Positions 1 to 64,000 of a stretch of DNA of 64,000 nucleotides are shown piece by piece (within the stretch, counting starts at the first letter, position 1; each line of letters begins with the position of its first letter). The DNA lies in assembly GCF_023091245.1 (NCBI RefSeq), contig NZ_JAHWXN010000001.1, forward strand, positions 1 through 64,000, read 5' to 3'. A program made the translations under genes and the position numbers. Origin of the DNA: Microbacterium croceum. GTDB lineage: Bacteria; Actinomycetota; Actinomycetes; Actinomycetales; Microbacteriaceae. Under the pieces are notes generated by a model, which saw only the letters and a list, made by a program, of their open reading frames with translations, was not told the origin of the DNA and made no database searches.

Positions 1-105
1 CAGCCGAAGCTAGACGAGGATAATTTGGCATTTGACAAGTGCACGCTGTTGAGTTCTCAAGGATCGGATGCTCCCACGACCCAGTCATCACAACCAGGCC
101 CGAAG
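1..105 (-). promoter_or_regulatory. Probable rRNA operon leader (16S gene lies beyond the left edge)
   Basis: Read on the minus strand, this stretch contains CCTTGAGAACTCAACAGCG followed by GTGCACTTGTCAAATGCC. This is the kind of leader seen ahead of 16S rRNA genes in Microbacteriaceae and related actinobacteria. It lies directly downstream of the two minus-strand promoters at 106-152 and 203-249. The TTGAG/CTCAA core is a short inverted repeat, as in antitermination leaders. The 16S gene itself is not in the window, so the assignment rests on recall of leader sequences plus promoter architecture. Confidence 0.6.
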
Positions 106-152
106 GGCAACTTCTCTATCTTATCCGTATCTTCCGGGCTGTCAAACCGACA
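106..152 (-). promoter_or_regulatory. Proximal copy of tandem rRNA-type promoter
   Basis: On the minus strand this carries a consensus -35 TTGACA (140-145) and a -10 TAAGAT (118-123) with a 16-bp spacer. The whole 47-bp block matches the block at 203-249 in 39 of 47 positions. Two near-identical strong promoters 97 bp apart, both firing towards the leader at 1-105, is the usual layout upstream of rRNA operons. Confidence 0.65.
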
Positions 153-202
153 CGCCGAAAGGCTCGGAACCAGATCTGCAGCTCGGGGCTCAAGGCCTCC
201 GA

Positions 203-249
203 GGCAACTTCACTAGCTTATCCGTTCCGTCCTCGCTGTCAAACTGACA
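203..249 (-). promoter_or_regulatory. Distal copy of tandem rRNA-type promoter
   Basis: On the minus strand this has -35 TTGACA (237-242) and -10 TAAGCT (215-220), spacer 16 bp. It is a direct repeat of 106-152. The -35 sits inside a small inverted repeat, CTGTCA-AAC-TGACAG, which is degraded in the proximal copy. Confidence 0.6.
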
Positions 250-658
250 GCTGATCCGGTGTGGATGCCCCAGGTCAGACAGAAGTGTGTCTGCGATCTT
301 CTCCGAGGAGCTGATCGAGTGGGGGTGGCTCTCCGCTTGAGGGGGGTGAGGCTCTCGGCCTCTCCGCTTCCCTGTGGGGCGAACAAGTAATAAGTTACGC
401 GGATCCCGGGGAACCGGCAAATCCGCCTCCACCGCCGGGCGTGTCGCCCGCGTTCCCGGCATCACTGCAGGTGGCTCGCGCACGCGAAGGGAAGCAGATC
501 CGCGTCCGTCTGCACGCACGCACCCACGCACCCACGCACCCACGCACCCACGCACCCACGCACCCACGCACGGGAGGGTTATCCACGGCAGTCCCACCTG
601 GGTGGGAGTCCCACCCACGGTTAGGATGGCCTAAGCACCCGAAGGAAGGATGCTCACC
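250..658. other. Gene-free stretch between the rRNA-type promoters and the first gene
   Basis: No convincing coding frame: the reading frames here owe their length to the 8-bp repeat at 521-568. It holds that repeat, a 7-bp-arm hairpin at 592-607 (TCCCACC, TG, GGTGGGA) followed by another CCCACC, and the ribosome-binding site of the gene at 659. An A/T-rich patch at 388-399 could belong to a promoter, but I cannot assign it. Confidence 0.5.
521..568. repeat. 8-bp tandem repeat, six perfect CACCCACG units
   Basis: Six uninterrupted copies of CACCCACG, flanked by partial copies at 513-520 and 569-574. An 8-bp unit is prone to slipped-strand length change. It is 91 bp upstream of the start chosen for the oxygenase-like gene, so copy number would alter promoter spacing, not reading frame. 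Confidence 0.9.
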
Positions 659-1435
659 ATGGGCTTCATCACCTCCGCCGCGCTGGCCGCGACCGGCTAC
701 GTGGTCCTCGATGACCACGACCAGGCGGCTGACCCTCCCGAATGGCTCGACCTCGAGTACGTCGGTTGGCGTTCGTCGGGCATCACCCGCTTCGCTCCCC
801 TCTCCAGCTACGCCGGGGACATCGAGTGCAACGGATTCTGGAACCACACCCCGCCGCGCACCGACAAGAACGGCGTATGGGTGCCGTCTCAGGTCGCCAT
901 CGCCCCGGTGCTGCAGGCACGCGCGCTGGAGCCCGGCGCCATGGTCGGGCGCTGCCGCGTGATCGAGCTGCAACCGAACGAGTATGCGGATGCCATCTAC
1001 AACCTCCACCAAGACGACAACAACCGCCTCAACGAGGAGGGCACGGGCTGGGTGGTGCGCGGGTACTACAACCTGACGGATGATCCTGACTCGATACTCA
1101 TCCTGCGCTCGGACCGCTTCGATCCGGCGACCGAGATCCGCCTGCCGCTACGCGCGGGCGCACGCATCATCGTCGACACGCAGCGCTTCTGGCACGCGGT
1201 CTGGCACCGGGGCACCGCCCCGCGCTATGCACTCATCACGTCCTGGACCTCGGGGCCCGAGCTCGACGCGTACATCACCGCGAACCACGGCGATCCGCAT
1301 CCGCCGACCGTCGAACTCGACGCGCAGTTCGTCGACGACGCCCAGGTCGAGTTGCATCGACGTATCGAGGAGCGTCGCCGTGCCTTCGAGGCGCAGGGCA
1401 TCGTGATGGAACCCCCCACTCCGCTCTACGGGTGA
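659..1435 (+). CDS. Putative 2OG-Fe(II) dioxygenase-like protein
   Basis: A 258-residue soluble protein of double-stranded beta-helix appearance. It shows the spacing of a 2-oxoglutarate/Fe(II) oxygenase facial triad: H117-Q-D119, a distal H179 in the segment RFWHAVWH, and R189 ten residues later, the usual place for the 2OG-binding arginine. I chose ATG 659 over the in-frame ATG 650 because the Shine-Dalgarno AAGGAAGGA (642-650) is well spaced for 659 and overlaps 650. The substrate is unknown. It stands alone, divergent from the rRNA-type promoters and convergent with cydC. The triad is visible but I do not recognise a named subfamily, so the class is an inference. Confidence 0.55.
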   Translation: MGFITSAALAATGYVVLDDHDQAADPPEWLDLEYVGWRSSGITRFAPLSSYAGDIECNGFWNHTPPRTDKNGVWVPSQVAIAPVLQARALEPGAMVGRCRVIELQPNEYADAIYNLHQDDNNRLNEEGTGWVVRGYYNLTDDPDSILILRSDRFDPATEIRLPLRAGARIIVDTQRFWHAVWHRGTAPRYALITSWTSGPELDAYITANHGDPHPPTVELDAQFVDDAQVELHRRIEERRRAFEAQGIVMEPPTPLYG

Positions 1436-1475
1436 GCGCCACGCGCTCCTCTTTCCAGTCACGCGCAGCTGCGCG

Positions 1476-1535
1476 GTGAGGGGTCACGACACGCCCCACA
1501 CCGCAACACGCCCGCGGCGTGTCTTGACCCCTCAC
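1476..1535. repeat. 60-bp palindromic repeat, copy 1 of 3
   Basis: Arms begin GTGAGGGGTCACGACACGCC and close with its near complement ending TTGACCCCTCAC, separated by 20 bp. Two more 60-bp copies lie at 49387-49446 and 49536-49595. Here it sits between the convergent 3' ends of the oxygenase gene and cydC, where it could act as a two-way terminator. Confidence 0.85.
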
Positions 1536-1555
1536 GGACGTGCGAAGCGGACGGG

Positions 1556-3226
1556 TCACACCGTGCGGCCGGCCTCGATCCGCACCACACGGTCGACGGT
1601 TCCGACCGGAGGCGCGACGTGCGAGATGAGCAGCACCGACTGCGGGCCTGTCGCCTCGAGCAGGTCGCGCAACAGGGCATCGGACGCCGCGGGGTCGACG
1701 CCCGCTGTCGGCTCGTCGAGCACCAGCACGGGGAACCCGCGCAACAGTGCGCGCGCCAACGCGATGCGCTGCGCCTGGCCGCCCGACACCAGCGCTCCCC
1801 GGTCGCCGACGCGCGCGTCCAATCCGCCGCGTTCGCGCACCCACTCCCCCAGGCCGACGCGGTCGAGCACGTCCTCCAACTCCGTGTCACTCGCGGTGTC
1901 GCGCGCGAACAGCAGGTTCTGGCGGATGTCCTCGTCGAACAGCTGAGGGCTCTGCTCGCACAGGCCGATCGTGCGTCGCAGCGCCGGCCCCGACAGCTCC
2001 TCGGCGCTCACTCCGTCGAGCGTGTACTCGCCCTCGACGCGCAGGAACCCGACGAGCGCCGCCGCGAGCGAGCTCTTGCCGGCACCGCTCGGACCTGCGA
2101 CCAGCACCCGTTCGCCCGGACGTAGATCGAGGTCGACACCGCGCAGCCCCGCGGCTCCGCCCGGCCAGGTGGCCCGCACATCCCGCAACCGCAGCGTCGG
2201 CGTTCCCTCGACGACAGCATCCGCGCCCTCATCGCTGCGCAGCTGCTCCGGCATCCGTTCGGGCAGCACGTCGACGATACGCTCGGCGCTCGCGCGCACG
2301 CTGCGCCACGACGCAGCCGCGATCGGCACCGCTCCGAACACCTCGAAAACGACCATCGGCACCAGCACGGCCACGGCCAGCCAGGGTCCGTCGATCGCAC
2401 CGGTCGCCAGTCCCGGGGATGCCGCGGCGAGCGCCCAGACCGATGCCGCTCCCGCCACGGCCGAGACCACGCCTGCGGCCACCGCCTGCGCGAGCGACGC
2501 TCTGCCGACGACCCGGCGCAGGGCGGCGTCGGCCGCGGTGATCCGAGCGCGGGCCTGTTCCTCGGCACCGTAGGCGAGCAGCACGTCGAGGCTTCCGAGA
2601 TAGTCGACGAGCGCGGCCGACAGCTCGGCCCGGCGCGCGGAGACGAGCGCCTCCGCCCGCGAGCCGAACAGCCACCCCATCCCCACGGCGGCCGCAGCGG
2701 CGATCAGCAGACAGGCGGCGAGCGTCAGCGCGGCCGGCGGAGACACGAAGGCGACGAACCCGACCGCTCCGACCGCGACCAGACCCGACACCGCGAGCGG
2801 CTGCACCACCCGCAACGGCAGGTTCTGCAGATTGTCGACGTCGTCGACCAGGGCCGACAGCACATGGCCGCGGTCGGTCGCGCCGAGACCGGCCGGCGAG
2901 AGCGGGATGAGCCGGCGCACCATGTCGGCGCGGGTCGTGGCGAGCTGACGCAGCGCGGCGTCGTGTCCGCTCAGCCGCTCGAGGTACCGCAGCACGGCAC
3001 GCGAGACCGCGAAGAAGCGCACGCCGACGACCGCGATCGACAGCGGCACGAGCGAGTCGACGATCGAGGCGCTCACGATCAGCCATCCGCTCACCGCGAG
3101 CAGGCTGACCGCGGCACCGGCGGACAGCGCACCCCACAGCAGTCCGGGGAGGAAGCGCCGCACCGGCGGCTGGGCGAGCCGCAGCACCGCACCCACCCGT
3201 GCACGGCGGGATTCGACCACGCTCAT
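1556..3226 (-). CDS. cydC: Thiol-reductant ABC exporter, CydC subunit
   Basis: A 556-residue ABC half-transporter with an N-terminal six-helix membrane domain (about 25-300) and a nucleotide-binding domain (about 345-550). Walker A GPSGAGKS is at 378-385, signature VSGGQ at 480-484, Walker B VLVLDEP at 500-506, and the switch His at 536. With CydD it forms the heterodimer that exports cysteine/glutathione-type thiols or handles haem, needed for assembly of cytochrome bd. The start is ATG 3226, which overlaps the cydD stop as ATGA; a longer in-frame reading has no support. It is last in cydA-cydB-cydD-cydC. Confidence 0.93.
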   Translation of the reverse strand: MSVVESRRARVGAVLRLAQPPVRRFLPGLLWGALSAGAAVSLLAVSGWLIVSASIVDSLVPLSIAVVGVRFFAVSRAVLRYLERLSGHDAALRQLATTRADMVRRLIPLSPAGLGATDRGHVLSALVDDVDNLQNLPLRVVQPLAVSGLVAVGAVGFVAFVSPPAALTLAACLLIAAAAAVGMGWLFGSRAEALVSARRAELSAALVDYLGSLDVLLAYGAEEQARARITAADAALRRVVGRASLAQAVAAGVVSAVAGAASVWALAAASPGLATGAIDGPWLAVAVLVPMVVFEVFGAVPIAAASWRSVRASAERIVDVLPERMPEQLRSDEGADAVVEGTPTLRLRDVRATWPGGAAGLRGVDLDLRPGERVLVAGPSGAGKSSLAAALVGFLRVEGEYTLDGVSAEELSGPALRRTIGLCEQSPQLFDEDIRQNLLFARDTASDTELEDVLDRVGLGEWVRERGGLDARVGDRGALVSGGQAQRIALARALLRGFPVLVLDEPTAGVDPAASDALLRDLLEATGPQSVLLISHVAPPVGTVDRVVRIEAGRTV

Positions 3227-4920
3227 GCCCTCACCCCCAGCGCGACGACCTGGTCGGCGATCTCTCGCGCGGAACGGCGGTGCGAGACGAGCAGGATCAG
3301 CGCACCGGCATCCGCCCGTTCCCGCAGCGCCGCCCACAGCCGTGCCTCGGTGTCGACGTCGAGGGCGCTGGACGGTTCGTCGAGCGCGAGCACGCGCCGG
3401 GGATCGTGCGCGTGCCGATACAGGGCCCTGGCGACGGCGACCCGCTGCGCCTGGCCGCCCGAGAGTCCTGCGCCCTGCACGCCGAGCTCGAGAGCCGGAT
3501 CGATCGTGTCGGCGCATGCGGCGTCGAGCGCGGAGCGGATGCCGTCGATGTCAGGAGAAGGATCGCCGAGCGCGACGTTCGCTCCGACCGTGCCGCGCAG
3601 GAGCCCGGGGGTCTGCCCTGCCCACGCGAGCCAGTCGGCGGGATCGAGCCCACGCACGTCGCCGCCGTGGAAGGATGCGGAGCCCGCGAACTCCTCCGCC
3701 CCTCGCAGCGCCGCGAGCAGACTCGACTTTCCCGCCCCGCTCGGCCCCTCGATCAGCGTGATCGTGCCCGGCGCGGCCGCGAAGAAGACCGGCGGCAGGT
3801 CACGGACGCGCAGTCCGTCGACGACGAGCCCTGCATCGGCATCCGCATCCGCCGTCTGCAGGATCGATGGCCGAATGCGGGAGGAATCACCGGTGTGTGC
3901 TCCTGCAGATCGCGGATGCTCCTGCAGACGGGCAACCCCACCGGACGCACCGGCACCCCGCGCCGACGACACGTCCCCGGCCTCATCCAGCACGGCGAAG
4001 ATGTCCTCGGTCGCCGCGACCCCCTCGGCCGCGGCGTGGAACTGCACGCCGACCTGCCGGATGGGGAGGAACGCCTCGGGTGCGAGCAGCAGCACGAACA
4101 GCCCCACCTCGAGCGAGAGGTCGCCGGACAGCAGCCGGAACCCCACAGACACCGCGATCAGCGCGACCGCGAGCGAGGCGAGCAGCTCCATCGCGAAGCC
4201 GGAGAGGAACGAGAACCGCAGCACCTTCATGGTCTCGCGGCGGTACTCATCGGCCGTCGACTCGATGCGGTCTGCGGCGCGCTGCTCGCGTCCGAACAAC
4301 CGCAGCGTCGCGAGCCCCTGCACGGTGTCGGCGAAACGCACGGCGAGCCGCTGCAGCGTGTGCCACTGCTTCTGCTGCACGGTGCGGGTCGCGATGCCGA
4401 TCAGGATCAGGAACAGCGGGATCAACGGCAGCGTGATGACGGCGGTCAATCCGCTCGGCCAGTCCTGCCACCACATCACGGCGAGCACCACCGGCGTCGC
4501 GATCACGGTCAGCACCAGCTGCGGGATGTAGCGCGCGAAGTAGGAGTCGAGCGCCTCCAACCCGTGCCCGGCAGTGACGGCGAGCGCCGTGCGGTTGCGC
4601 TGCGCGAGCCACCCGGGGCCGAGGCGCCCGACCGCGCGAACCAGCGCCGCCCGCAGCTGCATCCCGGTCTTCGCGGCTGCGCGGGCGCCCGCCGCATCCG
4701 ACGCCGCGATCAGCAGTCCGCGCAGCAGCGCCACGGCGAGCAGCCACAGCAGGGATGCCGTGACATCGCGCCCCGCGAGCGCACCGGTGACGGCATCCGT
4801 CAGCAGCCAGGCGAACACGATCACGACCGCGGTCTGGACGACGCCGATCAGCGCGGATGCCGCGAGGAACCCCCTCGCGGCACCCGCGTAGCGCAGCAGT
4901 CTCGGATCGACGGGTTTCAC
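3223..4920 (-). CDS. cydD: Thiol-reductant ABC exporter, CydD subunit
   Basis: A 565-residue ABC half-transporter and partner of CydC in cytochrome bd maturation. Membrane domain is about 15-300; nucleotide-binding domain from about 365 with Walker A GPSGAGKS (392-399), signature LSGGQ (486-490) and Walker B VLALDEP (510-516). Its ATG overlaps the cydB stop (ATGA), so translation is probably coupled. Oddity: residues about 330-357, in the linker between membrane and ATPase domains, are encoded by a palindromic DNA element (3852-3931) that looks inserted in frame. Confidence 0.93.
   Translation of the reverse strand: MKPVDPRLLRYAGAARGFLAASALIGVVQTAVVIVFAWLLTDAVTGALAGRDVTASLLWLLAVALLRGLLIAASDAAGARAAAKTGMQLRAALVRAVGRLGPGWLAQRNRTALAVTAGHGLEALDSYFARYIPQLVLTVIATPVVLAVMWWQDWPSGLTAVITLPLIPLFLILIGIATRTVQQKQWHTLQRLAVRFADTVQGLATLRLFGREQRAADRIESTADEYRRETMKVLRFSFLSGFAMELLASLAVALIAVSVGFRLLSGDLSLEVGLFVLLLAPEAFLPIRQVGVQFHAAAEGVAATEDIFAVLDEAGDVSSARGAGASGGVARLQEHPRSAGAHTGDSSRIRPSILQTADADADAGLVVDGLRVRDLPPVFFAAAPGTITLIEGPSGAGKSSLLAALRGAEEFAGSASFHGGDVRGLDPADWLAWAGQTPGLLRGTVGANVALGDPSPDIDGIRSALDAACADTIDPALELGVQGAGLSGGQAQRVAVARALYRHAHDPRRVLALDEPSSALDVDTEARLWAALRERADAGALILLVSHRRSAREIADQVVALGVRA
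3852..3931. repeat. Palindromic element inside the cydD linker
   Basis: Twelve-base arms CCGTCTGCAGGA (3852-3863) and TCCTGCAGACGG (3920-3931), with a third partial copy TCCTGCAGATCG at 3901-3912. It is in frame and lies between the two CydD domains. I found no second copy in the window. Confidence 0.7.
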
Positions 4921-5945
4921 GCGTGCGCCGGAGCCCCCTCGATGGTGCTGCGGCTGACGCGCTTGCGGAAGACCCAGTAGGTCCAGGTCTGGTACGCGAT
5001 CACGAGCGGCAGCGCGATCAGCGCGGTCCAGCTCATGATCTGCAGCGTGTACGGGGTGCTCGACGCATTCGCGATCGTGAGGCTGTACGCCGGATCGATC
5101 GTCGAGGGCATCACGAACGGGAACAGCGCGGAGAACAGCATGACCACAGCGAACAGCACCGTGAGCATCCCGGAGAAGAACGCCCAGCCGTCGCGCCGCG
5201 CGAGCGAGAACCCGACGGCGGCGATGAGGCTGACGGCCGCGAGCGCCCCGGTGCCGATGACCAGCCAGAGCAGAGGAGCCTCACGGCCCATCGCGATCGC
5301 GACCGTCCAGATCACGGTCGCCGCTGCGACGAGGATCGTCGGGATCGCGGCCTTCTTCGCCAGCTGCTGCGCGTCCTCATGCACCTGGCCGTCGGTCTTG
5401 AGCGCGACGAACAGCACCCCGTGCAGGAAGAACAGCAGCAGCGTGGTGACGCCGACCAGCAGCGCATACGGGTTCAGCAACGCGAAGAATCCGCCGACGT
5501 AGATGTGGTTCTCGTCGAGCGCGACGCCCTGCACGATGTTGCCGAAGGCGACGCCCCACAGCAGCGCGGGCACGGCGGAGCCGATGACGATCATCCGGTC
5601 GAAGCCCGCCTTCCACTTCGTGCTCTCGCGCTGGTGGCGGTACTCGAACGAGACGCCACGCAGGATCAGTGCGAGCAGGATCAGCAGCAACGGCAGGTAG
5701 AAGCCGCTGAACAGGGTGGCGTACCACTCGGGGAACGACGCGAACAGGCACGCGCCCGCCACGATGACCCAGGTCTCGTTGAGGTCCCAGACCGGACCGA
5801 TCGTGTTGATGACCTGCCGACGCGACACGTCGTTCTTGCCGAGGAACGGCAGCGACATCCCGACGCCGAAGTCGAACCCGTCGAGCACGAAGTAGCCGAC
5901 GAAGAGGAAGGCGACGATCCAGAACCAGAGTGTTGCGAGATCCAT
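4917..5945 (-). CDS. cydB: Cytochrome bd ubiquinol/menaquinol oxidase subunit II
   Basis: A 342-residue polytopic membrane protein starting MDLATLWFWIVAFLFVGYF, with the family hallmark FVLDGFDFGVG at about 19-29 and several further hydrophobic helices. CydB pairs with CydA in the high-affinity quinol:O2 oxidoreductase of the plasma membrane. It begins 14 bp after the cydA stop and its stop overlaps the cydD start, so the four cyd genes form one transcription unit. Confidence 0.95.
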   Translation of the reverse strand: MDLATLWFWIVAFLFVGYFVLDGFDFGVGMSLPFLGKNDVSRRQVINTIGPVWDLNETWVIVAGACLFASFPEWYATLFSGFYLPLLLILLALILRGVSFEYRHQRESTKWKAGFDRMIVIGSAVPALLWGVAFGNIVQGVALDENHIYVGGFFALLNPYALLVGVTTLLLFFLHGVLFVALKTDGQVHEDAQQLAKKAAIPTILVAAATVIWTVAIAMGREAPLLWLVIGTGALAAVSLIAAVGFSLARRDGWAFFSGMLTVLFAVVMLFSALFPFVMPSTIDPAYSLTIANASSTPYTLQIMSWTALIALPLVIAYQTWTYWVFRKRVSRSTIEGAPAHA

Positions 5946-5959
5946 GATGTCCCTTCCTC

Positions 5960-7375
5960 TCAGTACACGACCGACGGCAATTGGGCCGTCTCGTCATGGG
6001 GTTGCTCGGTGGTGTCGGGGCCCTTCTGCGCGGCCTTGATGATCAGGCGGATCTCGACCACGGCCAGCGCGGCGTAGATCGCGGTGAACGCGATCAGCGA
6101 GATCAGCACCTCGAGACCGGAGACCCCCGGCGAGACGCCGTCCTGCGTGGTCATGAGTCCGAACACGATCCAGGGTTGCCTTCCCATCTCGGTGAAGACC
6201 CAACCCATGATGTTGGCGACGAGGGCGAGCGGGAACGACCAGATCGCGAGCTTCCACATCCACTGCGCCGGGGGCTTCTTGGCGCCCTTGCGGGTGAGCC
6301 ACAGACCGACGACGGCGACCAGCGCGGCGGCCATGCCCAGCCCGATCATCCAGCGGAACGCCCAGTAGGTGATCCACAGCACCGGTGCGAAGTCGGTGAG
6401 CCCGGTGGCCGCGTAGGTCTGGCTGTACTCGGCGTTCAGGTCGTTGATGCCGTGCACGCACGCGTCCAGCGTGTGCGTCGACAGCAGCGAGAGCAGATAC
6501 GGCACACGGATCGAGAAGAGCTCCGAACTGCCGTCAGGGGTGCCGAGCGTGAAGAGGCTGAAGGAGGCGTCGGGTCCACAGACCGTGTTGAACGTGGCCT
6601 CGGCGGCGGCCATCTTCATGGGTTGCGCGTCGTACATCGCGAGCCCGAGCTGGTCGCCCGTCAGCACGACGCCGGCGGTCGAGATGATCATCGCCCAGAG
6701 CCCGAACTTCAGCGAGATGCGCATGGTGTCGAAGTGCTGGCCGCGCGAGAGGTGCCAGGCGGAGACCGAGATGACGACACCCGCGGCGAACATCAGCGCG
6801 CCGAAGATCGTGTGCGGGAAGGCGGCGAGCGCCACCGGGTTGGTCAGCAGCGCCCAGAAGTCGGTGAGCTCGGCGCGGTTGGTCACGGGGTTGTACGTGT
6901 AGCCGACCGGGTTCTGCATGAATGCGTTGGCCGCGATGATGAAGTAGGCCGACAAGATGCTGCCGATCGACACGCACCAGATGGTGGCCAGGTGCAACTT
7001 CTGCGGGAGCTTGTCCCAGCCGAAGATCCAGAGACCGATGAAGGTCGCCTCGAAGAAGAACGCCAGCAGGCCCTCGAAGGCGAGCGGAGCACCGAACACG
7101 TCACCGACGAAGCGGGAGTAGTCCGACCAGTTCATGCCGAACTGGAACTCCTGCACGATGCCGGTGACGACGCCCATCGCGAAGTTGATGAGGAAGATCT
7201 TGCCGAAGAAGCGGGTCAGGTGCAGGTACTGGACCTTGCCGGTGCGCACCCACGCGGTCTGGAAGATCGCGGAGACCAGCGCCATGCCGATCGTGAGGGG
7301 CACGAACAGGTAGTGGTACACGGTCGTCAACCCGAATTGCCATCGGGACAGGACCAGGGGGTCGAGCCATTCCAT
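5960..7375 (-). CDS. cydA: Cytochrome bd quinol oxidase subunit I
   Basis: A 471-residue membrane protein carrying the haems of cytochrome bd. H21 in the segment TTVYHYLFVPLTIG matches the conserved haem b595 ligand near the N-terminus, and the FEGLLAFFFEATF segment holds the conserved glutamates near the haems. It is shorter than E. coli CydA, as expected for a short-Q-loop form. First gene of cydABDC. The 90-bp gap upstream carries a 12-mer also found ahead of the regulator gene at 7466-8110. Confidence 0.95.
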   Translation of the reverse strand: MEWLDPLVLSRWQFGLTTVYHYLFVPLTIGMALVSAIFQTAWVRTGKVQYLHLTRFFGKIFLINFAMGVVTGIVQEFQFGMNWSDYSRFVGDVFGAPLAFEGLLAFFFEATFIGLWIFGWDKLPQKLHLATIWCVSIGSILSAYFIIAANAFMQNPVGYTYNPVTNRAELTDFWALLTNPVALAAFPHTIFGALMFAAGVVISVSAWHLSRGQHFDTMRISLKFGLWAMIISTAGVVLTGDQLGLAMYDAQPMKMAAAEATFNTVCGPDASFSLFTLGTPDGSSELFSIRVPYLLSLLSTHTLDACVHGINDLNAEYSQTYAATGLTDFAPVLWITYWAFRWMIGLGMAAALVAVVGLWLTRKGAKKPPAQWMWKLAIWSFPLALVANIMGWVFTEMGRQPWIVFGLMTTQDGVSPGVSGLEVLISLIAFTAIYAALAVVEIRLIIKAAQKGPDTTEQPHDETAQLPSVVY

Positions 7376-7465
7376 GGGCCACTCCTCTTTCTCAGCCTGC
7401 AGCCACGCTAACGGCGAGCCCGCCGCCGCCGTGGGGCCGCGGGCCGTGAATAAGACAGATGTCGC
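7376..7465 (-). promoter_or_regulatory. cydA upstream region with shared 12-mer GGCCGTGAATAA
   Basis: The gap between the regulator stop and the cydA start contains GGCCGTGAATAA at 7442-7453, identical and in the same orientation to 7442-type copy at 8153-8164 upstream of the regulator gene. The minus strand reads TTATTCACGGCC. A Shine-Dalgarno GAGGAG precedes the cydA ATG. The shared motif is a candidate operator for the regulator encoded just upstream. Confidence 0.5.
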
Positions 7466-8110
7466 CTAGGCGGCGGTCATCTCCGTCAGTCGCAGCTGCA
7501 CCACGCAATCCGCCGGAAGGGCGGAGGTGCGCACGGCCTCAGCGGCGAGCGGCCCACCGGCTTCGGTGAGCACCCCCTGCATGAGGCCGAGGTGCACGGT
7601 GCACAGCATCGGACGGTCTTCGGCGCGGCCCGCGGCATGCGGGCAGGGGCTGAGGTCGACAGTGAGCTGCTCGTCATCGACGACGGGCTCGAAGCCGCTC
7701 TCCTCCAAGTGTTCGATCAGGGCGTCCAGCTGGTAGGTCGCATCGCGACCCAGAACGGATGCCGGTGCGGGAAGCACCCGGCGCAGCAGGTCTCCGCGGC
7801 GCGCGGCCGCCGTGACCTTGTCGCGGGCGATGGGGCTGGAGGCATCGGCGGCGCCCGTCGCCGCGCTGTACAACGTGCGCGGGCGACCACGAGTGGTGCG
7901 ATGCTCGGTGGCCTGGATGACGTAGCCGCCCTCGATCAGACGCTGCAGGTGCTCGCGGATCGTGTTGGGGTGCAGGCCGGTGGCCTCGCACAGTTCGCCG
8001 ATCGTGCGCTCCGGCCGTGTCCCCGCTGCGCTCGCTTCGAAGAGCAGGTGCAGCAGCTGCACGCGCGAGAACGTCGAGATCGGCCCGCAGATGGGCCCGG
8101 CATTGGCCAT
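7466..8110 (-). CDS. SufR-like Fe-S-binding helix-turn-helix regulator, probable regulator of cyd
   Basis: A 214-residue protein. An N-terminal winged helix-turn-helix (about 15-85) has the recognition segment TGLHPNTIREHLQRL. The C-terminal part has C156-P, C170-x2-H and C202, arranged like the cluster-binding cysteines of SufR-type repressors (CP...C..H.G...G). Such proteins sense Fe-S, redox or NO status. I start at ATG 8110; a longer in-frame reading runs back into radA and is not credible. It is upstream of and co-oriented with cydA, and both promoters share a 12-mer, so autoregulation and control of cydABDC are likely but inferred. Confidence 0.75.
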   Translation of the reverse strand: MANAGPICGPISTFSRVQLLHLLFEASAAGTRPERTIGELCEATGLHPNTIREHLQRLIEGGYVIQATEHRTTRGRPRTLYSAATGAADASSPIARDKVTAAARRGDLLRRVLPAPASVLGRDATYQLDALIEHLEESGFEPVVDDEQLTVDLSPCPHAAGRAEDRPMLCTVHLGLMQGVLTEAGGPLAAEAVRTSALPADCVVQLRLTEMTAA

Positions 8111-8152
8111 GACTCCATTATGGCCAGGGCGTCGTCTCGCGCGGGACCATTC

Positions 8153-8164
8153 GGCCGTGAATAA
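8153..8164 (-). promoter_or_regulatory. Second copy of GGCCGTGAATAA, upstream of the regulator gene
   Basis: An exact 12-base match to 7442-7453, lying 43 bp upstream of the regulator start and 47 bp upstream of radA, which runs the other way. The flanking CGGCC at 8170-8174 hints at a larger site. Candidate autoregulatory operator. Confidence 0.5.
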
Positions 8165-8210
8165 TGCTTCGGCCGATAGGGATGTCAGATGCCGCCGATA
8201 GCCTGGGAGC

Positions 8211-9578
8211 ATGGCCACCCGAAAACCCGCTCCACCGGCGTACGTCTGCACCGAATGCGGGTGGACGACCGCCAAGTGGGTCGGCCGCTGCGGGGAGTGC
8301 CAGCAGTGGGGCACGGTGCAGGAGCAGGCCGCCAAGACCGGCATCTTGCAGCGCGTCACCGCGCTCGCCCCGACCTCGGACCGTGCGGCACGACCCATCA
8401 CGCAGATCACCACGCTCGATGCGCCTCGGCGCACGAGTGGCGTCGGCGAGTTCGACCGCGTGCTCGGCGGCGGCATCGTGCCCGGTGCGGCGATCCTGCT
8501 CAGCGGTGAACCGGGCGTCGGCAAGTCGACGCTGCTGCTCGAGGTCGCCGCCCAAGCGGCGCGCGCCGGGCGGCGGGTGCTCTACGCGAGCGCCGAGGAG
8601 TCCCAGGCGCAGGTGCGACTGCGCGGAGAGCGCACCGGCGCTCTGCACGACGAGCTGTATCTGGCGAGTGAGACCGACCTGGCCACGATCCTCGGTCACA
8701 TCGACGAGGTCCAGCCCCAGCTCGTGATCGTCGATTCGGTGCAGACCGTCTCGTCATCCTTGATCGACGGCGCGGCCGGACAGCCGAGCCAGGTGCGCGA
8801 GGTCGCATCGGCGCTGATCCGGGTCGCCAAGGAGCGCGGTCTTCCCGTCATCCTCGTCGGCCACGTCACGAAGGACGGACAGGTCGCCGGTCCCCGCGTG
8901 CTGGAGCACCTGGTCGACGTCGTGTGCCACTTCGAGGGCGATCGGCAGACGTCGCTGCGGTTCATCCGGGCTCTCAAGAACCGGTACGGCCCCACCGACG
9001 AGGTCGGCTGCTTCGAGATGGCGGGAGACGGCATCTCCGAAGTCCCCGATCCGTCCGGCCTCTTCCTCTCGCAGGGTGCCACAGAGCCCGGCACCTGCGT
9101 GGCGATCTCGCTGGAGGGCCGGCGTGCGCTGCCGGTGGAGGTGCAGGCGCTCACGGTTCCGAGCACCTCGCCGAACCCACGGCGCATCGTGCACGGTGTC
9201 GATTCCTCTCGCGTGGCGATGGTGCTCGCGATCCTCGAGAAGCGGGCGCGCATCCCCACCGGGCAGCTCGACGTCTACGTCTCCACCGTGGGGGGCGTGC
9301 GCTTCACCGAGCCCGCAGCCGACCTCGCCATCGCGGTCGCGGTCGCGGGATCGATCCAGCAGTTCTCGGTGCCGCGGTCAGTCGCGGCGGTCGGCGAGCT
9401 GAGCCTCGCCGGCGAGATCCGTCCCGTCACCCAGGCGACGCAGCGCCGCTCGGAGGCGGCGCGCCTGGGCTACGAGCGCGTGGTCGACGACCGCTCGAAG
9501 TCCCTGCGCGCGGCGCTCGACGACGTGCGGGCGCACAAGCCCGGGCTGCGGGCCGTCCCCGACCTCCCGCCGTTCTGA
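8211..9578 (+). CDS. radA: DNA repair/branch-migration protein RadA (Sms)
   Basis: A 455-residue protein with all RadA parts: N-terminal zinc finger (C13, C16, C27, C30), RecA-like ATPase with Walker A GEPGVGKST (99-107), Walker B-like LVIVDSVQ (171-178), the RadA-specific KNRYG motif (256-260), and a C-terminal Lon-like domain (about 285-455). It drives branch migration of recombination intermediates. Divergent from the SufR-like regulator gene. Confidence 0.95.
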   Translation: MATRKPAPPAYVCTECGWTTAKWVGRCGECQQWGTVQEQAAKTGILQRVTALAPTSDRAARPITQITTLDAPRRTSGVGEFDRVLGGGIVPGAAILLSGEPGVGKSTLLLEVAAQAARAGRRVLYASAEESQAQVRLRGERTGALHDELYLASETDLATILGHIDEVQPQLVIVDSVQTVSSSLIDGAAGQPSQVREVASALIRVAKERGLPVILVGHVTKDGQVAGPRVLEHLVDVVCHFEGDRQTSLRFIRALKNRYGPTDEVGCFEMAGDGISEVPDPSGLFLSQGATEPGTCVAISLEGRRALPVEVQALTVPSTSPNPRRIVHGVDSSRVAMVLAILEKRARIPTGQLDVYVSTVGGVRFTEPAADLAIAVAVAGSIQQFSVPRSVAAVGELSLAGEIRPVTQATQRRSEAARLGYERVVDDRSKSLRAALDDVRAHKPGLRAVPDLPPF

Positions 9579-9612
9579 GCAGCACCCACGGGTCCGTGAG
9601 CGTGTCGAAGGG

Positions 9613-10023
9613 TCAGGCGTCGAGCGCGTGCAGCAGATCCGCAGGAGCCGCCTGCATCGGATGCGGGCCGGCGATGTCGAGGAACACCGTGGTGATCGGA
9701 TGCGCGGCAAGGAACTTGCGCAGCCAGGCCGCGTCGTAGATCCCCACGCCAGGGGGAAGGTTGGCCGGCTTGTTCACGGCGTCGCTGAACAGCAGCAGCG
9801 CGAGATCGCCGGTCTCGCGATCGCGGTACGTCCACACCTCACCGCTGTCGAGCGGATTGTCGCGGGCTCCGGGAGCGATGAGGGGAACGACGGTCGTGCC
9901 GTTGCGGAGCGCCAGCGCGACCGCGGCGATGTCCTGCTTCTCGAGCGCCTGCGCGAGCGCCTCGGAGCGGAACTCCTCGGGTGCGGGCTTCTTCTTCGCG
10001 GACTTCGCCTTCTTCGCTGCCAT
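9613..10023 (-). CDS. Conserved hypothetical protein, SseB-N-like
   Basis: A 136-residue soluble protein with a Lys/Ala-rich start (MAAKKAKSAKKK). Its body has the pattern LAQALEKQD..VALALRNGTTVVPL and ...LALLLFSDAVN, which resembles the SseB N-terminal domain. No catalytic motif is visible. The stop codon overlaps a fragment of a dispersed repeat (9591-9614). It is convergent with radA. The family call is tentative. Confidence 0.5.
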   Translation of the reverse strand: MAAKKAKSAKKKPAPEEFRSEALAQALEKQDIAAVALALRNGTTVVPLIAPGARDNPLDSGEVWTYRDRETGDLALLLFSDAVNKPANLPPGVGIYDAAWLRKFLAAHPITTVFLDIAGPHPMQAAPADLLHALDA

Positions 10024-10367
10024 GCCTCCAGCTTAGGCACCACGAGACGCATGCACGCCGGAGGGAGCGGAGACGATTGGGGCCCTCTCGAGTCCCACAT
10101 TGGGGACTGGGGTACTCGAGAGGGCCCTCGGACTCTCGAGCGGCGATGTCGAAGCGCTGGGGACGCTGTAGTTCGACGCCACTGGGGATGGCATATGCCG
10201 CATGATCCCGAGAGCCATGTCAATGGTATCCCAAAGAATGGGGCCTGTCAGCCCCCCGCCGCTCAATAGCAGCGAAATCAGAACCTTCCGAACCGAAACT
10301 CGGCGTATCCATCGATATTCGAAGGCGTGACCGAAGATCCCCTTCGAACTGCTCTCGGATCCTGCGC
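10024..10367. other. 344-bp gene-free stretch with a strong palindrome
   Basis: The palindrome has 14-bp perfect arms GGGCCCTCTCGAGT and ACTCGAGAGGGCCC (about 10081-10126). Nested inside are a smaller AGTCCC/GGGACT stem and a further CTCGAG half just downstream. The rest (10150-10367) is less GC-rich than its surroundings, and I see no convincing gene. Short frames on the minus strand have no recognisable content. A structured RNA is possible but unsupported. Confidence 0.5.
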
Positions 10368-11018
10368 TCAGTACAGCAGGATCTGCTTCGTGTCGAGGCC
10401 GGTGAAGCCGCCGATCGCGACCTCCACGTGATACGACGCCCCGCCGCCGGGGGCACGCTGGCGGTTCTCCTGATCGCAGGTCTCGACGCTCGACCGGGTG
10501 CGGTCCCACGTCACCGGCTCCTTGCTGGTGACCGTCGTGCCGGCCTTGAGCGTCACGATCATGCTGCTCGGATTCTCCTGGCAGTCCGTCGACCGCCACC
10601 ACACGTCGGAGCCGCTCATCACGGTGAATGTCTGCGTGGACGATCCGACATCCAGCGTGCAGTCGGTCGTGCTCTTGTTCGTCAGTGAGATCGACAGCTT
10701 CGGCAGCACTCCTGCCGCATAGCTGTCGGCGTCCGTGATCGCAGCGACCTCCACATCCTTCGCCGTGCAGGCGACGATCGCGGGGGTCGCCGGCGCCGTG
10801 GGATCCGGCGAGGGGGACTCATCGCCTGCAGACGGCGTCGCGGCCGGGGTCTCGCTCTCGGAGGTGGTAGGCGTCGACGTGGGCTGATCGGCTCCCTGCG
10901 CCCACGGCTGGGCGATCAGGAGCCACACCCCCACACCGATCGCGGCAAGGAACAGGACGAGGCTGCCGAGCAGGACCACCCGACGCCGACGGTAGACAGC
11001 TGCGGAGGGGCGGACCAT
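10368..11018 (-). CDS. Membrane-anchored extracellular protein of unknown function
   Basis: A 216-residue protein with a short basic N-terminus (RRRR at about 10-13), one transmembrane helix at about 14-36, a Ser/Thr/Pro/Glu-rich linker (about 43-80) and an extracellular beta-rich domain. That domain has four cysteines (about 83, 118, 144, 180) that could pair. The design suits a signal-anchored surface protein of actinobacteria; the C-terminal domain recalls DUF4232-like secreted domains without a clear match. It starts 9 bp after the argA-like stop and may be co-transcribed with it. Confidence 0.6.
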   Translation of the reverse strand: MVRPSAAVYRRRRVVLLGSLVLFLAAIGVGVWLLIAQPWAQGADQPTSTPTTSESETPAATPSAGDESPSPDPTAPATPAIVACTAKDVEVAAITDADSYAAGVLPKLSISLTNKSTTDCTLDVGSSTQTFTVMSGSDVWWRSTDCQENPSSMIVTLKAGTTVTSKEPVTWDRTRSSVETCDQENRQRAPGGGASYHVEVAIGGFTGLDTKQILLY

Positions 11019-11027
11019 CCCTCCAGG

Positions 11028-11531
11028 TTAGTTGAGCTGCCTGATCATCCTGGTGTTGCCGAGCGTGTTCGGCTTCACATGGGCGAGGTCGAGGAACTCC
11101 TCCACGCCGGCGTCCCCGCTGCGCAGGAGCTGCGAGTACACGTCGGGGTCGACGACCTGCTCCCCGATCGGCGTGTATCCGCGCCGCCCGAAGAAGTCGA
11201 CCTCGAAGGTCAGGCAGAACAACCGCGAGAGTCCGAGCGTCACAGCGTTCGCCTCGAGCTGGTCCACGATCGCGCGGCCGACTCCGTGGTGCAGCCAGTC
11301 CTCGCGCACCAGAAGCGTGCGCACCTCCCCGAGATCCTCCCAGATCACGTGCAGGGCACCGCAGCCGATCAGCTCGCCGTCGGCCTCCGCCACCACGAAC
11401 TCCTGCACGGAGCCGTAGAGCACGGCCAGATCCTTGCCGAGCAGGATGCGCTGCTCGACCATCGGCTGCAGAAGGTTCCGGATGCCGATGATGTCGGCGC
11501 TGCGCGCCGGTCGGACGATGTACTCGCTCAC
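11028..11531 (-). CDS. argA: Amino-acid N-acetyltransferase (short-form N-acetylglutamate synthase)
   Basis: A 167-residue single GNAT domain with the acetyl-CoA-binding region VREDWLHHGVGRAIV (about 75-89) and the family-typical opening RPARSADI..IRNLLQPMV. It resembles the stand-alone S-NAGS of actinobacteria, which makes N-acetylglutamate for arginine biosynthesis. Lies downstream of clpC, separated by a strong hairpin. Confidence 0.75.
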   Translation of the reverse strand: MSEYIVRPARSADIIGIRNLLQPMVEQRILLGKDLAVLYGSVQEFVVAEADGELIGCGALHVIWEDLGEVRTLLVREDWLHHGVGRAIVDQLEANAVTLGLSRLFCLTFEVDFFGRRGYTPIGEQVVDPDVYSQLLRSGDAGVEEFLDLAHVKPNTLGNTRMIRQLN

Positions 11532-11564
11532 CCTTCCACCCTAGAACCCGCGGCTGGAAGATCG

Positions 11565-11598
11565 ACGAAGGGCGGATGCCGCAGCATCCGCCCTTCGT
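11565..11598 (-). terminator. Hairpin terminator downstream of clpC
   Basis: A 15-bp perfect stem (11565-11579 with 11584-11598) around a 4-base loop, 29 bp past the clpC stop. There is no clear T-run after it on the minus strand, so it may be an intrinsic-like terminator or an mRNA 3'-end stabiliser. Confidence 0.7.
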
Positions 11599-11626
11599 GT
11601 GATCCTGGTCTGTCGACCGGCTCAGG

Positions 11627-14155
11627 TCACTCTCCGCTGGCGACCGCCAGATCGGGAGTGGCCGTGATCTCTCCGCCGGTGTTGACGCCGACGGAGACCT
11701 GCTCGCCGCGAGGACCGTGCTCGAACTGGAACTCGCCGTCCTGGACATCCACCTTGACGTGGTCTCCGGGGTTGAGCTCGCCGTGCAGGATCTTCTCGGA
11801 CAGACGGTCCTCGACCTCGTGCTGCATCGCGCGACGCAGCGGTCGGGCACCGAGCGCCGGGTCGAAGCCGATCTCGATCAGACGCTCCTTGGCGGCCTGC
11901 GACAGCTCGATCGTCATGTCGCGGTCGAGCAGACGCTCGCTCAGGCGCTTCGTGAACAGGTCCACGATCTGCACCAGCTCGTCCTTCGACAGCTGCGGGA
12001 ACACGATGATGTCGTCGACGCGGTTGAGGAACTCGGGCTTGAAGTTGCGCTTGAGCTCCTCGTTGACCTTGCCCTTCATCCGCTCGTAGGTCGTGGCGTT
12101 GCTGCCCTCGATCTGGAAGCCGACCGGCCCACCGGCGATGTCACGCGCACCGAGGTTGGTGGTCATGATGATGACGGTGTTCTTGAAGTCGATCACGCGA
12201 CCCTGGCCGTCGGTCAGACGACCCTCTTCCAGGATCTGCAGGAGCGAGTTGAAGATGTCCGGGTGCGCCTTCTCGATCTCATCGAAGAGCACGACGCTGA
12301 ACGGCTTGCGGCGCACCTTCTCGGTGAGCTGGCCGCCCTCTTCGAATCCGACGAATCCGGGAGGGGCGCCGAACAGACGCGAGACGGTGTGCTTCTCACC
12401 GAACTCGCTCATGTCGAGCGAGATCAGTGCCGCTTCGTCGTCGAACAGGAACTCGGCGAGCGCCTTGGCGAGCTCGGTCTTTCCGACACCCGTGGGGCCG
12501 GCGAAGATGAACGAACCAGAGGGACGCTTCGGGTCCTTGAGACCGGCACGCTGGCGACGGATCGTCTTGGAGAGGGCGGCGATCGCCTCCTCCTGACCGA
12601 TGACGCGCTGGTGCAGGGCCTTCTCCATGAAGACGAGTCGGCTGGACTCCTCTTCCGTGAGCTTGAAGACCGGGATGCCGGTGGCCTGTGCGAGCACCTC
12701 GGCGATCAGGCCCTCGTCGACGACCGCGGCGGTCGCCACATCACCCGAGCGCCACTGCTTCTCGAGGCGCAGGCGCTCGGCGAGGAGGTTCTTCTCCTCG
12801 TCGCGCAGCGATGCGGCCTTCTCGAAGTCCTGCTCCTCGGAGGCGATCTCCTTCTGCTCGCGGACCTTGGCGATCTTCTCGTCGAACTCGCGCAGTTCCG
12901 GCGGGCTCGACAGGATCGACAGACGCAGGCGGGCGCCGGCCTCGTCGATCAGGTCGATGGCCTTGTCCGGCAGGAAGCGGTCGGAGACGTACCGGTCGGC
13001 GAGGTTCGCCGCCGCGACGATCGCGCCGTCCGTGATCTGCACCTTGTGGTGCGCCTCGTAGCGGTCGCGCAGCCCCTTGAGGATGTTGATCGCGTGGGGC
13101 AGGCTCGGCTCGGCGACCTGGATCGGCTGGAAGCGGCGCTCGAGCGCGGCATCCTTCTCGAAGTGCTTGCGGTACTCGTCGAGCGTCGTCGCACCGATCG
13201 TCTGCAGCTCGCCACGGGCGAGGAGCGGCTTCAGGATGCTGGCGGCATCGATCGCGCCCTCTGCGGCACCCGCACCCACGAGGGTGTGGATCTCGTCGAT
13301 GAAGACGATGATGTCGCCGCGCGTGCGGATCTCCTTGGTGACCTTCTTCAGGCGCTCCTCGAAGTCGCCGCGGTAGCGGGAACCGGCGATGAGCGAGCCG
13401 AGGTCGAGCGAGTAGAGCTGCTTGTCCTTCAGCGTCTCGGGCACATCGCCCTTGACGATGGCCTGCGCGAGACCCTCGACGACGGCGGTCTTGCCGACGC
13501 CGGGCTCACCGATCAGGACGGGGTTGTTCTTGGAGCGGCGAGACAGGATCTGCATGACCCGCTCGATCTCCTTCTCGCGACCGATGACCGGGTCGAGCCT
13601 GTTGTCGCGCGCGGCCTGGGTCAGGTTGCGACCGAACTGGTCGAGCACGGCCGAGCCGCCCTGGGTTCCGGCAGGCGAGTCGTTGCTCTGCGCGCCGACG
13701 GCGGCGGGCTCACGACCCGGAGCACCGGAGAGCAGCTGGATGACCTGCTGGCGGACCTTGTTCAGGTCGGCGCCGAGCTTGACCAGGACCTGCGCGGCGA
13801 CACCCTCGCCCTCGCGGATCAGACCGAGCAGGATGTGCTCGGTACCGATGTAGTTGTGGCCGAGCTGGAGCGCCTCGCGGAGGCTGAGCTCGAGCACCTT
13901 CTTGGCACGGGGGGTGAAGGGGATGTGGCCGGTCGGCTGCTGCTGACCCTGGCCGATGATGTCCTGCACCTGCTCGCGCACGGCGTCGAGCGAGATGCCG
14001 AGGGACTCGAGCGCCTTGGCAGCGACACCTTCGCCCTCGTGGATGAGGCCGAGCAGGATGTGCTCGGTACCGATGTAGTTGTGGTTGAGCATCTTCGCCT
14101 CTTCTTGGGCGAGGACGACCACACGACGGGCTCGGTCCGTGAATCTCTCGAACAT
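11627..14155 (-). CDS. clpC: ATP-dependent Clp protease ATP-binding subunit ClpC
   Basis: An 842-residue AAA+ unfoldase. Two Clp-N repeats (about 1-70 and 76-145) each contain [14 protein letters not shown]. The first AAA domain has Walker A GEPGVGKT at about 216-223, a UVR-type coiled-coil insertion follows (about 400-470), and the second AAA domain has GPTGVGKT near 555. It delivers substrates to ClpP. The start is ATG 14155 ([11 protein letters not shown]) with AAGGAG upstream; the longer in-frame extension is not conserved-looking. A ClgR-box-like palindrome lies about 100 bp upstream. Confidence 0.96.
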
Positions 14156-14256
14156 GCTGTGACTCCTTATTCGCACGGGGCGAAGCGCTGACGCCGATGA
14201 CGTTCTCTGCGCCTGTACATCGAGAGTAACCACCGCACAGGGCAGGTATGCCCGTG

Positions 14257-14271
14257 TTCGCCGTCGGCGGA
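14257..14271 (-). promoter_or_regulatory. Possible ClgR-type box upstream of clpC
   Basis: TTCGCCGTCGGCGGA contains CGCC-GTC-GGCG, close to the actinobacterial ClgR recognition pattern (CGCY, 3 bases, RGCG). ClgR activates clpC and clpP in Corynebacterium and Streptomyces. A similar palindrome can arise by chance in DNA this GC-rich. Confidence 0.35.
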
Positions 14272-14317
14272 GTGGGGCCGCGGCGGTCGGCATGACGGGG
14301 CCTCTGGAGGACGAGGG

Positions 14318-14377
14318 TTGACGAGGTTATCGTTTGTCGTTACTTTATCGTTTATCGCTAATAACGATCATCGATAA
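14318..14377 (+). promoter_or_regulatory. Promoter with repeated TTATCG operator half-sites
   Basis: -35 TTGACG (14318-14323), 17-bp spacer, -10 TACTTT (14341-14346). TTATCG occurs at 14328-14333, 14345-14350 and 14352-14357, and inverted as CGATAA at 14372-14377, covering the spacer, the -10 and the 5' leader. This AT-rich patch stands out in GC-rich DNA and fits autoregulation by the HTH protein encoded at the end of the operon (16412-16648). Confidence 0.65.
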
Positions 14378-14386
14378 GGAGCGATC

Positions 14387-15004
14387 ATGACCTCGACGAA
14401 ACAGGGCACGCTGTCCCGCGGCGACGCCGGCGCGCTCATCGCCTTCTGCATCGCCGGAGTGGCGATCGCGGCGTACATCATCGTCTTCTCGATCATCCGC
14501 ATCATCACTCTCGTCAGCGGCACGATGATTCCGGTGATGGTCGAGTTCGTGGACCAGCCGATCGAAGCCCCGCTCGGCGCGAACGGCGAGAGCATCACCC
14601 TGGAGCTGGATCGGGCGAGCCTCACCGTCCCGTCGCTGCCGCCGGTCGCGATCGGAGCGGGAGTGCTCGGACAGATCACCCAGATCGTCACGATCGTGGT
14701 GGTGATCGGATGCCTGATGCTGCTGGCCCGCGGCATCCTGTCCGGCACCGTGTTCAGCCGACGCAACACCGCACTCGTGATGGTGGCGGGCATCGTCGGC
14801 CTGGTCGGCTTCGCAGCCGTGCGCTTCTTCGAGAACATGGTGGCCAATGCCGCCGTCTCGGCTGTGACCGACAACGCGCTGAACAACGCGGTGATGAGCA
14901 TCGAACCGTTCACCTTCATCCTGGCGGCATTCATCATCTCCGTCATCGGCACCGCGTTCGTGATCGGCGACCGACTGCAGCGCGAGACGGAAGGACTCGT
15001 CTGA
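14387..15004 (+). CDS. DUF2975-type membrane protein, paralogue 1
   Basis: A 205-residue protein with four predicted membrane helices (about 14-40, 90-115, 124-146, 168-192) and an external loop between the first two rich in beta-type residues. This matches DUF2975 proteins that are typically encoded with a small XRE regulator. It ends RLQRETEGLV. Shine-Dalgarno AAGGAG at 14376-14381. The stop overlaps the next start as TGATG, and the codons for the EGLV tail contain the next gene's ribosome-binding site GGAAGGA. The function of the family is unknown. Confidence 0.75.
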   Translation: MTSTKQGTLSRGDAGALIAFCIAGVAIAAYIIVFSIIRIITLVSGTMIPVMVEFVDQPIEAPLGANGESITLELDRASLTVPSLPPVAIGAGVLGQITQIVTIVVVIGCLMLLARGILSGTVFSRRNTALVMVAGIVGLVGFAAVRFFENMVANAAVSAVTDNALNNAVMSIEPFTFILAAFIISVIGTAFVIGDRLQRETEGLV

Positions 15005-15645
15005 TGCCTTCCACTCCCACCAGGACCGCCCGCTCGCAGACCGCGGATGCCATCACGGTGCTGCTGTTCGGTGCCGCTGCGCTGGTCGTCGTCGCGATCA
15101 GCACCGTCCTGCGCACCCTCGGCACCTTCCGGGATCAGGGGATCGCGTGGTCCGTGCCGATCGACGAGCAGCCGATCAGTGCGACTGCGGACTCCGGAGC
15201 GGTATCCGTCGACGGCATCGCCCAGGAGGTGATGGTGTTCGCGACCGACGTCGATCCGCTCTCGACCGCGGCGATCATCGGCTCCCTCGCGCTGTGGACG
15301 CTCGCCCCGCTCATCGTGATCCTCGGCGTCATGCTCGTGGCGTGGAACCTCCTCCGCGGCCGCTTCTTCGTGCGGGCGAACGCGCGAGCCTTCGACGCGA
15401 TCGGGTGGACGCTCGTACTCGCGCCGATGCTGATCGTGATGCTCGAGAACAGAGGGCTGAACGGGGTGCTCGGCGCCGTCGGACTCGGCCCCGGTGAGCC
15501 CGTGCATCCGATCGATTTCTGGTCGATCGTGCCCGTCTTCGCGACCGGTGTGGCGGTCGGACTGATCGCCAACGCGTTCCGCCAGGGCATCCGGCTGCAA
15601 CAGGAGAAGAACGTGCTCGAGAAGGAAACGGAAGGACTCGTCTGA
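15004..15645 (+). CDS. DUF2975-type membrane protein, paralogue 2
   Basis: A 213-residue protein with four predicted helices (about 14-36, 90-115, 126-146, 175-195), the same topology as its neighbours. A cytosolic charged tail, RLQQEKNVLEKETEGLV, follows the last helix. The start was fixed by the one-base overlap TGATG with the upstream gene and an in-coding Shine-Dalgarno GGAAGGA 8 bases before the ATG. Probably membrane-embedded sensing or modulating partners of the operon's HTH protein, by analogy only. Confidence 0.72.
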   Translation: MPSTPTRTARSQTADAITVLLFGAAALVVVAISTVLRTLGTFRDQGIAWSVPIDEQPISATADSGAVSVDGIAQEVMVFATDVDPLSTAAIIGSLALWTLAPLIVILGVMLVAWNLLRGRFFVRANARAFDAIGWTLVLAPMLIVMLENRGLNGVLGAVGLGPGEPVHPIDFWSIVPVFATGVAVGLIANAFRQGIRLQQEKNVLEKETEGLV

Positions 15646-16415
15646 TGTTCGCCTACTCATCGAGAGAGCTCGGCCCCTCGCTGCTCTTCATCGCAGCCGG
15701 ACTCGCGGTCATCGCGGTCATCGTCGCGATCGTGGTCTGGCGCGGCAAGCGCAGAGGCAGCCGCACGCTGGCGATCGACGCTGCACTGACAGTCTCCGGA
15801 TGGTGGGTCACGCTGTCGGCGCTGGGCGCGATCATGATCGTGATCAAGATCTTCGCGACAGACTGGGCCGAGATCGCCTCCACCTCGCTGTGGGTCCCCT
15901 GGCCGAGCGATCTCGCCTGCTCGGACGACTTCGAGACCACCGGCGCCGTGCTCCGATGCGGGGGCGGCACGATCGAGAACATCGCCGTGGGCGGCGCCTC
16001 GCTCGGATTGCGGGCGCTGGCCGGCGCGGCTCAGCTCTCCAACCTCGCCTTCACCACGATGCCGGCAGCGATGATCATGGTCATCTGCTTCCAGACGCTC
16101 CGCGGGCGCGCGTTCTCACAGACCGTGTCACGCGGCCTGACGATCGGCGCGATCGGGGTTCTCGTGTTCGGGCTCGCGTCCGACATCTGCGGCGGCATCG
16201 CCGCGACCGCGGGACTCCGCGAGGTGTTCTCGCCCGACAGCGAGTGGTACCCGATGACGTTCCAGCTCACCGTCACCCCGCTGCCGTTCGCGGCGGCGCT
16301 CGGTCTCATCGCGCTTGCGGCCGTCTTCCGCCAGGGTCTGCGCCTCGAGCAGGAGCGGGAACGCCTGCAGCGGGAGAAGGACGCACTGCTCAAGGACACG
16401 GAGGGCCTGGTGTGA
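15645..16415 (+). CDS. DUF2975-type membrane protein, paralogue 3 (longest)
   Basis: A 256-residue protein with more hydrophobic segments than its paralogues (about 12-34, 48-70, 115-145, 160-185, 212-232) and two cysteines in the outer loop (about 91 and 105). Its long charged, heptad-like tail RLEQERERLQREKDALLKD ends TEGLV, as in the other two. It overlaps the upstream gene by one base and the HTH gene by four (GTGA). Likely a diverged member of the same family; the extra helices make this call weaker. Confidence 0.65.
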   Translation: MFAYSSRELGPSLLFIAAGLAVIAVIVAIVVWRGKRRGSRTLAIDAALTVSGWWVTLSALGAIMIVIKIFATDWAEIASTSLWVPWPSDLACSDDFETTGAVLRCGGGTIENIAVGGASLGLRALAGAAQLSNLAFTTMPAAMIMVICFQTLRGRAFSQTVSRGLTIGAIGVLVFGLASDICGGIAATAGLREVFSPDSEWYPMTFQLTVTPLPFAAALGLIALAAVFRQGLRLEQERERLQREKDALLKDTEGLV

Positions 16416-16648
16416 GCCCTGCCGAGAACGAGGACGAGCTCACCGGCATCCACTGCCGCCTGGACGAGCTGCTCGCCGAGCGCGGCATGACGCTGACCGA
16501 GCTGAGCGCCCGCGTCGGCGTCAGCATCGTGAACCTCTCGGTGCTCAAGAACGACCGCGCGCGCGCCATCCGCTACTCCACGCTGCGGGCGATCTGCGAC
16601 GCGCTGGACTGCGAGGTCGGCGAGCTCCTGGTGCTCGCCGAGCGCTGA
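16412..16648 (+). CDS. Small XRE/Cro-type HTH regulator of the DUF2975 operon
   Basis: A 78-residue protein that is almost entirely one helix-turn-helix domain: LAERGMTLTELSARVGVSIVNLS (21-43) then RAIRYSTLRAICDALDCEVGELL. It matches the small Cro-like regulators that accompany DUF2975 proteins. GTG start at 16412, embedded in the upstream stop (GTGA), with the ribosome-binding site GGAGGG inside the upstream EGLV codons. Probable ligand of the TTATCG sites at 14328-14377. Confidence 0.82.
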   Translation: MSPAENEDELTGIHCRLDELLAERGMTLTELSARVGVSIVNLSVLKNDRARAIRYSTLRAICDALDCEVGELLVLAER

Positions 16649-16653
16649 GACCG

Positions 16654-17025
16654 TCAGGCGGCGGGAGCCGGAGGAGTCGGCGCGGGAGCCGGTGCAGCGG
16701 GTGCCGGCGTGAGCGGCTCCACGACCACTGCGGTGCCGTAGGCGCAGATCTCGGTGAAGTTCTGGATCGATCCGGCGTCGAACCGCATCGCGACGATCGC
16801 GTTTCCACCGCGCTGCTGCGCCTGATCCCACATCCGCGCCATCACGACCTGTCGCGCCTCGTACATCACCTGGGTGTATTCGGGGATCTCCCCTCCGCCC
16901 AGCGAGCGGAAGCCCGCGGTGAACCCCTGCCCGAAGTCGGTCGAGCGGACCGTGAGGCCCATCACCTCTCCCAGCACCTGGGTGATGCGATAGCCGGGGA
17001 TGTCGTTCGTCGTCACCATGAACAT
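16654..17025 (-). CDS. YbjQ/UPF0145-family protein
   Basis: A 123-residue protein. The YbjQ-type domain (about 1-105) shows the typical run MVTTNDIPGYRITQVLGEVMGLTVRS and ...GGNAIVAMRFDAGSI..EICAYGTAVVV. A Pro/Ala-rich tail (about 107-123) follows. The family forms pentamers and is sometimes called heavy-metal-binding, but its function is unsettled. ATG 17025 was chosen on alignment to family N-termini; ATG 17019 and a longer start at 17061 are alternatives, and none has a strong ribosome-binding site. Confidence 0.8.
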   Translation of the reverse strand: MFMVTTNDIPGYRITQVLGEVMGLTVRSTDFGQGFTAGFRSLGGGEIPEYTQVMYEARQVVMARMWDQAQQRGGNAIVAMRFDAGSIQNFTEICAYGTAVVVEPLTPAPAAPAPAPTPPAPAA

Positions 17026-17103
17026 GAGGCCATCGTGCCAGCATCCGCCGCTCGTCCGCACCCGCCGCAGGCGTGGCGCGTCGGCTCCGGACGCGAGCCG
17101 GGG

Positions 17104-18834
17104 CTACGCCCGACCGAACTGGCGCGTCGCGCCGCGTGTGTCGAGAGCGAGCTCCTCGGCATCCATCGCCGCGATCAGCTCGCGCATCAGCTCCTCGTCG
17201 AGCTCGCCGGCATCGCGCTCCTGCAACAGGATCTCGCGCCGCACGTGCAACCACCCGCGGGTCAACGCGACGAGGTCTTCGTACGACGGCCGCGGCACGG
17301 TGTCCTCGACCTCCTGCGCAGCATCCGTGTCCTTCTCGACGCGGCTCATGCGCTTGGTGAACGCATCGAACACGCTGAGGTCGACGGCACCGTACTTCTC
17401 TTCCCACTCGACGCGCTTCTCGGCGAGATAGGCCTTGCCCGCCTCGCGACTCTTCTCTCTGACCGCAGCCAAGGCGCGTTCGTCGTCTTCGTGGTCGACA
17501 TCGCCCTCGATACCCAGGCGACGGATGAGCATCGGCAGTGTGAGCCCCTGCAGCAGGAGCGTGCCGACCGTCACGATGAAGGCGACCACCACGATCGCGT
17601 GCGAGGCCTCGGCGTCGAGCGTCGCGAGGTCGGCGGCGGCGAGCGCGATCGCCAAGGTGACCACTCCACGCATCCCGGCCCACGAGATGACCGCGTTGTC
17701 CTTGGCGGTGAGCTGCAGTCCTGCCATCTGCTCGCGCACGATGTGGGTGCGCAGCTCGTCCGCGGTGTACTTCGCCCACCGGCGACTCCGACGATGCCGC
17801 TTCTCGAACTCCCCCGACTCGACGCCACGGTCCCAGCGTTCGAGCCGCTTGCGGTCCTGGAAGTTCGCCCACGCGCTCGTGGGGTAGATGTACAGGGGCC
17901 GCACGATGAGCACGACCAGCAGCACCGCGCCCGACAGCATCAGGATCTGCTCGACGGACTCGCTGCCCAGGTCGCGCAGCACACGCGGGAACTGCAGCCC
18001 GATGTACGCGAACACGAAGCTCTCCAGCAGCAGATCCGCCGAGAGCCACAGCGGCTTCTCCTGCTGACGCGTCGTGTAGTCCGTGCGCGGGGAGTTGAAG
18101 CCGACGTAGAGCCCCATCGCGACGACCGCCAGCACGCCGGAGCCGAGCAGGTGCTCCGCGATCGCGTACGCGCCGAACGGGGCGAGCAGTCCGAAGGTGC
18201 CGATCACGACCGGGTCGTTGATGCGCATGCGCAGCTGGTGCAGCACGATGCCGAAGAGCAGGCCGATCGCGACGCCGATCACGACCGCCATCAGGAACTG
18301 TCCGACGCCTCCCCAGACCGAGATCGCCTGACTGGCGAGGATCGCCGCGAACACCCGGTACAGCGTGAGCGAGGTCGCGTCGTTGATCAGGCTCTCACCC
18401 GAGAGCACGGTCATGATGCGGCGGGGCAGCCCGAGCTTGCGTCCGATCGCCGCTGCGGACACCGCGTCGGGCGGGGCCACGATCGCGCCGAGGAGCAGTG
18501 CGCCCGGCAGGGTCAGCGACGGCATGATCCACCACGCGACGAAACCCACCGCGACCGCGGTGAGAAGCACGAGCCAGATGCCCAGGCGACGGATCTGCGG
18601 CAGGCTGCGCTTGAAGCCGACGAACGAGACGTCGAGCGCGGCCGAGTACAGCAGCGGCGGCAGCACGAGGCTGAGGAGCAGGTGGCCGTCGATGTCGAGA
18701 TCGGGCACGAACGGGAGGAAGGATGCCGCCAGCGCGACCACCGTCACCAGCAGGGGTGCCGGCCACCCGCGCCAGCGCGCGAAGGCGGCGACGGCGACGG
18801 CTCCGACGAGGACGTAGAAGATCCCGGCTTCCAT
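17104..18834 (-). CDS. CPA1-family Na+/H+ antiporter
   Basis: A 576-residue membrane protein with about 12 helices in the first 400 residues. It carries the signature region GAIVAPPDAVSAAAIGRKLGLPRR and the conserved GESLINDATSL, whose Asn-Asp is the ion-binding pair of the CPA1 family. A hydrophilic, highly charged cytosolic C-terminus (about 440-576) is probably regulatory. The start is ATG 18834 with GGAGG upstream. Divergent from the LLM oxidoreductase. Confidence 0.9.
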   Translation of the reverse strand: MEAGIFYVLVGAVAVAAFARWRGWPAPLLVTVVALAASFLPFVPDLDIDGHLLLSLVLPPLLYSAALDVSFVGFKRSLPQIRRLGIWLVLLTAVAVGFVAWWIMPSLTLPGALLLGAIVAPPDAVSAAAIGRKLGLPRRIMTVLSGESLINDATSLTLYRVFAAILASQAISVWGGVGQFLMAVVIGVAIGLLFGIVLHQLRMRINDPVVIGTFGLLAPFGAYAIAEHLLGSGVLAVVAMGLYVGFNSPRTDYTTRQQEKPLWLSADLLLESFVFAYIGLQFPRVLRDLGSESVEQILMLSGAVLLVVLIVRPLYIYPTSAWANFQDRKRLERWDRGVESGEFEKRHRRSRRWAKYTADELRTHIVREQMAGLQLTAKDNAVISWAGMRGVVTLAIALAAADLATLDAEASHAIVVVAFIVTVGTLLLQGLTLPMLIRRLGIEGDVDHEDDERALAAVREKSREAGKAYLAEKRVEWEEKYGAVDLSVFDAFTKRMSRVEKDTDAAQEVEDTVPRPSYEDLVALTRGWLHVRREILLQERDAGELDEELMRELIAAMDAEELALDTRGATRQFGRA

Positions 18835-18886
18835 GCCTCCACGGTAGTGGGGAATGCAGCGCCAGCAACGCGCGTTGCAGACGGGG

Positions 18887-19936
18887 ATGTCCGATACAGC
18901 TCTCTCCGTCCTCGACCTCGTGCCGGTGCGCACCGGGCAGACCAGCACGGAGGCCATCGCCGCTTCCCTCGACCTCGCCGAGACGGCCGACCGCCTCGGC
19001 TATCGGCGCTACTGGTTCGCGGAGCACCACAACATGCCCGCCGTGGCGTCCACGACCCCGCCGGTGCTGATCGCCGCCGCCGCGACCCGCACGAGCCGTA
19101 TCCGCCTGGGCTCCGGTGGCGTCATGCTCCCCAACCACGCACCGCTCATCGTGGCGGAGCAGTTCTCGGCGCTCGAGGCCATCGCCCCCGGGCGCATCGA
19201 CCTCGGCCTGGGCCGCGCGCCCGGCAGCGATCCCGTGATCACACAGCTGCTGCGCGGCTCGGGCACCACGAGCGACGTGGAGCAGTTCCCCCGGCACGTG
19301 CAGGACATCTCGGCGCTGCTCTCCGGAGACGGCGCCACCCTGCGCTTCACCTCGGGCGGCGAATACACCGTGCACGCCACCCCCGCGGCGACCGGCGTGC
19401 CGGAGGTGTGGCTGCTCGGATCGAGCGACTACTCCGCGCAGCTCGCGGCGTCGCACGGCTTGCCGTACGTGTTCGCGAACCACTTCTCGGGCCAGGGCCT
19501 GGAGCGAGCGCTCGACCTGTATCGCACCGGCTACCGTCCGAGCGAGGAGCACCCGGAGCCGCGCACCTTCCTCACGGTGAACGCGGTGGCCTCGCCGACC
19601 GTCGAGGAGGCGGAGGCTCGCGCCCTCCCCCAGCTGCGAATGATGGCGCGGCTGCGTCTGAACAAGCCGCTCACCGCGCTCGAGACCGTGGAGGAGGCGA
19701 TCGCGGCGGGTATCGCCGAAGCGGATGCCGCCACCGACCAGGTCGTGCAGGGCGCCCGGTCGCGCTGGTTCGTCGGCACCGGAGAGTCGGTCGCCGCAGA
19801 GGTGCGCGACTTCGCCACGCGCTACGGCGTCGACGAGGTCATGCTCTCCCCCGTCGCCGGCGCGTACGAGGCCGAGCCGAAGTCATCCGCTGTGGGCCGC
19901 GCCCAGACGCTGGAACTCGTCGCCGCAGCTCTCTAG
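18887..19936 (+). CDS. LLM-class flavin-dependent oxidoreductase
   Basis: A 349-residue bacterial luciferase-like monooxygenase fold protein of the MsnO8 type, opening MSDTALSVLDLVPVRTGQ. The segment YWFAEHHNMP and GRIDLGLGRAPGSDP are family landmarks near the FMN/F420 site. I prefer ATG 18887 over the in-frame ATG 18854 because families of this type start at this motif. The substrate is unknown; no partner gene is adjacent. Confidence 0.85.
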   Translation: MSDTALSVLDLVPVRTGQTSTEAIAASLDLAETADRLGYRRYWFAEHHNMPAVASTTPPVLIAAAATRTSRIRLGSGGVMLPNHAPLIVAEQFSALEAIAPGRIDLGLGRAPGSDPVITQLLRGSGTTSDVEQFPRHVQDISALLSGDGATLRFTSGGEYTVHATPAATGVPEVWLLGSSDYSAQLAASHGLPYVFANHFSGQGLERALDLYRTGYRPSEEHPEPRTFLTVNAVASPTVEEAEARALPQLRMMARLRLNKPLTALETVEEAIAAGIAEADAATDQVVQGARSRWFVGTGESVAAEVRDFATRYGVDEVMLSPVAGAYEAEPKSSAVGRAQTLELVAAAL

Positions 19937-19953
19937 CCGCGCCGCAGCCGCAC

Positions 19954-20040
19954 CGCCGAATGCACGACCTGGCGCCGAGTTGCACGACCTGTTCGCGTCG
20001 GCATCCCGTCCACTCGGCGCGATCCCGTGCACTCGCCGAG
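19954..20040. repeat. Four-arm palindromic repeat, TGCACGACCT/GTGCACTCGGC type, copy 1
   Basis: Two tandem forward arms (GCCGAATGCACGACC and GCCGAGTTGCACGACC) are followed by two inverted arms ending in CACTCGGC and GTGCACTCGCCGAG. A related element of similar length lies at 32307-32390. It occupies most of the gap between the LLM gene and the small gene at 20126. Confidence 0.7.
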
Positions 20041-20125
20041 AGCGCGCACTCACGAGGGCTGTGTCAAGGGGCCTGGCCTTCGGGAGAGGACGGGCGTAGC
20101 CTCGGGACGAGAGAGGGGTTCGACG

Positions 20126-20335
20126 ATGAGCACCACCAAGACACTCGCACTCTGGGTCGCCTACGGCACGAACGGTGTGGTCGGCAGCATCCGCCACGAC
20201 GACGAGGGCTATCAGGTCACGATGGCGGGAGCGGACGGCCCAGCGGGGACGTACCCGACCCTCGCCTCGGCGAAGGGGGCCCTGCACGCCCGGATGATCC
20301 CTGGGAGCGCCTGGCCACTGTTCCAGGAGCACTGA
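20126..20335 (+). CDS. Small conserved hypothetical protein
   Basis: A 69-residue protein opening MSTTKTLALWVAYGTNGVVG and continuing with a small beta-rich segment (DDEGYQVTMAGADG) and a C-terminal helix around TLASAKGALHARM. I do not recognise a characterised family. ATG 20126 has a purine-rich GAGAGGGG upstream. It stands alone, convergent with pheA. Confidence 0.6.
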   Translation: MSTTKTLALWVAYGTNGVVGSIRHDDEGYQVTMAGADGPAGTYPTLASAKGALHARMIPGSAWPLFQEH

Positions 20336-20357
20336 GCTCGCGGACACCGGGCCCCGA

Positions 20358-21308
20358 CTACTCCGCCGGTTCGCCGCTGAGGATGCCGCGCAGCCAGTCG
20401 CGCGCCTCGACGAACACGTCGTCGGCGTAGCGCTCCGGGTAGTGCACGATCTGGCGGTCGGCGCGCGGGTACGAGCCGAGGAACACCACGCGGGGGCTGA
20501 AGCGGCGGATGCCGAGCATCGCATCCGCCATCCGCTCGTGCTCGATGTGTCCATCGGCGTCGATCACGAAGCGGTATCGACCGAGCTCGTCGCCGATCGG
20601 CCGCGACTCGATGAGCGAGAGGTTGATGCCGCGGGTCGAGAACTGCTCGAGCATCTCGAGCAGCGACCCGGGGTGGTCGTGCGGCAGTTCGACGATCAGC
20701 GACGTCTTGTCGGCACCGGTCGGCGCGGGCGGGGCGGTCGTGCGGGTGACGAGCACGAACCGCGTCACGGCCTGCGCGTTGTCGCCGATACCGGAGGCGA
20801 GGACGTCGACGTCGTAGTGGTTCACGATTCCGGGGGCGGCGATCGCCGCCTGCGCCGGGAGTGTGCCGTCGAGCACACCGATGGCCGAGGCCACGTTGCT
20901 CGCCGCCGGCACGTGCGAGTGCTGCGGCAGGTGCTCGCCGAGCCAGCCGTGGCACTGGGCGTAGGCGACGGGGTGGGCGGCGATGACCTGCACCTGGTCG
21001 AGCGTGGTGCCGGGGGGCGCAACCAGCACGAAGTTGACCGGCACCAGGTACTCGCCGATGATGCGCAGGCCGGGGAGCGTCGCAAGAGCGTCCTGGGTGG
21101 TGGAGACACCGCCCTCGATGGAGTTCTCGATCGCGATCATCGCCGCGAAGCTGCGACCGTCGAGCACGTCGGCCAGCGCTTCGCCGACGTTGTGCACGGG
21201 ACGCCACTGCTGACCGCGCGCCTCTGCGACCTGATCGAGTGCCGCTTCCGTGAAGGTTCCGGCAGGGCCGAGATAGCTGTAGGTACGGCGTTCAGTCACG
21301 CGTTTCAC
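20358..21308 (-). CDS. pheA: Prephenate dehydratase
   Basis: A 316-residue monofunctional prephenate dehydratase converting prephenate to phenylpyruvate in phenylalanine synthesis. The catalytic domain (about 8-190) starts SYLGPAGTFTEAAL and includes the TRF motif (TRFVLV). The C-terminal ACT domain (about 200-290) has the ESRP motif (LIESRPIG) that forms the phenylalanine feedback site. No chorismate mutase domain is fused, as usual in actinobacteria. Confidence 0.95.
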   Translation of the reverse strand: MKRVTERRTYSYLGPAGTFTEAALDQVAEARGQQWRPVHNVGEALADVLDGRSFAAMIAIENSIEGGVSTTQDALATLPGLRIIGEYLVPVNFVLVAPPGTTLDQVQVIAAHPVAYAQCHGWLGEHLPQHSHVPAASNVASAIGVLDGTLPAQAAIAAPGIVNHYDVDVLASGIGDNAQAVTRFVLVTRTTAPPAPTGADKTSLIVELPHDHPGSLLEMLEQFSTRGINLSLIESRPIGDELGRYRFVIDADGHIEHERMADAMLGIRRFSPRVVFLGSYPRADRQIVHYPERYADDVFVEARDWLRGILSGEPAE

Positions 21309-21376
21309 CTTAGCCCTCCCCGCGATGGAGGAGACCGAAGTTTCTCCTGCAGCGGGATCGGGGGCAGACTGTGTGC

Positions 21377-23038
21377 ATGACGAGCCGTGCCGGCCTCCCC
21401 GCGGAGGACACTGACCTCATCGATGTCGACGAACTGATCGCCGCGTACTACGACCGCATCCCGAAGCCCGACGTCGCCTCCGAGCGTGTGGCCTTCGGCA
21501 CCAGCGGCCATCGCGGTTCATCGCTGTCGGGCAGCTTCAACGAGAACCACATCCTCGCCACCACGCAGGCGATCGTGGACTACCGGGCGGGCCAGGGCAT
21601 CACCGGTCCGCTGTTCCTCGGCAGAGACACGCACGCGCTCTCGCTCCCGGCCGAGCGCACGGCGATCGAGGTGCTGCTGGCGAACGGGGTGGACGTGCGG
21701 GTCGACTCGCGCGACTCCTGGGTGCCGACCCCGGCGCTCAGCCATGCGATCCTCACCTACAACCGCGCCCTTCGACAGGCTCAGGGACCGGGTGAGGGGA
21801 ACGCGGGTCTCGCCGACGGCATCGTGGTGACGCCCTCCCACAACCCGCCGCGCGACGGCGGCTTCAAGTACAACCCTCCGCATGGCGGACCTGCCGACAC
21901 GGATGCCACGGGCTGGATCGCCGACCGCGCGAACGAGCTCATCGCGAACGGGCTCGACGGCGTCAAGCGACAGCGCTTCGGCGACGTCGACTGGGATGCC
22001 ATCACGGGCTACGACTTCCGCGACGCGTACGTGCGCGACCTCGCCACGATCATCGACGTCGACGCGATCCGTCGCGCGGGAGTGCGCATCGGCGCCGATC
22101 CCCTGGGCGGCGCATCCGTCGAGTACTGGGCTCTCATCAAGGAGGTCTACGACCTCGACCTCACGGTCGTGAACCCCGAGGTCGACCCGACCTGGCGCTT
22201 CATGACGCTCGACTGGGACGAGAAGATCCGCATGGATCCGTCGTCGCCTTCGGCGATGGCATCGCTGGTGGCGAAGAAGGGCGACTTCGACGTGCTCACC
22301 GGCAACGACGCCGATGCCGACCGGCACGGCATCGTCACCCCCGATGCCGGCCTCATGAACCCGAACCACTACCTGGCCGTCGCGATCGACTACCTGTTCT
22401 CGCACCGCGCCGAGTGGCCGCGCGACGCCGCGATCGGCAAGACGCTGGTGTCGTCGATGATCATCGACCGCGTCGCCGAATCGCTCGGTCGCCGTCTGCT
22501 CGAGGTGCCCGTCGGGTTCAAGTGGTTCGTCCCGGGACTGCTCGACGGCTCCGTCGCGTTCGGCGGCGAGGAGTCCGCCGGCGCCTCGTTCCTGCGCAAG
22601 GACGGCTCGGTGTGGTCGACCGACAAGGACGGCATCCTGCTCTGCCTGCTCGCCGCCGAGATCATCGCTGTGACGGGCAAGACCCCGTCCGAGCGGTATC
22701 GCGAGCTGGAGGAGGCGTTCGGCTCGTCCGCGTACCAGCGCGTCGACGCGCCGGCCTCGCCCGAGCAGAAGGCCGCGCTGGCGAAGCTCGCCCCCGAGTC
22801 AGTGTCGGCGACCACCCTGGCCGGCGAGGAGATCACCGCGAAGCTCTCGCACGCACCGGGCAACGGCGCGGCGATCGGCGGGCTCAAGGTGCAGACCGAG
22901 CACGCCTGGTTCGCCGCCCGTCCCTCTGGCACTGAAGACGTGTACAAGCTCTACGCCGAGAGCCTGCGTGGCCCGGAGCACCTCGCCGAGGTGCAGGCCG
23001 AGGCCCGCGCCGTGGTGTCGGCCGCACTCGGCGGCTGA
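21377..23038 (+). CDS. pgm: Phosphoglucomutase (alpha-D-glucose phosphate-specific)
   Basis: A 553-residue enzyme interconverting glucose-1-phosphate and glucose-6-phosphate. The catalytic serine is S154 in TPSHNPP, the Mg-binding loop is [10 protein letters not shown], the sugar-binding loop is GGEESAG, and the phosphate loop is [13 protein letters not shown] 21377 is preferred over GTG 21371. Oddity: residues about 131-141 ([11 protein letters not shown]) are encoded by a dispersed repeat (21768-21792) and fall just before the active-site loop, where relatives have a short linker. It links to the galactose genes downstream by supplying or consuming glucose-1-phosphate. Confidence 0.93.
21768..21792. 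repeat. Dispersed REP-like repeat inside pgm
   Basis: Contains TTCGACAGGCTCAGGGACC, a sequence that recurs in variant form at 9591-9614, 37258-37277, 46519-46552 and 55753-55800. It is in frame here. Confidence 0.7.
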
Positions 23039-23081
23039 GTGCTCCGGCGGCTCAAGCGCGCACGCGCTCCTGAGCCTGTGA

Positions 23082-23100
23082 CAGGTGACGACGTCACCTG
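23082..23100. terminator. Perfect palindrome between convergent pgm and glycerate kinase genes
   Basis: CAGGTGACG-A-CGTCACCTG: 9-bp perfect arms with a single central base. It overlaps the stop of the glycerate kinase gene and lies 44 bp after the pgm stop. Likely a compact two-way terminator; a protein-binding site is an alternative. Confidence 0.55.
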
Positions 23101-24200
23101 GCGGCGCGCGCCAGTGCGCTGCCGGCCGCGCGCAACCAGCGGGCCGGCTCGGCGAGCGCGGCGGCGGAGGACCCGGCGAGATCGGCGAGCGACACGGATG
23201 CCGCGAACAGCGAGGTGTCCGCGTCCGCAGTGATGCGACCGGCGGCCAGTACCGCCCGTGCCCCTGCATCGGCCGCGAGGGATGCGAGGAACGAGGGCAC
23301 CTTGCCGTCGCCGGACTGCCCGTCATACGACCCCTCGCCCGTGATGACGACATCCGCATCAGCGATGGCCTCGGCGAGGCCGATGAGCTCCGCGACCTCG
23401 GCGGCACCGGGCACGAGCACTCCGCCCCACACCACCAGCGCTCCTCCGGTTCCACCGGCCGCGCCGGTGCCGGGAAGCGCGGCGTCGATGCCGAGCAGTG
23501 CTGCCAGGCGGACGAGAGCGGCATCGACGCGCACACGGCCGACCTCGTCGACGAGTCCCTTCTGAGGGCCGAACACGGCGGTCGCGCCGCGTGGACCGGC
23601 CAGCGGGTTCGTGACGTCGGTCAGCACCCGCACGTCAGGGGCCGGGCGCAGGGCGCTGAGGTCGACGATCGTGAGGCTCGCGAGTCCCCGCGCGCCACGG
23701 GCGATCACCGCACCGTCGGCGTCGAGGAACCGCGCGCCGAGAGCCGTGAGCATGCCGGTGCCGCCGTCGGTCGACGCGCTCGAGCCGATGCCGAGCACGA
23801 GGCGCGAGACGCCGTGGTCGAGGGCGGCGGCGATGGCCTGTCCGAACCCGGAGGTGTCGGCGTCCCAGGGGCGCAGCTCGTCGAGCAGCTCGATGCCGGA
23901 GGTGGAGCCGAGGTCGACCACCGCGGTGCCGAGCGGTGCATCGGCCGTGGGCGGCAGCAGCAGCCAGAAAGTGTCGACCGGGACCCCCGCGGGGCCATCG
24001 ACCGTCACCGGCATGCGCAGAGATCCGGCGACGGCGGCCTCGAATGCCGCGACCGTGCCCTCGCCGCCGTCGGCCATCGGCCGGTGCACGAACTCCGCAG
24101 CGGGGTCGACTGCTGCCCATCCCTCGGCAAGTGCACGCGCGGCGTCTGCTGCCGTGATGGTTCCCTTGAAACTGTCCGGAGCCAGCACCACCCGTGTCAT
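23094..24200 (-). CDS. glxK: Glycerate kinase
   Basis: A 368-residue member of the GckA/GlxK family that phosphorylates D-glycerate. It opens MTRVVLAPDSFKGTITA, the typical start, and carries DGGEGTVAAF (about 44-53), the LVLGIGSSASTDGG substrate segment and the VITGEGSYDGQS motif near the C-terminus. Stands alone; convergent with pgm. Confidence 0.92.
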   Translation of the reverse strand: MTRVVLAPDSFKGTITAADAARALAEGWAAVDPAAEFVHRPMADGGEGTVAAFEAAVAGSLRMPVTVDGPAGVPVDTFWLLLPPTADAPLGTAVVDLGSTSGIELLDELRPWDADTSGFGQAIAAALDHGVSRLVLGIGSSASTDGGTGMLTALGARFLDADGAVIARGARGLASLTIVDLSALRPAPDVRVLTDVTNPLAGPRGATAVFGPQKGLVDEVGRVRVDAALVRLAALLGIDAALPGTGAAGGTGGALVVWGGVLVPGAAEVAELIGLAEAIADADVVITGEGSYDGQSGDGKVPSFLASLAADAGARAVLAAGRITADADTSLFAASVSLADLAGSSAAALAEPARWLRAAGSALARAAR

Positions 24201-24325
24201 CGTGTCCTCCCGGACCCGAGCTTAGCGACGTCGCCGACGGGCGCATTCCGGGTGCGGAAGGGTGCCCGAATCGCCTGGTGTACGTGCTGTGGCGCAACCG
24301 GAAGGATGTCGGTGAGTCGTCGGGG

Positions 24326-25357
24326 TCAGCTCCGGCGGGCGCTGGCGCGCTCGACCAGCACGGTGGGGACGACCGACGCCGACGAGCCGGCACCCTCGCC
24401 CTCGATGTCGGCGACCAGGGCCGCGACGGCTCGATGGGCGAGGGCGGTGAAGTCCTGCCGGATCGTGGTGAGCGGTGGACGGTAGTTCGCCGCATCCGGC
24501 ACATCGTCGAAGCCGACGACGCTGACCTCCTCCGGCACCTGTCGCCCGCCTTCTGCGAGCGCACGGAGCAGCCCGAGCGCCATCTGATCATTCGCGCAGA
24601 AGACTGCGGAGGCGGCGGAGAGCTGCGCGCCTGCCGCGAAGCCGGACTGCGCGCTCCAGTCTCCACGCACCACGGAGGGCGGACGGATGCCGGCGGCGGC
24701 GAGAGCCTCACGCCATCCGCGCTCGCGTTCGGTCGCGGCGAAGGAGTCGGCAGGACCGGCGAGATGGTGCACGACCTGGTGCCCGAGCGAGAGCAGATGA
24801 CGCGTCGCCGCAGCCGCCCCTCCGGCGTGATCGCTGTGCACGGCATGGAATCCGGTGCCGGCCACCGCATCGACCACGACCAGCCGGAGCCCGGCAGGGC
24901 GGTCGGCGGTCGGCACGAGGGCGGACGCCTCGTTCAGCACGATCGCGCCGTCGACCTCCTGCTCGGCGAGGCGCTCGAAGGCCTCCGCCACGCTCGCCCG
25001 TGCCGTGACGAGGGTGAGGGCGTAGCCGCGTTCGGCTGCCGCCTCGGCCGTCGCCTGCAGCATGCGCGAGTTGCCGACGGTGGCCAGGGTCGTGACGACG
25101 AGGCCGATGGTCTGTGAGCGACCGGTGCGCAGGGCGCGGGCGGCGCGGTGCGGACGGTAGCCGAGCTCGGACATCGCCTGCTCGACCCTGGCGCGCGTGG
25201 CGGGGTCCACCCGAGGACTGTCGTTCACGACACGAGAGACGGTCTGGCCGGAGACACCAGCGCGTGCGGCGACGGCAGCCATCGAGACGCGGCCGGTGGC
25301 GGGACGGCGACGGCGCGGTCCACGGTCGAGCGCGAGGCTGAGATCGTCTCCGGTCAC
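24326..25357 (-). CDS. LacI-family repressor, probable regulator of galTKE
   Basis: A 343-residue protein with an N-terminal LacI helix-turn-helix (VSMAAVAARAGVSGQTVSRVVN, about 25-46), the hinge helix around RPHRAARALRTGRS, and a periplasmic-binding-protein-like sensor domain (about 80-335). GTG 25357 has a good GGGGA ribosome-binding site; a GTG at 25399 is also in frame but lies inside the operator. Divergent from galT, with two LacI-type palindromes in the shared gap, so it very probably controls galTKE and itself in response to galactose or a derivative. Confidence 0.88.
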   Translation of the reverse strand: MTGDDLSLALDRGPRRRRPATGRVSMAAVAARAGVSGQTVSRVVNDSPRVDPATRARVEQAMSELGYRPHRAARALRTGRSQTIGLVVTTLATVGNSRMLQATAEAAAERGYALTLVTARASVAEAFERLAEQEVDGAIVLNEASALVPTADRPAGLRLVVVDAVAGTGFHAVHSDHAGGAAAATRHLLSLGHQVVHHLAGPADSFAATERERGWREALAAAGIRPPSVVRGDWSAQSGFAAGAQLSAASAVFCANDQMALGLLRALAEGGRQVPEEVSVVGFDDVPDAANYRPPLTTIRQDFTALAHRAVAALVADIEGEGAGSSASVVPTVLVERASARRS

Positions 25358-25384
25358 TGGTATCCCCCGTCCATAACTCCGCAA

Positions 25385-25429
25385 TGTTGACGTTACCACG
25401 GCCGAAGTCGTACCATGTTTACGTGAACA
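25385..25429 (+). promoter_or_regulatory. galT promoter with two LacI-type operators
   Basis: -35 TTGACG (25387-25392), 18-bp spacer, -10 TACCAT (25411-25416); 6 bases later comes the GTG chosen for galT, so the mRNA is probably leaderless. Operators with central CG: TGTTGACGTTACCA (25385-25398) covers the -35 and TGTTTACGTGAACA (25416-25429, 12 of 14 palindromic) covers the start point. They are 31 bp apart, three helical turns. Confidence 0.7.
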
Positions 25430-26607
25430 CGACCGAACTTCCTGAGATGCGGACCGAGACCCTCGGCGCCGGCGTCGTCAAGCGCGCAACCCAGCTGGCC
25501 GACGGCCGCGACATCATCTACTACGACGACCGCGACTCGACGCTCGGCCCCGACCGCGCGGTCGACGCTCGCACGCTCGACCCCCGTCCCGACACCGCGA
25601 CGATGCGACTCGACGTGCTCACCGGCGACTGGATCACGGTCGCCGCGAACCGACAGAACCGCGTCATGATGCCCGGCGCCGACGCCGACCCGCTCGCACC
25701 GCAGACCCCGACGAACCCGTCGGAGGTGCCGTCGCTGTACGACGTCGCCGTGTTCGAGAACCGCTCTCCCGCGTTCGGACCCGCCCTGGCCGAGGCGATC
25801 GGCGCCGCGCCCGCCGCGAGCAACCCGCCCCGCGGTCTCGACGACCTCGCCGCACTCGGACTCGGCCGCACCCGCACCTCGGTCGGACGCTGCGAGGTCG
25901 TGTGCTTCAGCCCCGAGCATTCCGGATCGTTCGGCACCCAGTCCGTCACCCGCGCCCGCACGGTGATCGAAGCCTGGGCCGACCGCACGGCCGCCCTGTC
26001 GCAGCTGCCGGGGATCGAGCAGGTGTTCCCGTTCGAGAACCGCGGAGAGGCGATCGGGGTGACCCTGCCACATCCGCATGGTCAGCTGTACGCCTACCCC
26101 TACGTGACCCCGCGCACCACCCGGCTGCTCGACGCGATCGACCGCACCGCCCCCGACCTCTTCGCCCGCGTGCTGGAGTTCGAGCAGGCGTCGGAGCGCG
26201 TCGTGTTCCGCGGCGAGCACTGGACGGCGTTCGTGCCGTTCGCCGCCCGCTGGCCCCTCGAGGTGCACCTGACGCCGCACCGCCACGTACCCGACTTCGC
26301 CGCGACGTCCGAAGCCGAGCGCGATGAGCTCGCGCCGCTCTACCTGCGTCTGCTGCGCGGCGTCGATGCGATGTACGACACCCCGACGCCGTACATCGCC
26401 GCCTGGCACCAGGCGCCCGTGAACGTGGGCCGCGACACCGTGCGCCTGCACCTGCAGCTCACGAGCCCGCGCCGCGCCGCCGACAAGCTCAAGTTCCTCG
26501 CCGGCTCCGAGGCCGCGATGTGGGCCTGGGCCGCCGAGGTCACCCCGGAGCAGGGCGCCGCCCGCATCCGCGAAGCCATCGCCCGCGCCGAGGAGGCCTC
26601 CGCATGA
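25423..26607 (+). CDS. galT: Galactose-1-phosphate uridylyltransferase
   Basis: A 394-residue Leloir-pathway enzyme exchanging UMP between UDP-glucose and galactose-1-phosphate. The active site HPHGQ is at 217-221, with a second histidine segment HLTPHRHVPDF further on. I chose GTG 25423, 6 bases after a -10 box; ATG 25447 is the next candidate. No ribosome-binding site precedes either, which fits leaderless initiation. The galK start overlaps its stop (ATGA). Confidence 0.94.
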   Translation: MNTTELPEMRTETLGAGVVKRATQLADGRDIIYYDDRDSTLGPDRAVDARTLDPRPDTATMRLDVLTGDWITVAANRQNRVMMPGADADPLAPQTPTNPSEVPSLYDVAVFENRSPAFGPALAEAIGAAPAASNPPRGLDDLAALGLGRTRTSVGRCEVVCFSPEHSGSFGTQSVTRARTVIEAWADRTAALSQLPGIEQVFPFENRGEAIGVTLPHPHGQLYAYPYVTPRTTRLLDAIDRTAPDLFARVLEFEQASERVVFRGEHWTAFVPFAARWPLEVHLTPHRHVPDFAATSEAERDELAPLYLRLLRGVDAMYDTPTPYIAAWHQAPVNVGRDTVRLHLQLTSPRRAADKLKFLAGSEAAMWAWAAEVTPEQGAARIREAIARAEEASA

Positions 26608-27782
26608 CCGCCGCGCAGCACAGCGCCCGCGCGCTCTTCGCAGCCCTGACGGGACACGAGCCGGACGGACTCTGGTCGGCCCCCGGCCGCGTCAACCTGA
26701 TCGGCGAGCACACCGACTACAACGAGGGCTTCGTGCTGCCGTTCGCGATCCCGCACCGCACGGTCGCGGCGGTCGGCACGCGCGACGACGGCCGCATCCG
26801 CGTGGCATCGACCTTCGCGGATGACGTGGTCGAGGTCGCGCTCGACGAGCTGACCGCGCTGTTCCCGACCACCACGGGCTCCGCGCCTGCGGTCCCCGAG
26901 TGGGCCGCCTACCCGCTCGGGGTCGCGTGGGCGCTGCAGCTGGCAGGAGCCGCGGGTCGCGGTGTCGACATCGCGATCGCCTCGGACGTGCCTGTCGGCG
27001 CCGGACTCTCCTCGTCGGCCGCGATCGAGGGGGCGACGGCATCCGCTCTCAACGACCTCTGGAACGCCGGACTCGACAAGGTGGCGCTCGCCCGCATCGG
27101 ACGCCGCGCCGAGAACGAGGCCGTCGGAGCGCCGACCGGGATCATGGACCAGATGGCGTCGATGCTGGGCGAGCCGGACGAGGCGATCTTCCTCGACTGC
27201 CGCTCGCTGGAAGCGCAGACCGTGCCGGTCGGCGCCGCGGCATCCGGCCTGGCGATCCTCGTGATGGACACGCGGGTGAAGCACGCGCATTCCACGGGAG
27301 GCTACGGCGAGCGCCGGGCGTCGTGCGAGAAGGGAGCGGCGATCATGGGCGTGAAGAGCCTGCGGGATGTGTCGGTGACCGACCTCCCCCGCGCCGAAGA
27401 GCTCATGGACGATGTCACGTTCCGCCGCGTGCGGCACATCGTGACCGAGAACCAGCGCGTGCTCGACACTGTGGGGGTGCTGCGCGAGCAGGGCGCGCGG
27501 GCGATCGGCGAGCTGCTCGTCGCCTCGCACGCCTCGATGCGCGACGACTTCGAGATCTCGGTACCCGAGCTCGACACCGCTGTCGAGGCCGCCCTGGCCG
27601 CGGGTGCCATCGGCGCCCGGATGACCGGCGGGGGCTTCGGCGGCGCCGCGATCGCCCTCGTCGAGCAGGGCGCGGTGGAGGCGGTGTCGACCGCCGTGGA
27701 CGCGGCCTTCGCCGACGCCGGATTCAGTGCCCCGCACCTGTTCACGGTCGTCCCGTCGGCGGGCGCGCACCGCGACGCCTGA
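26604..27782 (+). CDS. galK: Galactokinase
   Basis: A 392-residue GHMP kinase that phosphorylates galactose at C1. The galactokinase signature GRVNLIGEHTDYNEG is at about 28-42, the GHMP ATP loop VPVGAGLSSSAAIEG is near 132-146, and the C-terminal motif GARMTGGGFGG is present. Translation is probably coupled to galT through the ATGA overlap. Confidence 0.96.
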   Translation: MTAAQHSARALFAALTGHEPDGLWSAPGRVNLIGEHTDYNEGFVLPFAIPHRTVAAVGTRDDGRIRVASTFADDVVEVALDELTALFPTTTGSAPAVPEWAAYPLGVAWALQLAGAAGRGVDIAIASDVPVGAGLSSSAAIEGATASALNDLWNAGLDKVALARIGRRAENEAVGAPTGIMDQMASMLGEPDEAIFLDCRSLEAQTVPVGAAASGLAILVMDTRVKHAHSTGGYGERRASCEKGAAIMGVKSLRDVSVTDLPRAEELMDDVTFRRVRHIVTENQRVLDTVGVLREQGARAIGELLVASHASMRDDFEISVPELDTAVEAALAAGAIGARMTGGGFGGAAIALVEQGAVEAVSTAVDAAFADAGFSAPHLFTVVPSAGAHRDA

Positions 27783-27831
27783 GAGAATGACAGACGGAGT
27801 CGCCCCTCGGGTGCGACAGGAGAGGAACGCA

Positions 27832-28809
27832 ATGTCCTGGATCGTCACCGGCGGCGCCGGCTACATCGGTGCGCACGTGGTGCGCGCTCTCGCAGATGCC
27901 GGGCTGACCCCGGTCGTGCTCGACGACCTCTCCAGCGGGGTGGCGTCGTTCGTGCCGGAGGGCGTGGCGTTCGTGCAGGGCAGCATCCTGGATCGCGCGC
28001 TCGTCGAGAAGACGCTGCGCGACCATGATGCGGAGGGCGTGATCCATGTCGCCGGCTACAAGTACGCCGGGGTCTCGGTGCAGCGTCCACTGCACACCTA
28101 TGCGCAGAACGTCGAAGGCACCCGCGTGATCCTCGAGGCCATGCAGGCCGCGGGCGTCGCGAACATCGTGTTCTCGTCATCCGCCGCCGTGTTCGGCACC
28201 CCGGATGTCGCGCTCGTGGTGGAGGACACCGCGAAGAAGCCCGCCAGCCCCTACGGCGAGTCCAAGCTGATCGGCGAGTGGCTGCTGCGCGACCAGGCGA
28301 TCGCGACCGCCGACTCTGAGACGCCACTGCGCCACACCTCGCTGCGCTACTTCAACGTGGTCGGCTCCGCGGATCCGACGGTGTACGACGTCAGCCCGCA
28401 CAACCTGTTCCCCATCGTGTTCGAGGCGCTGATCGCGGGCAGCACCCCGAAGATCTTCGGCGACGACTACGCGACCGAGGATGGGACGAACGTGCGCGAC
28501 TACGTGCACGTCGGCGACATCGCCGCGGCCCACGTCGCCGCCGCGAAGCGCCTGTCGTCCGGTGAGGCCATCGAGCCCGCGTACAACCTCGGCTCCGGTG
28601 ACGGCCTGAGTGTGAAGCAGATCATGGATGCCGTCGCCCGCGTGACCGGCATCGACTTCACGCCCGAGATCGGCCCGCGCCGCCCCGGCGACCCCGACCG
28701 GATCGTGGCCACCGGAGAGCTCGCCGCCCGTGACCTCGACTGGACCATGCGGTACACGGTCGACGAGATGGTGCGCACGGGCTGGGAGGCCCGCCGCAAC
28801 GCCGGCTGA
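27832..28809 (+). CDS. galE: UDP-glucose 4-epimerase
   Basis: A 325-residue extended short-chain dehydrogenase. The NAD loop GGAGYIG is at 7-13, catalytic Ser is in FSSSAAVFG (114-122), and Tyr141-x3-Lys145 in SPYGESK. It completes the Leloir pathway by regenerating UDP-glucose. ATG 27832 has AGGAGAGG upstream. It lies 49 bp after galK in the same orientation. Confidence 0.95.
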   Translation: MSWIVTGGAGYIGAHVVRALADAGLTPVVLDDLSSGVASFVPEGVAFVQGSILDRALVEKTLRDHDAEGVIHVAGYKYAGVSVQRPLHTYAQNVEGTRVILEAMQAAGVANIVFSSSAAVFGTPDVALVVEDTAKKPASPYGESKLIGEWLLRDQAIATADSETPLRHTSLRYFNVVGSADPTVYDVSPHNLFPIVFEALIAGSTPKIFGDDYATEDGTNVRDYVHVGDIAAAHVAAAKRLSSGEAIEPAYNLGSGDGLSVKQIMDAVARVTGIDFTPEIGPRRPGDPDRIVATGELAARDLDWTMRYTVDEMVRTGWEARRNAG

Positions 28810-28812
28810 GCC

Positions 28813-30138
28813 TCAGAGATCGCGACGGCGGATCGGGTAGAGCCAGAAGCAGAGCCACGCCAGCGCGGTGAACAGCAGCGGGATCACGGCGAGCATGAGC
28901 CGGATGCCGCCGTCGACGGTAGCGGGCTGCGCATCCTCCAGCGCGGCGTCGAAACCGGATGACGTGAGCACCACCGCCGCGACGATCGCCTGCAGCACGA
29001 CCGAGCCGCGCACCACGAAGCCGTTCACGCCGAAGTAGGCGCCCTCGCGGCGGTGGCCGGTGCGCCCGGCATCCTCGTCGATGATCTGCGCGAGCACCAC
29101 CTCGAGCAGCTGCAGCAGACCGCCGACACCGACACCCACCGCGACGCCCACCAGCGCCGCGCCGAGGACGCTCGTCGGCACCAGGTAGCCGAGCACGGCG
29201 ATGCCGAACACCGCCACGCTCCACAGCAGGGCGGTGCGCGGGTTCGTGCGGCGCACGATCGCGCTCCACAGCACGATCGAGGGGATCGCGGTGACGAAGA
29301 TCGCGCCGAGCAGCAGACTGCTCTCCCCGTCTGGGGCGCGCAGCGAGTAGCGCACGTAGAACGGCACGGCGGCGAGGATGATCGCGATCGACGTCTGCAC
29401 GAACAGCGACCCGAGCACGTAGGGCACGAACGCCCTGTTCGCGAACGTGTACGTCAGCTGGTCGCGGAAGCGCATCGCCTCGGACGCCGCCTCCGGCACG
29501 CGGCGTTCGACCATGCCCCCGAGGAACGACCAGACCAGCAGCACCAGGCACACCGCACCCAGCACGAGCGCCATGCCCGGCCAGCCGATCGAGTCGTACA
29601 GCAGCGGCGCCCCCGCGGTGCCGAGCACCATGCCGAGGATCGCGAAGATCTGCCGGGGCACATTGCCCCGCGCCCGCTCGGCCGTGGTGCGGAAGATCTC
29701 GGGGAACAGCGCGGAGATGTTGAGCACCACGACCACGAACGCGATGTCATAGACCGCGACCACGATCAGGAACCAGGCGATCAGCCCACCGGTCGGCAGC
29801 TCCGGCGGCATCCAGACCAGCACGAATCCGACGACCAGCGGCACGATGCCGAAGCCGATCCACGGGATGCGCCGACCCCACGGGGTGCGGATGCGGTCCG
29901 ACAGTGCGCCGATCACCGGGTTCAGGAGCGCGTTGAGGATGCCGTGGGCGATCAGCGCGGCCGCCACCCATGCGGCGGGCACGGCGAGGTGCGAGACGTA
30001 GAAGTAGACCGCGAACGCCGAGAACGTCTGCGCCATGAGCTGGGTGGGGAACCCGGAGAGACCGAAGGCGGTCGACTGCGCCCTGGTCGGCGCCGCGTCG
30101 AGTCGGCGGTCGCGCAGGTGCGTGAGGAGCGAGGTCAT
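28813..30138 (-). CDS. MFS transporter, GPH (sugar:cation symporter)-like
   Basis: A 441-residue protein with about 12 membrane helices. The loop NPVIGALSDRIRTPWGRRIPWI (about 73-94) resembles the GPH and SLC45-like symporters that carry glycosides. The ATG overlaps the ChbG stop (ATGA), so it belongs to the operon running from the ROK gene. It is convergent with galE, three bases apart. The substrate is not readable; the deacetylase partner suggests an N-acetylated sugar or oligosaccharide. Confidence 0.82.
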   Translation of the reverse strand: MTSLLTHLRDRRLDAAPTRAQSTAFGLSGFPTQLMAQTFSAFAVYFYVSHLAVPAAWVAAALIAHGILNALLNPVIGALSDRIRTPWGRRIPWIGFGIVPLVVGFVLVWMPPELPTGGLIAWFLIVVAVYDIAFVVVVLNISALFPEIFRTTAERARGNVPRQIFAILGMVLGTAGAPLLYDSIGWPGMALVLGAVCLVLLVWSFLGGMVERRVPEAASEAMRFRDQLTYTFANRAFVPYVLGSLFVQTSIAIILAAVPFYVRYSLRAPDGESSLLLGAIFVTAIPSIVLWSAIVRRTNPRTALLWSVAVFGIAVLGYLVPTSVLGAALVGVAVGVGVGGLLQLLEVVLAQIIDEDAGRTGHRREGAYFGVNGFVVRGSVVLQAIVAAVVLTSSGFDAALEDAQPATVDGGIRLMLAVIPLLFTALAWLCFWLYPIRRRDL

Positions 30139-31046
30139 CGCGTGCCCCGCTGCAGATCGCGCAGCGCACGCCAGCCGATGCGCACGAGGCCCTCATCGGC
30201 GATCGTCTGCACCACGACCGGGTCGGAGAGCAGGCGCAGCTCGTAGCCGCGCTTGACGGCGGCGAAGTCGACCGCGGACCGCAGCTCCTCGGTATCGGTC
30301 ATCGGATGCAGGTAGATCTCGGTGACACCGGCGGGGACGGCTCGCAGCAGCGCGACGAAGCCGTCTCGCACCTGCTCGTAGGTCTCGGCGGCGTCCGTGC
30401 CCTCGCCGACCAGCTCGAAGGGGTGCGACCAGAGCCGGTCGATGATCTCGACCCCGAGCGCGTCAGCCGCGCCGGTCGCCCTGGCGAGGGTGTCGGCGCT
30501 GACGCCGTCCATGCTGCGTGGCAGGCGGAACGGCAGCCCGTGCTGCGCGGCCAGCGCGAAGACCTCGCCGAGGAAGTCACGGCCGGTCGCGAGTCCATAC
30601 ACGGAACCCATGTGGTTGTCGAGGTGGGTGACATCGACCCCGGCGTCGAGGGCGGCCTGCAGCTGCGCCGCGAGCTCGGCGACGACGTCGTCGGTCGCGG
30701 CGTGCTGCTCGACCGAGGCGACATCGACCGGGAAGAAGCCGTCGGCGTCGACCAGCGTGGTCGTGGTGCCGGTGAGCGGACGCCACCGGTAGCGGGACCA
30801 CTCGCTCGTCAGCACCAGGTGCACGCCGACGTCGAGGTCACGGCGCGCGGCGGCGAACGACAGCGCCTCCGGCGCCCACGAGCACGGGACCATCAGCGTC
30901 GTGGAGTCGATGCGTCCGGCATCCAGCAGCTCGACGATCGCGGTGTTCGCCGCATGGCACATGCCGAAGTCGTCGGCGTTGAGGATGATCGCCCTGGCCC
31001 CGGGAGCGAGCCCGAGGCGTTCGGCGAGATCGGAGGGAGCAGTCAT
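30135..31046 (-). CDS. ChbG/YdjC-family carbohydrate deacetylase
   Basis: A 303-residue protein with the YdjC fold landmarks. ILNADDFGMC (about 21-30) has the catalytic and metal-binding aspartates, VGVHLVLTSEW holds a metal histidine, and THLDNHMGSVYG holds the second HxxxH-like metal site. Relatives deacetylate chitobiose or similar acetylated oligosaccharides in the cytosol. It lies between a ROK regulator and a GPH-like transporter in one operon, which suggests uptake and deacetylation of an acetylated sugar. Confidence 0.85.
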   Translation of the reverse strand: MTAPSDLAERLGLAPGARAIILNADDFGMCHAANTAIVELLDAGRIDSTTLMVPCSWAPEALSFAAARRDLDVGVHLVLTSEWSRYRWRPLTGTTTTLVDADGFFPVDVASVEQHAATDDVVAELAAQLQAALDAGVDVTHLDNHMGSVYGLATGRDFLGEVFALAAQHGLPFRLPRSMDGVSADTLARATGAADALGVEIIDRLWSHPFELVGEGTDAAETYEQVRDGFVALLRAVPAGVTEIYLHPMTDTEELRSAVDFAAVKRGYELRLLSDPVVVQTIADEGLVRIGWRALRDLQRGTR

Positions 31047-31067
31047 CGTCGACTCCTATCGGGTGGG

Positions 31068-32210
31068 TCAGCGTCCGGTCTTGTCGGGTGGGGTCAGGAT
31101 ACGGGTGAACAGCGCGGCGCGAAGAGCGGATGCGGCCTCCCCTGTCGCGCCGATCAGCGGGGCTTCGACGCCGAACGACGACACCCGGAAACCCACGGAC
31201 AACAGCGGCGCGTACTCATCGGCGATCCGGGCGACCGCCCCGGCGAGCACAGGGTGCGCGGCGCTGCCGCTCAGGATGAACGCCTCGGGGTCGAGCACGA
31301 GCGTCATGGTGCCGGCGATCAGCACCAGGCGTCTGGCGACCTCGGTGACCAGCTGCAGCGCGGCATCGTCACCGTCGGCCGCGGCTTCGAGGTGCGCGCC
31401 GAGCAGCGCGTCGGGGTCGAGATCGTACGCGCGGGCGAGGTCGCTGACCACGGCGTCGTTCACGACCGGAGCACCGATCGGCAACGGGCTCTGCGGCAGG
31501 TACATGATCTCGCCGGCGATGCCGGAGGCGCCGCGGTGCAGCGCGCCGTCGATCACGATCCCCGCACCGAGGCCGTCGTCGACCAGGAGCAGCAGTGCGA
31601 AGCTGGACAGATCGGCGACCGCACCGACGGAGAGCTCGGCGAGAGCGGCCAGGTTGACGTCGTTCTCGATGCGCACCTCGCACCCGAGCGCGGCGGCGAG
31701 CGCCGAGCGGAATGCGCCGCCGTCCGGACCCTCGTCGTTGCGGATACTGCCGTCGGCGGTGACGATGCCCGGGACGCCCACGACCGCCGCGTGCACCGGC
31801 CCATTCACCACGCGGCGCCCCCGATCGACCAGGCGGGCGATGTGCGTGACGCGATCGTCGACGCGGGGGAAGTCCTCGTGCAGTTCGGCGCGCACCGCGC
31901 CGGTCGGGTCGACGAGCACGACGTGTGCCGCATGGTGGTCGGCGTGGATCGCGGCGGCGAACCCGAGATGCGGGTGCAGCGCGACCCGACTGGCCGCGGG
32001 ACCGCGGGTGTCACGGTCGACGCCAGCCGGAGCGACGGCCCCTGCGCCCTCGAGCATGCGGAGCACCTGCGTGACGGCGGTGCGAGACAGCCCGGTCGCG
32101 GCCATCAGCTCGGCACGGGTGCGCGGGCCGGTGCGCGCGAGCGCTTCGAGAATCGCGCGGCCGTTGAGTGCGCGGAGCAGGGTCTGGGGCCCTGCGAGTG
32201 GCCTGGTCAT
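31068..32210 (-). CDS. ROK-family transcriptional regulator lacking the zinc motif
   Basis: A 380-residue protein. The N-terminal winged helix (TRAELMAATGLSRTAVTQVLRML, about 32-54) is followed by a ROK/actin-like sugar-binding fold (VGVPGIV, and GLGAGIVIDGALHRGASGIAGE). The usual zinc-binding CxCGxxGC segment after GE is missing: the chain runs GEIMYLPQSPLPIGAP with no cysteines. It is probably the local repressor of chbG and the transporter; loss of the zinc site is seen in some ROK proteins but is unusual in repressors. Confidence 0.85.
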   Translation of the reverse strand: MTRPLAGPQTLLRALNGRAILEALARTGPRTRAELMAATGLSRTAVTQVLRMLEGAGAVAPAGVDRDTRGPAASRVALHPHLGFAAAIHADHHAAHVVLVDPTGAVRAELHEDFPRVDDRVTHIARLVDRGRRVVNGPVHAAVVGVPGIVTADGSIRNDEGPDGGAFRSALAAALGCEVRIENDVNLAALAELSVGAVADLSSFALLLLVDDGLGAGIVIDGALHRGASGIAGEIMYLPQSPLPIGAPVVNDAVVSDLARAYDLDPDALLGAHLEAAADGDDAALQLVTEVARRLVLIAGTMTLVLDPEAFILSGSAAHPVLAGAVARIADEYAPLLSVGFRVSSFGVEAPLIGATGEAASALRAALFTRILTPPDKTGR

Positions 32211-32306
32211 GGCGATCCCCCCAAGTCAGCTCCGCCCAGCCTCCCACATCGCGCCGCGTCCCCGGGCCGCCGCCCGGAAACATGACGCGCGGGGCGCCCG
32301 GTCGAG

Positions 32307-32390
32307 CGCCGAGTGCACGGCATCCGCCCGCGTGCACGACCTCTCCGCGCAAGTTTCCCGTGCACTCGGCGACAACCCGTGCACTCGGCG
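32307..32390. repeat. Four-arm palindromic repeat, TGCACGACCT/GTGCACTCGGC type, copy 2
   Basis: Forward arms GCCGAGTGCACGGC and CGTGCACGACCT, then two inverted arms CCCGTGCACTCGGCG. Related to 19954-20040 in sequence, length and layout. It lies in the gap between the aldehyde dehydrogenase 3' end and the ROK gene 5' end. Confidence 0.7.
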
Positions 32391-32407
32391 GGCGCGGGCG
32401 GGGGAGC

Positions 32408-33841
32408 TCAGTCCAGCGCGGACATGACGTGCTTGATGCGCGTGTAGTCGTCGAAGCCGTACTGCGAGAGGTCCTTGCCGTAGCCGGAGTGCTTGAATCC
32501 GCCGTGGGGCATGTCCGACACGAACGGGATGTGGGTGTTGATCCACACGCACCCGAAGTCCAGGTCGCGTGAGAACCGCATCGCACGCGCGTGATCCGTC
32601 GTCCACACCGATGCGGCCAGCGCGTACGGCACGTCGTTCGCCATCGCCAGCGCCTCCGCATCCTCGGAGAACGACTGCACGGTCAGCACCGGCCCGAAGA
32701 TCTCGCCCTGCACGGCCTCGTCGTCCTGGTGCAGACCCGACACGATCGTGGCCTCCCAGAAGTAGCCGCGGTCGCCCTGGCGTGCACCGCCGGTCTCGAT
32801 CTTCGCGTGCGCGGGGAGTCGTTCGACGAACCCCGCCACCTGGGCGAGCTGTGCCGCGCTGCTGAGCGGGCCGTACAGCACGCCCTCCTCGTGCGGTCCG
32901 CCGGTGCGGGCGTGCGTGCGGGCGCGAGCGACCAGCGCCGCGACCAGTTCGTCGTGGATCGAAGCGTGCACGAGCACACGCGTCGCGGCGGTGCAGTCCT
33001 GGCCTGCGTTGAAGAACGCGCCGGTGACGATGCCCTCGACCGCTTTCTCGATCGACGCATCCGGGAACACGATCGCCGGGGCCTTACCGCCCAGCTCGAG
33101 GTGAACGCGCTTGACGTCGTTCGCGGCCGAGCGGGCCACGGCCATACCCGCGCGCACCGATCCGGTGATCGCGACCATCTGCGGCGTCGGATGCTCGACC
33201 AGAGCCACACCGGTGTCACGGTCGCCGAGCACGACGTTCAGGGTTCCCGCCGGGGTGTGCGCCGCGACGATCTCGGCCAGCAGCAGCGTGGTGAGCGGCG
33301 TCGACTCGGCCGGCTTCAGCACGACGGTGTTGCCCGCGGCGAGCGCGGGGCCGATCTTCCACACCGCCATGTTGAGCGGGTAGTTCCAGGGGGTGACCTG
33401 ACCGATCACGCCGATCGGCTCCCGGCGCACGAAGGAGGTGTGCCCGGCGAGGTACTCCCCCGCGGCGCGGCCCTCGAGGCTGCGGGCGGCGCCGGCGAAG
33501 AAGCGCAGCTGGTCGACGGACTGCATGATCTCGTCGGCGACGAGCGTGGCGCGCGGCTTGCCGGTGTCGCGCGACTCCAGGTCGGCGAACTTCTCGGCGC
33601 GGGCGAGCATGTCGTCGGCGATGCGGAACAGCGCCAGCTGCCGGTCGGCGGGCGTGGTGTCGCGCCAGAGCGGGAAGGCAGCGGATGCCGCGGCGTAGGC
33701 GTCGTCGACGTCGCTGCCGTCCGACACGGGGAGCGCGCCGTACTCCTCCTCGGTCGCCGGATCGATGAGCGGCAGACTGCCCGCTCCACGCACGGGAACG
33801 TAGCGACCGCCGATGAAGTTCTGCAACGTCTCTGAAGGCAT
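32408..33841 (-). CDS. Aldehyde dehydrogenase, gamma-aminobutyraldehyde type
   Basis: A 477-residue NAD(P)-dependent aldehyde dehydrogenase. VTPWNYPLNMAVWKIGPALA and LELGGKAP (Glu general base) are present, and the catalytic Cys lies in FNAGQDCTAATR, a form of the motif typical of aminobutyraldehyde dehydrogenases (PatD/Prr). It would oxidise 4-aminobutanal from putrescine to GABA. Start ATG 33841 (MPSETLQNFIGG). Divergent from the Lrp/AsnC gene, which is followed by an amine-oxidase-like flavoenzyme. Confidence 0.85.
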   Translation of the reverse strand: MPSETLQNFIGGRYVPVRGAGSLPLIDPATEEEYGALPVSDGSDVDDAYAAASAAFPLWRDTTPADRQLALFRIADDMLARAEKFADLESRDTGKPRATLVADEIMQSVDQLRFFAGAARSLEGRAAGEYLAGHTSFVRREPIGVIGQVTPWNYPLNMAVWKIGPALAAGNTVVLKPAESTPLTTLLLAEIVAAHTPAGTLNVVLGDRDTGVALVEHPTPQMVAITGSVRAGMAVARSAANDVKRVHLELGGKAPAIVFPDASIEKAVEGIVTGAFFNAGQDCTAATRVLVHASIHDELVAALVARARTHARTGGPHEEGVLYGPLSSAAQLAQVAGFVERLPAHAKIETGGARQGDRGYFWEATIVSGLHQDDEAVQGEIFGPVLTVQSFSEDAEALAMANDVPYALAASVWTTDHARAMRFSRDLDFGCVWINTHIPFVSDMPHGGFKHSGYGKDLSQYGFDDYTRIKHVMSALD

Positions 33842-33905
33842 GTCCACATGGTAGCGAGGAGTGTGCGAAATCTGAAGCACTTTCCTGACGAAACAACTGA
33901 ATCGG

Positions 33906-33934
33906 TTGCCAGAGCATGTTCAACCTGTCAATAT
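33906..33934 (+). promoter_or_regulatory. Possible leaderless promoter of the Lrp/AsnC gene
   Basis: TTGCCA (33906-33911), 17-bp spacer, CAATAT (33929-33934), then ATG 33941 six bases later and no ribosome-binding site. The geometry matches the galT promoter. The -10 is a weak match. Confidence 0.4.
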
Positions 33935-33940
33935 CGACAC

Positions 33941-34408
33941 ATGAGCACCACGCCGAAGCAGCCTGCCCTGGACGACATCTCCAAGCGGATCGTCGAACTC
34001 CTCCAGGAGGACGGCCGTCGGCCCTATGCCGAGATCGGTCGCGAGGTCGGGCTCAGCGAGGCAGCGGCCCGCCAGCGCGTCCAGCGGATGACCGAGGCGG
34101 GCATCATCCAGATCGTCGCCGTGACCGATCCGATGCAGCTCGGCTTCCACCGCATGTCGATGATCGGCATCCGCGTCACGGGCGATCCGCGCACGATCGC
34201 CGAGGAGCTCACGAAGATCCCCGAGCTCGCGTACGTCGTCGTCACCCTCGGCACGTTCGACATCCTCGTCGAGGCCGTGTGCGAGGACGACGAGCACCTG
34301 CTCGACCTCATCGCGACCCGCATCCGCACCATCGACGGCATCGCGCAGACCGAGAGCCTGCTCTATGCGGGCCTGTACAAAGACCTCTACAACTGGGGTA
34401 CGCGCTGA
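33941..34408 (+). CDS. Lrp/AsnC-family regulator
   Basis: A 155-residue protein with an N-terminal AsnC-type helix-turn-helix (RRPYAEIGREVGLSEAAARQRVQRM, about 26-50) and a C-terminal RAM ligand domain (about 65-145; YVVVTLGTFDILVEAVCEDDE). It sits between divergent polyamine/GABA-type genes, so it likely responds to an amino acid or polyamine intermediate and controls both sides. The start was chosen at ATG 33941, where family similarity begins. Confidence 0.88.
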   Translation: MSTTPKQPALDDISKRIVELLQEDGRRPYAEIGREVGLSEAAARQRVQRMTEAGIIQIVAVTDPMQLGFHRMSMIGIRVTGDPRTIAEELTKIPELAYVVVTLGTFDILVEAVCEDDEHLLDLIATRIRTIDGIAQTESLLYAGLYKDLYNWGTR

Positions 34409-34437
34409 AGCGCGCCCCGTCATCCAACGGAGTGATC

Positions 34438-35841
34438 ATGGGAACCACCGTCTTCGAGCGTCAGCAGCCGCCGCAGTCCGTCATCGACGACTCCCTGCGG
34501 TCCACGGCCTTCGGGGTGTTCTGGCTCGATGACGTCGAGCGACCGGTGCATCCGCCGTTGTCCGGCTCCGTGCACGCCGACCTCGCGATCGTCGGCGGCG
34601 GTTACACGGGACTGTGGACCGCGATCCGCGCCAAGGAGCGCGACCCCGAGCGCCGGGTCGTGCTGCTCGAGGCATCCCGCGTGGCCTGGGCCGCATCCGG
34701 CCGCAACGGCGGGTTCTGCGAGGCCAGCCTCACCCACGGCCACGAGAACGGCGTGAATCGCTGGCCCGACGAGATCGACCGGCTCGAGGAGCTGGGCCTG
34801 GCGAACCTCGACGGCATCGCGCAGACCGTCGCGCGCTACGGCATGGACACCGACTTCGAGCGCACCGGCCAGCTGGCGGTCGCCGTGGAGCCGCACCAGG
34901 TCGAATGGCTCCGCGGCGAAGACGACTTCCTCGACGAGGATGCGGTGCAGGCCGAGGTGCACTCGGAGACGTTCCTCGCCGGCTCCTGGGACCGCGAGGG
35001 CTGCGCGATGGTACATCCGGCCAAGCTGGGACTGGAGCTCGCACGCGTCGCGTCCGAGCTGGGCGTCGAGATCCACGAGCGCACCCTGGTGCGCGGCATC
35101 GAGGGCGACGGCTCCTCGGCGCTCACGCTGGTGACCGACGGCGGACGCGTGACAGCGGATGCCGTGGCGCTGGGTACCAACGTCTTCCCGTCGTTGCTCA
35201 AACGCAACCGCCTGATGACCGTTCCGGTGTACGACTACGTGCTGATGACCGAGCCGCTCTCGGACGCACAGCTCGCGTCGATCGGATGGTCGCACCGCCA
35301 GGGTCTCGCCGACAGCGCGAACCAGTTCCACTATTACCGGCTCACCGCCGACAACCGCATCCTGTTCGGCGGCTACGACGCGATCTACCACTACGGCGGC
35401 AAGGTGCGCCCGGAGTACGAGGACCGCATGGAGAGCCACCGGCGCCTGGCCTCGCACTTCTTCACGACGTTCCCGCAGCTCGCGGGGCTCACGTTCACGC
35501 ACCGGTGGGCCGGGGCGATCGACTCGTCCAGCCGGTTCTGCGCCTTCTTCGGCACCGCCCGCAAGGGCCGCGTCGCCTACGCGACCGGGTTCACCGGGCT
35601 CGGCGTCGGCGCCGCGCGGTTCGCCGCCGACGTCATGCTCGACAAGCTCGCGGGCGAGGAGACCGAGCGCACGACGCTGAAGATGGTGCGTGAGAGGCCG
35701 GTGCCGTTCCCGCCCGAGCCTGCCGCCGCGATCGGCATCAACCTGGTGCGGGCAGCCATGAATCAGGCCGACCACCGCGAGGGCAAGCGCAACCTGTTCC
35801 TCAAGACGCTCGACGCGCTCGGGATGGGCTTCGACTCGTGA
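34438..35841 (+). CDS. FAD-dependent amine oxidoreductase (DadA/PuuB-like)
   Basis: A 467-residue flavoenzyme with the Rossmann FAD loop LAIVGGGYTGLWTAIRAKE (about 43-61) and the RNGGFCEAS segment typical of gamma-glutamylputrescine oxidase-like and DAO-type enzymes. The C-terminal GVAYATGFTGLGVG-like stretch closes the FAD site. It lies 29 bp after the Lrp gene, preceded by GGAG, and overlaps the cupin gene. Together with the aldehyde dehydrogenase it suggests oxidation of putrescine or a related amine. Confidence 0.85.
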   Translation: MGTTVFERQQPPQSVIDDSLRSTAFGVFWLDDVERPVHPPLSGSVHADLAIVGGGYTGLWTAIRAKERDPERRVVLLEASRVAWAASGRNGGFCEASLTHGHENGVNRWPDEIDRLEELGLANLDGIAQTVARYGMDTDFERTGQLAVAVEPHQVEWLRGEDDFLDEDAVQAEVHSETFLAGSWDREGCAMVHPAKLGLELARVASELGVEIHERTLVRGIEGDGSSALTLVTDGGRVTADAVALGTNVFPSLLKRNRLMTVPVYDYVLMTEPLSDAQLASIGWSHRQGLADSANQFHYYRLTADNRILFGGYDAIYHYGGKVRPEYEDRMESHRRLASHFFTTFPQLAGLTFTHRWAGAIDSSSRFCAFFGTARKGRVAYATGFTGLGVGAARFAADVMLDKLAGEETERTTLKMVRERPVPFPPEPAAAIGINLVRAAMNQADHREGKRNLFLKTLDALGMGFDS

Positions 35842-36185
35842 GCGGGCTCGCCGCAGGAACCGGCGTGGACGCGGGCGCCCTCCGTCTCACCCATGAACCG
35901 CTGCCGGTCGACGAGGTCCTCTCCGGCACTCCCACGACGGGCACGCAGGCGTTGGCGTCTCTGGGCGAGGTCGAGATCGGCATCTGGGAGATGACGCCGG
36001 GCACGGCCACCGACACCGAGGTCGACGAGGTGTTCGTCGTGCTCTCCGGGCACGCCACGATCACCTTCGACGACCCGTCCCTGCCCGACATCACGGTCGG
36101 CCCCGGTTCGGTGGTGCGCCTGGCCGAGGGGCAGCGCACCACGTGGACCGTCACCGAGACGCTGCGGAAGATCTACATCGCGTAG
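35838..36185 (+). CDS. Cupin-domain protein
   Basis: A 115-residue single cupin. GTG 35838 overlaps the stop of the flavoenzyme gene. Motif 1 is degenerate: DTEVDEVFVVLSGHATITFD contains E and H but not the full metal set. Motif 2 is PGSVVRLAEGQRTTW. Small cupins accompany polyamine catabolic genes in many bacteria (compare the cupin half of PuuR-type regulators), so it may sense or sequester a ligand. No enzymatic role is evident. Confidence 0.75.
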   Translation: MSGLAAGTGVDAGALRLTHEPLPVDEVLSGTPTTGTQALASLGEVEIGIWEMTPGTATDTEVDEVFVVLSGHATITFDDPSLPDITVGPGSVVRLAEGQRTTWTVTETLRKIYIA

Positions 36186-36219
36186 CCGGGCGGTACGCGC
36201 CTGTGGATCGTGCGGAGCC

Positions 36220-37281
36220 TCAGCCCAGCGCCGTCACCTCGGCATGCGGCATCCGCTCGCGCATGACGCGGACCGCCTCGGGGTTGTCGTCGATGAGCAC
36301 GGCATCCCGCCCCAGAGCCGACGCCACTGCGCCGGTCGTACCGCTTCCGGCGAAGAGGTCGAGCACGCGGTCGCCGGGGCGGCTGGAGGCGCGGATGATG
36401 CGGCGCAGGATCCCCTCGGGCTTCTGCGTGGGGTATCCGGTCTTCTCGCGGCCCGTGGTGGGGACGATGGTGTGCCACCAGACGTCGGTCGGCAGCTTGC
36501 CGCGCGCTGCCTTCTCGGGCGTCACGAGGCCGGGCGCCATGTACGGCTCGCGGTCGATCTCGTCGGCGTTGAAGACGTACGTCCGCGGGTTCTTCACGTA
36601 GACGAGGATCGTGTCGTGCTTGGTGGGCCAGCGCCGGCGCGACTTCGCCCCGTAGTCATAGGCCCAGATGAGCTCGTTGAGGAACGAGTCCCGCCCGAAC
36701 ACCGCGTCGAGCATGACCTTGGCGTAGTGCGCCTCGCGGTAGTCGAGGTGCAGGTACAGGGTGCCGTCGTCGGCGAGCAGCCGCCACGCCTCCTCGAGCC
36801 GCGGCATCAGGAAGGTGCCGTAGTCGTCGAAGCGGTCGTCGTACGTGCGCAGCATCCCCCGCACCCGCTCGTAGGCGTGGCCGTGGAAGCCGTGGCGGAT
36901 CTCGGTCTCGGCGGCCTCCGGTTCAGAACTCCTCACTTCCGGGGTCTCCGCGCTCTCAGACTCCCGCGAGTCCGCACTACTCGAGTCGGGGGCCTCGGAT
37001 TCTTGAGGAGTTGTGGACGCCCGCCGCGCCGTGACCACCTGCCGTTCCTGCGTACGGCCGGTGTTGAACGGCGGATCGAGGTAGATCAGGGTGAAGGATG
37101 CCGCGGGCAGAGTCGCCGCCGCGGCGAGGTTGTCGCCCTCGATGATCGTGACGGCACCGGGCGTCACCTCTGTCGGAGAGGTGCATGTTCTTCGGCCGGA
37201 TTCGGCGGATGCGGCCGCAGAAGGCGCATTCTCCCGAATTTCGGATGCGCCACCCTCCGAGCCTGTCGAGGGGTCGGTCAC
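36220..37281 (-). CDS. Site-specific DNA methyltransferase with repeat-derived linker
   Basis: A 353-residue beta-class amino-methyltransferase. The catalytic motif DPPF is at 69-72 (IYLDPPFNTG), the target region lies in the middle, and the SAM-binding motif FAGSGTTGAVAS is near the C-terminus after DRVLDL. It would methylate adenine N6 or cytosine N4. No restriction gene is adjacent, so it looks like an orphan. GTG 37281 overlaps the lplA stop (GTGA). Residues 1-38 are low-complexity and begin inside a dispersed repeat, so GTG 37167 (V39) is a plausible alternative start. Residues about 89-121 are encoded by a palindromic repeat element. Confidence 0.85.
   Translation of the reverse strand: MTDPSTGSEGGASEIRENAPSAAASAESGRRTCTSPTEVTPGAVTIIEGDNLAAAATLPAASFTLIYLDPPFNTGRTQERQVVTARRASTTPQESEAPDSSSADSRESESAETPEVRSSEPEAAETEIRHGFHGHAYERVRGMLRTYDDRFDDYGTFLMPRLEEAWRLLADDGTLYLHLDYREAHYAKVMLDAVFGRDSFLNELIWAYDYGAKSRRRWPTKHDTILVYVKNPRTYVFNADEIDREPYMAPGLVTPEKAARGKLPTDVWWHTIVPTTGREKTGYPTQKPEGILRRIIRASSRPGDRVLDLFAGSGTTGAVASALGRDAVLIDDNPEAVRVMRERMPHAEVTALG
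36921..37018. repeat. Palindromic element inside the methyltransferase gene
   Basis: Arms GTTCAGAACTCCTCA (36921-36935) and TGAGGAGTTGTGGAC (37004-37018). Each matches the arms of the intergenic element at 59579-59664 in 14 of 15 bases. The interior holds further small palindromes (GACTCCCGCGAGTC, CTCGAG). It is in frame and encodes an acidic, serine-rich linker. Confidence 0.8.
37258..37277. repeat. Dispersed REP-like repeat at the methyltransferase start
   Basis: CCGAGCCTGTCGAGGGGTCG is a variant of the repeat at 21768-21792. It supplies codons 2-8 of the methyltransferase as annotated. Confidence 0.55.
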
Positions 37282-38327
37282 GGGACCCGGTGCAGCCACG
37301 CGTCGGTGGCGAACTTCGACTCCACCAGAGCCTCCGCGGCGGCGTACTCCTCGGCGCTGATCGCCCCGGTCTCGGCATCGGTCAGCGAGCGGAAGGTGCC
37401 GATGAACCGGTCGATGATCTCGGCGCGGGTGAGTCCGGTCTGGCTGCGCAGCGGATCGACGCGCTTGGCCGCGGACGTGGTGCCCTTGTCGCTCAGCTTC
37501 TCCCGCCCGATGCGCAGCACCTCGATCATCATCTGACCGTCGATGTCGTACGACAGCGTTGCGTGGTGCAGCACTCCCCCGTTGGCGAGACGCTTCTGCG
37601 CCGCCCCGCCGATCTTGCCGGTGGGGCTCGCGATGTCGTTCAGCGGCTGGTAGACCGCGTCGATGCCGAGGGACCGCAGCGCCTGCAGCACCCAGTCGTC
37701 GAGGAAGGCGTAGGAGTCGGCGAAGGTCATGCCCGCGACCAGCGACGCCGGCACGTACAGGGAGTACGTGATGATCTGCCCCGCGGCCATGAGCATCGCC
37801 CCGCCGCCGGAGATCCGGCGCACGACGTCGAATCCGTGGCGGGCCGCCCCTTCGGGGTCGACCTCGTTGCGGTACGACTGGAAGGAGCCGATCACGACGG
37901 CGGACTCGTCCCACTCCCAGATACGCAGAGTGGGGCGGCGGCGCCCCTCGCCCACGCGGGCGGTGAGCACCTCGTCGAGTGCGAGGTTCATGCGCGGGGA
38001 GACGGCCTTGTCGTGCACGATCTCCCAGTCGAAGTCGCGCCACCCCGGCGCCGTCACCAGCGCGCGCCGCACCGCCGTGCCGACCGCGTCGGGGGTGAAT
38101 CCGAGCAGCTGGGCGCCCGCCGGCAGGGCCTCGCGCACGGCGGTCGCGATCGCGGTGGCATCCGTCTCGACGGGCAACCCGGTCACTGCGGCGTTGATGT
38201 CGTCGAGCGCGGAGTCCGGCTCGAGGAAGAAGTCACCGGCCAGTCGGAACCGCGCGATCCTGCCGTCCTCGACATCCAGGTCGACGACGACGAGCTTTCC
38301 CCCTGGGACCTTGTATTCACCGTGCAC
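37278..38327 (-). CDS. Lipoate-protein ligase A family protein
   Basis: A 349-residue protein. The first 100 residues (GEYKVPGGKLVVVDLDVEDGRIA..DFFLEP) match the LplA accessory C-terminal-type domain placed at the N-terminus. The ligase domain follows (about 110-330) with RRISGGGAML and the catalytic-lysine segment TGKIGGAAQKR. It attaches lipoate (or octanoate) to E2 or GcvH lipoyl domains. Its stop overlaps the methyltransferase start (GTGA), an odd partnership. Confidence 0.85.
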   Translation of the reverse strand: MHGEYKVPGGKLVVVDLDVEDGRIARFRLAGDFFLEPDSALDDINAAVTGLPVETDATAIATAVREALPAGAQLLGFTPDAVGTAVRRALVTAPGWRDFDWEIVHDKAVSPRMNLALDEVLTARVGEGRRRPTLRIWEWDESAVVIGSFQSYRNEVDPEGAARHGFDVVRRISGGGAMLMAAGQIITYSLYVPASLVAGMTFADSYAFLDDWVLQALRSLGIDAVYQPLNDIASPTGKIGGAAQKRLANGGVLHHATLSYDIDGQMMIEVLRIGREKLSDKGTTSAAKRVDPLRSQTGLTRAEIIDRFIGTFRSLTDAETGAISAEEYAAAEALVESKFATDAWLHRVP

Positions 38328-38372
38328 GGTTCCAGCTTAAGTCCGCGCGCCCCCGACCGCCCCGGTCCCGCG

Positions 38373-39110
38373 TCAGCGGCCCAGCACCACGGCGCGCTCA
38401 CCCGCACGGATGGGCACGGTGTAGCGGTTGCCCGGCGGGGGCAGCGGGCAGACGAACTGGTCGGAGAACGCACACGGCGGCAGGTACGCCCGGTTGAAGT
38501 CGATCACCGCCGTGCCGTCGGCCGCGGGCTCGTCGACGAGCAGAAACCGGAACCGGTAGGTCTCACGCCCGTTGGTGCCGTCGCCGAACACCGCGCTCAG
38601 CGCGCCCTGCGCGTTGCGGGTGACCGTCAGCTCGTGATCCTTCTCGCGCACGGAGAAGTGCAACCGACCGGCGAGCGGGGACTCATGCGCCCCACCGTCG
38701 ACCGTGGTGATGGTGACCTGCTCGCCCGGGGTCGGCTCGAACGTCGCCGCCACCCGCCACGCACGGTCGGGGCGGTAGGCGTCGATCCCGCTGAACCGCT
38801 CCCGCTCCGGCCGTCCGGGGTTGTAGACGCGCAACGCGACGGTGTCGTTGCGCGTGAACCGTCGCAGCTCCCGTCTCCCGAGCCGCAGCGTCTGCACTCC
38901 GCGCAGTGCCACGCTCTCGCCGGCCCGCCCGAGGTCGGTGCCGCGGATGCCGCCGTCCTCCGTGAGCGCCCAGAGGCCAGGGATGCCGTCGACCGCGGCC
39001 GGCATCCCGATCAGCCAGTTCGTCGACTCGAGCGCGGCGGGCCCATACTCCGCGCCGGCGTAGCGCTCGCGCGACGTGTGCCAGTCATGCCAGTCCTTCT
39101 CGAAACTCAT
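38373..39110 (-). CDS. DUF1684 protein
   Basis: A 245-residue protein ending in the family hallmark AVIDFNRAYLPPCAFSDQFV followed by CPLPPPGNRYTVPI. Proteins of this family are widespread in actinobacteria; their biochemical role is not established. ATG 39110 (MSFEKDWHDWHTSRE) was chosen over ATG 39152 because family similarity begins there. Confidence 0.85.
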   Translation of the reverse strand: MSFEKDWHDWHTSRERYAGAEYGPAALESTNWLIGMPAAVDGIPGLWALTEDGGIRGTDLGRAGESVALRGVQTLRLGRRELRRFTRNDTVALRVYNPGRPERERFSGIDAYRPDRAWRVAATFEPTPGEQVTITTVDGGAHESPLAGRLHFSVREKDHELTVTRNAQGALSAVFGDGTNGRETYRFRFLLVDEPAADGTAVIDFNRAYLPPCAFSDQFVCPLPPPGNRYTVPIRAGERAVVLGR

Positions 39111-39284
39111 CGGAGCAGCGCCCTCCCGTGCGAGCGCACCGCTCAGGCGCACCTCGCTCGTCCGCGGAATATTGCCCCCGAATCTATGGGCGCGCCACTT
39201 ACGGAGACGGGGATCACGTCACGCAACTTCACCGACTGTCATCGGCGTTCATGGTGCGTAACACGGCGACGCCGGAGAACGCCG

Positions 39285-40154
39285 TCAGTCGCGCGGCGGG
39301 AAGCGCTTGTCGAGCCAGGAGAGCACGTCGGCACGTACCTCTCCCTGCTGCAGCTCGTTGAAGATCTCGTGCCGCGCGTCCGGGTAGACCAGCGTCGTGA
39401 TGTCGGTGTAGCCGGAGCGGGTGCGGTACTCCTCGGCCAGCTTGTGCACGCTGCGGGGTCCGCCGACCGGGTCGTCGCGTCCGACCAGGAGCAGCAGCGG
39501 GATGTCGCGTCCGCCCTTCGCGACCAGGTCCTTCGCCGGGCGCCCGTAGAGCTTCGCGGCCTCGATGGGACCGAAGAGCTTCAGCAGTGGAACGTCGGTG
39601 GTCAGCGGATCGTTCTCGAACGACTCCCAGACCGCGGGGTCGCGACTGAGCCACTCGAACCCGGTCGCATCAGGGCCGGCCCAGCGGGCGTTCAGCGGCG
39701 CGGCGTTCAGCGAGCCGGGCATGCGCAGCGCCGATCCGGAGAGGATGACGGCATCCCACGCGTCGGGGTGGTCGTTGACGAGCATCTGCGCGAGGAAGGA
39801 ACCCCAGGAGTGACCGAGCAGCACGAGCGGCAGGTCGGGGTTCTCATCGCGGATGATGCCGGTCAGCTGCCAGACGGCGTCCTCCGCCGCGCGCAGCCCG
39901 CCCTTGCCGAGACGGCCGAGCCTGGCCGGCCCTTCGTGCTGACGGATGCCGGTGCGGCCGTGTCCGCGGTGGTCGTCCGCGTAGACCGTGAAGCCCGCGC
40001 CGGTGAGCGCGCCGATCAGCGCGCCGTAGCGTCCCGCGTGCTCGCCGACGCCGTGCAGCAGTTGCACGACTCCGCGCGGCGCGCCCTCAGCCGGGTGGAC
40101 GTCGTAGACGATGGCGATGCCGTGGGCATCCGTGAACTCTCGCGTATCCGTCAC
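39285..40154 (-). CDS. Alpha/beta hydrolase, monoacylglycerol lipase-like
   Basis: A 289-residue serine hydrolase. LLHGVGEHAGRYG (about 33-45) carries the oxyanion-hole HG, the nucleophile is in GHSWGS (about 116-121), the acid is in GRDDPVGG, and the catalytic His is in ARHEIFNE. The HGxGEHxGRY pattern is typical of monoacylglycerol lipases and related lysophospholipases. Confidence 0.88.
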   Translation of the reverse strand: MTDTREFTDAHGIAIVYDVHPAEGAPRGVVQLLHGVGEHAGRYGALIGALTGAGFTVYADDHRGHGRTGIRQHEGPARLGRLGKGGLRAAEDAVWQLTGIIRDENPDLPLVLLGHSWGSFLAQMLVNDHPDAWDAVILSGSALRMPGSLNAAPLNARWAGPDATGFEWLSRDPAVWESFENDPLTTDVPLLKLFGPIEAAKLYGRPAKDLVAKGGRDIPLLLLVGRDDPVGGPRSVHKLAEEYRTRSGYTDITTLVYPDARHEIFNELQQGEVRADVLSWLDKRFPPRD

Positions 40155-40186
40155 GCTGAGAGCCTACCCATGGCGGCGAGGACCGG

Positions 40187-40933
40187 CTACAGGCCGAGCG
40201 CCGCCCGCACGCCGAGCGCGATGTCGCGATCCGTGACCTCGTAGCCGCCGACGCCGTCGGATGCCGACCCCATGCGCACTCCGCCGTCTTCGCGCACGGC
40301 CCGCTTGGCGGAGAAGTGCAGTGCGTCGACGCCGATCGCGGCGAGCGCCGGTGCCGTGGCGGCATCCACACCGCTGCCTGCCATGATCTCGATCTCGCCC
40401 TCAGCCGCGGCGACGAGTGCGCGCAGGGTGTCGATGCCGTCGATCGCCGCGGAGGCGCCGCCCGAGGTGAGCACGCGACGCAGTCCGAGGCTCCGCGCCG
40501 CCGCGAGCGTGGCCACCGGGTCGGCGGTCACGTCGATGGCGCGGTGCAGGGTCACCGACGCTCCCCCGGCGGCGTCGCGCAGACGGGTCATCGCCTCGAT
40601 GTCGAGGCGCCCGTCCGCGTCGAGCGCGCCGATGACGACCCCGGTGGCACCGGAGGCGAGGGCCAGGCGCACATCGCGTTCGGCGACCGCGAGCTCGTCG
40701 GCGTCGTAGTGGAACCCTCCCGCACGGGGGCGGATCAGCACGTGCACCTCGGGGCCGGTGTCACCGGCGGTCTCGACCGCGATCTCCACGGTCGCCTGAG
40801 ACGGGGTGAGTCCCCCCAGCGCGAGAGCCGTCGCGAGCTCGACGCGTGCGGCGCCGACCTCCGTGGCGATGCGCACACCGGCGGGGTCCTGTACGGCGAG
40901 TTCCAAGGCGAGAGTTCGGGTCACGCCCTCCAT
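40187..40933 (-). CDS. cutC: CutC family protein
   Basis: A 248-residue TIM-barrel protein with the CutC landmarks: ALELAVQDPAGVRIATEVGAARVEL near the N-terminus, VHVLIRPRAGGFHYDADE, VTLHRAID, VLTSGGASAAIDG and IEIMAGSGV. Once linked to copper homeostasis, its biochemical role is uncertain. ATG 40933 and GTG 40924 are both possible starts. Confidence 0.92.
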   Translation of the reverse strand: MEGVTRTLALELAVQDPAGVRIATEVGAARVELATALALGGLTPSQATVEIAVETAGDTGPEVHVLIRPRAGGFHYDADELAVAERDVRLALASGATGVVIGALDADGRLDIEAMTRLRDAAGGASVTLHRAIDVTADPVATLAAARSLGLRRVLTSGGASAAIDGIDTLRALVAAAEGEIEIMAGSGVDAATAPALAAIGVDALHFSAKRAVREDGGVRMGSASDGVGGYEVTDRDIALGVRAALGL

Positions 40934-40987
40934 TCTGCCGGGTACACGCGGCCTCGACGGCATCCGCCCTTCCCTCTTCGCAGAAGA

Positions 40988-41004
40988 TTAGATAGGCTAT
41001 CTAA
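40988..41004. promoter_or_regulatory. MarR operator, perfect palindrome
   Basis: TTAGATAGGCTATCTAA: 8-bp perfect arms around one base, ending 3 bp before the marR ATG and overlapping a possible -10 (TAGGCT, 40993-40998). AT-rich in GC-rich surroundings. The position and symmetry fit autorepression of marR-MFS. Confidence 0.75.
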
Positions 41005-41007
41005 GTA

Positions 41008-41448
41008 ATGTCTGCGTCTGAAGAAGCCCTCCACCTCACCGCCACAGACCTGCGCATGGCCACGTTCCGCCTGGCCCGCCGGCTCCGCTGCGCCCGCGCC
41101 GCCGACTCGATGAGCGACGCGCAGCTGGCCGTGCTGGCCACCCTGCGCATGCACGGCCGTCGCACGATCTCCGCTCTCGCCGAGCACGAGCGGGTGACCG
41201 CGCCTTCCATGACGAGCACGGTCGACGGTCTCGAGAAGCAGGGGTTCGTGGCACGCACGCCCGACGAGGAAGACCGCCGCCGCGTGCAGGTCGACATCAC
41301 CGAGGCCGGCACCGAGATCGTGGTCGAGACCATCCGCCGCCGCGACGAGCTGCTCGCCGACATGCTCCGCGAGCTCGACTACACAGAGGTGGAGCTCGAG
41401 ACGCTGCGCGCGGCGAGCGAACTGATGCGGCGGGTGACCGACCGATGA
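41008..41448 (+). CDS. MarR-family regulator
   Basis: A 146-residue winged-helix protein: RRTISALAEHERVTAPSMTSTVDGLEKQG is the DNA-binding helix-turn-helix and DEEDRRRVQVDITEAG the wing. It overlaps the MFS gene (ATGA) and has a perfect palindrome directly upstream, so it most likely represses itself and the exporter until a drug-like ligand binds. Confidence 0.92.
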   Translation: MSASEEALHLTATDLRMATFRLARRLRCARAADSMSDAQLAVLATLRMHGRRTISALAEHERVTAPSMTSTVDGLEKQGFVARTPDEEDRRRVQVDITEAGTEIVVETIRRRDELLADMLRELDYTEVELETLRAASELMRRVTDR

Positions 41449-42782
41449 GCGCCATGTTCCGGTCGTTCGCGAACATCAACTACCGCATCTGGTTCGCCGG
41501 GGCCCTGGTCTCCAACATCGGCGGGTGGATGCAGGCGACCGCCCAGGACTGGGTCGTGCTCACCGAGCTGACCGACAACGACGCGACCGCCATGGGCGTG
41601 ACGATGGCGCTGCAGTTCGGTCCGCCGCTCGTGCTCGTCAGCCTGACGGGCTGGGTGGCCGACCGCTTCGACCGCCGGCACATCCTGCTCACGACGCAGA
41701 GCGCCCTGCTCGGACTCGCGATCGCGGTGGGCGTGCTGCTGCTCAACGGCCTCATGACCCTGCCGATGATGTTCTGCTTCGCGCTCGGTTTCGGCATCGT
41801 GAACGCCTTCGATGCGCCGGCCCGCCAGGCCTTCGTCTCGGACATGGTCTCCACGGGCGACACCTCCAACGCGGTCGCGCTGAACTCGGCATCCTTCAAC
41901 CTGGCCCGTATGATCGGGCCGGCCGTCGGCGGGCTGCTGATCGTGGCGATCGGCTCCGGATGGGTGTTCATCGTCAACGCGGCGACCTTCCTCGCGATGA
42001 TCCTCGCGCTGGTGATGCTGCGCACGAGCCTGCTCGCCCCTCGCCCGAAGCACCGCAGCCGCGGAGGCCTCGCCGCCGGCTTCCGCTACGTCTGGGGGCG
42101 CAGCGACCTGCGCGTCGTGTTCGTGACCGTGTTCCTGATCGGCGCCTTCGGCATGAACTTCCCGATCTTCGCCTCGACCATGGCGATCGAGTTCGGCGCC
42201 GGCGCCGACGGATACGGCGTGCTCAGCTCGATCCTCGCGATCGGCTCGCTGGCGGGCGCCCTGCTGGCCGCGCGCCGCGACCGCGCCAGAGTGCGCGTCG
42301 TGATCTTCGCGGCCGGAGGGTTCGGCATCGCGGCCTTCGTGTCGTCGGCAATGCCGAGCTACGCGGCGTACGCGGTGACCCTGATGTTCACCGGCTTCAT
42401 GATCGTGACCCTGCTCACGACGGCCAACGGCTACGTGCAGATGACCACCGATCCCGCGCTGCGCGGGCGCGTGCTCGCCCTCTACATGGCCGTGATCATG
42501 GGCTCGACGCCGGTCGGCGCTCCCATCGCCGGGTGGGTGGCCGACGCGTTCGGCCCGCGTGCCGCCATCATGCTCGGTGGCACGGCAGGTCTCATCGCCT
42601 GCGCGATCGGCGCCATCTGGGTGTTCACCTCCGGACGGCTGCACCGCGATGAGAACCGCCGCTTCCTGCTCACGCTCGACGAGACGCGGCCGCTCAGCAT
42701 CATCGACGAGGTCGACCCCGTGGAGTTCAGCGACGAGGCGGCGGTGACCACTCCGATCCGGTCGCCCCGGCCCCAGGACTGA
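41445..42782 (+). CDS. MFS exporter (EntS/MFS_3-like)
   Basis: A 445-residue, 12-helix transporter. It opens RSFANINYRIWFAGALVSNIGGWMQATAQDWVV, the typical MFS_3 start, and has the loop GWVADRFDRRHIL between helices 2 and 3. The acidic C-terminal tail (about 410-445) is cytosolic. Translationally coupled to marR, which points to a role in drug or metabolite efflux. Confidence 0.9.
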   Translation: MSAMFRSFANINYRIWFAGALVSNIGGWMQATAQDWVVLTELTDNDATAMGVTMALQFGPPLVLVSLTGWVADRFDRRHILLTTQSALLGLAIAVGVLLLNGLMTLPMMFCFALGFGIVNAFDAPARQAFVSDMVSTGDTSNAVALNSASFNLARMIGPAVGGLLIVAIGSGWVFIVNAATFLAMILALVMLRTSLLAPRPKHRSRGGLAAGFRYVWGRSDLRVVFVTVFLIGAFGMNFPIFASTMAIEFGAGADGYGVLSSILAIGSLAGALLAARRDRARVRVVIFAAGGFGIAAFVSSAMPSYAAYAVTLMFTGFMIVTLLTTANGYVQMTTDPALRGRVLALYMAVIMGSTPVGAPIAGWVADAFGPRAAIMLGGTAGLIACAIGAIWVFTSGRLHRDENRRFLLTLDETRPLSIIDEVDPVEFSDEAAVTTPIRSPRPQD

Positions 42783-42814
42783 CTCCGCGACCGTCGGCGA
42801 TATACCGTTGACGG

Positions 42815-44725
42815 ATGAGCGGACCGGAGAACGACCCCCAGCCGACCCCTGCCACCGCCGCAGAGCCGGTCTCGACGGACACCACCGAAGGCACTGCGGT
42901 GCGCCGCGCACTGCCGCCCTTGCAGCGCTGGGTCTTCTGGCCCGCGACGGTGATCATCGTGGCCTTCGTCGCTTTCACGCTCGCCGCCCCGCACCTCGCC
43001 GAGGCGCTGTTCGGCGCGATCCAGACCACGATCGTCAACGCTTTCAACTGGTACTACGTGCTGATCGCCGCGTTCTTCGTGGCCTTCAGCCTGTACCTCG
43101 GCTTCAGCCGCTTCGGCGACATCAAGCTCGGCAAGGATGACGACGAGCCGGAGTTCTCGCTCATGTCGTGGTTCTCGCTGCTGTTCGCCGCCGGTATGGG
43201 CATCGGCCTGGTCTTCTACGGCGTGAGCGAGCCCCTCACCCACTTCGCGACCCCGCGCCCCGGCGTCACCGGCACCCCGGAGCAGCTCGCGCAGGCGGCT
43301 CTCGGTCAGACCTACCTGCACTGGGGCGTGCATGCCTGGTCGATCTACGTCGTGATCGGTCTCGCGCTGGCCTACGCCATCCATCGCCGCAAGCGCCCGA
43401 TCTCGATCCGCTGGACGCTCGAGCCACTGCTCGGCAAGCGCGTCGAGGGCGGATGGGGCCACGCGATCGACGTGATCGCCCTGGTCGGCACGCTCTTCGG
43501 CGTCGCGACATCGCTCGGGCTCGGCGTCATCCAGATCAGCGCCGGCCTCAGTGCCGCGGGGCTGGCGGAACCCGACGAGACCACGCAGGTCATCATCATC
43601 CTGATCATCTCGGTGTTCGTGCTGATGTCGGTGCTGTCCGGCGTCACCAAGGGCATGAAGTGGCTGTCGAACGCCAACCTCGTCATGGCCGGACTGCTCG
43701 TGCTGTACCTGCTGGCCGTGGGACCGACCGAGTTCCTGCTGCGCGAGTTCGTGCAGTCGATCGGCTACTACGTGCAGAACTTCATCGGGCTCTCGTTCAA
43801 CGTCAGCGCCTTCCAGGGGACCGCCGGCGAGGAGTGGCAGGCGCAGTGGACCTCGTTCTACTGGGGCTGGTGGATCTCATGGGCGCCGTTCGTCGGCATC
43901 TTCATCGCCCGCATCTCGAAGGGCCGCACGGTGCGCGAGTTCGTCGCCGGCGTCATCCTGGTGCCCACCCTGCTCGGCATCCTGTGGTTCGCGGTGCTGG
44001 GCGGGTCCGCGCTCGCGCTCGAGCTGCAGTCCCCCGGCACGCTGACCGGGGCCGACGGCACGGTCAACCTGCAGGGCGCCCTGTTCGAACTGCTCGCTCA
44101 GGTTCCCGGCAGCGCGATCGTGAGCCTCGGCGCCGTGCTGCTGATCGCGATCTTCTTCGTGACGTCCGCCGACTCGGGAGCCCTCGTGATGGGCATGATC
44201 GCGACCGGGGGTCAGCAGAACCCGAAACGCTGGATCCGCACGTTCTTCGTCGCCGTCACCGCGGCCCTCGCGATCGCCCTGCTGCTCGCGGGTGGCCTGA
44301 CTGCGCTGCAGACCGCCGCCATCACGATCGCACTCCCGTTCAGCGTCGTGATGCTGCTGATCTGCTGGTCGACGGTCGTCGCGTTCACCCGCGAGCGACG
44401 CGCCTACGCCCGCGCGGAGCGCGCGCAGCTGATCGACAAGATCGGCGACTACTACGGCCTCGAGGTCGAGGCCCGCGACGAACGCGGAGTGCTGGGCGCC
44501 CAGCCGCGGTGGATGCGTTCGCTGCAGCGCCGACTCGGTCTGCCGGTCGCGCCGACCACGCCGATCCGGATCCCTGCGCAGCTGCTGAGCTCCGAGTCGA
44601 AGGCGGATGCCGGACCGGCCACCCTCGACGTCGACGACCTCGTGTCGTCCGACGAGCTCTCCGGGTACGACGACCCGGACGTGCCCTCGCACGGTGAGGA
44701 CGAGTCGCCGCAGTACCCGCGCTGA
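42815..44725 (+). CDS. BCCT-family betaine/choline/carnitine transporter
   Basis: A 636-residue protein with 12 predicted helices (about 38-545), the BCCT hallmark GMGIGLVFYGVSEP and the substrate-site segment WTSFYWGWWISWAPFVG. The long hydrophilic C-terminus (about 550-636) with basic then acidic stretches recalls the osmosensing tail of BetP-type members. Likely Na+-coupled uptake of a compatible solute. Confidence 0.92.
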   Translation: MSGPENDPQPTPATAAEPVSTDTTEGTAVRRALPPLQRWVFWPATVIIVAFVAFTLAAPHLAEALFGAIQTTIVNAFNWYYVLIAAFFVAFSLYLGFSRFGDIKLGKDDDEPEFSLMSWFSLLFAAGMGIGLVFYGVSEPLTHFATPRPGVTGTPEQLAQAALGQTYLHWGVHAWSIYVVIGLALAYAIHRRKRPISIRWTLEPLLGKRVEGGWGHAIDVIALVGTLFGVATSLGLGVIQISAGLSAAGLAEPDETTQVIIILIISVFVLMSVLSGVTKGMKWLSNANLVMAGLLVLYLLAVGPTEFLLREFVQSIGYYVQNFIGLSFNVSAFQGTAGEEWQAQWTSFYWGWWISWAPFVGIFIARISKGRTVREFVAGVILVPTLLGILWFAVLGGSALALELQSPGTLTGADGTVNLQGALFELLAQVPGSAIVSLGAVLLIAIFFVTSADSGALVMGMIATGGQQNPKRWIRTFFVAVTAALAIALLLAGGLTALQTAAITIALPFSVVMLLICWSTVVAFTRERRAYARAERAQLIDKIGDYYGLEVEARDERGVLGAQPRWMRSLQRRLGLPVAPTTPIRIPAQLLSSESKADAGPATLDVDDLVSSDELSGYDDPDVPSHGEDESPQYPR

Positions 44726-44787
44726 CCTGTTCGGCCGCGGTGTCAAGGGGGTGCGCGGCCTCGGCCTCACGGACGTACGTTCGCGTC

Positions 44788-45123
44788 ATGACTGAGAACA
44801 CCGACACCACACCGCACCCCCAGGACCCCGCGGAGGGGGCATCCGACGTCGACGGCACCGAGGAGCACGACCCGCAGGGCGGCAGCCAGGGCGGAGCCAT
44901 CCAGGGGGACAGCTCGCACGGCGACTCCCCGCACGGCGCGATCCAGGGCGACGCCAGCCACGGCCACTCCCCCGACGGCGCCATCCAAGGCGACGCCAGC
45001 CGCGATGACGACACCCCGGCTCCGCTCGGGGGCGACGAGACGACCGAGCAGCAGCTGCACGCCGACAACCCCGCCGAGGAGGAGACCCTCAAGCTACTCG
45101 ACCCCGATAACCCGCCGGCCTGA
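44788..45123 (+). CDS. Small acidic protein with 14-residue repeats
   Basis: A 111-residue, strongly acidic, Gly/His/Asp-rich protein with no membrane segment. Three 14-residue repeats occupy 36-77 (GAIQGDSSHGDSPH, GAIQGDASHGHSPD, GAIQGDASRDDDTP), preceded by a degenerate start at 28-35. The C-terminus ends LKLLDPDNPPA. Likely disordered; the His/Asp-rich repeats could bind metal. I do not recognise the family. The same DNA has open frames on the other strand, but codon usage and a clean ATG favour this one. Confidence 0.6.
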   Translation: MTENTDTTPHPQDPAEGASDVDGTEEHDPQGGSQGGAIQGDSSHGDSPHGAIQGDASHGHSPDGAIQGDASRDDDTPAPLGGDETTEQQLHADNPAEEETLKLLDPDNPPA

Positions 45124-45124
45124 G

Positions 45125-45211
45125 CCCCTGCGCCGGCCTGCCGCCCTGCGCCGGCCTGCCTCCTGAACCGGCCTTCCGCCCTGAACCGGCCTTCCGCCCT
45201 GAACCGGCCTT
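45125..45211. repeat. Tandem array of about five 16-18 bp units
   Basis: Unit CCGCCCTGAACCGGCCTT, perfect at 45176-45193 and 45194-45211 and diverged in the three upstream copies (CTGCGCCGGCCTG form). It starts right after the stop of the acidic repeat protein. Confidence 0.85.
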
Positions 45212-45230
45212 CAGTTTTTCGGAGGACGTG

Positions 45231-45271
45231 AAGAATCGCGGAGGAATCCTCCCGATTCGTCCGCGATTCTT
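45231..45271. terminator. Inverted repeat between convergent genes
   Basis: Arms AAGAATCGCGGA (45231-45242) and TCCGCGATTCTT (45260-45271), with a smaller GAATC/GATTC pair inside. A T-run (45213-45218) lies just to the left, on the side reached by minus-strand transcription from rocD. Probably a two-way terminator. Confidence 0.6.
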
Positions 45272-45329
45272 GATCAGGGCCGCAAAAGTTCAGCCTGCGG
45301 ATGCCGGATGCCGGGCCGGATGCCGCGGG

Positions 45330-46574
45330 CTACGCCCCGAGCACCACCCGCAGCTGCTCCACGGCCCAGTCGAGCTCGGTCGCGCGGATCACGAGCGGCG
45401 GTGCGATGCGGATGGTCTGCCCGTGCGTGTCCTTCACCAGCACACCACGATCGAGCAGCTTCTCGGCGATCTCGCGCCCCGTCCCCTTGGCGGGGTCGAT
45501 GTCGACACCCGCCCAGAGTCCGGCGATGCGCACGGCCGTGACGCCGTGTCCGATGAGCGGCTGCAGACCCTGGTCGAGGTGGGCGCCGAGGGCCCGGGCG
45601 CGCTCCTGGAACTCGCCCGACTCCAGCATCTCCACGACGCGCAGTCCGACGGCCGCGGCGAGCGGGTTGCCGCCGAAGGTCGATCCGTGCTCGCCGGGGC
45701 GGATGACCCCGAGCACGTCCTCGTCGCCGACGACCGCAGACACCGGGAGGATGCCGCCGCCGAGGGCCTTGCCGAGCAGGTACAGGTCGGGCACCACGCC
45801 CTCGCGGTCGCACGCGAAGGTCTCGCCGACGCGGCCGAGTCCCGACTGGATCTCGTCGGCGATGAAGAGCACGTTCTTCTCGTCGCAGATCTCGCGGATG
45901 CGGCGCAGGTACCCCTCCGGCGGGATCACGACCCCGGCCTCGCCCTGGATCGGCTCGACCAGCACCGCGGCCGTGTCGTCGGTGATGGCGGCGGCGATGG
46001 CATCCGCGTCACCGTAAGGCACGACATCGAAGCCGGGGGTGTAGGGACCGAAGTCATCTCGCGCCTGATCGTCGTCGCTGAAGCTGACGATCGTGGTCGT
46101 GCGACCGTGGAAGTTCCCGGCGGCCACGATGATGCGCGCCCTGCCCTCGAGGATGCCCTTGACCCGGTAGCCCCAGGCGCGCGCGACCTTGATGCCGGTC
46201 TCGACAGCCTCGGCCCCCGTGTTCATGGGCAGCACCAGATCCTTGCCGCAGAGCTGCGCGAGCGCCGCGGCGAACGGTTCGAGCCGATCGCTCTGGAACG
46301 CACGGCTGACGAGAGTCACCCGGCCGAGCTGCTCGGTGAGCGCAGCGACGAGGGCCGGATGACGGTGCCCGAAGTTGACCGCGGAGTACGCGGCGAGCAG
46401 GTCGAGGTAGCGCTTGCCCTCGACATCCGTCACCCAGGCGCCCTCACCGCGGGCGATGTTGACGGGCAGCGGGTGGTAGTTGTGCGCGACGTGCGTCACG
46501 GCCGACCCGCGCTCGGTCGCTGAGCCTGGGATCCTGAGCTTGTCGAAGGGCGAAGCGCCCCCCACGCCGCTCAC
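45330..46574 (-). CDS. rocD: Ornithine--oxo-acid (ornithine delta-) aminotransferase
   Basis: A 414-residue class III PLP aminotransferase converting ornithine to glutamate-5-semialdehyde/P5C. From about 30 the chain matches RocD (HNYHPLPVNIARGEG, YSAVNFGHRHP); IADEIQSGLGR and the PLP-lysine segment LLGKALGGG follow. GTG 46574 overlaps the stop of the upstream hydrolase gene (GTGA). The first 25 residues come partly from a dispersed repeat (46519-46552), replacing the usual short leader. A later GTG just before VTHVAHNYH is an alternative start. Confidence 0.92.
   Translation of the reverse strand: MSGVGGASPFDKLRIPGSATERGSAVTHVAHNYHPLPVNIARGEGAWVTDVEGKRYLDLLAAYSAVNFGHRHPALVAALTEQLGRVTLVSRAFQSDRLEPFAAALAQLCGKDLVLPMNTGAEAVETGIKVARAWGYRVKGILEGRARIIVAAGNFHGRTTTIVSFSDDDQARDDFGPYTPGFDVVPYGDADAIAAAITDDTAAVLVEPIQGEAGVVIPPEGYLRRIREICDEKNVLFIADEIQSGLGRVGETFACDREGVVPDLYLLGKALGGGILPVSAVVGDEDVLGVIRPGEHGSTFGGNPLAAAVGLRVVEMLESGEFQERARALGAHLDQGLQPLIGHGVTAVRIAGLWAGVDIDPAKGTGREIAEKLLDRGVLVKDTHGQTIRIAPPLVIRATELDWAVEQLRVVLGA
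46519..46552. repeat. Dispersed REP-like repeat at the rocD 5' end
   Basis: Contains CCTGAGCTTGTCGAAGGGCG, a variant of the pgm repeat (21768-21792). In frame; encodes part of the atypical RocD N-terminus (ASPFDKLRIPG). Confidence 0.65.
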
Positions 46575-47467
46575 TCGGCACCCCGCAGTTCGAGCGTGCA
46601 GCACTTGATGCCGCCGCCGCCGAGCAGCAGCTCGGAGAGGTCGACCATGATCGGGTTGTAGCCGCGCTCGCGCAGCTGCGCCTCGAAGCCCTTGGCGCGG
46701 GGCGAGATCACCACGTTGTAGCCGTCGCTCGCGGAGTTCAGCCCGAACACCGAGCCGTCTTCATCCGACACCAGGATCGCGTCGGGGAAGCGCTCCTCGA
46801 GGATCGCGCGGCTCGCGTCGTCGAAAGCACCGGGGAGGTAGGCGATGTTCGCGCGCTCCGGGCCGCCGTTGTCTGTGCCCTGCACCGGGTCGAGCACGGC
46901 GATCGCGGTGTCGAGGTGGTAGAAGCGCGGATCGATGAGGTTCAGCGACACGACCTCGCGGCCGAAGACCTCGCCCACCTCGCGGTGGCTGTCGCCGGTC
47001 GAGCGGAACCCGGTGCCCGCGAGGATCACATCGCCGACGAGCAGGAAGTCGCCCTCGCCCTCGTTGACCTCCTCCGGGACGACGGTGTCGTAGCCGGCCG
47101 CGCGGAACCAGTCGGCGAACGCGGGGGCCTCACCGGCACGCTCGACGAAGCGGAACTTCGGCACGTAGGCGCGGCCTTCGATCAGGAACCCGCCGTTGGC
47201 CGTGTAGACCATGTCGGGGTAGCCGGCGAGGGGCTCGATCAGCTCGACCTCGTGACCGAGCTCGAGGTACAGGTCGTGGAGCTTCTGCCACTGCGCGACC
47301 GCTTTGGCCGTGTCGGTCGGCTTCGTCGGCTCCATCCACGGGTTGATCGTGTAGCTGACGGTGAAGTGCTCGGGGCGGCACATCAGGTAGCGGCGGCGGT
47401 GCGCGGTGCGCGTGGGTGCTGACGCGACCGCGGTCTCAGGCGTCGACATCGTACTTTCGAAGGACAT
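46571..47467 (-). CDS. Amidinotransferase-family hydrolase (dimethylargininase or arginine dihydrolase type)
   Basis: A 298-residue guanidine-group-modifying enzyme. The acidic segment NEGEGDF (135-141), His184 in RFYHLDTA and Cys289 in GGGGIKCCTLEL make up the catalytic set. MVYTANGG places an Asn at 91. The gene is coupled to rocD, which needs ornithine. That favours an arginine dihydrolase-like activity giving ornithine over a dimethylargininase giving citrulline, but sequence alone cannot decide. ATG 47467 has GAGGAG upstream; ATG 47449 is a second possibility. Confidence 0.82.
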   Translation of the reverse strand: MSFESTMSTPETAVASAPTRTAHRRRYLMCRPEHFTVSYTINPWMEPTKPTDTAKAVAQWQKLHDLYLELGHEVELIEPLAGYPDMVYTANGGFLIEGRAYVPKFRFVERAGEAPAFADWFRAAGYDTVVPEEVNEGEGDFLLVGDVILAGTGFRSTGDSHREVGEVFGREVVSLNLIDPRFYHLDTAIAVLDPVQGTDNGGPERANIAYLPGAFDDASRAILEERFPDAILVSDEDGSVFGLNSASDGYNVVISPRAKGFEAQLRERGYNPIMVDLSELLLGGGGIKCCTLELRGAE

Positions 47468-47625
47468 GGATGCTCCTCAAGGAACGGATGCGGCGGACGC
47501 TGTCCAGGGGCCCGACGGTCCTTCGACCCGCCGCTCGTTCAGAGCCGGCGCCGGGGAAGATGCGACTCGGGCACGCCACGCTCCATTGTGCCATCCGAGG
47601 GCTCTGCGACGCCAGGGTGCCGCGG

Positions 47626-48624
47626 CTACGCGGCGCGGACGACGACCTTGCCGACCGTGTGACCGGCCTCGATGTGCGCGAGGGCGGCGGATGCCTCGGC
47701 GAACGGATACTCACGCTCGATGACCGGCACGATGCGCCCCTCGGCGGTCAGCTCGAGCAGCGTGCGCAGCACCTCGGGCCGGGTCGTCGCGGCAAGGGGA
47801 CGGATGCGGCGGCGCGACCCGATAGACAGCAACGCGGCCTTCAGCATCCGCGGCACCGGCCCGAGCACGTGTCCGCCGTCGCCCGTCGCCAGCACGACGG
47901 TGCCGCCTGGCGCCGTCAGCCGCTGCAGTTCGCGCAGCGGCATCCCTCCGGCGATGTCGATGACCGCGTCGAAGTGCGCGGTGGGCAGCTCCGACAGCGG
48001 ATGCGTGCGGTGGTCGAGCGTGCGCACGGCGCCGAGCCGTTCGATGAGCGGGGCGTTGCGCGCGCCGCACGTGGCCCACACCTCGGCCCCTCGGAGCGCC
48101 GCCAGCTGTACCGCGAACGTGCCGACACCACCGGATGCCCCGATGATCAGCACGCGGGGCGCCGTCGCGTCGGTCAGCCCGACGCCGGCCAGGTCGAGCG
48201 CCTGCCACGCGGTGCCCCCGGCGATCGGGAGGCAGGCGGCGGGCTCGGGGGCGACGTCGGTCGGCCGCGGCACGAGTCGGGATGCGGCGACCGTGGCGTA
48301 GGGCGCGAGTCCTCCGCCACCGGAGAGCTCGCCGATGACCTCTTCGCCGACCTCGGCGCCGACCACATCCGGCCCGACCGCGATGACCGTGCCGGCGACA
48401 TCCATCCCGCGCACCGGGAACTTCGGCCTCGTGAGCCCGAAGATCGGACGCACCAGCAGCGGATCGCCGAGCATCAGGCGCACATCACCCGCGTTCAGGG
48501 CGGTCGCGCGCACCTTCAGCAGCACCTCGCCGCGACGCGGGACGGGGACGGGTATCTGGGCGAGCGTCGTGCCGGTGGAAGGCCCGTAGGCTTCGCCGCG
48601 CCACGCGGACATCATCTCGGTCAT
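47626..48624 (-). CDS. Zinc-independent alcohol dehydrogenase/quinone oxidoreductase family (MDR)
   Basis: A 332-residue medium-chain reductase. The N-terminal catalytic domain (ATALNAGDVRLMLGDP, GMDVAGTVIAVG) has no zinc-ligand cysteines, as in quinone oxidoreductases. The NADP loop is IIGASGGVGTFAVQLA (about 159-174). It lies 18 bp after the XRE gene and is probably the last gene of that operon. Confidence 0.87.
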   Translation of the reverse strand: MTEMMSAWRGEAYGPSTGTTLAQIPVPVPRRGEVLLKVRATALNAGDVRLMLGDPLLVRPIFGLTRPKFPVRGMDVAGTVIAVGPDVVGAEVGEEVIGELSGGGGLAPYATVAASRLVPRPTDVAPEPAACLPIAGGTAWQALDLAGVGLTDATAPRVLIIGASGGVGTFAVQLAALRGAEVWATCGARNAPLIERLGAVRTLDHRTHPLSELPTAHFDAVIDIAGGMPLRELQRLTAPGGTVVLATGDGGHVLGPVPRMLKAALLSIGSRRRIRPLAATTRPEVLRTLLELTAEGRIVPVIEREYPFAEASAALAHIEAGHTVGKVVVRAA

Positions 48625-48642
48625 GTCAGTGCTCTCGCTCTC

Positions 48643-48858
48643 TCACTGCTCGGGGTACTGGAAGAGGTCGTCGAGTCCCACGCCGAAGGCGCGGGCGATC
48701 TGGAACGCGAGCTCGAGCGTCGGCGAGTACTTCTCCTGCTCGATCGCGATGAGGGTCTGCCTGGTCACCCCCACGGTGCGGGCGAGCTCGGCCTGCGTGA
48801 GGCCGACAGCCTCCCGATGATGGCGGATGCTGTTGGAGACGAGCGTGGGCTTGACCAT
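48643..48858 (-). CDS. Small XRE-type HTH regulator
   Basis: A 71-residue protein, all helix-turn-helix: RHHREAVGLTQAELARTVGVTRQTLIAIEQEKYSPTLELAFQIARAF. Same type as YozG/HTH_3 regulators that accompany small membrane proteins. ATG 48858 overlaps the upstream stop (TGATG). Two near-palindromic sites around the operon promoter (49302-49370) are its likely targets. Confidence 0.88.
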   Translation of the reverse strand: MVKPTLVSNSIRHHREAVGLTQAELARTVGVTRQTLIAIEQEKYSPTLELAFQIARAFGVGLDDLFQYPEQ

Positions 48859-49292
48859 CACACCAGGCCCCGGCGGTAGGCGATGACGCGGGCGATGCTG
48901 CCGACGAGGGCGGCGACGGCGAATCCGGCGTACATGGTGTTCGCGATCCAGAACACGTCGGCGCCCACCGCGCACAGCACGATCACTCCGAGCCCCGCGA
49001 TCACCAGGAAGGCCTGTTCGACACGCCCGCCCAGACGACTGATGTCGCGGTCGCGGATGTCGGAGCGGCCCGCGTCTTCGGGGTCTTTCACCCGCGCGAT
49101 GATGCCCCAGACGATGCTCAGCACGATGGTCGCGACGATGCTCGCGCCGATGACCCACAGCATGAGGGGGAACCAGTCGACCTCGGTCAGCGGTCCTCCC
49201 CCGGCCAGCTGGAAGACCAGCCCGATATAGACGGCCAGCGAGATCGGGGTCAGGATGACTCCCGCCCAGGCGTTGCGCTCCTCGTAGACCAT
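48858..49292 (-). CDS. Four-helix membrane protein partnered with the XRE regulator
   Basis: A 144-residue protein with hydrophobic segments at about 10-30, 43-68, 92-112 and 115-135 and a charged loop (RVKDPEDAGRSDIRDRDISR) between the second and third. ATG 49292 has GGAGGT upstream; the ATG 49328 reading would cross the operator. Small membrane proteins coupled to XRE regulators are common; their role is unknown. Confidence 0.8.
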   Translation of the reverse strand: MVYEERNAWAGVILTPISLAVYIGLVFQLAGGGPLTEVDWFPLMLWVIGASIVATIVLSIVWGIIARVKDPEDAGRSDIRDRDISRLGGRVEQAFLVIAGLGVIVLCAVGADVFWIANTMYAGFAVAALVGSIARVIAYRRGLV

Positions 49293-49301
49293 GACGACCT
49301 C

Positions 49302-49370
49302 CGTGTAAAGAATTATTGACACGCTCACTGTACGTCGCCACCGCGACGCGTGTCAAGAATTCTTTACACG
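49302..49370 (-). promoter_or_regulatory. Promoter with two XRE-type operators
   Basis: On the minus strand, -35 TTGACA (49351-49356), 18-bp spacer, -10 TACAGT (49327-49332). Two 22-bp sites, 49302-49323 and 49349-49370, are inverted relative to each other with one mismatch. Each is itself near-palindromic (GTGT-A-AAGAATTCTT-G-ACAC). One covers the -35, the other lies between the -10 and the ribosome-binding site. Confidence 0.8.
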
Positions 49371-49386
49371 CGTCGCGACCTTCCTC

Positions 49387-49446
49387 GTGAGGGGTCAAGA
49401 CACGCCGCACGCCCACCACGAGACACGGCGTGTTCTGACCCCTCAC
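49387..49446. repeat. 60-bp palindromic repeat, copy 2 of 3
   Basis: Left arm GTGAGGGGTCAAGACACGCC from 49387, right arm CGGCGTGTTCTGACCCCTCA to 49446, 18-bp centre containing CCACGAGACA. Closely related to 1476-1535 and nearly identical to copy 3. Confidence 0.9.
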
Positions 49447-49535
49447 CTCGCAGCACCCCGCCACCCCGCCAGCTCGCCAGCACGCCACCTCGCCAGCACC
49501 TCACGCCGCCTCCTCGCGTTCGACCTCGCCTTCCA

Positions 49536-49595
49536 ACGAGGGGTCAAGACACGCCGCTCCCCCGCCACGAGACACGGCGTGTTCTGACCCCTCAC
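49536..49595. repeat. 60-bp palindromic repeat, copy 3 of 3
   Basis: Same arms as copy 2, with the same CCACGAGACA centre, 149 bp to the right. A GCC-rich, CGCCAGC-repeating stretch separates the two. Together with the XRE promoter they fill the 347-bp gap between the membrane-protein gene and putA. Confidence 0.9.
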
Positions 49596-49639
49596 CTCGG
49601 GCGCGGGCTCGGGCGCGGGCGCGGATGCGAGCGTCGACG

Positions 49640-52600
49640 TCAGATCACGTCGCTGAAGGTGCGGTCGGGGTTGCCGTAGCGGTGGGCGGTGATGCTGATG
49701 GACTGCTCGTGCACGAACGGCAGCAGCTCGATGCGTCCGGCCGCCGTCACCTCGCCGTCGTACACCGCGAGGTCGGGGTCGCCCTGGACCGCGGCGGCCA
49801 GCAGGCCGTGCAGTTCCGCCACAGCATCGCGCGGGCCTACCAGACGCACCCGATTCACCCACGGCGCCGGAGCCGCGCCCGGCTCGACGGGTTCTTCGCG
49901 GCGCAGCATCCGCTGCATCCACTCCTCGTCGCTCTCCAGGTGCACGGCGGCGTCGAGGTCGCCGAGCGCGTGGCGCACCCCGGCAGGGAGCCCGACCGGC
50001 GTCGACAGCGTGAAGCCCGCCCCCGCGCGCACCGCGGCGATGACCGCGCGCAGCAGGTCCTGCAGCGGGGCGTCGGCGGCGGCGCGGATCTCGACGGGCA
50101 CCGGTCGATACCGGAACAGGTTCCGTTCGATCCCGAGCTGCGAGACGTCGCGCACCTGGCCGAACTCGCGGCCCCAGGCGAGGGCATCCGACAGGGCGGC
50201 GCGGCGCAGCCACTCGAACGACTCGTACTCCAGAGACGGCTGAGCCGACTCGATGAGCGCCGTGATGCGCGAGTCCAGGCCGCGCAGATGCAGCGTGCTG
50301 GATGCCGCGGCGCCGGGGTGCGAACGCCAGGTGCCCAGTCCGATGAGGTAGTTCGGTCCCCCGGCCTTCGCGCCCGGACCCACTGCGGAGCGCTTCCAGC
50401 CGCCGAACGGCTGCCGCTGCACGATCGCGCCGGTGATGCCGCGGTTCACGTAGAGGTTTCCGGCCTGCACCCGGTCGAGCCAGAACGCCAGATCGTCGGG
50501 GTTCTGCGTGTGCAGCCCCGCGGTCAGCCCGTAGGCGACCGCGTTCTGCAGCTCGACGGCCCGCGCGAGGGTCGGCGCGTGCATGACCCCCAGCACCGGA
50601 CCGAAGAACTCCTCGGTGTGGAAGCGCGATCCCGCCTGCACGCCGACGCGGACGCCGGGGCGCCACAGCCGCCCGCTCTCGTCGTCGGCCGCGACGGCCG
50701 GCTCGATGAGCCACTGCTCGTCACCCTCCAGCTCGGTCAGCGCCCAGGCCAGCTTGCCGTGCGGCTTCTCGATCACCGGGCCCACCTCGGCCAGAGGGTC
50801 GCTCGGCCATCCGACGTGCAGCGAGCGCACGGCATCCGCGAGCTGCCGCGCGAAGCGCTGCGACCGGCCGACCGGACCGACGAGGATCGCGAGCGACGCC
50901 GCCGAGCACTTCTGGCCTGCGTGCCCGAACGCACTCTTCACGAGATCCGCGACCGCCAGATCGAGATCGGCCGACGGTGTGATGATGATCGCGTTCTTGC
51001 CGCTGGTCTCGGCCAGCAGCGGCAGATCGGGGCGCCACGAGCGGAACAGCGCCGCGGTGTCCCAGGAGCCGGTGAGGATCACGCGGTCGACGGCCTCGTG
51101 CGTGATGAGCGCCTGACCGAGCTCGCCCTCCTCGATGTCGACGAGCGCCAGCACGTCGCGCGGCACCCCCGCCTGCCACAGCGCCTCGGCGACGACGGCA
51201 GCGCATCGGCGAGCCTGTGGTGCGGGCTTGAACACGACGCCGGAGCCGGCGGCGAGGGCCGCCAGCACTCCCCCCGCCGGGATCGCGACGGGGAAGTTCC
51301 ACGGCGGGGCGACCACGGTCACCGCGGCCGGAACGAAGGCCGCACCCGAGATCGCGTCGAGCTCCCGGGCCTTCGCGGCGTAGTAGCGGGCGAAGTCGAC
51401 GGCCTCGCTGACCTCGACATCCGCCTCGGCGAAGACCTTGCCGGTCTCGGATGCCGCGACCTCGATCAGCTCGCCTCGGTGCGACTCGAGCGCGGCCGCC
51501 GCACGCAGCAGCACCTCGGCACGCTCCGCCGCGGGGTGGGATCCCCAGCTCGGTGCCGCATCGCGCACCTGGCGAACCCGTTCATCCAACGTCTCGGCGT
51601 CGTCGATACGTGAGGTCGCGAGCGTGTCGACCCCGGCCGTGGAGTCCGCGATGCGTGCGCGCACGTCCTGCGCCCATTCACGGTTCGCGGCGAGCGAGGG
51701 GTCGGTGTCCGGCGCGTTCACGAAGCCGGGAGCGCCACCGGCATCCGCATCCAGTTCCCGTGCCGAGTAGACAGCCGTCTCGAGGAAGGGCTCCCCGTCT
51801 GACCCGCGCGAGATGCCGAGCACCGCCTTGGTGAGGTCCACCTCGGGTGCCGGGGCTGCCGGCACGGGGCGCACGGCCTCGTGCATCGGGGCCAGCCGGT
51901 TCTGGGTGCGCCGCGGCCCGCGCCAGAACGTCGGCTCGGTCGAGCGGTCGAGCGCGTCGAGAAAGCGGTCCCGTTCGCGCACGAACAACGACTCGTCGTC
52001 GTCCAGCCGGAGCGCCGCCGAGAGGAAATTGTCGGGCGAGGCACTCTCTTCGAGTCGCCGCACCAGATAGCTGATGGCCACGTCGAACTCCGCCGGGGCG
52101 ACCACCGGCACGTAGAGCAGCACGGCTCCGACCTCGCGCGAGACCGCCTGCACCTGCCCCTGCGCCATGCCGAGCAGCATCTCGAACTCGATCCGGTCGC
52201 GCACGCCGCGCTCCCCCGCGAGCAACCAGGCATAGGCGATGCCGAACAGGTTGTGTCCGGCGATGCCGAGCCGCACGGCAGCGGTGTTCTCGGGCTGCAG
52301 CGCCCAGTCGAGGCAGCGCAGGTAGTTCGCGTCCGTGTCGAGCTTGGTGTCGTAGGTCGCCGGCGTCCAGCCGTGGAGCTTCGCCTCGACCTGCTCCATC
52401 GCGAGGTTCGCCCCCTTGACCAGACGCACCTTGATGGGGGCGCCACCGTACTCGACGCGCTCCCGCGCCCACGCGGTCAGCTCCTGCAGCGCGGGCAGAG
52501 CATCGGGCAGGTAGGCCTGCAGCACGATGCCCGCCTCGAGACCCTGCAGTCGCGGATCCTCCAGCAGCCGGGTGAACACCGCGATCGTGAGGTCGAGGTC

Positions 52601-53323
52601 GCGGTACTCCTCCATGTCGAGGTTGATGAATGTGGGCCCGGCGCCGGCATCCCCCGCCGCTGTCAGATACAGCGGCAGCAGTCGCTCCACGACCTGATCG
52701 ACGACCTCGTCGAACGCCCACATCGAGATGTGGCTCATGATGGCCGAGACCTTGACCGAGACGTAGTCGACGTCGGGACGCCGGATCAACTCGTGGATGC
52801 CGTCGAGGCGGCGCTTGGCCTCAGCCTCGCCCAGCACGGCCTCGCCCAGCAGGTTGAGGTTCAGGCGGACGCGGGATTCCGCGCCGTCCGCCGGTTCACG
52901 CAGCTTCGCGAGGGCGGGGCCGAGCTTCGCCGGTCGCGCATCCACCACGAGATGGCCGACCATCTCGCGCAGCATCCTGCGGGCGATCGGCACCACGGGC
53001 GACGGCAGCAGGGGCGCGACGCCGCCGCCCAGACGCACGGCTCCGCGCAGGTACCAGGGCAGGAAGCCGGGAACATCCGGGGCGATCCGGTGCAACTGGG
53101 ATGCCGCAGCACCCAGGCTCTCCGGGCGCATCACGCCGTCGACGAAGCCGAGCGTGAACGGCAGCCCGCCGGCATCCTGAAGGACTCCGGCCAGACGCTC
53201 AGCGGCGGGGTCGACCTCGACGGCGCCCGCCTCGATCACCCAGCGGCGGGCGAGTTCGACAGCACGTTCGGCGAGGGGCGCGGATGCCGCGGCATCAGCG
53301 GAGGATGACGACGACTCGACCAT
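49640..53323 (-). CDS. putA: Bifunctional proline dehydrogenase / L-glutamate gamma-semialdehyde dehydrogenase
   Basis: A 1227-residue enzyme. The FAD proline dehydrogenase barrel spans about 30-450 (YVSVKVSAI, FINLDMEEYRD, KVRLVKGAN, AGHNLFGIAYA). The aldehyde dehydrogenase spans about 520-1010 (PPWNFPVAIPAGG, ETSGKNA, catalytic Cys in GHAGQKCSAAS, EEFFGPVLGVM), with a C-terminal tail of about 200 residues. It oxidises proline to P5C and on to glutamate, and also takes P5C made by RocD nearby. No N-terminal DNA-binding domain, so it is not a PutA repressor form. Confidence 0.96.
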   Translation of the reverse strand: MVESSSSSADAAASAPLAERAVELARRWVIEAGAVEVDPAAERLAGVLQDAGGLPFTLGFVDGVMRPESLGAAASQLHRIAPDVPGFLPWYLRGAVRLGGGVAPLLPSPVVPIARRMLREMVGHLVVDARPAKLGPALAKLREPADGAESRVRLNLNLLGEAVLGEAEAKRRLDGIHELIRRPDVDYVSVKVSAIMSHISMWAFDEVVDQVVERLLPLYLTAAGDAGAGPTFINLDMEEYRDLDLTIAVFTRLLEDPRLQGLEAGIVLQAYLPDALPALQELTAWARERVEYGGAPIKVRLVKGANLAMEQVEAKLHGWTPATYDTKLDTDANYLRCLDWALQPENTAAVRLGIAGHNLFGIAYAWLLAGERGVRDRIEFEMLLGMAQGQVQAVSREVGAVLLYVPVVAPAEFDVAISYLVRRLEESASPDNFLSAALRLDDDESLFVRERDRFLDALDRSTEPTFWRGPRRTQNRLAPMHEAVRPVPAAPAPEVDLTKAVLGISRGSDGEPFLETAVYSARELDADAGGAPGFVNAPDTDPSLAANREWAQDVRARIADSTAGVDTLATSRIDDAETLDERVRQVRDAAPSWGSHPAAERAEVLLRAAAALESHRGELIEVAASETGKVFAEADVEVSEAVDFARYYAAKARELDAISGAAFVPAAVTVVAPPWNFPVAIPAGGVLAALAAGSGVVFKPAPQARRCAAVVAEALWQAGVPRDVLALVDIEEGELGQALITHEAVDRVILTGSWDTAALFRSWRPDLPLLAETSGKNAIIITPSADLDLAVADLVKSAFGHAGQKCSAASLAILVGPVGRSQRFARQLADAVRSLHVGWPSDPLAEVGPVIEKPHGKLAWALTELEGDEQWLIEPAVAADDESGRLWRPGVRVGVQAGSRFHTEEFFGPVLGVMHAPTLARAVELQNAVAYGLTAGLHTQNPDDLAFWLDRVQAGNLYVNRGITGAIVQRQPFGGWKRSAVGPGAKAGGPNYLIGLGTWRSHPGAAASSTLHLRGLDSRITALIESAQPSLEYESFEWLRRAALSDALAWGREFGQVRDVSQLGIERNLFRYRPVPVEIRAAADAPLQDLLRAVIAAVRAGAGFTLSTPVGLPAGVRHALGDLDAAVHLESDEEWMQRMLRREEPVEPGAAPAPWVNRVRLVGPRDAVAELHGLLAAAVQGDPDLAVYDGEVTAAGRIELLPFVHEQSISITAHRYGNPDRTFSDVI

Positions 53324-53397
53324 GGCCCCAGCCTATGACTCCACCCCTCTCCTGCCCGGCGCCTCGCCTGGGGCGTCGCGGCGCGGGCACGCCGGGA

Positions 53398-53985
53398 TCA
53401 GTGCCAGATGCTCGGTGCCGCGCTGCGCGTCGACGGCAGAGCGGATGCCGCGGCCCAGTCGTGGATCCACTCGTCGATCTCCGGCAGTCCCTCCGGCTTG
53501 CCGAGGGCGCCGAACAGCTCCTCGTGCGAGACCGTGCCGCCGCTGCGGCGCAGCATCCGGGCCCGCACGATGACCTTGGCGTAGACCTCACCGTCCACGA
53601 CGGCGCGGTGCTCCAGGAACAGCGCCTTCTCGTCATGACCCACGAAGCGCGATTCCACGTCGAAGCGCTGCCACAGTTCGAGAGACTTGCGGAAGGTGAC
53701 GGTCTCGCTGGAGACGACCGCGTACCATCCTCGAGCGTTCATCGCGTCGAACAGCCCGGTGCGGATCAGCAGATCCCAGCGCCCGAGGTCGAACAACGAC
53801 AGATAGCGGCCGTTGTTCATGTGGCGCAGGATGTCGATGTCGGTCGGCAGGGTCGTCAGCCGGATGCTGCCGACGGCATTCGGATCGAGGACATCGCCCC
53901 GCCGCACGCGGCGCCGAGCGCCGAGGATCACCAGGAGAGTGCGCCAGATCACGTTCACGAGGATCGATCGTAGCCAGAAGCGCAT
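53398..53985 (-). CDS. Acyl-CoA thioesterase-like protein (4HBT, THEM6-type)
   Basis: A 195-residue hot-dog-fold protein: DIDILRHMNNGRYLSLFDLGRWDLL (about 49-73) is the typical active-site helix. An N-terminal hydrophobic, basic segment (RFWLRSILVNVIWRTLLVILG) may attach it to the membrane. ATG 53985 was chosen; longer in-frame readings enter the GNAT promoter region. Divergent from the GNAT gene. Confidence 0.8.
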   Translation of the reverse strand: MRFWLRSILVNVIWRTLLVILGARRRVRRGDVLDPNAVGSIRLTTLPTDIDILRHMNNGRYLSLFDLGRWDLLIRTGLFDAMNARGWYAVVSSETVTFRKSLELWQRFDVESRFVGHDEKALFLEHRAVVDGEVYAKVIVRARMLRRSGGTVSHEELFGALGKPEGLPEIDEWIHDWAAASALPSTRSAAPSIWH

Positions 53986-54088
53986 GATCCGCGAATACCG
54001 TTGTCGGATTCCTCCATCACCCGCGGGAGCGGGTGACGGGGCATCCGCTCGATTTCCTGATCGCGGAAGCCACGCGTAGAGTCGCCGC

Positions 54089-54595
54089 ATGAGCGCCGAA
54101 GCCCAGCCCGAAGTCATCGTCCGTCCGGTCCGTGATGTGGATGCGGAAGCCCTTGGTCGCGTGCACGCGCAGTGCTGGCACGAGACGTACGACCACCTGA
54201 TCAGCAAGGCCGCGCTCGAGAAGGTGTCCCCCCGTCGCATGGCGGAGCTGTGGACGCACTGGGCTTCTCAGGGCCCGGACTTCAAGATGAACGCCGCGCT
54301 CGTCGACGGCGAGATCGTCGGCTTCGCCGGCTCCGGTCCTGCTCGCGACAAGGATGCCCCTGCGCTCCGCGAGCTGTACTTCATCTACCTGCTCGACGCC
54401 TGGCACTCCACCGGCATCGGCCAGAAGCTGTTCGACGCCACGATCGAGAAGGATGAGCCGCTGTACCTGTGGGTCGCCGAGGACAACCCTCGCGCGCACC
54501 GCTTCTACACGCGCAACGGGTTCACCCTCGACGGCGCGCAGCACACGGAGCCGTTCCTCGGCGAGACGCTGACCGAGGTGCGCTTCACCCGCTGA
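54089..54595 (+). CDS. GNAT-family N-acetyltransferase
   Basis: A 168-residue acetyltransferase opening VIVRPVRDVDAEALGRVHAQCWHETYD. The acetyl-CoA loop is LLDAWHSTGIGQKLFD (about 100-115) and the C-terminal motif NPRAHRFYTRNGFTLDG is typical of the family. Substrate unknown. Confidence 0.88.
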   Translation: MSAEAQPEVIVRPVRDVDAEALGRVHAQCWHETYDHLISKAALEKVSPRRMAELWTHWASQGPDFKMNAALVDGEIVGFAGSGPARDKDAPALRELYFIYLLDAWHSTGIGQKLFDATIEKDEPLYLWVAEDNPRAHRFYTRNGFTLDGAQHTEPFLGETLTEVRFTR

Positions 54596-54618
54596 TCCGC
54601 TTCGCGCGGGTCCGGGTC

Positions 54619-54700
54619 GCCGAGACCCACCCGTAACGCCGAGACCCACCACCGCAGACGTCTGCGATGGTGGGTCTCGGCGTTGGTGGTGGGTCTCGGC
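54619..54700. repeat. Perfectly symmetric four-arm palindrome
   Basis: GCCGAGACCCACC occurs at 54619-54631 and 54638-54650. Its complement GGTGGGTCTCGGC occurs at 54669-54681 and 54688-54700. All four arms and the central GCAGACGTCTGC (54654-54665) share one symmetry centre. It fills the gap between convergent genes, so it can fold on both strands and probably terminates both transcripts. Confidence 0.9.
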
Positions 54701-54720
54701 GCGTGGCTGACGCGCAGGGC

Positions 54721-56235
54721 TCAGCGGCCGGAGACGGTGCCCATGGTCTTGGCGATCGGCGCGAGCACCAGCGGGCGCGCCGCGAACCACGCTCCGGCGA
54801 TCACCACGAGGGATGCCACGAACACCCAGAACCCGGTCCACGTGACCGCATCCTGCGAGGCGTACATGTGGTTGAGGTTGCGCAGGAACCCGGTCAGCAT
54901 CACCAGCGCCACGTGGGCGATGATGAACACCACGAAGTACAGCATCACCGGGAAATGCAGGGCACGGGCCCACTCCACCGGGTACGCCTTCGACAGACGC
55001 TCTGCTTTCTTGGGCCACATGCCCGACATGCGGAAACCGGTGATCGCCGCGAGCGGCGCGGCCAGGAACACCGTCGTGAAGTAGGCGAGCTGTTGCAGGC
55101 TGTTGTAGTTGTTCCAGCCGTTCTCGTGCGGCCAGTCGAACGACACGTACTGCAGCGCCGCGGACAGCGCGTTCGGGAAGACCTCCCAGCTGGTCGGCAC
55201 GATGCGCACCCAGTGCCCGGTGACGATCAGCAGCACCACGAAGATCACTCCGTTGACGAGCCACAGGATGTCGAGGGCCTGGTGGAACCACAGCGTCAGG
55301 CTGATCTTGCCCTTGGGGTTGTTGCGCGGCGACCAGAAGACGGTCGGCCGCTTCTCGCTGCGCACCCGCAGACCGGAGCGGATGATCAGCACCATCAGGA
55401 ACACGTTGAAGAAGTGCTGCCAGCCGACCCACGGAGCGAACCCGGGCGCGACCGCGATCGCCGGCTCGTACTCGCCGGGGAAAGCCGCGAGGAAGTCCTG
55501 CATGAACGGGAAGCTCAGCAGCGCGCGCACGAACGCGATCGCGGCCCCCGCGAGCACGCCGAGAGCCGCGGCCCCCATGAGCGCGGCGATCGCCTGCGGC
55601 CAGGTCGGACGACGACGAGCGGATGCCGGCGCCGGTGCAGCGGGGAGGTGACGCGGAGCACGGCCGTTCCAGACCGTGCGCGCGCCGCGCAGCGGAGTGT
55701 CGATGTCGGCCGCGAGCACACTCGTGCGGGCTGCCGGGAGAGTAGTGATCTCGGTCCCTGAGCCCACCTCGACCTCGGCCCCTGAGCCTGACGAAGGACC
55801 CTCCGAGGACACTGCCGCCGTAGGCAGCGTTCCGGCCGGAGGCCACGGGTCGCCACCCGCCACGCGCGGAAGCCCGCGGCGCACCGCGGAGGCGGCTGCG
55901 CCCGGTGCCGGCGCTGCGCCCGCACTCGGTGCCGCAGCTATCGGTGCGGCGGTCGGCACCGTCGCTGCCGGTGCTGTGGGCGCCTCCGGGCGAGCGGATG
56001 CCTCAGCCGGCGCCGGGGACGGCGAGACATTCGCGGGGGCAGCGGTCGCCTCGGCGGGAGGCCAGGGCTCACCTCCCGGCACGCGCGGGAGCCCGCGACG
56101 GACGCGGAGTGCGGAGTGCCGCGAGGTCGGGGACGCCTCGTCCTTCGCCGCCGCGTCTTCGACCTCCACGGCGGGCGGCCACGGATCCCCGCCCGCCACG
56201 CGCGGCAGTCCGCGCCTCAGCATCCGCGATGGCAT
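54721..56235 (-). CDS. Cytochrome b-type membrane protein with three N-terminal [11 protein letters not shown] motifs
   Basis: A 504-residue protein in two parts. Residues 1-210 are Ala/Pro-rich and probably disordered, and carry [15 protein letters not shown] at 7-21, [15 protein letters not shown] at 46-60 and [15 protein letters not shown] at 119-133. Residues 212-490 form about six membrane helices resembling b561/formate-dehydrogenase-gamma-type cytochromes, with candidate haem ligands H274, H318, H341 and the H427-x13-H441 pair. It starts 3 bp after etfA, in the same operon as etfB-etfA, so it may take electrons from ETF (inference). A dispersed repeat (55753-55800) encodes residues about 146-161. 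Confidence 0.8.
55753..55800. repeat. Dispersed REP-like repeat, two partial copies, inside the cytochrome b gene
   Basis: GGTCCCTGAGCCCACC and CCCCTGAGCCTGACGAAGGACC are adjacent variants of the pgm repeat (21768-21792). In frame; encode Gly/Ser/Glu-rich linker. Confidence 0.6.
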
Positions 56236-56237
56236 GG

Positions 56238-57209
56238 CTACTTCTTCCGCGCCTCGAGGGCGGCGATCACCTGGGGCACGACCGTGAACAGGTCGCCGAC
56301 GATGCCGAAGTCGGCCACGTCGAAGATCGGCGCCTCGCCGTCCTTGTTGATCGCGACGATGGTCTTGGAGGTCTGCATGCCCGCGCGGTGCTGGATCGCG
56401 CCGGAGATGCCGAGCGCGACATACAGCTGCGGCGACACCGAGACGCCGGTCTGCCCGACCTGGTGCGACTGAGGGATGTAGCCCGCGTCGACCGCGGCAC
56501 GGGAGGCTCCGACCGCGGCGCCGAGCGCATCGGCGAGCTCCTCGACCAGGGCGAACTTCTCCTTCGAGGCGAGGCCGCGACCGCCCGAGACGACCCGGGT
56601 CGCTCCACGCAGCTCTGGGCGCGAGGAGGCGACCTCGACCGCCTCGACCGCACCGGCCGTGGCGGCGACGGCTCCGGACGGGGTGACCTCGATCGCCTCG
56701 ACGGTCGGGGAGGCGACGGCATCCGCCCTGGCATCCACCGCCCCCTGGCGCACCGTGATCACGGGTACCCCGAAGGTCGGCGCGGAGTCCACGAGGTAGG
56801 CGCCGCCGTACACCGAGTGATGGGCGACGATGCCCTCGTCGTCGCGCGAGAGTCCGATCGCGTCGACCGAGAGCGCGCTCTTCGTGCGCACGGCGAAGCG
56901 GCCGGCGACATCGCGACCTGCGATCGAGTTCGAGATCAGCACGGCGTCCGGTCCGACGCGGTCGAACGCCGCCTGCAGGGCATCGACGATCGGCACGGTG
57001 AGCGCCGTCTCATCGCCCTCGGCGGTGAGCACGAGTGCAGCGCCTGCGGCCGCGGCCTGATCCACGGCGGACTGCGTGCCGCCGACGATGAGCGCGACCG
57101 GGGAGCCGACCGTGGAGGCGGCACCGATCAGCGCCGCCGTGCTGCTCGCGGCATTCCCGGCGGGGTCGACGTCGACCAGCACCAGGATCGGGTTCTCGGG
57201 AGTCGTCAT
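56238..57209 (-). CDS. etfA: Electron transfer flavoprotein alpha subunit
   Basis: A 323-residue FAD-binding subunit of ETF. The C-terminal half carries the family signature [26 protein letters not shown] and [13 protein letters not shown] followed by KTIVAINKD and DFGIVGDLF. With EtfB it accepts electrons from acyl-CoA dehydrogenases. ATG 57209 lies 1 bp after the etfB stop. Followed 3 bp later by the cytochrome b-type gene. Confidence 0.95.
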
Positions 57210-57210
57210 C

Positions 57211-57987
57211 TCACACCAGCCTGTTCTGCACGAGGTACTCGACCAGCTTCGTGCCGGCGTCGCCCTCATCGGTGATCTTCACGCCCGCGGCGCGCGGGGG
57301 CTTTTCCGCCACCGCGGTCATGATCGTGCGGGGCGCCGCTGCCGGGTCGGCGGAGACACCGAGGTCGGCGAGCGACAGCACCTCCAGCGGCTTCTTCTTC
57401 GCCGCCATGATGCCCTTGAAGTTCGGGAAGCGCGCGTCGGGGAGCGCCTCGGTGATCGAGATCACTGCGGGCAGCGCCGCGGAGACCGGTTGGGCACCGG
57501 CATCGGCGGCACGACTGCCGGAGACGGCATCCGCGGTGATCTCGACGGACGAGAGCGCCGTGGCCTGCGCATAGCCCAGGTGCTCGGCGAGCATCGCCGG
57601 GAGCACCCCGCCGGAGCCGTCCGTCGACAGGTTGCCGGTGATCACGAGGTCGGGCTCGGCGCGGCGGATGGCGGCGGCCAGCACCTCGGCGGTCAGTCCG
57701 AGATCGGCGCCGGCGAGTTCGGGGTCGGAGATGTGCACGGCGGATGCCGCACCGATCGCGAGCGCGCGGCGGATCGACGCGGTCGATGTCTCGGGAGCCA
57801 TCGAGAGGGCGACCACCTCGACGCCCTCGTTCTTGTCGGCGTGACTCAGCGCCACCTCGAGCGCCCGCTCCGTGATCTCGTCGAGCACCACGTCTCCGGC
57901 CGCACGCTCGGCCAATCCGGTCTCGAGATTCAGCGTGCGATCGCCATAGGTGTCCGGCACCTCTTTGACCAGGACGAAGATCTTCAT
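57211..57987 (-). CDS. etfB: Electron transfer flavoprotein beta subunit
   Basis: A 258-residue AMP-binding subunit of ETF, opening [20 protein letters not shown] and containing [23 protein letters not shown] and [17 protein letters not shown], the recognition-loop and signature regions. ATG 57987 has GAGGAG upstream. First gene of etfB-etfA-cytochrome b; the probable primary partner is the acyl-CoA dehydrogenase at 61393-62577. Confidence 0.95.
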
Positions 57988-58127
57988 CGATTGCTCCTCA
58001 CGACTGTTCCGATTCTAGTCCTGCGACACTGAGTGCCACTTCTGTTGCGACGCAGACCCATGCGTCTGTTGATCTGCTCCCGTCGCGCCGCCACCGCGGC
58101 GACTGCGCCCACCGGTAGCGTGGAGAC

Positions 58128-58664
58128 GTGGTCCGATCCCGCCCGCTGCCCGTTGATCCGCTCGCCGAGGCGAAGCGTCAGTGGATCGCGCACGGATGGT
58201 CGGATGCCGCGGACGGCATGGCGGTCGTCACCTCGGTCATGCGCGCGCAGCAGCTGCTGCTGGCCCGGGTGGATTCCGCGCTCAAGCCGTTCGCACTGAG
58301 CTTCGCCCGCTACGAGGTGCTGCGGCTGCTGGCGTTCAGCCGCGCCGGTCGCCTGCCGCTGTCGAGCGTCGTGGCCCGCCTCCAGGTGCACGCGACCACG
58401 GTCACCAGCACGGCCGACCGGCTGGTGCGCGACGGACTGATCGTGCGCGAGCCGCATCCACACGACGGCCGGGCGGCGCTGCTCGCTCTGACCGACGCTG
58501 GGCGCGATCTGGTCGAGCGGGCGACGGCAGCGCTCAACGCCGATGTGTTCGCCGACCCGGGCATCGGTTCTGCGGACGCCGCCGAGCTCGTGGCGATCGT
58601 GGCGCGGCTGCGCAAGGACGCCGGCGACTTCACCGACCCGCGCCCCCTCCCCGAACCGCTCTGA
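58128..58664 (+). CDS. MarR-family regulator
   Basis: A 178-residue protein with a MarR winged helix: LPLSSVVARLQVHATTVTSTADRLVRDGLI and wing PHPHDGRAALLALTDAG. GTG 58128 has GGAG upstream. It is followed 1 bp later by an SRPBCC gene, with which it forms an operon, and is divergent from etfB; it may control either side. Confidence 0.85.
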   Translation: MVRSRPLPVDPLAEAKRQWIAHGWSDAADGMAVVTSVMRAQQLLLARVDSALKPFALSFARYEVLRLLAFSRAGRLPLSSVVARLQVHATTVTSTADRLVRDGLIVREPHPHDGRAALLALTDAGRDLVERATAALNADVFADPGIGSADAAELVAIVARLRKDAGDFTDPRPLPEPL

Positions 58665-58665
58665 C

Positions 58666-59136
58666 ATGGCGCGGTTCGTGCTCGAGACGGTCGTCGCCGC
58701 ACCACCAGACGCCGTGTTCGCGGCCTCCCTCGATCCGGCCGTGCACGTGCGGTCGATGGCCCGGTACCGCGAGACGATGATCGAGGCCCCGATGGGCGGG
58801 CGGTTCACCGAGGGCTCGACGGTGACGTGGCAGGCACGCCATTTCGGCATCCGCTTTCGGCTGCGCACGATCGTGTTCGACATCGATCCGCCGCGGGCCT
58901 TCCGCGACCGCCAGCTCGCCGGTCCGTTCGGCGCGTTCCTGCACGAGCACGTGTTCGACGAGCACCCGCGCGGCACGCTGATGCGCGACACCGTCACATT
59001 CCACTCGCCGCTCGGACCGCTGGGGCGCGCCGTCGACGCGCTCTTCCTGCGTGCGTATCTGCGCCGACTCATCGCCGAACGCAACACGGCCATCGTGTCC
59101 GAGATCGAAGGCGATGGGCGTACCCTGTCGCCATGA
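58666..59136 (+). CDS. SRPBCC-superfamily (polyketide cyclase/START-like) protein
   Basis: A 156-residue helix-grip protein: MARFVLETVVAAPPDAVFAASLDPAVHVRS at the N-terminus, the central FGAFLHEHVFDEHPRGTLMRDTVTF, and a long C-terminal helix (YLRRLIAERNTAIVSEIEG). It likely binds a small hydrophobic ligand. Overlaps the next gene (ATGA). Confidence 0.8.
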   Translation: MARFVLETVVAAPPDAVFAASLDPAVHVRSMARYRETMIEAPMGGRFTEGSTVTWQARHFGIRFRLRTIVFDIDPPRAFRDRQLAGPFGAFLHEHVFDEHPRGTLMRDTVTFHSPLGPLGRAVDALFLRAYLRRLIAERNTAIVSEIEGDGRTLSP

Positions 59137-59576
59137 GTGAACTGCGCGTGCATACCGTCCTCACCGGCCGCGGTCCGGCTGCGGCGATCCTGCTCAGCGA
59201 CGAGCAGGTCGCATCCCTCGGCGGAGGCAAGGCCTTTCCCGTGGTCGTCACGATCGGAGGACAGACCGCGCGACTGCGGCTGGCGCGCATGGGCGGCGAG
59301 AACATGATCGGATTCAACAAGGCCGTCCGCGCCGAGCTGGGACTCGAGATCGGCCAGGAGGTCGACGCCGTGATCCGGGTGGATACCGCCGAGCGTACGG
59401 TCGAGGTGCCCGCCGCGCTGGCCGAGACCCTCGACGCCGACCCCGCGCTGCGCACCGCCTTCGACGCACTGAGCTACTCGGCGCGCAAGGAGCACTCCCG
59501 CACGGTCGCCGAGGCCAAGCAGGACGAGACGCGCGACCGGCGCATCGCCAAGATCGTCGAGTCGCTGCGCGGCTGA
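59133..59576 (+). CDS. YdeI/OmpD-associated family protein with DUF1905
   Basis: A 147-residue protein. DUF1905 spans about 5-85 (LLSDEQVASLGGGKAFPVVVTIGGQ, NKAVRAELGLEIGQEVDAVI) and the YdeI-type tail about 90-147 (LAETLDADPALRTAFDALSYSARKEH, RRIAKIVESL). Function unknown. ATG 59133 overlaps the SRPBCC stop. Confidence 0.8.
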   Translation: MSELRVHTVLTGRGPAAAILLSDEQVASLGGGKAFPVVVTIGGQTARLRLARMGGENMIGFNKAVRAELGLEIGQEVDAVIRVDTAERTVEVPAALAETLDADPALRTAFDALSYSARKEHSRTVAEAKQDETRDRRIAKIVESLRG

Positions 59577-59578
59577 GC

Positions 59579-59664
59579 GTTCACAACTCCTCACGACCGC
59601 GGCCAGTCCGGGGATATGCCCCACCGGACGCCCTGATCCGCGCGTTTCTTGAGGAGTTGTGAAC
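59579..59664. repeat. Palindromic element with 15-bp perfect arms
   Basis: Arms GTTCACAACTCCTCA (59579-59593) and TGAGGAGTTGTGAAC (59650-59664). It occupies the gap between convergent genes, starting 2 bp after the YdeI-like stop and ending 6 bp before the hydratase stop. The same arms recur inside the methyltransferase gene at 36921-37018. Confidence 0.9.
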
Positions 59665-59670
59665 ATCACG

Positions 59671-60447
59671 TCAGCGGTTCTCGAACCGGGGCGCGCGCTT
59701 CTCGCGGAAGGCCGACATGCCCTCCTTCTGGTCGGCGGTGTCGAACAGTGCGGCGAAGGCGCGCTTCTCGTGCGCCAGCCCCTCGGCGAGGGTGGTCTCC
59801 ATCGCGGCATCCAGGGCGGCCTTCGCCGCATACAGCGATGGCAGGGACTTCGAGGCGATGGTCTCGGCGAGCGTGGTCGCCTCGGCTTGCAGGTCGGCCG
59901 CAGGCACGACCCGCGAGACGAGCCCTGCTCGCTCCGCCTCCTCCGCGCCCATGAAGCGACCGGAGAGCACGAGTTCTGCCGCCTTGTAGTAGCCGACGGC
60001 CCGGATCAGTCGCTGCGTGCCGCCCATGCCGGGGATGACTCCGAGGTTGATCTCCGGCTGCCCGAACTTCGCGGTGTCGGCCGCGAGGATGATGTCGCAC
60101 ATCATCGCGAGCTCGCACCCGCCGCCGAGGGCGAACCCGGAGACGGCGGCGATGACCGGGGTGCGCACGGCGGCGAACGCATGCCAGACGCCGAAGTGGT
60201 CGGTCTCGAGCATCTCGGCCCCCGACATCCCCTCCATCTCCTTGATGTCGGCACCCGCCGCGAACGCCTTCTCGGATCCGGTGACGACGATCGCGCCCAC
60301 CCCGTCATCGGCGTCGAATGCGAGCGCGGCGGCGGTGATCTCGTCGGCCAGCCGGCTGTTCAGCGCGTTCAGCGCCTCCGGTCGGTTCAGGGTGATCCAC
60401 CCCACGCGTCCGCGCTGCTCGACCAGGATCGTCTCGTACTCGGTCAT
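59671..60447 (-). CDS. Enoyl-CoA hydratase/isomerase
   Basis: A 258-residue crotonase-fold enzyme. [11 protein letters not shown], the oxyanion-hole AGADIKEM (about 65-72), [11 protein letters not shown] and the catalytic-glutamate region [20 protein letters not shown] are all present. As last gene of the valine-type cluster it would hydrate methacrylyl-CoA. ATG 60447 was chosen at the start of family similarity ([10 protein letters not shown]). Confidence 0.92.
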
Positions 60448-60508
60448 GTTGTTCCCGCCTCCACGTCGTCGTCTCCTCAGTATCGCCGCGAGCGGCGGGG
60501 CGACGCCA

Positions 60509-61396
60509 TCACACCCGGTCCTCGCGGATGTCGGTGATGATGCCCGAGAAGTCCCGCCCCGCACCGTCACCGGCCGCGAACGCGGCGTAGATCCGCTGGG
60601 CGAGTCGGCCCATCTGCGCATCCGTCGCGGTCTGCTCGATCGCCTGCAGCGCGAGACCGAGGTCCTTGGCCATCAGCGCTCCCGCGAATCCGGGCTGGTA
60701 GTCGCGGTTGGCAGGACTCGTGGGCACAGGACCGGGAACCGGGCAGTTCGTCGTGATCGACCAGCACTGCCCCGATGCCTGCGACACCACATCGAACAGC
60801 GCCTGGTGCTCGAGTCCGAGCCGCTCTCCGAGTACGAAGGCCTCGGCGACCGCGATCTGCGAGACCGCGAGCACCATGTTGTTGCACACCTTCGCGGCCT
60901 GGCCGAGGCCCGGTCCTCCGCAGTGCACGATGCGCTTTCCCATGGCCTCGAGAAGCGGCAGCGCCGCAGCGAAGTCCTCGTCGTCCCCGCCGACCATGAA
61001 GGCCAGCGTGCCGTTCTCGGCGCCGACCACCCCGCCGGAGACCGGGGCATCGATGTTGCGATGACCGGCCGCGATCGCGAGCTCGTGCGCGGCCCTCGCC
61101 TCGTCGACCGCGATCGTCGAGGACTCGATGAAGAGCGTGCCGGGGCGTGCGGCGGCGAGCAGTTCGCCCCGGTACGCGTCGATCACGTGCTTCCCCGCGG
61201 GGAACATCGTGATGACCACCTCCGCGTCGGCGACGGCATCCGCCCCGCTCGCCGCGATCGGGATGCCCGCGTCTCCGGCTGCCGCGATCGCCGCGGGCAC
61301 GAGGTCGAAGCCGTGCACCTCGTGTCCGGCGGCGACGAGGTTCCTCGCCATCGGCAGACCCATGTGGCCGAGCCCGAGGAACGCGATGCGGGTCAT
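60509..61396 (-). CDS. mmsB: 3-hydroxyisobutyrate dehydrogenase
   Basis: A 295-residue beta-hydroxyacid dehydrogenase with the NAD loop [15 protein letters not shown] (about 6-20), the substrate motif [16 protein letters not shown] and the catalytic-lysine segment [10 protein letters not shown]. It oxidises 3-hydroxyisobutyrate to methylmalonate semialdehyde in valine breakdown. The ATG overlaps the acyl-CoA dehydrogenase stop (ATGA). Confidence 0.93.
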
Positions 61397-62577
61397 GATG
61401 CGCTCCGCGCCGAGGCCGACCCGGCGGGCCGCAGCATCTCGCGTCCGACGATCAGCCGCATGATCTCGTTCGTCCCCTCCAGGATCTGGTGCACCCGCAG
61501 GTCGCGCACCACCCGCTCGATGCCGTAGTCCTGCAGGTAGCCGTAACCGCCGTGGAGCTGCAGTGCCCGGTTCGCCACGTCGAAACCGGCGTCGGTCGCG
61601 AAGCGCTTGGCCATCGCGCAGCGCATCGTGGCATCCGGCGCGTGCGCGTCCACCGCTTCGGCGCCGTCGCGGACCATGAGCCGCGCGGCCTGCAGATCGG
61701 TGCGCATGTCGGCGATGGCGAACAGGATCGACTGCTTCTCGGCGAGAGGCTCCCCGAACGCGACGCGTTCGTGCACGTATTGCACAGCCCGGTCGAGCGC
61801 CCACTGCGCGCCGCCGAGCGAGCAGGCGGCGATGTTGAGGCGACCGCCGTTGAGCGCCGACATCGCGATCGCGAAGCCTCGGCCCTCTTCGCCGAGCAGA
61901 GCGGATGCCGGCACCCGCACCCCGTCGAGCACGACCTGCCGGGTGGGCTGCGCGTGCCACCCCATCTTCTTCTCCGGGGCGCCGAAGCTGAGCCCCTCGG
62001 CATCGCCCGCCACCAGGAAGGCGCTGATACCGCGGGCACCCGGCTCGCCGGTGCGGGCCATCACGACGTAGACCGCGGCTTCACCCGCGCCGGAGATGAA
62101 CTGCTTGACCCCGGTGAGCACGTAGTCGTCGCCGTCGCGGACCGCGGTCGTCGCGATGTTCGCCGCATCGGAGCCGGCCCCGGGCTCGGTGAGGCAGTAG
62201 CCGCCGAACTCCGACATCACGGTCAGATCGGGCAGCCACCGCGCGATCTGCTCATCGCTGCCGTAGGTGTCGATCATCCAGACCACCATGTTGTGGATCG
62301 AGATATAGGCCGCGACGGCGGGGTCGCCCTTGGCGAGCTCCTCGAAGATCGCGACGGTGTCGACCCGGGCGAGACCGGTGCCGCCCGACTCCTCGCGCGC
62401 ATAGATGCCACCGAGCCCCAGCTCTCCGGCCCTGCCGAGCGCTTCGCGCGGGAAGATGTGCTTCTCGTCGCGCTCGGCAGCGAACGGGGCGAGCTCGGTC
62501 TCCGCGAACTCGCGGACGGCTCCGAGGATCGCCTCGCGCTCCTCGGCGGTGGTGGTGGCGGTGCTGGTCATGGTCAT
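61393..62577 (-). CDS. Acyl-CoA dehydrogenase, probable isobutyryl-CoA dehydrogenase
   Basis: A 394-residue FAD enzyme. YCLTEPGAGSDAANI is the first family signature, and QLHGGYGYLQDYGIERVVRD followed by ILEGTNEIMRL is the second, with the catalytic glutamate in the EGTNE region. Neighbours mmsA, mmsB and a hydratase point to isobutyryl-CoA as substrate. Electrons would pass to EtfAB, encoded 4 kb away. Confidence 0.92.
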   Translation of the reverse strand: MTMTSTATTTAEEREAILGAVREFAETELAPFAAERDEKHIFPREALGRAGELGLGGIYAREESGGTGLARVDTVAIFEELAKGDPAVAAYISIHNMVVWMIDTYGSDEQIARWLPDLTVMSEFGGYCLTEPGAGSDAANIATTAVRDGDDYVLTGVKQFISGAGEAAVYVVMARTGEPGARGISAFLVAGDAEGLSFGAPEKKMGWHAQPTRQVVLDGVRVPASALLGEEGRGFAIAMSALNGGRLNIAACSLGGAQWALDRAVQYVHERVAFGEPLAEKQSILFAIADMRTDLQAARLMVRDGAEAVDAHAPDATMRCAMAKRFATDAGFDVANRALQLHGGYGYLQDYGIERVVRDLRVHQILEGTNEIMRLIVGREMLRPAGSASARSAS

Positions 62578-62603
62578 GTCTCAGGTCCCTGGATTCGGTG
62601 GGG

Positions 62604-64000
62604 TCAGTGCATGGTGGGGATGACGAAGCTGGCGCCGTCTCTGATCCCTGACGGCCAGCGGCTCGTCACCGTCTTGGTCTTGGTGTAGAAGCGGAAGGCG
62701 TCGGCGCCGTGCTGGTTCAGATCGCCGAAGCCGCTGCGCTTCCACCCGCCGAACGTGTAATACGCGATGGGCACGGGGATCGGCACGTTCACGCCGACCA
62801 TGCCGACCTCCACACGGGCGGCGAAGTCCCTGGCGGCATCGCCGTCGCGGGTGAAGATCGCCACGCCGTTGCCGTACTCGTGTTCGGAGGCCATCCGCAG
62901 TGCCTCTTCGTAATCGGCGGCGCGGGCGATCACCAGCACGGGGCCGAAGATCTCCTCCCGGTAGATCGCCATGTCGGTCGTGACGTGGTCGAACAGGGTC
63001 GGGCCGAGGTAGAAACCCTCCTCGTGCCCCGGCACGGAGAAGCCGCGGCCGTCGGCGAGCAGCGTCGCCCCCTCGTCGACTCCCTGCTGGATGTACCCTT
63101 CGACCCGCTCCACGGCCGCCCGCGTCACGAGCGGTCCGTAGTCGACGTCGGCGGCGAGGGAGGGACCGATGCGCAACTGCGCGACGCGTTCGGTGAGCTT
63201 CGCCGCCAGCGCATCCGCGGTCTGCGCGCCGACGGGGACCGCGACCGAGATCGCCATGCAGCGCTCCCCCGCCGAACCGTAGCCCGCGCCGATCAGGGCG
63301 TCCACGGCCTGGTCGAGGTCGGCATCCGGCATCACGATCATGTGGTTCTTGGCTCCACCGAAGCACTGCGCCCGCTTGCCGTGCGCCGCAGCGGTGGCGT
63401 AGATGTACTCCGCGATGGGGGTCGACCCCACGAAGCCCACTGCACGGATCCGGTCGTCCGTGAGAAGGGTGTCGACGGCCTCCTTGTCACCATGCACGAC
63501 GTTGAGCACGCCCGCAGGCAGTCCCGCCTCGAGGAACAGCTCGGCCAGGCGCACCGGCACCGAGGGATCCCGCTCGCTGGGCTTGAGCACGACCGCGTTG
63601 CCCGCGGCGAGCGCAGGCCCGGCCTTCCACAGCGGGATCATGGCGGGGAAGTTGAACGGAGTGATCGCGGCGACGACCCCGAGCGGCTGCCGCATCGAGT
63701 AGACGTCGATCCCGGCACCCGCGCCGGTCGAGTACTCCCCTTTGAGCAGGTGCGGGGCTCCGGCGGAGAACTCGATGACTTCGAGCCCGCGCTGGATATC
63801 GCCCTTCGCGTCGTCGACGGTCTTGCCGTGCTCGCGGGCGAGCAGTTCAGCCAGCGGCGTCATCTCGCGCTGCACGAGATCGAGGAAGCGCAGCAGCACA
63901 CGCGCGCGCTTCTGCGGGTTGGTCGCCGCCCAGGCCGGTTGTGCGGTTTCGGCGTTCGCGATCACAGCGCGGACCTCGTCGACCGAGGCGAGCGGCACCT
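62604..64000 (-). CDS. mmsA: Methylmalonate-semialdehyde dehydrogenase (acylating), 5' end beyond the window
   Basis: About 465 residues are visible; the N-terminus (roughly 30-40 residues) lies past the right edge. ITPFNFPAMIPLWKAGPALA, FVGSTPIAEYIY and the CoA-type catalytic motif GSAGERCMAIS identify the CoA-acylating subfamily that converts methylmalonate semialdehyde to propionyl-CoA. GSFGDLN-like FGDLNQHGADAFRFYTKTKTV near the C-terminus is diagnostic. First known gene of the mmsA-acad-mmsB-hydratase operon. Confidence 0.94.
   Translation of the reverse strand, partial: VPLASVDEVRAVIANAETAQPAWAATNPQKRARVLLRFLDLVQREMTPLAELLAREHGKTVDDAKGDIQRGLEVIEFSAGAPHLLKGEYSTGAGAGIDVYSMRQPLGVVAAITPFNFPAMIPLWKAGPALAAGNAVVLKPSERDPSVPVRLAELFLEAGLPAGVLNVVHGDKEAVDTLLTDDRIRAVGFVGSTPIAEYIYATAAAHGKRAQCFGGAKNHMIVMPDADLDQAVDALIGAGYGSAGERCMAISVAVPVGAQTADALAAKLTERVAQLRIGPSLAADVDYGPLVTRAAVERVEGYIQQGVDEGATLLADGRGFSVPGHEEGFYLGPTLFDHVTTDMAIYREEIFGPVLVIARAADYEEALRMASEHEYGNGVAIFTRDGDAARDFAARVEVGMVGVNVPIPVPIAYYTFGGWKRSGFGDLNQHGADAFRFYTKTKTVTSRWPSGIRDGASFVIPTMH

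Follow-up and report, generated by a model that had tools for sequence, protein, structure and literature searches.

The window analysed here, a stretch of 64,000 nucleotides from Microbacterium croceum, carries an operon in which the genes for both ETF subunits are directly followed by a gene for a membrane cytochrome b, and gene context and sequence indicate that this cytochrome is probably a new exit for electrons from ETF. We lean towards the view that etfB, etfA and the cytochrome gene (cytb) form a self-contained ETF-to-menaquinone module, in which ETF is tethered by several copies of a short motif located in the cytochrome's N-terminal tail. The more specific proposal that the protein represents a third, non-homologous ETF:menaquinone oxidoreductase, i.e., a di-haem cytochrome b that acts alone with neither flavin nor iron-sulfur clusters and is equipped with a multi-copy docking motif, we consider evenly balanced between right and wrong. 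The route may be one that has so far not been described for passing ETF electrons to the respiratory chain; in the open-licence literature, no title or abstract opening among the matches listed describes this cytochrome, its motif or the operon.

All three genes reside on the minus strand in the order etfB, etfA, cytochrome gene. The ETF beta subunit (258 amino acids) is encoded at 57211..57987 and matches PF01012 with an E value of 1.9e-28. The gene for the alpha subunit, etfA, spans 56238..57209 and its product matches PF00766 (1.1e-34) and PF01012 (7.8e-20); note that these scores were computed on a longer open reading frame beginning at 57269 and that the likely start at 57209 was read from the sequence. 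The third gene (54721..56235) encodes a b561-type membrane cytochrome b (PF01292) of 504 amino acids with a motif-bearing N-terminal tail. Its start is separated from the etfA stop codon by 2 bp (56236-56237), and not by 3 bp as given in the first-pass annotation. Farther upstream in the window, genes are present for an enoyl-CoA hydratase, a 3-hydroxyisobutyrate dehydrogenase-like protein, an acyl-CoA dehydrogenase and an aldehyde dehydrogenase. This set looks like one for valine breakdown and would make a plausible electron donor to ETF. Among the neighbouring open reading frames scanned, none encodes a subunit of a hydrogenase, a formate dehydrogenase or a molybdoenzyme. Divergent from the etf operon is a gene for a MarR-type regulator (58128-58664, plus strand), whose product possibly governs the operon's expression.

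The membrane part of the cytochrome had been described as a six-helix, histidine-rich cytochrome b-like domain, and this assignment holds. Hydropathy analysis yields six hydrophobic segments in a core comprising residues 218-504 (54724..55584, minus strand), and PF01292 (prokaryotic cytochrome b561) matches the protein with an E value of 3.4e-10 and 40.4 bits, above the curated cut-off of 30.1. The same family is matched at E<=1e-3 by all 22 aligned cores, and the only further Pfam match of the window cytochrome, PF03907, is sub-threshold. We take PF01292 to cover also the b subunits of Ni-hydrogenase, formate dehydrogenase and thiosulfate reductase; the cytochrome studied here differs from other proteins of the family by its long motif-bearing tail and by having ETF as its neighbour. 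All 41 cores, solo and distant forms included, retain the histidines H274, H318, H427 and H441, and H456 is nearly invariant (found in 25 of the 27 ETF-linked cores and in 10 of the 14 solo ones). All five occur in each of the 46 rows of alignment A3, 40 of which are free of cysteine, as is the window protein (0 cysteines in 504 residues). Four invariant histidines combined with the lack of cysteine are consistent with a protein that carries two haems and no iron-sulfur clusters. Arginine and lysine residues number 22, 8, 6 and 3 in the stretches on the side of the tail and 1 in each stretch on the other side. As the loops rich in these residues share the tail's side, the positive-inside rule places the tail in the cytoplasm together with ETF. 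A second copy of the cytochrome was not detected in the genome at E<=10, and a search by sequence for a solved relative returned none, the best match being a partial one to 6btm_D with an E value of 0.031.

Three near-identical 15-residue motifs had been reported at residues 7-21, 46-60 and 119-133, and all three were recovered in the minus-strand open reading frame 54721-56235. They follow the pattern RRGLPRV-x-GG-[DE]-PWPP and correspond to positions 56173..56217, 56056..56100 and 55837..55881 of the same strand, respectively. The statement that they lie within an otherwise unconserved, Ala/Pro-rich extension was borne out by alignment A3. Averaged over the columns of its 46 homologues, the most frequent residue reaches a share of 0.76, 0.83 and 0.87 in the motifs, 0.36, 0.38 and 0.42 in the spacers, which are poorly conserved and rich in alanine and proline, and 0.82 in the core. 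At the DNA level, the 45-bp copies differ pairwise at 8-10 bases, corresponding to 6-8 synonymous and 0-2 non-synonymous codon changes. Because the copies differ mainly at synonymous sites, it is the motif peptide that is maintained. A degenerate DNA pattern for the motif occurs at three places in the 3.68-Mb genome, all of them in the cytochrome gene, and the reversed control pattern produced 0 matches in the same genome. When the genome was searched with the peptide as query, the next-best place outside the motif copies scored an E value of 0.019. Homologues carry one to four copies with the wider consensus RRGLPR-x2-GG-[ED]-PWPP.

The distribution of the gene was followed in two samples. 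The first consisted of the best 80 of 158 confirmed relatives, equivalent to 79 distinct loci, mostly from Microbacterium, and is biased towards bearers of the motif because one of the six search words was derived from it. The genes etfB and etfA are located directly upstream of the cytochrome gene in 68 of the 79 loci, which constitutes a genetic link and not a proof of function; in the remaining 11, the contig itself begins within the cytochrome gene or right at its start. A loose motif pattern matches 75 loci. Two of the four negative ones are cut within the tail (L051, L074) and the other two contain degenerate copies (L019, L075). The motif also appears in three loci from Micrococcaceae (L053, L055, L056). 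Contigs often end within the cytochrome gene, as seen for these 11 loci and for genome G143 of the second sample, and perhaps the repeats break assemblies.

The second sample comprised 149 genomes of the order, that of the window included, and was queried with the core only. A strong core homologue was defined by a best E value <=1e-100, EtfD by E<=1e-60, the motif by E<=1e-3 and ETF alpha by E<=1e-8; a gene within 2.5 kb of etfA on the same strand was counted as etfA-adjacent. Strong core homologues were found in 29 genomes, and a further 3 genomes have weak ones, with E values from 1e-31 to 1e-36. The gene is etfA-adjacent in 16 of the 29, and 13 possess the non-adjacent form only. Note that two genomes counted as non-adjacent (G002, G070) have etfA on the same contig about 9 kb away, and that in G143 the gene is interrupted by contig ends, one contig holding etfA plus a motif and another the core plus a motif. 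The motif is present in 15 of the 16 etfA-adjacent genomes versus 0 of the 13 with non-adjacent forms only, and the sixteenth (G117) has the degenerate copies RRRRGLP and RRRGLP. One genome, G185, encodes both a motif-bearing linked and a motif-less copy. All 42 motif matches at E<=1e-3 sit between etfA and the core or, in G143, at the cut ends, and they are spread over families f1, f38, f40 and f41. Four weaker matches (0.002-0.0035) in other genomes look like chance. Occurrence of the motif away from etf genes had been named as evidence against a role connected with ETF; across the 149 genomes, every match at E<=1e-3 belongs to an etfA-linked cytochrome gene.

This distribution bears on the question of what the motif binds. 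The cytochrome could be an ETF exit while the motif recruits some other partner, be it an acyl-CoA dehydrogenase, a respiratory complex or the cytochrome itself, and could, for instance, help to concentrate the enzymes of beta-oxidation at the membrane. The linkage to ETF indeed concerns the whole gene, the motif is a feature of the entire ETF-linked clade, and the number of copies varies from one to four, all of which such a partner would accommodate. Less easily accommodated are the absence of the motif from the 13 genomes with non-adjacent cores only, the lack of matches elsewhere in the survey and a published parallel, so that we grant this explanation a modest chance. According to a study on mycobacterial EtfD (PMC13083937, EMBO J 2026), that protein contains a disordered region in which conserved repeats are dispersed and which is not visible in the structure, and an AlphaFold3 model has ETF contacting EtfD via this very region. 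The same study states that bound ETF was not seen in purified EtfD and that such disordered regions are short or missing in FadF and DgcB. In an earlier report (PMC8593149, 2021), EtfB is one of 49 proteins co-immunoprecipitated with EtfD. Docking of ETF is, on comparative grounds, the likeliest reading of the motif.

The case for an ETF exit also depends on what else the genome offers. The assembly (G000) measures 3.68 Mb in 3 contigs with a completeness of 100, and exactly two ETF-domain matches were found in it, both in the etfB-etfA operon, i.e., there is one ETF. Genome scans for PF05187, PF21162 and PF02754 gave no match, and therefore no ETF:quinone oxidoreductase, FixC-type protein or EtfD was found. 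In 14 control genomes, PF05187 was detected in Caulobacter, Thermotoga and Sulfolobus, PF21162 in E. coli and Caulobacter, and PF02754 in 12, including B. subtilis. The negative results for PF05187 and PF21162 have to be counted together, since the controls reveal that each misses some ETF-linked dehydrogenases. The observation that no known ETF exit is visible near the etf genes thereby extends to the whole genome as far as these three domains report, and a standard ETF:quinone oxidoreductase elsewhere, which had been named as evidence against the proposal, was sought with PF05187 and PF21162 and did not turn up.

In the order survey, EtfD was detected in 43 of the 149 genomes and never together with a strong core (0 of 29); a single genome (G098) combines EtfD with a weak core. 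Assuming independence, the chance of finding no EtfD among the 16 adjacent genomes is 0.003, or 2e-4 among ETF bearers. As the genomes are not independent, genus g49 is more telling than these probabilities. Within it, the motif-bearing module occurs in G071, G088, G160 and G174, EtfD in G104, G118, G132 and G146, and a motif-less non-adjacent core in G053 and G188. Of the 110 genomes in which ETF alpha is present, 42 have EtfD, 25 a strong core and 43 neither (among the latter G060, G094 and G056). An argument by elimination is weak, because with 43 of 110 ETF-bearing genomes the lack of both exits is not rare. Four of the 29 strong-core genomes (G067, G100, G115, G171), all among the 13 with non-adjacent forms only, gave no ETF alpha match, and the core must therefore have some other use too. 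Motif-less core homologues apart from etfA were also collected as loci L124-L137, for which another partner is presumed.

It is conceivable on these grounds that the cytochrome is a menaquinol-linked or generic b561-type protein, which works in the reverse direction or with another donor, and that an unrecognised protein reoxidises ETF. The non-adjacent cores, those without ETF in particular, and the ETF-bearing genomes with neither exit would suit such a role. It leaves without explanation why EtfD is missing from all strong-core genomes, why one system replaces the other within a genus and why etfBA immediately precedes the gene in 68 of 79 loci (contig ends truncate the remaining 11), and we consider it quite unlikely. 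We favour the cytochrome as the ETF exit because no EtfD occurs in the 29 strong-core genomes and because of the replacement within genus g49. The original proposal of an ETF-to-quinone route with a docking motif hence gains from the mutual exclusion with EtfD and from the published EtfD parallel. The core family also occurs without ETF, as 4 of the 29 strong-core genomes gave no ETF alpha match. By far the least probable explanation is that the motif is non-functional, a recently duplicated segment in an expanded low-complexity tail, as the weakly conserved Ala/Pro-rich spacers might suggest, since the copies differ mainly at synonymous sites and the motif recurs in four families of the order sample and in Micrococcaceae.

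In a tree of 41 cores, a strong branch splits the motif-less non-adjacent proteins from the ETF-linked ones, with the exception of the solo protein of G115, which fell inside the ETF side. Grouping all 14 solo rows together was not rejected (p-AU 0.69). That G115 lost ETF and the motif together in a separate event was considered and dropped, as the constrained tree shows that the placement is not firm. Motif and linkage mark one clade, and a single gain or loss thus accounts for both the tail and the link within the operon, so that their correlation counts as one event. A comparison of residues special to cytochrome-linked EtfA (23 linked versus 14 other rows) and EtfB (32 versus 14) revealed no clear patch; note that the linked rows are a chosen subset of loci, in which special residues may only mark a distinct clade. 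The mixed EtfB-EtfA-cytochrome alignment A4 had a mean column identity of 21% and no conserved columns.

Among known systems, those nearest to the cytochrome include proteins of the EtfD/EMO/FadF type, a membrane ETF exit to menaquinone in actinomycetes, which share with it the supposed task and the genetic link to EtfBA. EtfD has Fe-S and CCG (HdrD-like) domains, whereas the cytochrome has neither cysteine nor a CCG match, and EtfD tails follow the CCG domains while that of the cytochrome is N-terminal. ETF:quinone oxidoreductase, FixCX and EtfCX are FAD/Fe-S proteins with the same supposed task, transfer of electrons from ETF to quinone; of the ETF:quinone oxidoreductase and FixC domains PF05187 and PF21162, neither matches the cytochrome.

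The tail was readable in 18 of 20 EtfD regions, which were chosen partly for long open frames. Seven of these 18 tails exceed 150 residues and six of the seven contain repeated short motifs: KGLGIAxGAKRPG (L144, L146), which we take to be the mycobacterial type, a KGLGMKGAAKAPG-type repeat (L145), GSLFD (L147) and DPWD (L152, L160). Each repeat-bearing C-terminal tail holds 3-10 copies, and the motifs differ between lineages. The other 11 tails, those from genus g49 included, are 18-40 residues long and free of repeats, and in an earlier set of 30 EtfD loci, 18 of the 20 readable tails had <=32 residues. A repeat tail is thus unnecessary for an ETF exit, because most readable EtfD tails are short and repeat-free, and it may serve to strengthen ETF binding without being essential. 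Profile comparison with 2000 column shuffles gave no sign of kinship between the cytochrome motif and the EtfD repeats (p 0.48 for the KGLGIA type of L144/L146, 0.47 for L145, 0.32 for GSLFD and 0.07 for DPWD). A shared [KR]GL...GG pattern, with common descent of the motif and the EtfD repeats, was dropped on these values (p 0.07-0.48). As judged from these comparisons, what the cytochrome and some EtfD proteins share is a design, the repeat tail, and not sequence.

We propose the following course of events for the module. Acyl-CoA dehydrogenases would reduce EtfAB. The six-helix cytochrome would be oriented N-in, with a tail of roughly 200 residues extending into the cytoplasm, and the motif copies would retain EtfAB close to the membrane by weak binding. 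The flexible tail would keep ETF close while it shuttles between the dehydrogenases and haem. ETF delivers electrons singly; these would enter a haem b on the cytoplasmic side and move from there, via a second haem or directly at a quinone site, to menaquinone, which is presumably the quinone of this lineage. The presence of two haems, ETF as the partner of the motif, menaquinone as the acceptor and the direction of flow are what we infer.

If correct, the module would account for ETF reoxidation in Microbacterium-like actinomycetes without EtfD or ETF:quinone oxidoreductase while branched-chain amino acids and fatty acids are broken down. It would also mean that haem alone can replace Fe-S relays, that the repeats of mycobacterial EtfD are one case of a wider pattern and that some actinomycete ETF exits arrived independently at multi-copy motif tails with unrelated motifs. 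The motif itself offers a short peptide suited to direct assays of ETF binding. Family f38 (L164-L167) contains in addition a second, divergent ETF, whose etfA is 32-35% identical to that of the window. It lies near a gene for a protein of 837-861 residues with an N-terminus that looks nucleotide-binding, perhaps, as a guess, a dimethylglycine or sarcosine dehydrogenase.
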